IMG/VR virus record: IMGVR_UViG_3300007735_000595
Location: 1 to 30,722 of that record
DNA from: a virus
DNA: 30,722 nucleotides
Reading direction: 5' to 3' (one strand)
Shown here: piece after piece, positions 1-30,722 of the stretch
How the letters are laid out: each line of letters begins with the position of its first letter
How positions within the stretch are numbered: the first letter of the stretch is position 1
The notes under the pieces: generated by a model
Seen by the model: the letters and a program-made list of their open reading frames with translations, nothing else
What the model was told of the DNA's origin: nothing
Database searches by the model: none
Translations under genes and position numbers: made by a program

Positions 1-99
1 CGCACGGGCGATCCACAGTTTCGCGTGCTCGGCCATCGCGGCCTTCTCGGCTTTGGTTACGCCGCCAGTTGCTTTGTCGGATTTGCGAACGATAGCCAT
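1..99 (-). CDS. Hypothetical protein, 3' part cut by window edge
   Basis: The reading frame starts with ATG at 97-99 on the minus strand and runs off the window after 33 codons. The visible part begins MAIVRKSDKATGGV and continues as a Lys/Ala-rich, probably helical, soluble segment. The start is supported by a GGAGG ribosome-binding site lying inside the last codons of the upstream gene. That gene's stop is at 101-103, which suggests translational coupling. It is the last visible member of the leftward run of small genes. No family is recognised and too little is present to propose a function. Confidence 0.6.
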   Translation of the reverse strand, partial: MAIVRKSDKATGGVTKAEKAAMAEHAKLWIARA

Positions 100-100
100 C

Positions 101-331
101 CTATGCCTCCAAGAACGAGTTGATTTCCTTCTGCCGGCGCAGCAGCGCCACCTTGAGCGGTTCCCAGACGTAGTCGGGGACCGGTGTCGTGCCGCTGCGC
201 CAGCGGTAAACCGTCTTGCGGTCGACGTCGAGCAGGCGCGCGACGTGCTCGATATGTTGCGGGCCATACAGGAGGTACGCGGCACGCGCCAGACGGCGCG
301 GTGCTCCCGGCTTAGGAACGCTGATCTGCAT
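101..331 (-). CDS. Small helix-turn-helix DNA-binding protein
   Basis: A 76-residue protein. Residues about 27-55 form a helix-turn-helix: a VARLLDVDRKTVYRW recognition segment followed by RSGTTPVPDYVW. Short phage proteins of this kind bind DNA as repressors or activators of early genes. The start codon lies inside the end of the upstream gene (overlap of 20 bases) and is preceded by GGAGG, so it is probably co-translated. The protein resembles the HTH protein encoded at 3245-3439: both have VYRW-x2-G-x-TP-[VI]-P. This suggests two related regulators, one at the left end of the leftward run and one at the head of the rightward run. The HTH call is fairly secure. Repressor versus activator cannot be told from the sequence. 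Confidence 0.75.
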   Translation of the reverse strand: MQISVPKPGAPRRLARAAYLLYGPQHIEHVARLLDVDRKTVYRWRSGTTPVPDYVWEPLKVALLRRQKEINSFLEA

Positions 332-587
332 TTACTACCTCCAGAACGATGTCCCCGCCTTGTGGCACGAGTTTACCGCGCTTTTCAAGTAGCGTTTTCG
401 CGGCGAGCTTCGCGCCCTGCGCCATCGATGCCTGCGCACGACGGTTGGTAGCCAGCCGACGAACTTCAGCCGGCGACATGTTCAGCAGGCGCATAAATGT
501 CGCTTGCGCGATGCGCTCGATGTGGGGCGTACTTTCGCCCCAACCGCGCCAACGCAAGTCGAACGTGTGATCGTGGATCGTGAGCAT
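312..587 (-). CDS. Hypothetical phage protein, 91 residues
   Basis: The frame can be extended far upstream, but the likely start is the ATG at 585-587. There it overlaps the stop of the preceding gene in a TGATG arrangement and gives a product beginning MLTIHDHTFDLRWRGWGEST. The upstream extension is Arg-rich shadow translation of the 123-residue gene. The protein is basic, with a predicted helical middle (AEVRRLATNRRAQASMAQGAKLAAKTLLEK) and an acidic end. No signal peptide or membrane segment is seen. It sits in the same leftward transcription unit as the HTH gene, downstream of the promoter at 986-1014. The family is not recognised, and a role in early phage metabolism is only an inference from position. 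Confidence 0.65.
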   Translation of the reverse strand: MLTIHDHTFDLRWRGWGESTPHIERIAQATFMRLLNMSPAEVRRLATNRRAQASMAQGAKLAAKTLLEKRGKLVPQGGDIVLEVVNADQRS

Positions 588-958
588 CAGTCGAGCCTGT
601 CGTAGGCGTAAGCCTTGAGGCCGTGGTCGCGCAGCACCGCGGCCATGGCGCGCGCGGCGGCGGCCTTGCGCTCGTGGCTCTGGTCGAACGCGTGGATGCT
701 GACGTCCCAGCCGCCGCTGTAGCTCTTGCGGCCGACGCCCTTGACCTTGAGCCAGCGCGCGAACGGGCCGTTGGCCGGGCGAATGTTGACCCACGCGAAG
801 CCGCAGGCGCCGTCGAGCACGGTCTCGGCGTATTCGACGGCCGAGTTGCGGTCGAAGGGATTGGCGTGCTGCGCAACCGTCATCGGTCGCGGGCGGCACT
901 CGGTGCCGGCTTTGGTGGCGGCGGCCTGCGCCGCAGCCCAGAGTTCTTCGTATGTCAT
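587..958 (-). CDS. Conserved-looking hypothetical phage protein, 123 residues
   Basis: Begins MTYEELWAAAQAAATKAG and has a well-structured centre, GFAWVNIRPANGPFARWLK, followed by GRKSYSGGWDVSI, then an Ala-rich helix near the C terminus. The mixture of aromatic residues, prolines and Gly turns suggests a compact alpha/beta domain. The start is well supported: an AGGAGATCG ribosome-binding leader lies just upstream, and a TTGACA / CATTCT promoter with a 17-base spacer lies at 986-1014. This promoter and leader are shared with three other genes in the window. It is the first gene of a four-gene leftward operon. I do not assign a function. Confidence 0.7.
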   Translation of the reverse strand: MTYEELWAAAQAAATKAGTECRPRPMTVAQHANPFDRNSAVEYAETVLDGACGFAWVNIRPANGPFARWLKVKGVGRKSYSGGWDVSIHAFDQSHERKAAAARAMAAVLRDHGLKAYAYDRLD

Positions 959-985
959 GACGATCTCCTATTCGATAACGTCGCA

Positions 986-1014
986 AGAATGGGGCGTGAT
1001 TGACAAGCTGTCAA
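986..1014 (-). promoter_or_regulatory. Sigma70-type promoter with overlapping TTGACA-N3-TGTCAA palindrome
   Basis: On the minus strand, -35 TTGACA (1009-1014), a 17-base spacer ending GCCC, and -10 CATTCT (986-991). The -35 box is one half of the palindrome TTGACAAGCTGTCAA (1000-1014), so a dimeric regulator bound there would block polymerase. It is followed by a leader containing AATAGGAGATCG just before the ATG at 958. The architecture is the same as at 1585-1613, 2201-2229 and 2814-2842. Confidence 0.65.
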
Positions 1015-1020
1015 CACGCT

Positions 1021-1203
1021 TCATGGCGTGGTTTCCGGCAGCGAGCCGTGCTTCCGCAGCACTTCGCTGTTGAGGGCGTAGTGGTCGAGCAGCAGCGCAC
1101 GTAGCGCGGTCTTATCAACTTTTACGGTGGCGCTTGTCGTGCGCACCGCGTTGAGCGCGGTTTCGAGGGCGTGCAGCTGCGCGTCGGTGGTCTGGAGTTT
1201 CAT
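1021..1203 (-). CDS. Small helical hypothetical protein, 60 residues
   Basis: Starts MKLQTTDAQLHALETALNAV, with GGAGG six bases upstream of the ATG. The start overlaps the stop of the preceding gene as ATGA, so the two are very likely co-translated. The sequence is almost wholly amphipathic helix, with a short polar C-terminal tail (HGSLPETTP). No motif is recognised. The gene ends just before the promoter at 986-1014, which drives the next set of leftward genes. A small accessory or regulatory protein is a guess from size and position. Confidence 0.6.
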   Translation of the reverse strand: MKLQTTDAQLHALETALNAVRTTSATVKVDKTALRALLLDHYALNSEVLRKHGSLPETTP

Positions 1204-1553
1204 GTGGCCCTCCGGTTTTCGTGGTGGCGCAGCTTCAGGCGCAGCGCGGCGGCGCGCTTGGCCTCCTCACGCGCGTTGTCGTGCATGGTTCGGAGCAGGC
1301 GCATAAAAGCCGGAATGGCGGCGCGCACGGCCGTGATCTCTTTCGTAACGCGGCGTGCGGGCTGCGGGCACGCCATGCCGCTTTCGAGAGCCATCTGGCG
1401 GCCGGCCTCGTACTCGTGCTGGCGGTCGGGGTCGTGCGAGTAGTCCGCGTTGAACGGCTGCCCAGCGACGACGCTGCGCCAGCCGTATTGGACGGCCGGG
1501 CGACGGAGGTATTCGGACCAGCTTGCGCTGCCCTTCTGCGATTGTGATGTCAT
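1200..1553 (-). CDS. Hypothetical phage protein, 117 residues
   Basis: The ATG at 1551-1553 lies four bases after the shared AGGAGATCG ribosome-binding leader and downstream of the promoter at 1585-1613. The N-terminal half carries WSEYLRRPAVQYGWRSV and PDRQHEYEAGRQMALESG. The C-terminal half is a long basic helix (EEAKRAAALRLKLRHHENRR). The protein is soluble, with no membrane segment. It forms a two-gene unit with the 60-residue gene downstream (ATGA overlap). The family is not recognised. The RQHEYEAGRQMA segment resembles short modules common in phage accessory proteins of unknown role. Confidence 0.65.
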   Translation of the reverse strand: MTSQSQKGSASWSEYLRRPAVQYGWRSVVAGQPFNADYSHDPDRQHEYEAGRQMALESGMACPQPARRVTKEITAVRAAIPAFMRLLRTMHDNAREEAKRAAALRLKLRHHENRRAT

Positions 1554-1575
1554 TGTCGATCTCCTATGCGATTAC

Positions 1576-1613
1576 GATGCCCCTATAATGGGGCATCAGG
1601 GGGTGAGCGTCAA
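1576..1613 (-). promoter_or_regulatory. Promoter with 8-bp-arm perfect palindrome centred on TATAAT
   Basis: Minus-strand -35 TTGACG (1608-1613), a 17-base spacer ending GCCC, and -10 CATTAT (1585-1590). The -10 is embedded in a perfect inverted repeat with arms GATGCCCC (1576-1583) and GGGGCATC (1590-1597) around TATAAT (1584-1589). The symmetry looks like a repressor operator. It also places a consensus -10 on the plus strand. The promoter serves the 117- and 60-residue genes. Confidence 0.65.
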
Positions 1614-1621
1614 GCGCCTTT

Positions 1622-2176
1622 TTACATCTGCCAGTAGGCTTCGCAGGACGGCGACATGTAGGCCGGGGTGCCCAGCGCCTCGACGTACCAGCCGGTGTAG
1701 CCGTTGGCCCGTTCCTCGGCCGTGGCCCGGTCGGCCATCATGTTGCGGCGGATGACGCCGCGGCGGGCGGCATAAAATTCGGCCAGCGTGATCGCTTTGA
1801 CCGGGGACTGGCAGCGCCGGGTCAGGTTGACGGCGCCGGCCTCGGCGGCCTTCCGCTGCTTGTAGCGGGTCTTGATCACCGAGAACGACGAGCCGACCTC
1901 GGTCATCGGGTCAGCGTACACGAGCACGTATTCGTTGCGGGGCGCCTGCAGCGAAGCGAAGTAGCCGTCGACCCTGATCCGCAGCGCCTTGACGAGCAGG
2001 TCGCTGGTGAGCGGCCGGAAAGAGCCATCGGTCGGCAGCCCTGAGTCTTTGAGAAGCATCACAGTGTGATATCCGACGAACGCCGCGCGCTGCTCGGCAG
2101 GCGTGCCGAAGACCGAAATACCGCCAATTGTCTCGTAAGCGACTTGGAAAACGATAGCTTTGAAAAGCTGGTTCAT
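1622..2176 (-). CDS. Hypothetical early phage protein, 184 residues
   Basis: The largest gene of the leftward group and nearest to the divergent control region. It starts MNQLFKAIVFQVAYETIGGIS, followed by a stretch of mixed alpha/beta character. Residues 120-150 are very basic (KTRYKQRKAAEAG and ARRGVIRRNMMADR), and the C terminus is aromatic (YMSPSCEAYWQM). The N-terminal hydrophobic run is too interrupted for a clear signal peptide. The start is supported by the shared AGGAGATCG leader three bases upstream of the ATG and by the promoter at 2201-2229. It is probably expressed first and strongly. The basic patch would fit nucleic-acid contact, but no family is recognised. Confidence 0.65.
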   Translation of the reverse strand: MNQLFKAIVFQVAYETIGGISVFGTPAEQRAAFVGYHTVMLLKDSGLPTDGSFRPLTSDLLVKALRIRVDGYFASLQAPRNEYVLVYADPMTEVGSSFSVIKTRYKQRKAAEAGAVNLTRRCQSPVKAITLAEFYAARRGVIRRNMMADRATAEERANGYTGWYVEALGTPAYMSPSCEAYWQM

Positions 2177-2200
2177 GTCGATCTCCTATTCAATGTCTCG

Positions 2201-2229
2201 CTTATGGGGCATTACCGGGCAGCCGTCAA
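2201..2229 (-). promoter_or_regulatory. Sigma70-type promoter for leftward 184-residue gene
   Basis: Minus-strand -35 TTGACG (2224-2229), a 17-base spacer ending TGCCC, and -10 CATAAG (2201-2206). It is followed by the common AATAGGAGATCG ribosome-binding leader and the ATG at 2176. Same design as the promoters at 986-1014, 1585-1613 and 2814-2842. Confidence 0.65.
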
Positions 2230-2498
2230 GCGCTGTTTGTGGGTTACCTTTGGTAGCGAAATGGTGCCGCGATCCGCTACCGGAGCCGAGGGGCAGCGTG
2301 TCAGGGCCCGAGGGTCCGAAAAAAGGGTATGCAAATGTTAGCATGTCTCTTTAAGAAATGGATGTAAGTCTTTGAATATATTCATTTCTTGTATGATAAG
2401 GTAGGGAGGGTACATTCCTCTATATACATAAAGGTATGGAATATATTATAGGTATATATACAGGTGGAGTATAAAAAAAATTGGAAAGTTTTAATATC
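2230..2498. promoter_or_regulatory. Divergent control region with AT-rich island
   Basis: About 320 bases without a convincing gene separate leftward from rightward genes. The first part holds an inverted repeat with arms GGTAGCG (2252-2258) and CGCTACC (2275-2281). From about 2318 to 2498 the base composition turns sharply AT-rich against the GC-rich background. This part holds an imperfect palindrome ATGCAAATGTTAGCAT (2329-2344), a perfect palindrome TGAATATATTCA (2373-2384), GTATATATAC (2452-2461) and a run of eight A (2473-2480). A possible plus-strand promoter is TTGAAT-N17-GATAAG from 2372. It could be a regulatory hub, a replication origin or a recently acquired spacer. I see no iteron array that would prove an origin. 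Confidence 0.5.
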
Positions 2499-2828
2499 AT
2501 GCTTCCCACAGACCCTGCTACCCTAGCTTGGCCGGGGCAGGTCATCTCTTTGACCGACAGCCAGCGTCTTCGCGACGGTTACCAGACCCGGCCGGCGTAC
2601 GGCGGATGCCGGGTGCTGGTGCATCCGCCTACGGCTTTGATGCGTTCCTACGGGCTCGGCACGGCGCGCTACGCGTGGCTGATCAGGCATGGCCGCGTCG
2701 GGGCGCCCGGCGCCGACTGGCGCGGCGCGCGGGTCAAGGCCTACTGCGGCCGTCGGGATTGCGTGCGGCATTTGGAACAGACGGGATATTCGCCGCTCGT
2801 CGCTAAATGGGTGTTGACGTGCGGATAA
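2499..2828 (+). CDS. Hypothetical protein, first rightward gene, 109 residues
   Basis: I choose the ATG at 2499, giving MLPTDPATLAWPGQ. A TTG start at 2481 would add six residues (MESFNI) but is poorly placed. The protein has a repeated Arg-Gly character, three cysteines (GGCRVLV, AYCGRRDCVRH, LTCG end) and the segment ARYAWLIRHGRVGAPGADWRGARVKAY, which suggests a small compact basic domain. The Cys-x3-Asp-Cys pair could bind a metal, but the pattern is incomplete. It lies between the AT-rich island and the promoter at 2814-2842, whose -35 box is inside its last codons. No family is recognised. Confidence 0.55.
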   Translation: MLPTDPATLAWPGQVISLTDSQRLRDGYQTRPAYGGCRVLVHPPTALMRSYGLGTARYAWLIRHGRVGAPGADWRGARVKAYCGRRDCVRHLEQTGYSPLVAKWVLTCG

Positions 2829-2842
2829 CTTTGCCCTATAAG
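2814..2842 (+). promoter_or_regulatory. Sigma70-type promoter, rightward member of the repeated set
   Basis: Plus-strand -35 TTGACG (2814-2819), a 17-base spacer ending GCCC, and -10 TATAAG (2837-2842). It lies at the end of the preceding gene and is followed by the shared leader TCGAATAGGAGATCG (2867-2881) before the ATG at 2885. It has the best -10 of the four sites. Confidence 0.7.
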
Positions 2843-2884
2843 GGGGGCACGCCAATCAAGGCGCTATCGAATAGGAGATCGAAT

Positions 2885-3169
2885 ATGGCCACTTCCAAGT
2901 TTGTCGACGAATACGCTCTCGTCAAGGCCCAGCTGGAGGCGCTGTCCAAAAAGGCCGACGAGCTGAAGGTCAAGCTGCTCGCGCTCGGCGAGACCGAGAT
3001 CGAGGGCAAGACCTTCAAGGTCAAGATCAACACGTTCGAGCAGACCCGGCTGGAGATGCCGGTCGTGCGCTCCTACCTGACCGAGGAGCAGCTGCTCGCG
3101 GCCAGCAAGACGATCACGGTCACGACCGTGAAGGTTTCGGCCAAGGCCGGAAAGGTTCTGGCGGCCTAG
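2885..3169 (+). CDS. Small coiled-coil-type early protein, 94 residues
   Basis: An upstream in-frame start at 2807 exists, but it lies before the promoter at 2814-2842. The real start is the ATG at 2885, directly after the AATAGGAGATCG ribosome-binding leader. Residues 10-36 form an amphipathic Lys/Leu helix. They are followed by a beta segment, EIEGKTFKVKINTFEQTRLEM, and a C-terminal Val/Thr/Lys strand region (TITVTTVKVSAKAGK). The layout (coiled coil, then a small beta unit with a substrate-like EGKTFKVKI strand) is common among small phage early proteins of unknown function. It has its own promoter and terminator, so it is a one-gene unit that may be highly expressed. Confidence 0.7.
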   Translation: MATSKFVDEYALVKAQLEALSKKADELKVKLLALGETEIEGKTFKVKINTFEQTRLEMPVVRSYLTEEQLLAASKTITVTTVKVSAKAGKVLAA

Positions 3170-3191
3170 CCCCACTAGCCGCCGGAACCGG

Positions 3192-3219
3192 AAACGCCAG
3201 CCTTCGGGCTGGCGTTTTT
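3192..3219 (+). terminator. Rho-independent terminator with UUCG loop
   Basis: An 11-bp perfect stem AAACGCCAGCC / GGCTGGCGTTT (3192-3202 and 3207-3217) with a TTCG tetraloop, running into a T tract to 3219. It lies 22 bases after the stop of the 94-residue gene and closes that unit before the packaging operon. Confidence 0.9.
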
Positions 3220-3237
3220 CGTTGCGGACGCGTAATC

Positions 3238-3250
3238 TGACAGGATGTCT
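3238..3250. promoter_or_regulatory. Operator-like TGACA-N3-TGTC motif over a start codon
   Basis: TGACAGGATGTCT matches the TGACA-N3-TGTCA palindrome also found at 1000-1014, 6337-6351 and 17438-17450. Here the ATG of the HTH gene (3245-3247) lies within the motif, so binding of a repressor, possibly that protein itself, could shut off its expression. One arm is a base short of perfect. Confidence 0.4.
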
Positions 3251-3439
3251 ACGGAACTGGCGCTCGACCTGAGCCCCCGGCGCCTTCTGGCATTGGCCGA
3301 GGCGCTCGATATCCCGAACCACGATCTGGCCGTGCTGGCCGGCGTCTCGGTGCGCACGGTGTACCGGTGGCTCGCCGGCGCGACGCCGATCCCGCGGTCG
3401 GTCATCGCCATGCTCGAATTGCTGGAGGCGCGAGCGTGA
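3245..3439 (+). CDS. Small helix-turn-helix regulator, paralogue of the leftward one
   Basis: A 64-residue protein with a clear helix-turn-helix from about residue 20 to 46 (NHDLAVLAGVSVRTVYRW), followed by LAGATPIPRSVIAMLELLEA. The VYRW-x2-G-x-TP-[IV]-P signature is shared with the minus-strand protein at 101-331. Cro-like or transcriptional-switch proteins of this size bind short palindromes as dimers. There is no good Shine-Dalgarno sequence, and the ATG lies inside an operator-like palindrome, which hints at autoregulation. It overlaps the next gene by four bases (GTGA) and stands at the head of the packaging operon. It might control late transcription. Confidence 0.75.
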   Translation: MSTELALDLSPRRLLALAEALDIPNHDLAVLAGVSVRTVYRWLAGATPIPRSVIAMLELLEARA

Positions 3440-3570
3440 GAAAATTGATTTGCCGCTGGATCGCGGGTTTGTTGGCGCTGCCGATGTTCATTGCAATGCT
3501 GGCGCTGCCTGAAGCGTGGCCGCTCTGGTTGCTTGGCTGGTTTGTGATCGCGGCGATGGGGTTCGGCTGA
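3436..3570 (+). CDS. Small two-helix membrane protein, 44 residues
   Basis: It starts with the GTG at 3436, overlapping the stop of the HTH gene as GTGA. It ends at a TGATG overlap with the terminase small subunit gene, so it is embedded in the operon. After a short basic N terminus (RKLICRW) there are two hydrophobic stretches, GLLALPMFIAMLAL and WPLWLLGWFVIAAMGF, joined by PEAWP. This is the pattern of a membrane hairpin. No family is recognised. Superinfection exclusion, membrane attachment of the packaging complex or an antiholin-like role are all possible and none can be shown. Confidence 0.6.
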   Translation: MRKLICRWIAGLLALPMFIAMLALPEAWPLWLLGWFVIAAMGFG

Positions 3571-4094
3571 TGAGGCGTCGGCCGGCAGCGCGAACATCCG
3601 GGTACACGCCCGAATTGGCGGACCAAATCCTGCAGATGATGGCTGACGGAATGTCAACGCCGAAGATTGCGGCTGCGTTGAAGATCAGCGACAGAACGAT
3701 TTACCAGTGGATCATCGACGATCACGATGGTTTTGGGCGCAAGTACGCGCGTGCGAAGCACGTCGTCGCGTTGCGCTGGGCCGATGAAATCAACGAGATC
3801 GCGGATCACAAGAACAACGATTACACGATGGACGAGGAGGGGCAGCTTGTGCCGGACCTCGAACACATCGCGCGTTCGCGCTTGCGCATCGACACGCGCA
3901 AGTGGCTGTTGTCGAAAGTCCTGCCGAAGGTTTACGGTGACAAGGTCATCACCGAGATCACCGGCAAGGACGGAGGCCCGGTCGAGATGCAGGCGACGAA
4001 GATCGACGTGCTTGCGTTGGCGCCTGAGCAAAGAGATCAGTTGAAAGCTATTTTATTGGCCGCCACCAAAGGCAAGTCAGAGGACGATCAATGA
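3570..4094 (+). CDS. terS: Terminase small subunit
   Basis: A 174-residue protein if started at the ATG overlapping the preceding stop (TGATG at 3568-3572). The N-terminal domain (about 10-55) is a DNA-binding helix-turn-helix (GMSTPKIAAALKISDRTIYQWI). The central part is helical and acidic. The KWLLSKVLPKVYGDK segment (about residues 110-125) is a hallmark of phage small terminases of this type. The C-terminal tail (about 140-174) is charged and probably contacts the large subunit. It recognises the packaging site and stimulates the motor. The large subunit follows 620 bases downstream, after three small genes. Identification is good from motif and position. Confidence 0.85.
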   Translation: MRRRPAARTSGYTPELADQILQMMADGMSTPKIAAALKISDRTIYQWIIDDHDGFGRKYARAKHVVALRWADEINEIADHKNNDYTMDEEGQLVPDLEHIARSRLRIDTRKWLLSKVLPKVYGDKVITEITGKDGGPVEMQATKIDVLALAPEQRDQLKAILLAATKGKSEDDQ

Positions 4095-4121
4095 ACGGCG
4101 CGCGCGAACATTTTGAACGCA

Positions 4122-4337
4122 ATGGTGAATGAGATGCGCGCCGTCGAGAGCTTGGTCTTTCACATTGGCGACAAGCGTTACACATTCGTGCCGCGGTTGG
4201 CGGCGACCGGCGACATGCCGGCGCTGTTGCTGCTCTTCACGGCGCTGGGCGCGCAAGGCAGACTCGGACCCTTCGATGTCGAACAGTTCGTGTTCGAACA
4301 TCGCCTGTGGCGCTGCTTTCAAGAGGCGGCGGAATGA
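4122..4337 (+). CDS. Hypothetical small protein between terminase genes, 71 residues
   Basis: I take the ATG at 4122 (MVNEMRAVESLVFHIGDK). A TTG at 4113 or an ATG at 4134 are alternatives, and none has a strong ribosome-binding site. The protein has a beta-like N terminus (SLVFHIGDKRYTFVPRL) and a helical remainder (MPALLLLFTALGAQGRLG, then FVFEHRLWRCFQEAAE). The Leu-rich stretch is short and flanked by polar residues, so it is more likely buried than membrane-spanning. It ends in an ATGA overlap with the next gene. The function is not recognised. Co-expression with terminase suggests a role in head assembly or packaging. Confidence 0.6.
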   Translation: MVNEMRAVESLVFHIGDKRYTFVPRLAATGDMPALLLLFTALGAQGRLGPFDVEQFVFEHRLWRCFQEAAE

Positions 4338-4522
4338 ACTATCACGACGGCCACGCGAAGCGCGAACTGGCGCGGCGCCTGTTCGAAAGCATGAAGCCAG
4401 CCGCTGACTGGTTTGCTGTACCGGAAACGATGAAGCAGGAGTACGAACGCCATGTCGCTCACGTCATCGCCGACCGAAGCGCCCTCCTCGTGGCTGCTCG
4501 ACTTGACCCCGACACCGCCTGA
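4334..4522 (+). CDS. Hypothetical small protein, 62 residues
   Basis: The start at the ATG overlapping the previous stop (4334-4337) gives MNYHDGHAKRELARRLFESM. The earlier in-frame start is a shadow within the upstream gene. The protein is charged and helical throughout (PETMKQEYERHVAHVIADRSALLVAARLD) and predicted soluble. Its last 71 bases are also read in another frame by the following gene. No family is recognised. It belongs to the packaging operon by overlap and orientation only. Confidence 0.6.
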   Translation: MNYHDGHAKRELARRLFESMKPAADWFAVPETMKQEYERHVAHVIADRSALLVAARLDPDTA

Positions 4523-4718
4523 CGCGCCTGACATCGTTCGCTACGCTATCGAGCACGGCGTGCGTTTTCTCGTTGCCGACTGGCGCGCGCATGCCGAACA
4601 GACGCTGCTCACCGACGCAAGCGACGTCGCCATGAGCCTGATCGTGATCAACCAGATCAACGTGCTTCGCCTGATCACCGGCGAATACTACGCAGGCAAC
4701 TTCAAGACCACGCAATGA
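4452..4718 (+). CDS. Hypothetical protein upstream of terminase large subunit, 88 residues
   Basis: Begins MSLTSSPTEAPSSWLLDL, with a Pro/Ser-rich N terminus, followed by a helical domain (IVRYAIEHGVRFLVADWRAHAEQTLL) and MSLIVINQINVLRLITGEYY. It overlaps the preceding gene by 71 bases in another frame and the terminase large subunit by four bases (ATGA). The second half keeps clear coding character. The exact start is less certain because GGAG lies about 12 bases upstream. No family is recognised. The tight coupling to terL suggests a conserved packaging-module partner. Confidence 0.6.
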   Translation: MSLTSSPTEAPSSWLLDLTPTPPDAPDIVRYAIEHGVRFLVADWRAHAEQTLLTDASDVAMSLIVINQINVLRLITGEYYAGNFKTTQ

Positions 4719-6340
4719 GACTGCTGAACGTCGGCGGCAAACACATCAATCCGTTCGAGGAGCTGCGCGATATTGAGCGCGTCGAGTGCGAAACGTCGCT
4801 CTATACGTTCGTGCAGCGCGCGTGGCGCTACGTCGATCCGTCGCCGTTCGTGCACGGCTGGCCGCTCGAAGCGATGTGCGAGCACCTCGAAGCGGTCGCC
4901 GACGGCGACATACGCAAGCTGCTGATCAACATCCCGCCGCGTTGCGGCAAATCGAGCATTGTCAGTGTCTGCTTTCCGGCGTGGGTCTGGATACAGCGCG
5001 CGGAAACGGCGACGGCCGGGCCGCAGGTGCCGCTGCTGCATGCGTCGTACGCGATGTCGCTCGCGATGCGCGACAGCGTCAAGACGCGGCGCCTGATCGA
5101 GAGCCCGTGGTATCAGCGACTATGGGGCGAGCGCTTCCATCTCGTGGGCGACCAGAACACGAAGGGCCGCTTTCAGAACGACAAGCGAGGCGAGCGTCTG
5201 ATCACCGCGGTCGACGCGCGTGTCACCGGTGAAGGCGGCAACATCATCGTGGTCGACGATCCGAACGCGGCGAACGAAGCGCTGTCCGAGGCGCTGATCG
5301 AGACCACGAACGAATGGTGGGACGGCACGATGTCGACCCGCCTCAACGACGCGCGCACGGGCGCGTACATCGTGATCCAGCAGCGACTGGGCGAAGAGGA
5401 CTTGACCGGCCACATCCTCGACACCGACGAAGGCTGGACGCATCTCATGCTGCCGATGGAGTTCGAGCCTGAGCGCTCGTTCGTCACCAGCATCGGATGG
5501 GAAGACCCGCGCACCGAGGCAGGCGAGCTGCTGTGGCCTGATCGTTTCGCCGGCGAGCAGGTCGAGGTTCTGAAGAAGCGACTGGGCCCGTGGAAGGCCG
5601 CAGGTCAGTTGCAGCAGCGACCTGAACCGAAGGGCGGCGGCATCATCAAGCGCGACTGGTGGCAGCTGCACGATGCGCCCGCGTTTCCGCCGTTCGACTA
5701 CATCGTCGCCTCGCTCGACACCGCGTACACGACGAAGCAGGAGAACGATTTCAGCGCGCTCACGGTGTGGGGCATCTTTTCGTCCGACACCGTCGCGGTG
5801 CCGTCGAAGCAGGTCATGCGCGGCGAGCGGCTGACGAACGTCGACCCGCGCGACTACGCGCAGCAGTCGCCGAAGGTCATGCTCATGAATGCGTGGCAGG
5901 AGCGGCTCGAACTGCACGATCTCGTGCAACGCGTCGCCAAGACATGCAAGGACATGAAGGTCGACAGGCTGCTGATCGAAGACAAGGCGGCCGGCCACAG
6001 CGTGGCGCAGGAACTGCGACGCCTGTTCGGCTACGAGGACTTCGCCGTCCAGCTCGTCAATCCGGGCGCGCTCGACAAGGTGGCGCGTGTCTACTCGGTG
6101 CAGCACCTGTTCGCCGAGGGCATGATCCATGCGCCCGACCGCCAATGGGCCGAGATGGTGATCGGCCAGTGCTCGACGTTCCCCCGCGGCAAGCACGACG
6201 ACCTCGTCGACACCGTGAGCCAAGCGCTGACGCACCTGCGCCAGCTGCGCATGCTGACACGCAGCAGCGAGCACATTGCCGAAGTGGGCGAGAGCCTGCG
6301 CCACCGCGGCGCGTCGCCGGCGCCGCTCTATGGGATTTGA
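4715..6340 (+). CDS. terL: Terminase large subunit (packaging ATPase and nuclease)
   Basis: A 541-residue motor that cuts concatemeric DNA and drives it through the portal. The N-terminal ATPase carries a Walker A-like loop INIPPRCGKSS (about 71-81, Lys79) and Walker B NIIVVDDPN (about 176-184). The C-terminal RNase H-like nuclease carries SLDTAYTT (Asp335), LLIEDKAAGHS (Glu422) and GKHDDLVDT (Asp495/496/499). These are the expected acidic metal ligands, all intact. The length is normal for the family. The start overlaps the preceding stop (ATGA). After the stop comes the intergenic space with an operator-like palindrome, then the portal gene. The packaging mode (cohesive ends or headful) cannot be read from the sequence. 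Confidence 0.95.
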   Translation: MRLLNVGGKHINPFEELRDIERVECETSLYTFVQRAWRYVDPSPFVHGWPLEAMCEHLEAVADGDIRKLLINIPPRCGKSSIVSVCFPAWVWIQRAETATAGPQVPLLHASYAMSLAMRDSVKTRRLIESPWYQRLWGERFHLVGDQNTKGRFQNDKRGERLITAVDARVTGEGGNIIVVDDPNAANEALSEALIETTNEWWDGTMSTRLNDARTGAYIVIQQRLGEEDLTGHILDTDEGWTHLMLPMEFEPERSFVTSIGWEDPRTEAGELLWPDRFAGEQVEVLKKRLGPWKAAGQLQQRPEPKGGGIIKRDWWQLHDAPAFPPFDYIVASLDTAYTTKQENDFSALTVWGIFSSDTVAVPSKQVMRGERLTNVDPRDYAQQSPKVMLMNAWQERLELHDLVQRVAKTCKDMKVDRLLIEDKAAGHSVAQELRRLFGYEDFAVQLVNPGALDKVARVYSVQHLFAEGMIHAPDRQWAEMVIGQCSTFPRGKHDDLVDTVSQALTHLRQLRMLTRSSEHIAEVGESLRHRGASPAPLYGI

Positions 6341-6381
6341 CATCCTGTCAGTAGTATGGCAGCCGCCGCCTGTGGTATCTT
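6337..6381 (+). promoter_or_regulatory. terL-portal intergenic site: palindrome and possible extended -10
   Basis: TTGACATCCTGTCAG (6337-6351) overlaps the terL stop and matches the TGACA-N3-TGTCA motif. Downstream, TGG-TATCTT (6373-6381) resembles an extended -10 21 bases before the portal ATG, but no -35 lies at 17 bases. It may be a regulated internal promoter for the structural genes. Evidence is moderate for the palindrome and weak for the promoter. Confidence 0.35.
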
Positions 6382-6402
6382 GACTGCTTGCGAGGTCCGT
6401 GA

Positions 6403-8769
6403 ATGGCTCTGGTGCCGGGGTTGAGCCCCAACATTCGTTTGGTTGAACCCGACCCCGGCGAGTTGCCGCCGGGCGAGGACGTCGTCGTCGAGAACGCACC
6501 GGAGAACGCCGACGTCGAGCATGTCGACGATAAGGGCAACGTCATCAAGATCGACCATCCTGACGGCTCGATCACGATCAGCCTCGACGGCAAGCCGGTC
6601 GAGGAAGCCGAAGACGCCTACGACGAAGGCTGGTTCGCGAACCTCGCCGACAAGATCGACGGCCTCGAACTGTCGCGCGTCGCGGACGACCTGATCCGCG
6701 CCATCGGCGACGACATCGACAGCCGCAAGGACTGGATTGAGGATCGCGCGCAGGGCATCAAGCTGCTGGGCCTGAAGATCGAAGTGCCGGGCATTGGCGG
6801 CGCCGCCGAAGGCGCGCCTGTCGAGGGCATGAACCGTGTGCGCCATCCACTGCTGCTCGAAGCGGTGTTGCGCTTTCAGGCGAACGCGCGCTCCGAGCTG
6901 CTGCCGACCGACGGCCCGGTCAAGATCAGGGTCGACGACAACAACGCGACGTTCCAGACAGACCGCATGGCCGACGCGCTGGAGCGCGACCTCAATCACT
7001 ACCTGACGGCCATCGCCACCGAGTACTATCCCGACACCGACCGCATGCTGTTGATGCTTGGCTTCGGCGGGCTTGCGTTCAAGAAGGTCTACTATTGCCC
7101 GCTGCGCAATCGACCGGTCAGCGAGACGGTCGACGCCGAGGACCTGATCGTCAACGCGGCAGCGACCGACATTCGCAGCGCCAAGCGCGTCACGCATCGC
7201 GTGATGATGCGGCCGAGCACGGTCAAGCGTTTGCAAATCCTCGGCACGTATCGCGACGTGCCGCTCTCGACGCCGACGCCGCAGCAGCTCAACAGCGCGC
7301 AGCGAGAGAAGAAGGCGCAGCAGGGCGTCGAACCGGAGGCGCTGAACCCGGAAGATCGCGACCGCGAAATCTACGAGTGCTACTGCGAGCTGAACATCAA
7401 GGGCTACGAGCACAAGTGGAAGGGCAAGGAGAGCGGCCTCGAAATCCCGTGGCGCGTGACCATCGACGTCAGCACCAAGCAAATCCTGAGCATTGTCCGC
7501 AACTACGATCCCGACACCGCCGAACTGCCCGAGGCGCGCGCGGTGTTCGTGCCGTACACGTTCGTGCCGGGCTTCGGTTTCTATCCGATTGGCCTGCTGC
7601 ACATCCTCGGCAACACGACGAACGCGGTGACCGCGGCGTGGCGCGAGCTGCTCGACGCGGGCATGTACGCGAACTTCCCCGGCTTCCTGTTCAGCGACGC
7701 GGGGGGTCGGCAGAACAGCAACATCTTCCGTGTGCCGCCCGGCGGCGGCGCGCTCGTGAAGACGGGCGGCATGCCGATCAATCAGGCGATCTCGCCGCTG
7801 CCGTACAAGGAGCCGTCGCAGGCGCTGATGGCACTGGTCGAGAACATCGCCCAGACCGGTCAGCGGCTGGGCGGCACGTCGGAGCAGGCCACTGGCGAAG
7901 GCAGGGCCGATGCGCCCGTCGGCACGACGCTGGCGCTGATCGAGCAGGCGCAGAAAATCCTGAACAGTGTGCATAAGCGCATGCACTCCGCTCAGGCCGA
8001 GGAGTTTCAGCTGCTCGTCAAGTGTTTCAAAGAGCACCCCGACAGCTTCTGGCAGCGTAATCGCAAGCCCGCGTTCCAGTGGGACGAGAAGACGTTCCGC
8101 GACGCGCTCGACATGTACGCGCAGGCGCTGGTGCCGCAGGCGGACCCAAACACGGCGAGCCACACGCAGCGCATCGTCAAGGTCATGGCGCTGAAGCAGC
8201 TGCAGGGCCTGAGTCCGACGCTCTACGATCCGATTGCGGTCGACACGGCGGCGCTGCAGGCGCTGGGCTGGAACAACCCGGAGCAGTTCTTCGTGCCGCC
8301 GAGTGCGATGAACCGCCCGCCGCTCGAAGTGCAGAAGGGCATGGAAGAGCTGAAGCTCAAGCAGAGCGACCAGCAGATCAAGCGCGAGGCGCTCGCCCAG
8401 AAGGCGCAGGCAGACGCCGGCAAGCTGCAGCTCGAAGGCCAGCGCGTGCAGGTCGAGGCAATGAAGGCGCAGCAGCCGACGGGGCTGGCGCCGCCCGAGG
8501 ACAAGAGCCAAGAGATGGCGCTGAAGGCGGCCGACATCGCGGCCAAGGCCAAGGACGTGCAGTTCAAGCAGGAACGCGCGCTCAAGGAAGACGAGAACCG
8601 CGACCTCGAACGGCAGGCAAGCCTGCAGGAAGCGAACCTGCGACTGGTGGGCGACCTGATGAAGACCAAGACGGCGCAGGCGCACGCCACGACCGAACGC
8701 GAAGCCCAGCACGCGCATGAGATCGCGCTCGAACGTCTGCGGCCGAAACCCGCGCCGAAGAAGCCGTGA
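6403..8769 (+). CDS. Portal protein (head-tail connector, podovirus type)
   Basis: A 788-residue protein in the expected place after terL and long, as in P22-like and Bcep22-like portals. The N terminus is acidic (about 1-75: VVVENAPENADVEHVDD and a beta-rich segment). The central clip/wing/stem region (about 100-560) includes RFQANARSELLPTDGPVK, GFGGLAFKKVYY, FVPYTFVPGFGFYPIGLLHILG and the TLALIEQAQKILNSVHKRMHSAQ helix. Residues about 645-788 form a long Gln/Lys/Ala helix (KLKQSDQQIKREALAQKAQ) that fits a barrel reaching into the head. It makes the dodecameric ring for DNA entry and exit. It overlaps the next gene by four bases (GTGA). Assignment rests on these features and synteny. Confidence 0.85.
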   Translation: MALVPGLSPNIRLVEPDPGELPPGEDVVVENAPENADVEHVDDKGNVIKIDHPDGSITISLDGKPVEEAEDAYDEGWFANLADKIDGLELSRVADDLIRAIGDDIDSRKDWIEDRAQGIKLLGLKIEVPGIGGAAEGAPVEGMNRVRHPLLLEAVLRFQANARSELLPTDGPVKIRVDDNNATFQTDRMADALERDLNHYLTAIATEYYPDTDRMLLMLGFGGLAFKKVYYCPLRNRPVSETVDAEDLIVNAAATDIRSAKRVTHRVMMRPSTVKRLQILGTYRDVPLSTPTPQQLNSAQREKKAQQGVEPEALNPEDRDREIYECYCELNIKGYEHKWKGKESGLEIPWRVTIDVSTKQILSIVRNYDPDTAELPEARAVFVPYTFVPGFGFYPIGLLHILGNTTNAVTAAWRELLDAGMYANFPGFLFSDAGGRQNSNIFRVPPGGGALVKTGGMPINQAISPLPYKEPSQALMALVENIAQTGQRLGGTSEQATGEGRADAPVGTTLALIEQAQKILNSVHKRMHSAQAEEFQLLVKCFKEHPDSFWQRNRKPAFQWDEKTFRDALDMYAQALVPQADPNTASHTQRIVKVMALKQLQGLSPTLYDPIAVDTAALQALGWNNPEQFFVPPSAMNRPPLEVQKGMEELKLKQSDQQIKREALAQKAQADAGKLQLEGQRVQVEAMKAQQPTGLAPPEDKSQEMALKAADIAAKAKDVQFKQERALKEDENRDLERQASLQEANLRLVGDLMKTKTAQAHATTEREAQHAHEIALERLRPKPAPKKP

Positions 8770-11700
8770 CCAAAAAGGTTGCCCGCCGTGCCCTAATGGT
8801 CGCCCGCGATCAGCGCGCGCTCTTGCGTCGCGTCGCCAACATCTATCCGGGTCCGGGCGGCGGCCTCGATCCGTCACCCGGCGGCGGTGGCTACGCAGGG
8901 CCGGGCGGCGGCAAGTATATTGGCCCGTCGCACTATGCTGATGGCGGCAACGTCCCGCCCTTCAAGTTGAAAAGCGGCGCCGCCGACCTGATCGAGCAGA
9001 AGGGCCAGAAGAAGGCGCTGCCGGCGCAGTTCGCGGCGATGCCCGGCATCAAGCCCGACGAGATCAAGCACAGCGGCTTTGCCGACTTGCCTGCGAAGGC
9101 CATCCCGCGCGAGGAAGCCGCGAGGCACCTGCGCGAGCACGCGGTACCGATTGAGGAGATGACGTACGAGGGCGATAATCCACAGTCAGCGAAGGCTCGT
9201 TATGGGCGTGATGGAAGTTTGGAGCTTCCCGGCGGGCAGAATTATCGCGAAGTTCTGTTGCACACGCCCTCTGAACCGCATGTGCCGTCGCCTGAATTAA
9301 ATGAAGCGCACAAGCGCATGGAAGCGGCGTCACAAGCATATGATGAGGCACTTTTAGACCAACTCAGCAAAAACCCGCGTCTTTCAGATGACGATTATCG
9401 ACGCGCTTCTAACGAGGTCGATGCGGCACGCATAGCGTTCAATCGCCTTGAAGAAGCTGACCAGCGCAAAAAAGAAACCGCTGGGTTCCGTAGCGGCCAT
9501 TGGGATGACGTTCCCAACGTCCTCGCCCACATCCGCATGTCCGACCGCAAGGGACCGAACGGCGAGAAGGTGCTGCATGTCGAGGAAGTGCAGAGCGACT
9601 GGGGCCAGAAGGGACGCGAAGAGGGGTTTGCGAAATCACCGGCAAAAATTTACGAAGTGTACAACACTCGGTCGGGCAATAAGTCTCAACCGTTCGAGAC
9701 TCTTGACGAGGCGCGTAAGTATCACGCGTCACTTCCCGAGACCGTACGCGGTATGACGGAAGTACGCGACCGCGATCTTCCGGGTGAACCGGGCATTCCT
9801 CACGGCCCCTACGTCGACAACACCCAGAAGTGGACCGACCTCGCGCTGAAGCGCGTGCTGCACGAAGCCGCGCACGGCGGCTACGACAAGGTCGTCGTCA
9901 CGCCGGGTAACGAGCAGAACAAGCGTTATTCGCTGGCAAAACATGCCACGGCGTTGGAGCACTCCAAGAACCCTAACGGGACATATCGAGTAGATGCCCA
10001 TCTCCCTGACGGAGACAATCATCTCCTTGGCGATGAACTCTCCGAGCAAAAACTTTCAGCGCAAGTTGGCAAAGAAATCGCGCAAAAAATTGTGCGCGGC
10101 GAAGGCGAAACGCACCCATCTTTGAACGGCAAAGTACTGCGGGGACTTGACCTTGAAGTTGGTGGTAGCGGCATGCGCGGCTACTACGACAACATCCTGC
10201 CGAAGCGGCTGCAGGCACTCGCGCAGCAGCACGACCCGAAGGCCAAGGTGCATTTGAATGGCGATGCTCTGGCGCCGGCCGAATTCAAACCGGACTACGA
10301 TGCGGCCAGCGATTATGCTGCCGACTACGGGCGCGACGAACGTGATCGGGAGCAACTTGTCGAACAACATGTCAACGATCAGTTTCGTGATTACCAGAAA
10401 ACGGCGAAAGACACGCCGCTTCACAGCCTCGACGTCACGCCGCAGATGCGCGATAGCATCAAGGCCAACGGCTTCAACCAGTTCAAGCGCGGCGGCGAAG
10501 TCGACGATCCTATTGCGAACTGGCACTGGCGTCCTCTTGAGGACGTGCGCAACGAGCTGCAACTCGATGAAATACCAAGCCACGTCCACAAGTTTGGCGA
10601 ATTCATGGACGAAACCGCGCGCCGCGCTACCACGCACGGCCTGACACCGCGCGATCTGATCAAGGCTTACGCGATCACTCGTGCCAGCATCGGCCGGCGC
10701 GCGCTGCCGGCGGAGACGTTGCGCAAGGCCTTCACTGAGTTGCCGCCGGATGTTACGGGTCGCGTGCGTCCCGAAGGCGCAATGGGCCACTGGTTGCACA
10801 CCAAGATGGGCCAGCGATATCTCGACGAAGCCGAGGCCGGCCGCGTCGATGAAGAAGCCATCGAGCACGCGCGCAATACCATGCGGCGGTTCGGCAAGGA
10901 CCAGACCGAACCGATGGCGTTGCGTTGGGCGGCTCTCAACTTGCCGGGCAAAGAAGGCCGCGTGTCGGAGCTGATTGCGCGCGCACACCGCGGTCAAAGC
11001 GCTCCCGAAGAGTGGCGCGGCGAAATGCGCATGCCGGGCATCGCTGAGAGTAAAGCAGGCTTCCTTGCTTCGATGCTGGGCCGCGGCGATCAGCCGACGC
11101 TCGATGCGCGTCAGCTCATTTTGCATACTGGCCAGCCGACAAAAGACGCGGCGCCAATCTTGAGTCGTAAAGGCGCCTCCGAGGCCGCCGTCAACCGGCT
11201 GGCCGGGCGCCAATCGGAACTGAAACTGAAACACGACCCGGAGATGTCGCCGTTCTACCAGCACCTTGCTCACCACACGATTTGGGACAAGGCCGCCGGC
11301 GAAGAAACGACGCATGAAGACCTGATGCGCGCGCTGCGCGGAGCCAAGCGCGGCGGCCGCCAAACCGAGAAGCCGCTTTCTCTGATCGCGTCGCATCCTG
11401 TCGTGCAAGGTATGGCGGCCGCGCTGCCTGCAGAGGCCGAATTGAAGGCATTGCTGCGCAAAGCGGGTATCGTTCGTCCGTACGAGCAGCCGAACAAGGA
11501 AAACATCGAGAAAGCGCTCAAGATTGCGCGCACTTACGCAATGCCGCTGGGCGCGGGCGCGTCTACCAGTGAGCTTGACCCCAGCGCGTACTACAACGTG
11601 GCGCAACCCGTCGCCGCGCGCGACGTGATGACCAAGACACTGGCGACGAAAGGATACTCGCTCAAGCCCGAAAACCCGATGTCGTGGAGCGACTTTGCTT

Positions 11701-12701
11701 CCATCGGCAAGGGCGGCCATGTCTTGAACTTGTCAGGCGACCGCACGCGCTTTGGAACGGTGCACGAGATCAACGGCAAGAAACTTAACTGGCCGGTCAA
11801 GGTCTTTGCAGGCCCCGACTACATTCGCGAGCCCGTCAAAGGGCGTGCATGGGCCAGCGGCAGCGGCGTCGTCAGCGGATTGAATTCGCTTGTACGCGAG
11901 CTGTCGAAAAAAGGCCCTGTGTTCGGCATGTATTCGCCGTATGGCGGTACCGGCGGCGACTTTGCGCATCACATGTTTGACGCCGTGATGGCTCAGGTGA
12001 ATCCTGATGACTTAACCAAGGGCGCCAAGAACAAGTTCGACGTCGCGATGCGCAACGGGCGTTTCATCATGGGCGGCACCGACAAGATCGACAAAATACG
12101 CGACCGCGTTAAGCAAAAGATGGGCGCTTGGCCCGGCATCGACAACCCGAAGAAGGCCAGCGAGTTTGCACGTACCAAGCTGACCGGCGACGAACGCAAG
12201 GCCATCCTTGAATATCTCGACAAAAAAATGTGGACCGACGAGGGTTTCCCGCATGTCGGTATCACGCGTGTTGCCGTCACCGACCCGAAGCTGTTGGGCG
12301 TGCCGCAGAATGTGATCGGCGGCAACGTGGCGCTGCTCAAACCTTCGGAAAAACTTCCCTCGTCGCAACATCCGTCTTTTCCTGCGGGCATGGCCGGCGA
12401 ATATGTCGGCACAGTGCCGTTCTCGCCGCGGCACTACGCTCTGCCGGTGTCGACTGCGCATTTTGCAAAGACGCCGTCTGCAGGCAAAGGCATTCATGTT
12501 GATCCATATTCGCTCGATCCTATGGCGCGGGCAGGGTATCGCACGCTCTTCGAGCGCAATTATGTACTTGAGCCTGTCTCGCAGCAGATGGTTGAAGGAG
12601 CTGAAGAGGGGATCAAAAAGATGCCCCTATACGGTTTGAAAACAGGCGGTAATGTCATCGCCCGCGCCTTGAAGATCGCAAGGAAGACCAATGGCCGATA
12701 A
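8766..12701 (+). CDS. Giant multidomain (polyvalent-type) virion-associated protein, 1311 residues
   Basis: GTG start overlapping the portal stop. Residues 1-65 are basic then Gly-rich (YPGPGGGLDPSPGGGGYAG), ending ADGGNV. About 90-570 is a domain found in many large phage polyvalent proteins: PGIKPDEIKHSGF, LPGGQNYREVLLHTP, FRSGHWDDVPNVLAHIRMSD, VEEVQSDWGQKGREEGF, WTDLALKRVLHEAAHGGYDKV, GMRGYYDNILPKRL and VTPQMRDSI, closing with FKRGGEV. A charged coiled-coil insert sits at about 176-240. The rest (580-1290) holds further unassigned domains, including LDPSAYYNVAQPVAARDV and VFGMYSPYGGTGGDFAHHMFDAVM. The C terminus is TGGNVIARALKIARK. No catalytic site is certain. It is probably an internal protein injected with DNA, since such proteins are often near portals. 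It overlaps the next gene by 11 bases. Confidence 0.7.
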   Translation: MTKKVARRALMVARDQRALLRRVANIYPGPGGGLDPSPGGGGYAGPGGGKYIGPSHYADGGNVPPFKLKSGAADLIEQKGQKKALPAQFAAMPGIKPDEIKHSGFADLPAKAIPREEAARHLREHAVPIEEMTYEGDNPQSAKARYGRDGSLELPGGQNYREVLLHTPSEPHVPSPELNEAHKRMEAASQAYDEALLDQLSKNPRLSDDDYRRASNEVDAARIAFNRLEEADQRKKETAGFRSGHWDDVPNVLAHIRMSDRKGPNGEKVLHVEEVQSDWGQKGREEGFAKSPAKIYEVYNTRSGNKSQPFETLDEARKYHASLPETVRGMTEVRDRDLPGEPGIPHGPYVDNTQKWTDLALKRVLHEAAHGGYDKVVVTPGNEQNKRYSLAKHATALEHSKNPNGTYRVDAHLPDGDNHLLGDELSEQKLSAQVGKEIAQKIVRGEGETHPSLNGKVLRGLDLEVGGSGMRGYYDNILPKRLQALAQQHDPKAKVHLNGDALAPAEFKPDYDAASDYAADYGRDERDREQLVEQHVNDQFRDYQKTAKDTPLHSLDVTPQMRDSIKANGFNQFKRGGEVDDPIANWHWRPLEDVRNELQLDEIPSHVHKFGEFMDETARRATTHGLTPRDLIKAYAITRASIGRRALPAETLRKAFTELPPDVTGRVRPEGAMGHWLHTKMGQRYLDEAEAGRVDEEAIEHARNTMRRFGKDQTEPMALRWAALNLPGKEGRVSELIARAHRGQSAPEEWRGEMRMPGIAESKAGFLASMLGRGDQPTLDARQLILHTGQPTKDAAPILSRKGASEAAVNRLAGRQSELKLKHDPEMSPFYQHLAHHTIWDKAAGEETTHEDLMRALRGAKRGGRQTEKPLSLIASHPVVQGMAAALPAEAELKALLRKAGIVRPYEQPNKENIEKALKIARTYAMPLGAGASTSELDPSAYYNVAQPVAARDVMTKTLATKGYSLKPENPMSWSDFASIGKGGHVLNLSGDRTRFGTVHEINGKKLNWPVKVFAGPDYIREPVKGRAWASGSGVVSGLNSLVRELSKKGPVFGMYSPYGGTGGDFAHHMFDAVMAQVNPDDLTKGAKNKFDVAMRNGRFIMGGTDKIDKIRDRVKQKMGAWPGIDNPKKASEFARTKLTGDERKAILEYLDKKMWTDEGFPHVGITRVAVTDPKLLGVPQNVIGGNVALLKPSEKLPSSQHPSFPAGMAGEYVGTVPFSPRHYALPVSTAHFAKTPSAGKGIHVDPYSLDPMARAGYRTLFERNYVLEPVSQQMVEGAEEGIKKMPLYGLKTGGNVIARALKIARKTNGR

Positions 12702-13635
12702 CATCAATCAATACGGGCAGAGCCTGCGTGGCGCTTTTGCGCAGCTTCTTGGCCAGTCGCCCCAGACTACTGCACCGGCGGCGCCGTCGACCGCGCCGCA
12801 AGTCGCCGCGCCCGCCGCGCAGAACTGGTCCGGGTTACTCAACGCCGGCGGCAATGACGCCTACAAAAAGATGCTGGCACAAGTCGGCGATATAGATAAA
12901 ATTTTTGCGCCGCAAAAACCTTACACGCCACCTGCGCCCCCCGTACCTATATCGTCGCCGCCACCGTCTTCGGCACCTGTTGTAACAGCAGATTACGGAG
13001 GAACGGGATCATGGGGTGATAGCGCTGGAGGCGGGAACGCTGGCGTTGGCGGGCCGGGTGCTGCTGGTGCTGCTGGCGACGCGGCGGCTGCCGCGGCGGC
13101 TGGTACGGGAGACGGCTTTAAGCGCGGCGGGCTCGTTTTGCCCACGGAAGCGCAGAAGCACGCCGGCAATTACAAGAAGCATCACATCAGCTTCCACGGC
13201 CTGCCGGTCTCCATTGAGACGCCGAAAGGCGCGACACGGGAAGGCAAGGACCCGAACGGCAAAGCGTGGCGCTGCACGATGCCGGCCGACTACGGCTACA
13301 TCAAGCGCACGGAAGGTGCCGACGGCGACCACGTTGACGTGTTCGTCGGGCCCGACCGCGACAGCCGTATGGTGTTCATAATCAACCAGAATGATCATCG
13401 AACTGGACACTTCGATGAGCACAAGGCAATGCTTGCGTACTCTTCGGAGCGCGCGGCGGTTGCCGATTACGTGAAGGCCTTCAGTGACGGCAAGGGCCAC
13501 GACCGCATCCGTTCGGTCGAGCCGATGTCGTTGGAGGCATTCAAGCACTGGCTGAAGCGGGGCAAGACCAAGTCGCCCGCCAAGTCGAAGTCCATCATCG
13601 AGCACGCGCTCGCGGTCATAAGGAGCAAGAAATGA
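12691..13635 (+). CDS. Inorganic-pyrophosphatase-like domain protein (virion module)
   Basis: A 314-residue protein. Residues 1-140 are a low-complexity Ala/Pro/Gly linker (PAAPSTAPQVAAPAAQ; PPAPPVPISSPPP; poly-Ala) ending FKRGGLV (143-149). Residues about 157-290 resemble the pyrophosphatase-like domain of phage polyvalent proteins: KHHISFHGLPVSIETPKG, then MPADYGYIKRTEGADGDHVDVFVG. The latter carries the Asp-x-Asp-x-x-Asp-Val metal cluster (Asp211, Asp213, Asp216) of soluble pyrophosphatases, with His in place of the usual Pro. The C-terminal IIEHALAVIRSKK echoes the ALKIARK end of the preceding giant protein. Hydrolysis of pyrophosphate or a related phosphoester is inferred. It overlaps its neighbours on both sides, and a structural use of the fold is also possible. 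Confidence 0.75.
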   Translation: MADNINQYGQSLRGAFAQLLGQSPQTTAPAAPSTAPQVAAPAAQNWSGLLNAGGNDAYKKMLAQVGDIDKIFAPQKPYTPPAPPVPISSPPPSSAPVVTADYGGTGSWGDSAGGGNAGVGGPGAAGAAGDAAAAAAAGTGDGFKRGGLVLPTEAQKHAGNYKKHHISFHGLPVSIETPKGATREGKDPNGKAWRCTMPADYGYIKRTEGADGDHVDVFVGPDRDSRMVFIINQNDHRTGHFDEHKAMLAYSSERAAVADYVKAFSDGKGHDRIRSVEPMSLEAFKHWLKRGKTKSPAKSKSIIEHALAVIRSKK

Positions 13636-15071
13636 GTGAAATGGCGAGGGCCGCTCGCGCGGCCATGAAGAACAAGATTCAGCGGCTAACTGCCGGCGAA
13701 CCGAAGGCCAAGGTCGACGCGTCGACGTGGTCGCCGCCCGAGATGATGAACACGGGCGCCAAGACTGGCATGCGCCCGATCTCGCGCCGTGCCTTCCGCA
13801 AGGGCGGCAAGGTCATCGAGAAGTGCGAAGGTGTCGAGGCGATGAAACGCGCCGACCGCAAGCAGCGGAAGACCGGTGGCCGCTCTCTCGTCACCGACCT
13901 GATCAACCGCAACGACAAGAAGGCCAACCTCGCACGCGACGGCGGCGGCGCCCACGTCGGCGGCTACAAGCGCGGCGGCGACGTCGAGCAGGACAAGAAG
14001 CTGATCAAGAAGGCGATCAGCCAGCATGACAAGCACATGCACGGCGGCAAGCACGAGGAGATCAAGCTCAAGAAAGGCGGTCGCACGCGCAAGCAGGCTG
14101 GCGGCTCCATGACGGAGCGAGAAAAGAACGCGTATAACCGGCGTATTAACGATATGCTGGAAGATAGCCGAGACGTCAGGACGGAACGGCTTCTCATGCC
14201 GCCGTCCGCGCAGGAGTCCGACTTCGATAAGCGGACGCGCGAACTGATGCCGGAGCCGAAGCGGGGCTCGATGCCGCCGGATGCCGACATGAAGAACCCG
14301 GTGACGGGCGCGCCGCGCACCGGCCGCAAGAAGGGCGGCGGTACGTACTTCGGCGGCACCCGCCCGACCGGCGGCCGCATGCCGCATGCCCGCGGTGGCA
14401 GCACGTACGCGTCGATGGACGACAAGCCGCGCCTGCGGCTGGTCAAGACGCACACGGGCCCCGAAGGGCGCACCGCCAAGGTCTACAAGGACGCCGACTG
14501 GGGCGAATACCGTGTCAAGCACTACGTGAACGGGCAGCATCAGGCTAACGCTGACTACCACACCGACGATCTTGAAGACGCGCATGGCACGGCGCAGGCC
14601 ATGATGCGCGATAAGCGCGCTCGCGGCGGCCGCACCAAGGGCAAAACCAACATCGTCATCTTGGTCAACGCCGGCAAACCCGACCAGCAGCAGGCGATGA
14701 TGCCGAAGGTGCCGACGCCTTCGCCGCTTCCCGTCCCGCCCATCGCTCCCCTGCCAATGCCGATGGGCGCGGGCGCGCCGCCGATGCCGTTGCCGCCGGG
14801 TCCTCCCCCTGCAGGCCTCGCCGGCGGCGCGCCCGGAGCCATGCCGCCGCTGCCCCGCAAGGCCGGCGGCCGTGCCTACCGGTCGTACAAAGACATGGAC
14901 GCCGGTGCCCTGAGCGGCATGGGCCGTCTGGAGAAGACTGAGATCGAGCACGGCAAGCGCATCGGGCGCCTGTCGGGCGGCCGCGCCCGTTCCTACAAGG
15001 ACATGGACGCTGGTGCCCTGAGCGGCATGGGTCGCATCGAGAAGACCGCGATCCAGAAGCACAAACGGTAA
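13632..15071 (+). CDS. Basic Gly-Gly-motif-rich virion-associated protein, 479 residues
   Basis: Start overlaps the preceding stop (ATGA). The protein is strongly basic, with many short motifs of the form [KR]-x-GG-[KRDGS]: FRKGGKVIEKCEG, QRKTGGRS, YKRGGDV, LKKGGRTRK, GRKKGGGTYFGG, HARGGS, ARGGRTKGK and PRKAGGRA. A small beta unit (PRLRLVKTHTGPEGRTAKVYKDADWGEY) lies near residues 260-290. About 340-400 is Pro/Met-rich (PLPVPPIAPLPMPMG). The C terminus holds two copies of a 20-residue repeat, RSYKDMDAGALSGMGR-x-EKT-x-I. No enzyme motif is seen. Strong charge and spacing suit binding to packaged DNA or multivalent tethering. It belongs to the portal-scaffold operon and shares GG motifs with the two preceding proteins and one near the capsid. 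Confidence 0.65.
   Translation: MSEMARAARAAMKNKIQRLTAGEPKAKVDASTWSPPEMMNTGAKTGMRPISRRAFRKGGKVIEKCEGVEAMKRADRKQRKTGGRSLVTDLINRNDKKANLARDGGGAHVGGYKRGGDVEQDKKLIKKAISQHDKHMHGGKHEEIKLKKGGRTRKQAGGSMTEREKNAYNRRINDMLEDSRDVRTERLLMPPSAQESDFDKRTRELMPEPKRGSMPPDADMKNPVTGAPRTGRKKGGGTYFGGTRPTGGRMPHARGGSTYASMDDKPRLRLVKTHTGPEGRTAKVYKDADWGEYRVKHYVNGQHQANADYHTDDLEDAHGTAQAMMRDKRARGGRTKGKTNIVILVNAGKPDQQQAMMPKVPTPSPLPVPPIAPLPMPMGAGAPPMPLPPGPPPAGLAGGAPGAMPPLPRKAGGRAYRSYKDMDAGALSGMGRLEKTEIEHGKRIGRLSGGRARSYKDMDAGALSGMGRIEKTAIQKHKR
14879..15051 (+). repeat. Two-copy direct repeat encoding RSYKDMDAGALSGMGR
   Basis: Copies at about 14879-14938 and 14992-15051 encode RSYKDMDAGALSGMGR-[LI]-EKT-[EA]-I. They differ mostly at third codon positions (GCCGGT versus GCTGGT; CGTCTG versus CGCATC), so the peptide is conserved. 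They are separated by a 53-base spacer coding for EHGKRIGRLSGGRA. Confidence 0.85.
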
Positions 15072-15072
15072 T

Positions 15073-15123
15073 CGCCGGCCGGCGACCGGGGCGCTGCGCT
15101 GTCTCCTCACGGTGCGGCGCCCC
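15073..15123. other. Structured 75-base gap: palindrome and hairpin
   Basis: The gap between the GG-rich gene and the next contains a perfect 12-bp palindrome CGCCGGCCGGCG (15073-15084) and a hairpin with stem GGGGCGC (15088-15094) and GCGCCCC (15117-15123) with a 22-base loop. No T tract follows, so it is not a classical terminator. It could act as an mRNA stability or attenuation element before a strong GGGAGGAG ribosome-binding site. Confidence 0.4.
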
Positions 15124-15146
15124 ACCCCGGCTACTGGGAGGAGCCA

Positions 15147-15356
15147 GTGAGCGCACAGACTTACGATACGAGGCTTGGCACGAAGTTCGCCGAGTTGGTC
15201 AATGAACGGCTGACGACTGTCACGCACGCCGTCATGAACGGAACCATGAAGAAACAGGACTACAAGAAGGAAACCGGGCGTTTCAACGGCCTCCGCGAGG
15301 CGCTCGAACTCTATGAGGAAGCGGAGGCCATCGTGAAAGGCGCAGAGAGGAGCTGA
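15147..15356 (+). CDS. Small helical protein, 69 residues
   Basis: GTG start with a strong GGGAGGAG ribosome-binding site at 15136-15143. Begins MSAQTYDTRLGTKFAELVN and continues with helices (LTTVTHAVMNGTMKKQDYKKET and GRFNGLREALELYEEAEAIVKG). It is the right size and shape for a small chaperone or head-completion cofactor between scaffold and portal genes, as in many podophages, but no family motif is certain. It ends one base before the next ATG (TGAGATG), so it is in the same operon. Confidence is high that it is a gene and low on function. Confidence 0.7.
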   Translation: MSAQTYDTRLGTKFAELVNERLTTVTHAVMNGTMKKQDYKKETGRFNGLREALELYEEAEAIVKGAERS

Positions 15357-15357
15357 G

Positions 15358-15750
15358 ATGCCGCAAATGGCTATGGCACATGAGGTCGATCCCAAGACGG
15401 AGTTGCTCGACAAAGTCGGCAACGTCAACGGGATCGACGTCTTCAACAACGCGGTCTTGGTGGCGATCTATGTTCGTCCGACCAAGACGAAGTCGGGGAT
15501 CATCCTGACGCAGCAGTACACCGACGAGGACCGCATTCAGGGCAAGGCGGGCCTCGTCATCAAGAAAGGCCCCCGTGCCTTCGTTGACGAAAGCGGACAG
15601 TGGTTCGCCAACGTCAACATCGAGGAAAGAGACTGGGTGATCTTCCGGCCAAGTGACGGCTGGCCGATCAATGTCAACGGAGTGGCTTGTCGCCTGATCG
15701 ACGACGTCGCGATCCGGGGCAAGGTCGATCAACCTGATCGTGTGTGGTGA
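15358..15750 (+). CDS. GroES-like (cpn10-fold) phage protein
   Basis: A 130-residue protein with the co-chaperonin fold pattern: NNAVLVAIYVRPTKTKSGIILTQQ matches the GroES N-terminal strand and mobile-loop context, followed by QGKAGLVIKKG, and later RDWVIFRPSDGWPINVNGVACRLIDDVAIRGKV, the equivalent of the GroES barrel strands. It is longer than bacterial GroES because of the insert KGPRAFVDESGQWFANVNI. It may cap a host or modified GroEL ring to fold capsid proteins, as T4 Gp31 does, or be a structural domain that reuses the fold. It lies between the small helical protein and the scaffold. The gene is certain; the functional call is by pattern. Confidence 0.75.
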   Translation: MPQMAMAHEVDPKTELLDKVGNVNGIDVFNNAVLVAIYVRPTKTKSGIILTQQYTDEDRIQGKAGLVIKKGPRAFVDESGQWFANVNIEERDWVIFRPSDGWPINVNGVACRLIDDVAIRGKVDQPDRVW

Positions 15751-15757
15751 GGGAACC

Positions 15758-16585
15758 ATGGCTGAAGAAGAGAAGATTGTCGTCGAAGAACAGCCCGAAG
15801 TCGTCGAACAGCCGAAGGAAGTCACGCTCGAAGAGGGCGTCGATGACCTGAAGCAGCGGCTGGCGGCGGCCGAGTCGCGCGCCAAGGCGGCCGAAGAGGC
15901 CAAGCACAAGGCCGAACTTGAAGCGTACGCGGCGCGCGGCACCGTGCAGGAGACGAACCTGCATCTGGTGACCAACGCCATCGATACGCTGCGCCAGAGC
16001 AACGAGATCGCCAAGGCCAACTACAAGGCCGCGATGTCGGCGGGCGACTACGATGCCGCCGCCGGCTATCAGGAAGAAATGTCGAGTCATGCAGCCAAGT
16101 TGCTGCAGCTCGAACAGGGCAAGCAGGCGCTCGAAAGCGCGCCCGCGCCCGTGGCGCCCGTGCAGCGGCCGTCCGATCCGGTCGAGGCCTTCGCGACGCA
16201 GCTCTCGCCACGATCTGCCGACTGGGTGCGCAAGCACCCGCAGTTTGTGACCGACCCGCGCCTCAATCAGAAGATGATCGCGGCGCACAACATGGCGATG
16301 GCCGACGGCCACGTCGCCGACAGTGACGAGTACTTCGCCACGGTCGAGAGCCTGCTGCAGGTCAAGAAGGCGCCGCCGGCCGAAGCGTTGTCGGAAGCGT
16401 CGCAGCCGACGGCGCGCCGCACGACCACGCCGCCGCCCGCGGCGCCCGTGAGCCGCGACACACGCGGCGGAAACGTGGTTCGTCTCACCGCCGAAGAGCG
16501 CGAGATGGCCGAGATGATGAAGATGACCCCCGAGGAATACGCGAAGAACAAGGTCGCGCTCAAGAAAGAAGGAAGGCTGCACTAA
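15758..16585 (+). CDS. Capsid scaffolding protein
   Basis: I start at the ATG at 15758 (MAEEEKIVVEEQPEVVEQ), preceded by GAGGGAA. The upstream in-frame start is a shadow in the previous gene. The 275-residue sequence is acidic at the N terminus, has long Glu/Ala/Lys coiled coils (about 27-95: LKQRLAAAESRAKAAEEAKHKA), then a Pro/Ala hinge (APAPVAPVQRPSDP), and ends in the helix-turn-helix MKMTPEEYAKNKVALKKEG. That last segment is the typical scaffold tail that binds the coat subunit. Scaffold guides procapsid assembly and is then lost. Position before the capsid genes supports this. It overlaps the next gene at TAATG. Confidence 0.85.
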   Translation: MAEEEKIVVEEQPEVVEQPKEVTLEEGVDDLKQRLAAAESRAKAAEEAKHKAELEAYAARGTVQETNLHLVTNAIDTLRQSNEIAKANYKAAMSAGDYDAAAGYQEEMSSHAAKLLQLEQGKQALESAPAPVAPVQRPSDPVEAFATQLSPRSADWVRKHPQFVTDPRLNQKMIAAHNMAMADGHVADSDEYFATVESLLQVKKAPPAEALSEASQPTARRTTTPPPAAPVSRDTRGGNVVRLTAEEREMAEMMKMTPEEYAKNKVALKKEGRLH

Positions 16586-17163
16586 TGGACCCGATGCCAC
16601 AGACCGCCGGCCGTCGCCGCCGCGCGCGGCGCCCCGAAGCCGAGGAACTGGACGATACGCGTCCCGCGATGCGTCCCGAATTGCGCGAAGACGATCCTCG
16701 CGCGGCCGCGAAGAAGCGCGCGGCCGAAATTCTTGGCCACCTTGGCGACATGGACGAGGGTGTCGACGAGTTCTACATCTCGGCCGACATGGTGCCGGAT
16801 GGCTGGACCTACGAGTGGAAGCGTCGCACGGTCTACGGTCAGGAAGACCCGGCCTATCAGGTGGCGTTGGCCCGTACCGGGTGGGAACCGGTGCCGGCGC
16901 GTCGGCATCCCGAGATGATGCCGGTCAATTGGAAGGGCGAGACCATCGAGCGCAAGGGCATGGTGTTGATGCAGCGGCCGCGCGAGATCACCGAACGCGT
17001 CGAGCAGCTCGACCTGCGCAAGGCGCGCAATCAGGTCAGGGCCAAGGAACAGCAGCTCGCCGCGGCGCCGCCGGGCACGATGGAGAAGGAATTCTCCGAT
17101 CCGCGTACGCGGCCGCAGATCAAGAAAAGTTACGAAGCCATGCCGGTTCCCGACGACAAGTAG
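16585..17163 (+). CDS. Conserved virion-associated protein near capsid, 192 residues
   Basis: Start overlaps the scaffold stop (TAATG). The N terminus is an Arg-rich tail (AGRRRRARRPEAEELDD). The core carries ADMVPDGWTYEWKRRTVYGQEDPAYQVALARTGWEPVP and RHPEMMPVNWKGETIERKGMVLMQRP. The C-terminal half is a long helix (RVEQLDLRKARNQVRAKEQQLA). The core pattern is familiar from unnamed podophage head-module proteins. The basic tail suggests DNA or RNA contact. A terminator follows 18 bases after the stop, so this is the last gene of the portal-scaffold operon. I give no function beyond head-associated. Confidence 0.7.
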   Translation: MDPMPQTAGRRRRARRPEAEELDDTRPAMRPELREDDPRAAAKKRAAEILGHLGDMDEGVDEFYISADMVPDGWTYEWKRRTVYGQEDPAYQVALARTGWEPVPARRHPEMMPVNWKGETIERKGMVLMQRPREITERVEQLDLRKARNQVRAKEQQLAAAPPGTMEKEFSDPRTRPQIKKSYEAMPVPDDK

Positions 17164-17181
17164 GGACGCAGGGACAGAGGG

Positions 17182-17211
17182 AAGGGGGCCAGTTGGCCCC
17201 CTTCGTTTTTT
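17182..17211 (+). terminator. Rho-independent terminator after scaffold operon
   Basis: Stem AAGGGGGCCA (17182-17191) and TGGCCCCCTT (17194-17203), then TTCGTTTTTT to 17211. It ends rightward transcription before the reversed gene and the capsid gene group. The T tract is on the plus strand. On the minus strand it is weaker but may also stop the reversed gene, whose stop codon abuts it. Confidence 0.9.
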
Positions 17212-17386
17212 ATGCCTTGACCAGAAGCGAAGTGTCGAACCGTTGCGGCGCGTAATCCACCGCGTCCGACACTTCCTTGATCATGCAGCCACACGCGGGC
17301 AATAGTTCTGTGATCACCCACAACGTGGGCCCGACGTTTTTCTTGCCCTGCTTTATGCGAACCTTGTCCCCGACCTTCAATGCCAT
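17210..17386 (-). CDS. Reversed moron-type small protein, 58 residues
   Basis: The only minus-strand gene among the virion genes. An earlier in-frame GTG adds eight residues, but GGAG six bases before the ATG at 17384-17386 fixes the start: MALKVGDKVRIKQGKKN. That N terminus resembles a small SH3/KOW-type barrel, which often binds RNA or protein. Further on are LWVITELLPACGCMIKE and DAVDYAPQRFD. It has its own sigma70 promoter (17423-17451) with an operator-like palindrome and is flanked by a terminator, which is the classic layout of a moron expressed independently of late genes, possibly from a prophage. The function is unknown. A regulatory, anti-host or exclusion role is an inference. Confidence 0.7.
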   Translation of the reverse strand: MALKVGDKVRIKQGKKNVGPTLWVITELLPACGCMIKEVSDAVDYAPQRFDTSLLVKA

Positions 17387-17422
17387 TTGTATCTCCGTAA
17401 CGATCACCATGATCGTGAGAAC

Positions 17423-17451
17423 ATACTACCACGTTACTGACATAATGTCAA
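17423..17451 (-). promoter_or_regulatory. Promoter and TGACA-N3-TGTCA operator of the reversed gene
   Basis: Minus-strand -35 TTGACA (17446-17451), a 17-base spacer and -10 TAGTAT (17423-17428). The palindrome TGACATAATGTCA (17438-17450) overlaps the -35 box, as at 1000-1014. This is strong evidence for an independent, repressible promoter. Confidence 0.7.
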
Positions 17452-17584
17452 GTAGACGCGGAAGACGTCTTTACGCATCATAGGCTCGTCGCGTCCCCCG
17501 GTGTGGGCGCTTAGAGACTGTCCCTGCGACCCTAGCGCCTCGGTGCGCTGCTATGGCCGCTTCCTGTAACAAGGAGGTATGGCT

Positions 17585-18214
17585 GTGGCCAACACGAACA
17601 GCCCCTTCGGTTTTCGTCAGTACTACGGCGGCTCGGGTGGCGCTCCCACCTTCGCTCAGTCGACCCGCCTGATCGCCTCGACCGATTCGACGGCGGTCTT
17701 CTTCGGCGATCCGGTCATGCCGGTCGTCTCCACCGCCAACGGCTACATCACGCAGGCGGCGGCCGGCACCACCACGCTGGCCGGCATCTTCGTCGGTTGC
17801 AAGTATCTCTCCACCTCGCAGAAGCGCACGGTGTGGAGCAACTACTGGCCCGGCAGCGATGCTACCGGCGACGTTGAAGCCTACGTCATCGACGACCCGA
17901 ACGCCCAGTTCGTCGTCATGGGCAACAGCACCACGTTCGACATCACGGGCTCGCTGACCACGGTCACCAGCTCGAAGGTCGGGCAGTACGCCCAGTTCGC
18001 CATCGGCACCGGCACCACCGCCAACGGTCAGTCGGGCGCCTATCTCGATTCGGCAGGCACCACGGTGACCTACCCGTTCATCGTGCGCGGCCTGATCGTC
18101 GCGCCTCCCGGTGCCAACGGTGCCGATCCGACCACGGCCTACAATCAGGTCATCGTCGGGTTCAACAACGAGTGGCTGCGCTCGAACGGCGCCGGCCCCA
18201 CTGGTATCAGCTAA
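17585..18214 (+). CDS. Capsid decoration or head-stabilising protein
   Basis: About 209 residues, starting MANTNSPFGFRQY. Start choice: the ATG at 17579 is only one base from AAGGAGG (17571-17577), whereas the GTG at 17585 has a normal seven-base gap and gives the typical MANTN start of this protein group, so I choose GTG. The protein is beta-rich, with Gly/Thr/Ala-rich stretches (TTTLAGIFVGCKYLSTSQKRTVWSNYWPG and GSLTTVTSSKVGQYAQFAIGTGT). It directly precedes the major capsid protein, a position usual for decoration proteins that clamp the shell. No enzymatic motif is seen. The 5' leader (17452-17570) is GC-rich and structured, and no clear promoter is seen in it. Confidence 0.75.
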   Translation: MANTNSPFGFRQYYGGSGGAPTFAQSTRLIASTDSTAVFFGDPVMPVVSTANGYITQAAAGTTTLAGIFVGCKYLSTSQKRTVWSNYWPGSDATGDVEAYVIDDPNAQFVVMGNSTTFDITGSLTTVTSSKVGQYAQFAIGTGTTANGQSGAYLDSAGTTVTYPFIVRGLIVAPPGANGADPTTAYNQVIVGFNNEWLRSNGAGPTGIS

Positions 18215-18227
18215 GGAGTAACGACCA

Positions 18228-19142
18228 ATGGCTGTTAATCTTTCTGCCATCAAGGATTTGCTCCTTCCGGGCCTGCGCGGTGTCGAAGGCAAGTACGAGA
18301 TGATCCCGTCTCAGTACGACAAAATCTTCACCAAGCACGACTCGAAGATGGCTCTGGAGCGTACCGCTGAAATGCGTTACCTCGGCCTCGCCCAGCTGAA
18401 GACCGAAGGCGGCCAGACCGCGTTCGACAACAGCGCCGGCGAACGCTACGTCTACAATCAGGAGCACACCGAAATCGCCCTTGGCTACGCGATCACCCGC
18501 AAGGCCATCGACGACAACCTGTACAAGACGCAGTTCCATCCGTCGAACCTCGGTCTGATCGAGTCCTTCCAGCAGACCAAGGAAATCTACGGCGCCAACA
18601 TCCTGAACACGGCGACCACCTACAACGCTTCCATCGGCGGTGACGGCAAGGCGCTCTGCGCGACCGACCATCCCATCGACGGCGGCACGGTGGCCAACAA
18701 GCCGTCGGTGCAGGTCGATCTTAACGAAGGCTCGCTGCTGAACGGCATGATCGCCGTCCGTACGAACTTCAAGGATCAGGCAGGCCTGAAGGTCTTCGCC
18801 CGTGCGCGCAAGCTCATCGTGGCGCCGCAGAACGAGCCGGTCGCGATCCGCCTGACCAAGACGGAACTGCGCCCCGGCACCGCGGACAACGACGTGAACG
18901 CGATCCTTTCGACGGCCGGTGGCCTGCCGGAAGGGTACATGGTCAACGACTTCTTGACCTCGGCGTATCCGTGGTTCCTGCTCACGAACATCGATGGGCT
19001 TTCCTACATGGAGCGCATCAAGTTCGAGACCGACATGCAGGTGGACTTCGTCACCGACAACCTGCTGGTCAAGGGCTACGAGCGCTACTCGTTCGGCTAC
19101 TACAACTTCCGTGCGATCTACGGATCGTTCCCGACCACCTAA
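18228..19142 (+). CDS. Major capsid protein
   Basis: A 304-residue protein with a good ribosome-binding site (AAGGAG) before the ATG. HK97-fold expectations are met: an N-terminal helix-rich arm (LSAIKDLLLPGLRGVEGKYE), a central segment with QEHTEIALGYAITRKAIDDNLY and ILNTATTYNASIGGDGKALCATDHP, a peripheral domain with LKVFARARKLIVAPQNEPVA, and a C-terminal strand near FLLTNIDGLSYMERIKFETDMQVDFVTDNLLVKGYERYSFGYYN. The TDHP and MERIKF segments are typical of phage coat proteins of this group. It builds the icosahedral shell. The length and position between the scaffold group and the connector genes are as expected. Confidence 0.9.
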   Translation: MAVNLSAIKDLLLPGLRGVEGKYEMIPSQYDKIFTKHDSKMALERTAEMRYLGLAQLKTEGGQTAFDNSAGERYVYNQEHTEIALGYAITRKAIDDNLYKTQFHPSNLGLIESFQQTKEIYGANILNTATTYNASIGGDGKALCATDHPIDGGTVANKPSVQVDLNEGSLLNGMIAVRTNFKDQAGLKVFARARKLIVAPQNEPVAIRLTKTELRPGTADNDVNAILSTAGGLPEGYMVNDFLTSAYPWFLLTNIDGLSYMERIKFETDMQVDFVTDNLLVKGYERYSFGYYNFRAIYGSFPTT

Positions 19143-19157
19143 CAAGGAGCCGCTCTC

Positions 19158-20189
19158 ATGGGCATTACTCACCTGAGCGGTCTGGAAGTTGCCGGTGTTC
19201 CCACCATGGGAATGTCCGGTCTTCCGCTGACCTCGGGAAGCGTCTACTTCGTTGACTACGTCAACGGAAGCGACGGCAACTCGGGGGCTGCGGACCAGCC
19301 GCTCCAGACGCTCTACGGCGCACACGACAAGATGGTGGCCGGTCAGAACGATGTGGCCGTAGTCGTCGGCAACGGTGCTGCTTCGGGCAGCCAGCGGCTT
19401 TCGCTGGCGAACGCGCAGACCATCACGCCGTCGGCGACCGCCGGCACGCTGAACTGGACGAAGAACGCCTGCCACATCGTGGGCATGGCGGCTCCGACCA
19501 AGGTCTCGCAGCGTGCTCGCATCGCGCCGCCGACCGGCACCTACACGCAGGCGACCTTCGGGTCGGGCAACTTCATCGTTGTCTCAGCCACTGGCTGTAT
19601 CTTCTCGAACCTTGAGGTCTTCAACGGCTTCTCGACGGGCGGCAACAACCAGATCGCGTGGACCGACAGCGGTGGCCGCAACTACTATTCGAACGTGATG
19701 TTCGGTGGTGCGGGCGACGCGGCTTCGGCCCAGTCGACGTCGAGCCTGTCGCTGCTGATCACCGGCAGCACGGGCGAGAACACCTTCGTCGGATGCGAGT
19801 TTGGCCTCGATACCGTCACCCGTACGGTTGCAAACGCCACGCTCAAGTTCGCCGGCGGTACGCCGCGCAACACGTTCATCGACTGCAACTTCGTCTTCCA
19901 GACGAGTTCGGCCAATACCATCGGCATCTCTGTTGCTTCGGCGGCGGATATCGACCGGTGGCAGAAGTTCGACCGTTGCACGTTCATCAACAACGTGCAG
20001 TCGACTTCGACGACCATGACCGGTCTTTCGACCCTCGCGGCGTCGGCCGGCGGCCTGCTGCTGATGAAGGACGTCACTCTCGTCGGTATCAGCGAGTTCG
20101 GCACCGACGCGACCTCCCGCGGCCAGATTTACGTCGATGGTGGCACTGTCACCGCGGCGACTTCCGGCATCGCCGTCAACCCGACCTAA
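19158..20189 (+). CDS. Beta-helix capsid-associated protein
   Basis: A 343-residue protein, start preceded by AAGGAG. The N-terminal VYFVDYVNGSDGNSGAADQPLQTLYGAHDKM resembles the opening of right-handed parallel beta-helix (pectate-lyase-fold) proteins. It is followed by repeating short strands with turns: ATGCIFSNLEVFNG, GGRNYYSNVMFGG, GENTFVGCEFGLDT, PRNTFIDCNFVFQ and FDRCTFINNV. No catalytic residues of a lyase are evident. Its place immediately after the major capsid protein argues for a head decoration, head fibre or glue protein. A spike subunit is less likely since the fibre genes lie 4 kb away. Confidence 0.75.
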   Translation: MGITHLSGLEVAGVPTMGMSGLPLTSGSVYFVDYVNGSDGNSGAADQPLQTLYGAHDKMVAGQNDVAVVVGNGAASGSQRLSLANAQTITPSATAGTLNWTKNACHIVGMAAPTKVSQRARIAPPTGTYTQATFGSGNFIVVSATGCIFSNLEVFNGFSTGGNNQIAWTDSGGRNYYSNVMFGGAGDAASAQSTSSLSLLITGSTGENTFVGCEFGLDTVTRTVANATLKFAGGTPRNTFIDCNFVFQTSSANTIGISVASAADIDRWQKFDRCTFINNVQSTSTTMTGLSTLAASAGGLLLMKDVTLVGISEFGTDATSRGQIYVDGGTVTAATSGIAVNPT

Positions 20190-20200
20190 CGGAGTAAGCC

Positions 20201-20485
20201 ATGAAGGCTCGTCATCGCAAGCACCGCGAACAAGGCGGTGTCGCCGAGTACAAGGAAAACAAGAACCCGCCGTCGCGCACCGCCGACGCGGAGCCGATCA
20301 TCAGCGAAGCCAACAAGCGCAAGCATGGTGGCAAGGCCGTCAAGATGCACGGCAAGCATGCCAAGCATCACGCCGGCCGCATGCCGCGCAAGAGCGGCGG
20401 CCGCACGGGTTCGAACATGAACCCGCTGTCGTCGGCTCACGCAGGCACGCCCGCCAAGGGCCGCCACGTCAAGCAGATCGACTAG
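20201..20485 (+). CDS. Small basic His/Lys/Gly-rich protein
   Basis: A 94-residue, highly basic protein (MKARHRKHREQGGVAEY). The second half is a His/Lys track: KRKHGGKAVKMHGKHAKHHAGRMPRKSGGRTG. The KHGGK and RKSGGRTG motifs are the same [KR]-x-GG type as in the proteins at 8766-15071. It has no predicted globular core. A DNA-condensing, virion-packaged peptide or a metal-binding tail are possibilities. It follows the beta-helix gene with its own GGAG ribosome-binding site and is followed by a hairpin. It is certainly translated in this operon by spacing, but the function is unknown. Confidence 0.7.
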   Translation: MKARHRKHREQGGVAEYKENKNPPSRTADAEPIISEANKRKHGGKAVKMHGKHAKHHAGRMPRKSGGRTGSNMNPLSSAHAGTPAKGRHVKQID

Positions 20486-20490
20486 GTAGG

Positions 20491-20527
20491 TCGAAGACGG
20501 GGGCTTCGGCCCCCGTCACTTCTTCGA
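20491..20527 (+). other. Strong hairpin overlapping next gene's ribosome-binding site
   Basis: Stem GACGGGGGC (20496-20504), loop TTCG, then GCCCCCGTC (20509-20517), extended by outer arms TCGAAG / CTTCGA (20491-20496, 20522-20527). GAGGA, the ribosome-binding site for the gene at 20535, begins inside the outer arm. There is no T tract, so it is not a standard terminator. It may tune translation or transcript stability between capsid and connector genes. Confidence 0.5.
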
Positions 20528-20534
20528 GGAACGC

Positions 20535-20810
20535 ATGGCCCGCACACCGGCATGGCAACGTCGCGAGGGTAAGGACCCGTCTGGCGGCCTCAACGCCACC
20601 GGGCGCGCTTCCCTTCGTGCTATCGGACACAACATCAAGCCGCCGGTCACCGCCGAGCAGGCAAAGGGCAGCCCGGCCAGCGCCGCGCGCCGCGACAATT
20701 TCCGTGCCCGCATGTGCGGGATGAAGGAAAAGCTGACGTCATCCAAAACCGCCCACGATCCGAACAGCCGCATCAACCTTGCGCTGAAGAAGTGGGATGT
20801 GAAGTGTTAG
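20535..20810 (+). CDS. Small basic phage protein (DUF6321-like)
   Basis: A 91-residue protein reading PAWQRREGKDPSGGLNATGRASLRAIGHNIKPPVT, then SAARRDNFRARMCGMKEKL, and ending NLALKKWDVKC. The order PAWQRxEGKxPxGGLN-x-GRAS ... ARRxxFxARMxGM ... ALxKWxxxC is that of a small phage family recalled as DUF6321, whose function is unknown. The two C-terminal landmarks (Met-Cys-Gly-Met and the final Cys) are present. It is basic and presumably virion-associated or packaging-associated. The start lies just after the hairpin at 20491-20527. The family name is from memory of the motif, not from a search. Confidence 0.75.
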   Translation: MARTPAWQRREGKDPSGGLNATGRASLRAIGHNIKPPVTAEQAKGSPASAARRDNFRARMCGMKEKLTSSKTAHDPNSRINLALKKWDVKC

Positions 20811-20819
20811 GAGCCTGAG

Positions 20820-21464
20820 ATGCGCCCAATCGTCGTCACCTGCGGCCCTTACACCGCGGCGGCCACCAACAATATTCGCACGGCAGGCGCCATTGCGGGC
20901 GCCGGCGCAGTCACGCTGAATGGCACGCTGGTTGCCAGCGGCGTTGCCACGCTCGATCAGCAGCGCCGCGTGCTGTTTACCAGCAGCGGCAACGACACCG
21001 GCATCACGTTCACTATTACCGGAACCAACGCAGCGGGCGATGTAATCAGCGAAACGCTCAACGGGGGCAACCCGACCGCCTATACCGTGCTTGACTACAA
21101 GACGATCACGTCGATTACGTCGAGCGGCTCCTCGGCCGGCACGGTTGCCATCGGCACCAACGGCATCGCGGGCAGCCCGTGGGTTCGCCTCGATGAATAC
21201 GCGCTGCCCAATCTCAGCATTCAGGCTGTCGTCTCCGGTACGATCAACTACACGATCCAGCAAAGCTACGACGACCCCAATTCGCCGACCAATGTCGTGT
21301 TGCCTGCGGCGATGACGTGGTCGCAGCTTGTCGCCGCAACTGCAAGTTCTGCCGTGACCAACGTAGCCTATCAGCCGCTCTTCGTTCGTGTTCTGGTAAA
21401 CAGCAACACGAACCCGGCCACCGTCACGGCGACGTTCCTCCAGACTGGCATCGTGCCTCAGTAA
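20820..21464 (+). CDS. Beta-rich structural protein near connector, 214 residues
   Basis: The start is preceded by TAGGAG straddling the previous stop. The protein is beta-sandwich-like: alternating Val/Thr/Ile strands with small turns (VTLNGTLVASGVATLDQQRRVLF, ITFTITGTNAAGDVISETLNGG, VVSGTINYTIQQSYDDPN, LFVRVLVNSNTNPATVTATFLQTG). No transmembrane segment is seen. It sits between the small DUF6321-like gene and the gp4-like connector, so a head completion, decoration or tail-adaptor function is likely. It ends flush with the start of the next gene (TAAATG). No specific family name is given. Confidence 0.7.
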   Translation: MRPIVVTCGPYTAAATNNIRTAGAIAGAGAVTLNGTLVASGVATLDQQRRVLFTSSGNDTGITFTITGTNAAGDVISETLNGGNPTAYTVLDYKTITSITSSGSSAGTVAIGTNGIAGSPWVRLDEYALPNLSIQAVVSGTINYTIQQSYDDPNSPTNVVLPAAMTWSQLVAATASSAVTNVAYQPLFVRVLVNSNTNPATVTATFLQTGIVPQ

Positions 21465-22157
21465 ATGACGACCAGTGGGACGTATACTTTTGATCCTTCG
21501 CTTGGCGAGCTGACGCTCTACGCATTCAACCTCTGCCAGCTCAGGAATACGTCGCTCACGCAGGAACACCTGCAGAGCGCGCGCGTCGCCACGAACCTGA
21601 TGCTGTCGACGTGGTCGAACATGGGCGTCAACCTGTGGGCCGTCGACCTTGTCACGACGCCGGTGACGCAGGGCGTCACGACGTATCCGGTTGACAGCAA
21701 CACCGTGATGATCCTCGATGCGTACATGGTCACGCCGCAGAGCGGCGGCGGCATCGACCGCGTCATCCTGCCGGTCAGTCGTTCCGAATACGCGACTTAC
21801 CCAAACAAGGAACAGCAGGGCTTCCCGACGGTCTACTGGTTCGACCGCCTGATCAATCCAACGGTTACGCTGTGGCCGGTGCCCGATGGCAGCAGCACGT
21901 CGGCGCTGAAGTACTACCGCGTGCGACGCCTGCAGGACGCCAACATCGCGAACGCGCAGACGGTCGACATTCCGTATCTCTGGCTCGAAGCCTTCGCCGA
22001 CGGGCTCGCCTATCGGCTGGCCAAGGTCTGGAAACCCGAGATCGCGGCGGGGCTCAAGGCCGCCGCCGACGAGACGTACAAGATCGCGGCCGAACAGAAC
22101 ATCGAGCAGGCGTCGCAGTTCATATCTCCAATGGTTTTCGGATATTACCGACCATAG
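21465..22157 (+). CDS. P22 gp4-like head-tail connector / tail accessory factor
   Basis: A 230-residue protein resembling the P22 gp4-type tail accessory factors: an N-terminal helical bundle (LTLYAFNLCQLRNTSLTQEHLQSARVATNLMLSTWSN) then beta segments (GVTTYPVDSNTVMILDAYM, DRVILPVSRSEYATYPNKEQQGFPTVYWFDR, INPTVTLWPVPDG, LKYYRVRRLQD). A C-terminal helix (LEAFADGLAYRLAKVWKPE, LKAAADETYKIAA) follows. These proteins dock below the portal, seal packaged DNA and provide the platform for tail parts. The start abuts the preceding stop. Position between capsid and fibre genes is as expected. Confidence 0.75.
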   Translation: MTTSGTYTFDPSLGELTLYAFNLCQLRNTSLTQEHLQSARVATNLMLSTWSNMGVNLWAVDLVTTPVTQGVTTYPVDSNTVMILDAYMVTPQSGGGIDRVILPVSRSEYATYPNKEQQGFPTVYWFDRLINPTVTLWPVPDGSSTSALKYYRVRRLQDANIANAQTVDIPYLWLEAFADGLAYRLAKVWKPEIAAGLKAAADETYKIAAEQNIEQASQFISPMVFGYYRP

Positions 22158-22173
22158 TGTGGTAGGATGACCC

Positions 22174-22791
22174 ATGGCCACACGCATCTGCACCAAATGC
22201 AACGTCGAGCAACCGCTCGAAGCATTCTATAAAGACGCCGGGGCGCTTGGCGGACGCTCGCGGCGTTGCAAAACGTGCACGCTTAAACACGTCGCCGAGT
22301 GGCAAAAGAACAATCCGGTCAAGGTAGCCGCGCGCAAAAAACGGTATCAAGACCGGCACCCTGAGCGCATCAAAACTCAAGAACAAAACTACTACGCCAA
22401 AAACAAAAAGCGCATAAACGCGTATGCGCGGCAATGGCAAAAAGAAAATCCTGCTGCCGTAGCCGAAGCCTACAGTCGGTGGCGTGTCAGTCATAAACCA
22501 TATCTTCGTCGCAAAGACAGCGAGAAGCGAGCGCGGAAAATGAACGCTACTCCGTCATGGCTTACCGCCATTCACCGCGCGCAGATACAGGAGATGTACG
22601 ATATTGCTGACGCTCGCACGATGCAGACTGGCGTGCAGCATCACGTTGATCACATACATCCGCTCAAGGGACGCAACTTCGCCGGCCTTCATATGCCGTG
22701 GAATTTGCAAGTTCTGACGACATTTGAAAATATCTCTAAGAAAGATCGCGTGCCTGCCGACGAACGGCACCTGTTCTGGGATGACGTCTGA
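22174..22791 (+). CDS. HNH endonuclease (homing-type) with zinc-ribbon N terminus
   Basis: A 205-residue protein. Residues 6-35 are a Cys-x2-Cys ... Cys-x2-Cys zinc ribbon (CTKC, CKTC). The middle is a very basic Lys/Arg helix with repeated AxNKKR-type turns. Residues 156-180 carry the HNH core, HHVDHIHPLKG followed by GLHMPWNLQVL, with His and Asn ligands in place. Such free-standing nucleases nick DNA and spread between phages, or act in packaging. The codon use is visibly less GC-rich (AAAAACAAAAAG tracts), which suits recent insertion. It is not needed for the surrounding connector genes. GGTAGGA five to seven bases before the ATG serves as its ribosome-binding site, and the stop overlaps the next start by one base. 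Confidence 0.85.
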   Translation: MATRICTKCNVEQPLEAFYKDAGALGGRSRRCKTCTLKHVAEWQKNNPVKVAARKKRYQDRHPERIKTQEQNYYAKNKKRINAYARQWQKENPAAVAEAYSRWRVSHKPYLRRKDSEKRARKMNATPSWLTAIHRAQIQEMYDIADARTMQTGVQHHVDHIHPLKGRNFAGLHMPWNLQVLTTFENISKKDRVPADERHLFWDDV

Positions 22792-23294
22792 TGGGCTACG
22801 CTTCTCGATCCGGTCGCGCTCGCACCAGTCCATCAGGACCGCAAGCGCACGCAATATGTGATCGTTGCGGATTTCGCTATAATCACGTTGATCTGCAATG
22901 GCAGTTCGACTGGCGAGGGGCCACGCTCCAGAACACGCGCATTCTCGTCTGCGACCGGTGCAACGACGACCAACAGCAGCAGCTTCGCGCCATCGTGATC
23001 CCGGCCGATCCGGTGCCGATCATGAACCCGCGCGTTCAGGATTTTGTTGCCGCCTCGTCTAATCAGCGCACCACCAGCGGCCAAAATACGACCGACTTCT
23101 TCACCGGCATTCCCATTCCGGGCGATGTTGTTCGCACTACGGAGAACAACAACGTGCGCGTCACGCAGCAGACGGGCGCGCCGCCCGGCAGCCTCAACCA
23201 GCAGCCGGGCACCGATCCGAACGCGCCGGGCAATGACGATCCGGGGCTGCCGTACGAGAATACCGATGTGCCCGAGACCGGGCCCCTGACATGA
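22791..23294 (+). CDS. Conserved phage protein with four-Cys zinc-binding domain
   Basis: A 167-residue protein. N terminus MGYASRSGRARTSPSGPQAH, then CDRCGFRYNHVDL ... WRGATLQNTRILVCDRCND, two Cys-x2-Cys knuckles about 25-65 that should bind one zinc. Then QLRAIVIPADPVPIMNPRVQDF, and a long disordered Asn/Gly/Pro/Gln tail (TTSGQNTTDFFTGIPIPGDVV, then NQQPGTDPNAPGNDDPG). This arrangement is common beside fibre genes of podophages, where it is unnamed. It may join connector and fibre proteins. The start overlaps the HNH stop by one base, so the HNH gene was inserted without breaking translation, or the pair has long been together. Confidence 0.7.
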   Translation: MGYASRSGRARTSPSGPQAHAICDRCGFRYNHVDLQWQFDWRGATLQNTRILVCDRCNDDQQQQLRAIVIPADPVPIMNPRVQDFVAASSNQRTTSGQNTTDFFTGIPIPGDVVRTTENNNVRVTQQTGAPPGSLNQQPGTDPNAPGNDDPGLPYENTDVPETGPLT

Positions 23295-23309
23295 CGGTGG
23301 ATGCGTAAT

Positions 23310-26300
23310 ATGGCTGTCCAGCAAATCCCGAACCTCCCTGCAGCCATAGCGCTGAACGGCACGGAACAGTTCGAGGCCGTGCAGGCGGGCACATCGGCGC
23401 GCGTGACTACGGCGCAGCTTGGCGCGTATGTGGCCACCACGTACCCCGCGCCGGGCGTCACCAGCGTTGCCACCAGCGCGCCCATTACGGGCGGCACGAT
23501 CACGACGTCCGGCACAGTCGGGCTCGCGGGCGCTGGCGTCACCAACTATTACCTTGCGGCCATGAACGCAGGCACGGTTAAGGCAAACGTGACGGGAGGG
23601 TCTGCGCAGCCAACCGATGCCACTGTAACATCGGTGCTGGACCTCGTCGGTACTGCAAACGGTAGTCTGTTATATCGCAACGCCACGGTCTGGACGACGC
23701 TTGCCATCGGCAGCACCAATTACGTGCTGTCGTCAAGCGGAAGCGCGCCGCAGTGGGTCGATCTCGATGTCTTGTACAGTCTGAAAATCGGCACGACGAC
23801 GGTAACGGGCGGATCAACCGGACGCGTCCTGTACGATAATGCGGGAACACTTGGCGAGTATACTGTCACGGGCACGGCGGGTTCCGTTGTCCTGTCCAAC
23901 AGCCCGACCCTGACGTCGCCTTCATTTGCAACCATTGTAAACACCGGCACGCTCACGCTGCCGACGGCTACAGATACGCTGGTTGGCCGTGCGACGACCG
24001 ACACTCTGACCAACAAGACTATCAGTGGCTCTTCCAACACGCTGACCAACATCGGTAACTCGTCGTTGGTCAACAATTCCGTGACGGTCAACGGCGTCAC
24101 CATTGCGTTGGGCGGCAGTGGCGTCATAACGGCGACTGCGGCGTCCATTGCCGTGGGAACGACCACAATACTTGGCGCGACCAACGGATATATTTTCTAT
24201 AACAACGCGGGCGTCTTGGGCGAGGTGGCCACCACGGGCAGCGGCAGCGTCGTTCTGGCGACCAGCCCAACTTTGACGACGCCCAATCTGGGCACGCCCA
24301 GCGCGGCCACGCTGACAAATGCTACGGGGCTGCCGCTATCGACAGGCGTTACAGGTAACCTGCCCGTCACGAATCTCAACAGCGGCACCAGCGCATCGGC
24401 GACGACTTTCTGGCGTGGCGACGGTTCGTGGGCGACACCCGCCGGCAGTGCGGTATCTATCGATGTCGGTTCGACGCCGGTCACGAGCGGCACCAACGGG
24501 TACATTCTCTACAACAATGCTGGCGTACTGGGTAATCTGTCGGCAGTGCCGATTGCAAACGGTGGGACAGGCCAGACGACGGCCAGCGCGGCGTTCAATG
24601 CGCTCTCGCCCATCACGACGACCGGCGATCTGATCATTGGAAATGGTGCGGGCAGCACCACGCGCCTGCCCATTGGCACCAACGGTTACGTCCTGACCAG
24701 CAATGGCACGACGGCAACGTGGGCCGCATCGACCGGAGGCGTCACCAGCTTCAGCGGCGGCACGACGGGCCTGACGCCCAGCACAGCGACGACCGGCGCG
24801 ATCACGCTGGGCGGTACGCTTGCCATCGCCAACGGCGGCACCAACAGCACGGCCACGCCGACCGCAGGCGCGGTGGCCTTTGGCGACGGCACCAAGTACG
24901 CCTTCACCGCCGCAGGCACGGCAGGCCAGTACCTCCAGTCCACGGGTGCAGGCACCCCGACTTGGACGACAATTAGTAGCAGCGGCGTCGGCTCAACCGG
25001 CTACTACGGCGCGTTCTATGACGCTGGCGCGGACCAGACGGCGGCCAGCACGACGACCGCGTATGTGATGCGCGTCGGAACCGTGGCGGAAGCCAACGGC
25101 GTCTCGATTGTCACCAACGGCACCTACCTGTCGCGCATCACGGTTGCGAACGCGGGAACCTATACGTTCACGCCGTCGATCCAGTTCGTGAACAGCGACA
25201 CGCAGATACACGATGCTGAAGTCTGGTTCCGCAAGAACGGCAGCGATGTCGCTGATAGCAACAGCCAGTGGAGCATCCCGAACAAGCATGGCGGGACTAA
25301 CGGAAACCTGATCGCAACCGTCGCGTTCACGATCACGCTTGCGGCGGGTGACTACATTGAGATGGCGTGGGCGACGACTGACCCCACGGTCTACATCCAC
25401 ACCTATCCCGCCGGGACTACGCCGACCACTCCGGTAATTCCGGGCGTGATTGTTGTCGTTACCAGTCAGCCGCAGATCGGCATCGGCTACTACAACCTCA
25501 CCAGCACGACCTCGACGCTGATCGGCACGGGCAGCAAGACGTTCACTGTCTCTACGCCGTCTACGTCGTCTGCCTTCACGGTCGGCACCCGCGTTCGCGT
25601 GGCCTACACGACCACTCCGTCTAACTGGATGGAGGGCGTCATCACGGCGTTCTCTGGCACCAGCTTGACGGTTGACGTAGACACGGTGGGCGGCAGCGGC
25701 ACCTACGCCGCGTGGACGTTCTCTGTCGCTGGCGTCAACAATTCCTCGCTGGTTGTCGGCACCACCGCCATCACGGGCGGCACCACAGGCCGCGTGCTGT
25801 ACGACAACGGCGGCCTTGTAGGCGAATACGCCATCAGCGGCACTGGATCAGTAGTGCTGACGGGCTCACCGGCTCTTACCGGAACCCCGACATTTGCGGG
25901 ATCAACCAGCGGCACAACGGGGTTGAAAGCATCGGCGGTTGCCAGCGGAACGCTTACGCTTCCCGCCGCTACAGATACGCTGGTTGGCAAAGCTACGACA
26001 GACACGCTGACCAACAAGACGATCAGCGGCGCGGACAACACTCTGTCAAATATCGGCAATTCGTCGCTGACCAATTCGTCTATTACCGTAAATGGCACCA
26101 GCATCTCTCTTGGTGGCAGCGGCACCATTACGGCAGCGGCATCGTCTGTTGCGGTAGGAACTACGACCGTAACGGGCGGCACGACCACGCGCGTACTGTA
26201 CGACAACGCCGGTACGCTGGGTGAATACGCGCAGGTTCCCATTGCCAATGGCGGCACAGGGCAGGCTACAGCTTCGGCAGGGTTCAACGCGCTTTCGCCC

Positions 26301-26729
26301 ATCACCTCAACCGGCGACCTTATCATCGGCAACGGCACTAACAGCGCCACGCGCCTTGCCATTGGCGCGAACGGTTACGTCCTGCAGTCGAACGGTACAA
26401 CGGCAACGTGGGCGTCGTTTACGTCTGGCGCGTCCATATCTAACGACACCACTACAACAAGCAATCTTTATCCGCTGTTTGCTGCTGCGACTTCCGGCAC
26501 GCCAACAACCATTTATACCGGCAACGCCAATCTTCTGTACAAGCCGTCTACGGGAGAGTTGACCTCGACAGTGCCCATCGCCGGTAACGGCATCGTCGTC
26601 AATAATCAGACGGTGGCGGCGAGCTACACAATCGCGTCGGGCTACAGCGGCACCAGCGCCGGTCCGATTACTGTCGCATCAGGCAAGACGGTCACTGTCT
26701 CTGCCGGAAGCAAGTGGGTGGTTCTATGA
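23310..26729 (+). CDS. Tail fibre / receptor-binding protein, 1139 residues
   Basis: I start at the second Met (ATG 23310, [27 protein letters not shown]), because GGTGG at 23296-23300 lies nine bases upstream. The first ATG at 23301 has no gap. The N-terminal 50 residues look like the particle-attachment domain. The body is Thr/Ser/Gly-rich beta repeats ([25 protein letters not shown] and [22 protein letters not shown]), with two copies of [24 protein letters not shown]. Residues about 560-725 form a distinct jelly-roll-like domain ([24 protein letters not shown] ... [14 protein letters not shown] ... [21 protein letters not shown]), a C1q/TNF-like candidate. The protein is probably a trimer binding host surface sugars. 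It overlaps the next gene by ATGA. Confidence 0.8.
23945..24029 (+). repeat. Fibre repeat, copy A (pairs with 25946-26030)
   Basis: Codes for [28 protein letters not shown]. The partner 25946-26030 codes for [29 protein letters not shown] run around CTACAGATACGCTGGTTGGC is identical, which shows recent internal duplication rather than convergence. Confidence 0.85.
24546..24727 (+). repeat. Fibre repeat, [10 protein letters not shown] unit, copy A (pairs with 26235-26414)
   Basis: Encodes [29 protein letters not shown] and [31 protein letters not shown]. It is closely matched at 26235-26414. The IANGGTG motif is widespread in phage tail-fibre shafts. Confidence 0.85.
25946..26030 (+). repeat. 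Fibre repeat, copy B
   Basis: Second copy of the 85-base unit at 23945-24029. It is followed by the same [20 protein letters not shown]-type stretch, so the duplicated block extends over about 150-250 bases at lower identity. Confidence 0.85.
26235..26414 (+). repeat. Fibre repeat, [10 protein letters not shown] unit, copy B
   Basis: Encodes [29 protein letters not shown], matching 24546-24727. The two units bracket the jelly-roll-like domain. Confidence 0.85.
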
Positions 26730-27778
26730 GTTCTGTTGTTGTATCAGGTGACACCAGCGGAAGCGTTACGCTCTCCGCGCCTGCGGTTGCGGGCAGCGTG
26801 ACAGTTACACTGCCGTCTGCAACAGGCGTGATGCTCGGCTCGGGTAACTCACTTGTTGTTCCTCAAGGGCGTCTTACGCTTGCTACCGGCGTGCCGGTAA
26901 TGACTTCAGCGCAGACGGCAAAAACAACGATCTACTATACGCCGTATGTTGGCGCGACAATCCCGATCTACGACGGATCGAAATGGTCACACTTTCTGTT
27001 CAGCGAGCTAAGCAACGTCACCACCAACAGCAGCACCGGAAACGCTGGTCCTGCCGCCACCACGACCAACTCCAACTACGACCTGTTCGTGTGGTCCAAC
27101 AGCGGCACGCTCACTCTAACTCGTGGTCCAGCATGGACTTCTGATACGGCGCGTGGCACGGGAGCCAACACGACGCAGTTGACGATGACCAACGGCATCT
27201 ACACGAACACCGTCGCCATCTCGAATGGCCCGGGCGCTGGTGTAGGCACCTATGTCGGCACAGTCAGGACGGACGGGTCATCTCAAGTCAACTGGAACCC
27301 GACACCCGCTGCGGCTGCTGGCGGCGGTAACGCTCGCGTGGATGTGTTTAACGCTTATAACCGTGTCCGCGCCTCTCTCCTGTCGCAAGACAGCACGTCC
27401 TCTTGGTCTTACACGACCTCGACGTGGCGCTCGATGAACAACAGCACGAGCAACCGGCTGAACTACGTCGATGGGCTCGGCGAAGTGGAAGTAGACACGT
27501 ATGTTTGCGTGTTGTGGGTCGGTGCAACTGCCAACGGCATTGCCGTCAACAGGGACAGCACGTCCGCCACTCCGACTGTGACGAGCGAAATGTGGAACGT
27601 GTCCGCAGCACAAACCCAGCAGCTTACTACGTCGTTCAACCCGTCCCTCGGGTTCCATTACTTGCAGGCCATGGAATTCAACACAGGCGGCGCTTCCTCG
27701 ACTTCGTATGGCACGGGAAATCCAACTACGGTTTGGACTACCCAGTGGCAGTCGCTCGCTGCGGCCGTGACAATTTAG
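26726..27778 (+). CDS. Fibre-associated or receptor-binding structural protein, 350 residues
   Basis: The start is the ATG overlapping the fibre stop (ATGA at 26726-26729). A GTG at 26714 would be inside the fibre's end. The N terminus, [37 protein letters not shown], resembles the N termini of the two proteins at 28197 and 28805. The middle segment, [39 protein letters not shown], is typical of phage tip proteins, followed by Gly/Asn/Thr-rich beta repeats. The C-terminal half ([30 protein letters not shown]) is aromatic and may be the binding face. It is likely exposed on the virion tail. No enzyme motif is seen. Confidence 0.7.
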
Positions 27779-27788
27779 GGGTATTAAA

Positions 27789-28190
27789 ATGTCTACTCTC
27801 ACACAGGCCATCCAATACCTCTGGCCCACGCTTAACTTCGCAGACGTAGACGGTACGCTCGCCAACGTGCGCTACGATGATCCGTTGCCGCAGGGCTTCA
27901 CGCCGCCCACGCAGGCGGACATCGACGTTGCCCTCATTGCGATGGCTAACGTCAAGGTTATCACCAACGCCCAACTCAAGCGACAGCTTAACGTAGAGGG
28001 GCAACTTGCAACGGCCCAACAGCTTGTCACGGCTGCGGGCGGTCTAATCATGGAACTCTGGTATGGCGCGGCGACGTTCAACATCGCCGACCCGGAACTG
28101 GTGGCTCTGGCAACAACCGCGCCCCCAAATGGATTGGGCATGACGCCAGACCAGCTTCAAACTTTTTTTAACGACGCAGCGAAGCTGTAG
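27789..28190 (+). CDS. Small phage protein between fibre genes, 133 residues
   Basis: The start has a modest AGGGG ribosome-binding site. Sequence: LTQAIQYLWPTLNFADVDGTLANVRYDDPLPQGFTPPTQADIDVALIAMANVKV, then ITNAQLKRQLNVEGQLATAQQLV and AGGLIMELWYGAATFNIADPELVAL. The opening resembles small fibre-assembly or chaperone-like proteins (an XkdW-like pattern, from memory and weak). It is mostly helical with a conserved-looking aromatic start, and it is translated within the fibre operon. A role in fibre folding or attachment is inferred from position. Confidence 0.6.
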   Translation: MSTLTQAIQYLWPTLNFADVDGTLANVRYDDPLPQGFTPPTQADIDVALIAMANVKVITNAQLKRQLNVEGQLATAQQLVTAAGGLIMELWYGAATFNIADPELVALATTAPPNGLGMTPDQLQTFFNDAAKL

Positions 28191-28196
28191 GCGCAC

Positions 28197-28808
28197 ATGG
28201 CAACAACTATCGACGGCACCTCTGGCCTTACCGTTCCCGGCACCGGCTCTGTTATCCTGACCGGCGCGACGAGCGGCACGATCACGCTCACGCCGACGGC
28301 GGTTGCTGGTACCACGACGCTGACGATGCCTGCGACGACCGGCACGGTGGCGCTTACATCTGAGGCGGTGCGGCAAGTCGTATTCACTGCGTCTACCGGA
28401 TATGCCAGCGGCACTACGGCAATGCCGTGGGACAACACAATCCCTCAGAATACCGAGGGCGATCAATTCATGTCGGTGACGATCACGCCCAAAAGTTCAA
28501 CCAGTAAACTAAGAATAACCGCGCTCGGTTATTTTTGGAGTTTAGGAACTAACGTTATCAGCGGCGCTATTTTTCAGGACACTACCGCCAATGCTCTTGC
28601 TTCTGGCTACACTTATTTTCAAGCAAATCAGGGCTCGATCCTTTCCGTGGTTCACTACATGACGAGCGGCACCACATCTTCGACCACGTTCAAGTTTCGT
28701 GCGGGCCAAAACGGCAGCGGGACTTCTTACTTCAACGGCTCTTCCACTAATGGCCTGTTCAACGCAACTTGCCAGTCGTTTATGATGGTAGAGGAGATCG
28801 GCACATGA
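28197..28808 (+). CDS. Tail-tip/receptor-binding protein, paralogue 1, 203 residues
   Basis: The N terminus (about 1-55) is the shaft-like adaptor MATTIDGTSGLTVPGTGSVILTGATSGTITLTP with TLTMPATTGTVAL. The C-terminal domain (about 60-203) carries NTIPQNTEGDQFMSVTITPKSSTSKLRI, AIFQDTTANALASG and HYMTSGTTSSTTFKFRAGQNGSG, and ends MMVEEIGT. This domain is repeated, with different surface stretches, in the next gene. It is beta-rich, with no membrane segment. It is likely a trimeric tip. Stop and next start overlap (ATGA). It sits at the end of the fibre region together with its paralogue, so both may be displayed on the tail. Confidence 0.7.
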   Translation: MATTIDGTSGLTVPGTGSVILTGATSGTITLTPTAVAGTTTLTMPATTGTVALTSEAVRQVVFTASTGYASGTTAMPWDNTIPQNTEGDQFMSVTITPKSSTSKLRITALGYFWSLGTNVISGAIFQDTTANALASGYTYFQANQGSILSVVHYMTSGTTSSTTFKFRAGQNGSGTSYFNGSSTNGLFNATCQSFMMVEEIGT

Positions 28809-29449
28809 CCTCCACCATCAACGCCTCCACGGCAGGCGGCGGCGGCATCATCCAGACCGCCGACAGCAGCGGCACGCTCGCGCTTCAGGGTGGCGGCAAT
28901 ACGGGCGTCAGCATCGACAGCAGCGGCAACGCGACCGGCACAACGCAATCGCAGGTCAACAACAGCACGCGCTTGTCCACGACGGCGTATGTGGATCGCG
29001 TGGCGGTGCAGCAGGTAGTAAGTACCATCACCGGGGCCGTCGCGACCGGCACGACGGTCATTCCTTTCGACGACACGATCCCGCAGAACACCGAGGGCGA
29101 CCAGTACATGTCGCTCGCGATCACGCCGAAGAGCGCGACCAGCAAGTTGCTGATCTCGGTTGTCGCCATCGTGTCGGACTCTTCAGCCGATGTGGTCAGT
29201 GCTGCGCTGTTTCAGGACACGACAGCCAACGCTCTTGCGGTGACGAGCGCGCATTCGAATCCTGCGAGCAACATGATCCCGCTTGTTATCAACTACGTCA
29301 TGACGTCCGGCACGACGTCGTCCACCACGTTCAAGGTCAGGATCGGACCTAACGGTGCTGGCACCATTACGTTCAACGGCCAAGGCGGCACTCGCCGGTT
29401 CGGTGGGACCATGGCGTCGAGCATTATCATCACGGAGATTGGAGTATGA
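28805..29449 (+). CDS. Tail-tip/receptor-binding protein, paralogue 2, 214 residues
   Basis: The start at the ATG in the ATGA overlap gives MTSTINASTAGGGGIIQTADSSG. An earlier start lies in shadow. The N terminus has a Gly-rich adaptor, then VSIDSSGNATGTTQSQVNNSTRLSTTAYVDRVAVQQV. The C-terminal domain matches the preceding gene: DDTIPQNTEGDQYMSLAITPKSATSKLLI, ALFQDTTANALAV, NYVMTSGTTSSTTFKVRIGPNGAG and MASSIIITEIGV. Conserved cores with divergent middles (SDSSADVVS versus SLGTNVISG) suggest duplication followed by change of binding surface. It overlaps the next gene by four bases. Confidence 0.7.
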   Translation: MTSTINASTAGGGGIIQTADSSGTLALQGGGNTGVSIDSSGNATGTTQSQVNNSTRLSTTAYVDRVAVQQVVSTITGAVATGTTVIPFDDTIPQNTEGDQYMSLAITPKSATSKLLISVVAIVSDSSADVVSAALFQDTTANALAVTSAHSNPASNMIPLVINYVMTSGTTSSTTFKVRIGPNGAGTITFNGQGGTRRFGGTMASSIIITEIGV

Positions 29450-29670
29450 GCATTTGGTACGTTCACCGCCGTGAAGACGGCGTAATCGCGTCGGCGCATC
29501 AGGACATGCAGCCCGACTACGCAACTGAGGCGCTCGATGACGCGAGCGGCGAACTGGCTGACTGGTTCGCCAAGGTCAACGCGCCGCCGCCGAAGGTCAC
29601 GCCGGCGGAAAAACTTGTCGCTGCCGGGTTGACGGTAGACGACCTGAAGTCGCTGCTGGGCATCGTTTGA
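29446..29670 (+). CDS. Small fibre-linked hypothetical protein, 74 residues
   Basis: Begins MSIWYVHRREDGVIASAHQDMQPDYATEALDDASGELADWF, then PPPKVTPAEKLVAAGLTVDDLKSLLGIV. The N-terminal half is beta with an aromatic start, and the last 25 residues form a helix with an amphipathic Leu pattern. Small proteins of this build at the end of fibre operons often assist fibre assembly, which is an inference here. The start overlaps the paralogue-2 stop (ATGA). An extended -10-like site lies right after its stop, so it ends the fibre operon or is followed by a new promoter. Confidence 0.6.
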   Translation: MSIWYVHRREDGVIASAHQDMQPDYATEALDDASGELADWFAKVNAPPPKVTPAEKLVAAGLTVDDLKSLLGIV

Positions 29671-29672
29671 TG

Positions 29673-29681
29673 TGGTATAAG
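29673..29681 (+). promoter_or_regulatory. Possible extended -10 promoter before lysis genes
   Basis: TGG-TATAAG (TGG 29673-29675, TATAAG 29676-29681) follows the stop of the 74-residue gene by only a few bases and is 30 bases upstream of the next ATG. No good -35 is present (CTGCTG is the nearest at 17 bases), so it would rely on the TG extension. The evidence is weak. Confidence 0.35.
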
Positions 29682-29710
29682 AAACGCTCTACAACCGTGA
29701 GGAGGACATT

Positions 29711-29899
29711 ATGACAGAACCCGCAGACCCCTTGGATCAGGTCATTAACTTGAGCCTGACGGCGCGCGAAGTGAACTACCTGTTGTCGGCACTTGGCCAA
29801 AGACCGTTTGGCGAAGTCGCTGCCTTGATCGGCAAGATCAAGGCGCAGGGCGACGCCCAGTTCGCCCCGCCGGCTCCCGAAGCCGCCGAAGCCGCGTAG
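29711..29899 (+). CDS. Conserved small phage protein before lysis genes, 62 residues
   Basis: A GAGGAGG ribosome-binding site precedes the ATG. The core INLSLTAREVNYLLSALGQRPFGEVAALIGKIKAQGDAQF is the pattern of an unnamed small phage protein often found next to lysis or tail genes: two short helices with NLVLSALG/RPYxEVxxLIxKI-like residues. An Ala/Pro-rich tail (APPAPEAAEAA) closes it. It is cytosolic by sequence. It might regulate lysis timing or fibre assembly. Neither is proven. Confidence 0.6.
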   Translation: MTEPADPLDQVINLSLTAREVNYLLSALGQRPFGEVAALIGKIKAQGDAQFAPPAPEAAEAA

Positions 29900-29907
29900 A
29901 GAGAACC

Positions 29908-30147
29908 ATGCTTGACGCGCAAACCCTCATCAATGTCAGTTTCGCCGCCACGTTGGCTGGCGTTGGTTGGTTTGCGCGTCAGGTGTGGGACGCCGTCAAG
30001 GAATTGCGCAAGGACATGCACGCCATCGAAGTTGACTTGCCCAAGACGTATGTCAACAAGGACGACTTCAGCAATACGATGAAACATATCGAGACGATGT
30101 TCCAGCGCATCTACGACAAGCTCGACGACAAGGCCGACAAGCCATGA
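29908..30147 (+). CDS. Single-span membrane protein, holin- or spanin-like candidate
   Basis: A 79-residue protein. Near the N terminus a hydrophobic stretch, LINVSFAATLAGVGWFARQVWDAV (residues 6-29), could span the membrane. The rest is a charged helix, DMHAIEVDLPKTYVNKDDFSNTMKHIETMFQRIYDKLDDKADKP, with coiled-coil spacing. That topology (one N-terminal span and a soluble helical tail) is common for unnamed membrane proteins in phage lysis cassettes. It overlaps the endolysin-like gene by ATGA. A lysis-timing role is inferred from this location. It is short of the standard hydrophobic run for a class I holin. Confidence 0.55.
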   Translation: MLDAQTLINVSFAATLAGVGWFARQVWDAVKELRKDMHAIEVDLPKTYVNKDDFSNTMKHIETMFQRIYDKLDDKADKP

Positions 30148-30602
30148 TCGACCCGAAACAGACGCGCGGTTACAGGAACAACAACCCCGGCAACATGGAC
30201 CGCAGCGAGCCGCCGTGGAACGGCGAGATTCGCGACGTTCACCAGTGCCAAAACGATATCCAGCGCGTCGAACTAACGCATGGCCGCTTCTGCGTTTTCG
30301 AGAACCCCGAGATGGGCATTCGCGCCATGACCAAGAACCTGCTGGCGTATCATGATCGGCTAGGCTGCCGTTCGGTGCGCGACTACATCAATCGGTGGGC
30401 GCCGCCGAACGAGAACAACACCGAAACCTACATTGCCAACGTCGCCAACCGCGTCGGCAAGTCGCCTGACGAGCCGGTCGACATCCGCAATCCCGGTGTC
30501 ATGTTCTCGATCATCGACGGCATTATTCGCGTCGAGTGCGGCGGCATGCCGTACGAGGGCAACGAGATCGCCGACGGCATGCAACGCGCAGGAGTTCTCT
30601 GA
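30144..30602 (+). CDS. Lysozyme-like/transglycosylase-type endolysin candidate
   Basis: A 152-residue protein that opens with GYRNNNPGNMDRSEPPWNGE, an NNPGN signature of a lysozyme-superfamily group in phage lysis and virion proteins. It continues RFCVFENPEMGIRAMTKNLLAYHDRLGC, INRWAPPNENNTETYIANVANRVG, and ends with the helix IIDGIIRVECGGMPYEG. The family is thought to cleave peptidoglycan glycan strands. Single-domain size and position next to small membrane proteins support endolysin over a tail enzyme. The usual ENG before the aromatic residue is ECGG here, a minor change. No signal peptide is seen, so a holin would be needed for export. Confidence 0.75.
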   Translation: MIDPKQTRGYRNNNPGNMDRSEPPWNGEIRDVHQCQNDIQRVELTHGRFCVFENPEMGIRAMTKNLLAYHDRLGCRSVRDYINRWAPPNENNTETYIANVANRVGKSPDEPVDIRNPGVMFSIIDGIIRVECGGMPYEGNEIADGMQRAGVL

Positions 30603-30722
30603 TGCCAGCCATCATTGCAGCCCTCCTCGGAGCCATGGGCCCCGTCCTCGACAGGCTGATCCCCGATCCTAACGCGCGCAATGCGTTCTCGTTGCAGCTC
30701 CTATCGGCGTTGCAGGCGGCGG
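30602..30722 (+). CDS. Three-TM holin-like protein, 3' end cut by window
   Basis: The ATG at 30602 overlaps the endolysin-like stop (TGATG). The visible 40 codons begin MPAIIAALLGAMGPVLDRLIPDPNARNAF, then a Leu/Gln helix. The pattern (short hydrophobic helix, LDRLIPDPxxR, then a helix) is that of the N-terminal part of the three-transmembrane holin family found in gene transfer agents and phages. The membrane spans expected after residue 50 are outside the window, so the family cannot be confirmed here. It is in the lysis operon by position. Confidence 0.6.
   Translation, partial: MPAIIAALLGAMGPVLDRLIPDPNARNAFSLQLLSALQAA

Follow-up and report, generated by a model that had tools for sequence, protein, structure and literature searches.

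A probable moron-like cassette at an insertion hotspot beside a covarying capsid-operon leader RNA in an SU10-type phage

Here we describe a 58-codon leftward gene inserted between an upstream terminator and the capsid control region of a tailed phage, and a leader RNA of the capsid operon that lies beside it. We consider it rather probable that an SU10-type phage, itself probably lytic, carries the gene as a moron-like accessory cassette, which would be transcribed apart from the late genes and whose protein would act by binding. The neighbouring element appears, from the sequences compared, to be a conserved leader RNA of tandem hairpins that covary strongly and match nothing in Rfam; of the two results it is the more novel.

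The DNA analysed here in full, referred to as the window, is a 30.7-kb viral record (IMGVR_UViG_3300007735_000595, 30,722 nt). We take it to be a fragment of an SU10-type tailed phage because its portal and adaptor match SU10 models, its capsid protein matches phrog_371 (3.5e-11) and there is a GroES-like gene upstream. Judging from the open reading frame (ORF) list and family matches, all other plausible genes from about 3.2 kb to the end of the window point rightward, further leftward genes being found at 101-2176, and the original prediction of a single leftward gene in the virion part is borne out. Among the genes of the structural region, one at 12691-13635 (plus strand) carries an inorganic pyrophosphatase domain (PF18823, 1.4e-50).

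An inserted gene between two rightward operons

The insert and the genes around it are as follows.

16585-17163, plus strand: p192 gene (192 codons), the last gene of the upstream rightward operon
17205-17436, no strand: inserted cassette, ends approximate; missing in 10/10 aligned relatives; GC 51.7%
17210-17386, minus strand: 58-aa accessory gene, predicted SH3/KOW-like barrel (ORF, relatives, dN/dS, model)
17392-17396, minus strand: Shine-Dalgarno-like GGAGA just before the start codon (sequence)
17579-18214, plus strand: gene for 211 aa preceding the capsid gene; tentatively labelled a possible decoration protein
18228-19142, plus strand: major capsid protein (phrog_371)

The reversed 58-residue gene had been predicted, and its ORF comes with a ribosome site, GGAG lying six bases 5' of the ATG. 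A homologue search at the same site in relatives found three, L005 (95%), L006 (64%) and L291 (64%), all leftward; the last was recovered using the neighbouring 192-aa gene as bait and then again by profile. Gaps in the ORF alignment among carriers are whole codons only. The ratio dN/dS (NG86) is 0.23 for window-L006, 0.21 for window-L291, 0.23 for L005-L006 and 0.17 for L005-L291, these four being rough since dS exceeds 1 in each pair, and 0.59 for window-L005 (five changed codons) and 0.55 for L006-L291. Values of about 0.2 between diverged copies suggest selection; judged by its sequence, the gene is real and mostly under purifying selection.

No tblastn match to the 58-aa protein was found in annotated phage records, nor any relative on contigs of the genome collection, nor anything significant in Pfam, PHROGs, NCBIfam, PADLOC or PDB sequences. 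Nuclease families gave no match, and none of the KOW/NusG sequence models matched, with two Spt5 chains only appearing at E 3.8 and 8.8. An AlphaFold model built from three sequences (mean pLDDT 84.8, pTM 0.67) has five strands, forming the five-strand barrel by which the KOW/SH3 fold is recognised. In VIA-align 2 the top matches were Spt5 KOW domains (Z 8.5 and 8.4, rmsd 2.5, 56 aligned), followed by NusG (7.4), on a background in which Z 7-8 is common and within which most KOW matches fall. The earlier description of the protein as SH3/KOW-like is fair for a predicted fold, but not as membership of a sequence family, for which there was no significant match, and the fold tells no function. 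Like the KOW/SH3 barrels of Spt5 and NusG, the predicted fold spans all 58 residues (Z 8.5 to about 7); unlike them, the present protein is stand-alone, with no other domain and no significant sequence match.

About 230 bp between the terminator and a palindrome at the right-hand edge are missing, with clean edges, from all ten aligned relatives closest by capsid protein (L007-L014, L016 and L017), and the gene is present in 4 of 152 distinct gap sequences, those of the window, L005, L006 and L291. Its GC content of 51.7%, against 61.8% for the window, lies within the lowest 2.3% of equal windows. As in morons, the insert is thus absent at the same place in close relatives and differs in composition from its surroundings. 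Between the window and L005, the gene (96.6% identical), the stretch from terminator to gene leader (96.0%) and the capsid leader (97.9%) are far more alike than the genes on either side (only 75.6% and 73.4%), on which account gene and capsid leader would have moved as a block by recombination, most likely the way in which the cassette travels. In a capsid-protein tree, from which L005 and L291 are absent and whose bootstrap had not settled, the carriers window and L006 belong to separate supported sets, both of which also contain non-carriers; two origins of the gene are not forced by the tree tool's own count, which considers other labelled groups only and ignores unlabelled rows.

Transcription signals at the edges of the insert

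The sites that bear on transcription of the gene are listed below.

17181-17210, plus strand: intrinsic terminator closing the upstream rightward operon; stem of 10 bp, plus-strand U-tract; outside the insert
17400-17416, no strand: second inverted repeat, ACGATCA-CCA-TGATCGT, close to where leftward transcription would be expected to start; kept in L005
17423-17428, minus strand: -10 element TAGTAT, insert side (promoter scan, alignment)
17437-17451, no strand: palindrome CTGACATAATGTCAA (CTGACA-TAA-TGTCAA), candidate operator; also at empty sites, with copies at 1000-1014 and 6337-6351
17446-17451, minus strand: -35 element TTGACA, resident side, within the palindrome (promoter scan, alignment)

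The hairpin at 17181-17204 is followed by GTTTTTT on the plus strand and by CCCTCTGTCC on the minus strand. A leftward U-tract after it is absent in the window and in L005, L006 and L291, and the hairpin is kept in all ten aligned relatives that lack the gene. Since the U-tract is on the plus strand only and the hairpin persists without the gene, the terminator is not the gene's own, as had been supposed; by its sequence it serves the rightward upstream operon. Of the moron arrangement originally proposed, there remain an acquired accessory gene of low GC that is missing in close relatives and a likely promoter, but not a terminator of its own.

A sigma70-like promoter reads leftward into the gene, with TTGACA (17451-17446), a 17-nt spacer and TAGTAT (17428-17423; 10/12, TG before the -10). 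It is the sole one found in 14000-21000, where shuffles of the same stretch also average 1.0, so that its support comes from position and partial conservation, not from the scan; in L291 the -10 box is weak (TAGGGT, by our own reading). The complete promoter of the original prediction is therefore a good consensus match that the scan alone does not raise above chance. No firm candidate for the rightward capsid promoter emerged in the window.

The palindrome CTGACATAATGTCAA overlaps this -35, and to that extent agrees with the predicted operator, but it is not specific to the gene. In the window, the 13-bp pattern TGACANNNTGTCA occurs five times with at most one mismatch (0.50 expected; 0/100 shuffles reach five) and three times exactly (0.019 expected). 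Of the 21 nearest distinct loci, 10 have the exact 15-bp palindrome at the site (4/4 carriers and six empty ones), 18 have the looser form YTG[AT]CANNNTG[AT]CA there, and none of the other 131 has the exact form. Eight of 26 whole records contain the exact form, against none for a backward control, its positions including 1000, 6337 and 17437 in the window and the capsid site in six other records. Self-regulation of the gene is not supported, because the palindrome occurs without it and recurs at 1000 and 6337; its product is, moreover, predicted to be an SH3-type barrel. For the same reason we regard the palindrome as the candidate operator of a phage or host regulator and not as private to the gene. 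As a guess, its readers may be two paralogous small helix-turn-helix (HTH) proteins, encoded at 101-331 (minus strand) and 3245-3439 (plus strand) and 42% identical over 52 residues, of which the latter alone passes the Pfam cut-off.

Several further occurrences were noted. Each of the copies of YTGACANNNTGTCAR at 1000-1014, 6337-6351 and 17437-17451 lies between genes or at the edge of one, a possible phage regulon, and a degenerate copy at 3237-3251 overlaps the start of the HTH gene at 3245-3439. In the record G007, the palindrome at 935 overlaps the -35 of TTGACA-N17-TATAAG before a small ORF. A match at G001:10335 lies within an ORF and is probably due to chance, and the second inverted repeat at 17400-17416, not seen in L006 and L291, is probably incidental.

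A leader RNA of the capsid operon

Directly to the right of 17182-17451, and upstream of the 211-aa and capsid genes, lies an RNA element with the following parts.

17485-17576, plus strand: leader RNA of the capsid operon, model R1, 64.8 bits (covariance model)
17491-17510, plus strand: leader hairpin 1, loop CCCGGTGT (alignment)
17534-17549, plus strand: leader hairpin 2, loop with CTCGGT; register shifted by one in the window's subclade
17559-17578, plus strand: leader hairpin 3, pairing the Shine-Dalgarno of the next gene (local fold)

Across 48 sequences, pairing in the two main hairpins reaches 94.9%; both sides are changed in 110 cells, where shuffles give 30, and the covariation score is 0.632 against 0.267 in shuffles (0/500) and at most 0.177 when the partner is slid. 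These 48 were chosen by hand from 66 (alignment A2), near-copies, L095 and irregular ones being omitted, from a candidate list that did not include L018, L078, L080 and L091 (no recognised loop). In 99 aligned leaders, which are matches fitted to the covariance model, double changes occur in all 15 pairs and the score is 0.716 against 0.269. The underlying alignment (A4) took in 100 of 119 loci and left out the weak or absent matches L080, L232, L234, L239 and L257, the cut contigs L037, L044 and L063 and eleven near-copies; its 99/100 matches are not a prevalence.

At E up to 0.01 the covariance model found the leader in 61 of 73 sources, 22 of the 73 being training sequences or a contig of one. 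Several of the 12 non-matching sources are cut contigs or stretches off the site, or the distant L004; L080 and L090 are true misses. In a set of 64 it was present in 48, the misses comprising 15 of one diverged group (L232-L247) and L257, and in another set in 52/56. Of 21 whole records, 20 contained a single match at E up to 0.0014, and the Pag-Yong1-like clade gave none (0/81 loci). The locus L230 holds two matches (1143-1227 and 2402-2491), perhaps a duplication. Rfam yielded no leader match at gathering score in the window and only a tRNA in nine loci, and a permissive Rfam search of 17160-17640 returned only matches far below gathering scores.

The two hairpins tend to share a loop. In a simple search with 8-nt loops, 66 of the 99 leaders have the form C[CT]CG-N-[CT]-G in both hairpins; five more, including the window, have the same core with hairpin 2 shifted by one base; and the other 28 depart from it in one or both loops, as with the different hairpin 2 loop of the L011 group. 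The same loop in both hairpins is thus true of most leaders, not all. Among the 66, any departure from G at the base after CCCG is seen in both hairpins at once: GTT is found in hairpin 2 of 7/7 loci with GTT in hairpin 1, and GCT likewise in 1/1. In the capsid tree the GTT loci stand in two places, with unlabelled rows (GG-type, by our own reading) between them; the tree tool's count, which ignores unlabelled rows, finds one GTT change enough. The joint change may have happened more than once, or else have been exchanged between lineages. The Shine-Dalgarno is paired in the local fold of 82 of the 95 leaders with a recognisable one. Two features of the window's own leader count against this picture: folded alone, it prefers a different pairing for hairpins 1 and 2 and does no better than shuffles (z -1.0), and its hairpin 2 is shifted by one base. 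Kissing of two leader loops via CCGG was considered and is disfavoured, as the GTT and GCT variants would not fully self-pair.

Because the loops change together, both are probably held by one and the same protein, which might serve in capsid assembly or be a regulator of phage or host origin. Evidence and doubt are, in our estimation, evenly balanced for the fuller proposal: that this is an undescribed cis-regulatory leader with two like-looped hairpins (CCCG-N-YG-Y) and a ribosome-site hairpin, through which one such protein sets the amount of shell protein, and beside which inserts land. No capsid leader of such a kind appeared among the open-licence literature matches listed, by their titles and the starts of their abstracts; phage-linked RNA motifs are treated in PMC2864571, the main text of which does not contain the word 'capsid'. 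Compared by description, not sequence, the leader resembles HK022 putRNA, an antiterminator that suppresses termination by acting on RNA polymerase, with about 70-90 nt and two stem-loops (putL just after its promoter; PMC9378689), in size and in its two stem-loops. Unlike putRNA, it has loops that are mostly alike and a third hairpin over the ribosome site, and it lies upstream of capsid rather than early genes.

Another possibility is that the gene regulates its neighbour, the capsid operon: its KOW-like protein, or the act of leftward transcription, would tune the capsid promoter or bind the leader RNA. Placement of the leftward -35 in a palindrome bordering the capsid control region, and the joint movement of gene and leader between the window and L005, would fit such a role, and some KOW domains are known to contact RNA polymerase or RNA. 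With the leader in 99 loci of alignment A4 and the gene in 4 of 152 gaps, however, the protein cannot be a general ligand, and in L006 the gene has diverged (63.3%) while the stretch from hairpin 1 to the start codon is 95.5% identical. We judge this explanation unlikely, if the strongest of the alternatives to an accessory cassette.

Insertion hotspot, lifestyle and proposed role

The space occupied by the cassette was compared in those loci of the window's clade that have both neighbours, giving 152 distinct gap sequences (232 loci including copies), the Pag-Yong1-like clade being excluded (45/197 distinct sequences). The gap is short in 123 and enlarged in 29. Four of the enlarged gaps hold the 58-codon gene and 11 a leftward HNH-type ORF (HNH_3 by Pfam in the three scanned, the others assigned by reading alike); the rest have tRNA-Thr in 3 and tRNA-Thr with a rightward ORF bearing a sub-threshold HNH_3 match in 1; tRNA-Met in 2; tRNA-Gly in 1; an MT-A70 methyltransferase in 1; a pair of rightward ORFs in 3 loci that are almost identical; and, in L092, L223 and L225, no assigned gene. 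Several of these are near-copies, and independent events are accordingly fewer. Three loci (L317, L323 and L324) were counted as empty, the gap being 83 nt once the start of the 211-aa gene was corrected; L092 and L095, where that start is misplaced, were kept as enlarged by their distance to the leader. The site between the upstream terminator and the capsid control region is an insertion hotspot. In L003 (MW202675.1), the tRNA-Met at 17524-17600, in the same hotspot, is absent from the record's feature table, and a small annotated CDS around it may be spurious.

Such traffic suggests that the gene could be neutral cargo of homing endonucleases, with no benefit to the phage: eleven leftward ORFs that read as HNH-type (HNH_3 confirmed in the three scanned) share its site, and nucleases have been described at the boundaries of phage exchange (PMC10448857). 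The insert is like free-standing HNH homing endonucleases at phage structural genes in that these occupy the same intergenic site in the same orientation in relatives, and unlike them in having no nuclease domain that we could find. The lack of a nuclease family match and a dN/dS of about 0.2 between diverged copies speak against neutral cargo, which we think improbable.

The original prediction was that the gene might give a trait expressed in lysogens, such as immunity or exclusion. Prophage accessory loci have been described as antisense in orientation, with their own promoter and independent transcription (PMC7067206), and the present gene is likewise antisense, with a candidate promoter, and has a low GC content. 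Models for integrase (PF00589) and resolvase (PF00239) were searched in 20 records, 16 viral and four metagenome-assembled genome (MAG) bins; nothing was found in the viral ones (the window and 15 of 39-62 kb), and the matches in the four bins sit on contigs other than the leader-carrying ones. Close relatives of the capsid protein were found, by a pattern-based scan, on only 11 contigs of the genome collection (3.5-61 kb), from very different bacteria; ten are titled MAG, and L099 is 'Nitrospiraceae bacterium isolate AM_1104', without that word. These contigs (L089-L099) belong to the window's phage clade and were binned into bacterial MAGs of unrelated phyla, the pattern that free phage contigs caught up in bacterial bins would give. 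Taken together, the lack of integrase and resolvase matches and the pattern of MAG contigs argue against lysogeny, and the phage is probably lytic, a temperate or plasmid-like cycle with no recognisable integrase being the less likely course; SU10-type structural relatives are virulent phages. A lysogen-expressed moron giving the host immunity, exclusion or another trait is thus highly improbable. Equally so is a leftward transcript that, for want of its own terminator (no minus-strand U-tract follows the hairpin in any of the four carriers), enters the upstream operon as antisense with the ORF secondary, against which it counts that dN/dS is low for four of the six pairs and that alignment gaps never break a codon.

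The reading that we prefer, an accessory cassette of a probably lytic phage, would run as follows. By comparison with relatives, in most of which the site is empty and in some of which it holds other inserts, about 230 bp with one leftward gene lie inserted exactly between the upstream terminator and the capsid control region. The insert would have brought a -10 box and a ribosome site, to which the resident palindrome would lend TTGACA as the -35; from this combination of a resident -35 and the insert's own -10 we infer that the gene is transcribed apart from the late genes, under the control of whatever protein reads the palindrome elsewhere in the phage. The 58-residue SH3/KOW-type product may act early, as one similar promoter-like sequence (in G007) and the palindrome hint, through binding to nucleic acid, to the machinery of transcription or to a protein of the host.

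Morons are described as accessory genes often, not always, equipped with their own promoter and terminator (PMC7067206, PMC2147016). The cassette is like them as a single acquired gene between structural operons, reversed, of lower GC and probably with its own promoter; it differs in having no terminator of its own, in taking its -35 from resident DNA and in that prophage expression is unsupported.

The gene itself adds one small accessory protein to those at phage exchange points, and with four versions and many empty sites to compare, its history of insertion can be read unusually clearly. The hotspot offers a testable case of why some phage intergenic sites gather endonucleases, tRNAs and morons, and the conserved leader, found in a large clade of environmental phages, offers one of RNA-level control over capsid synthesis.
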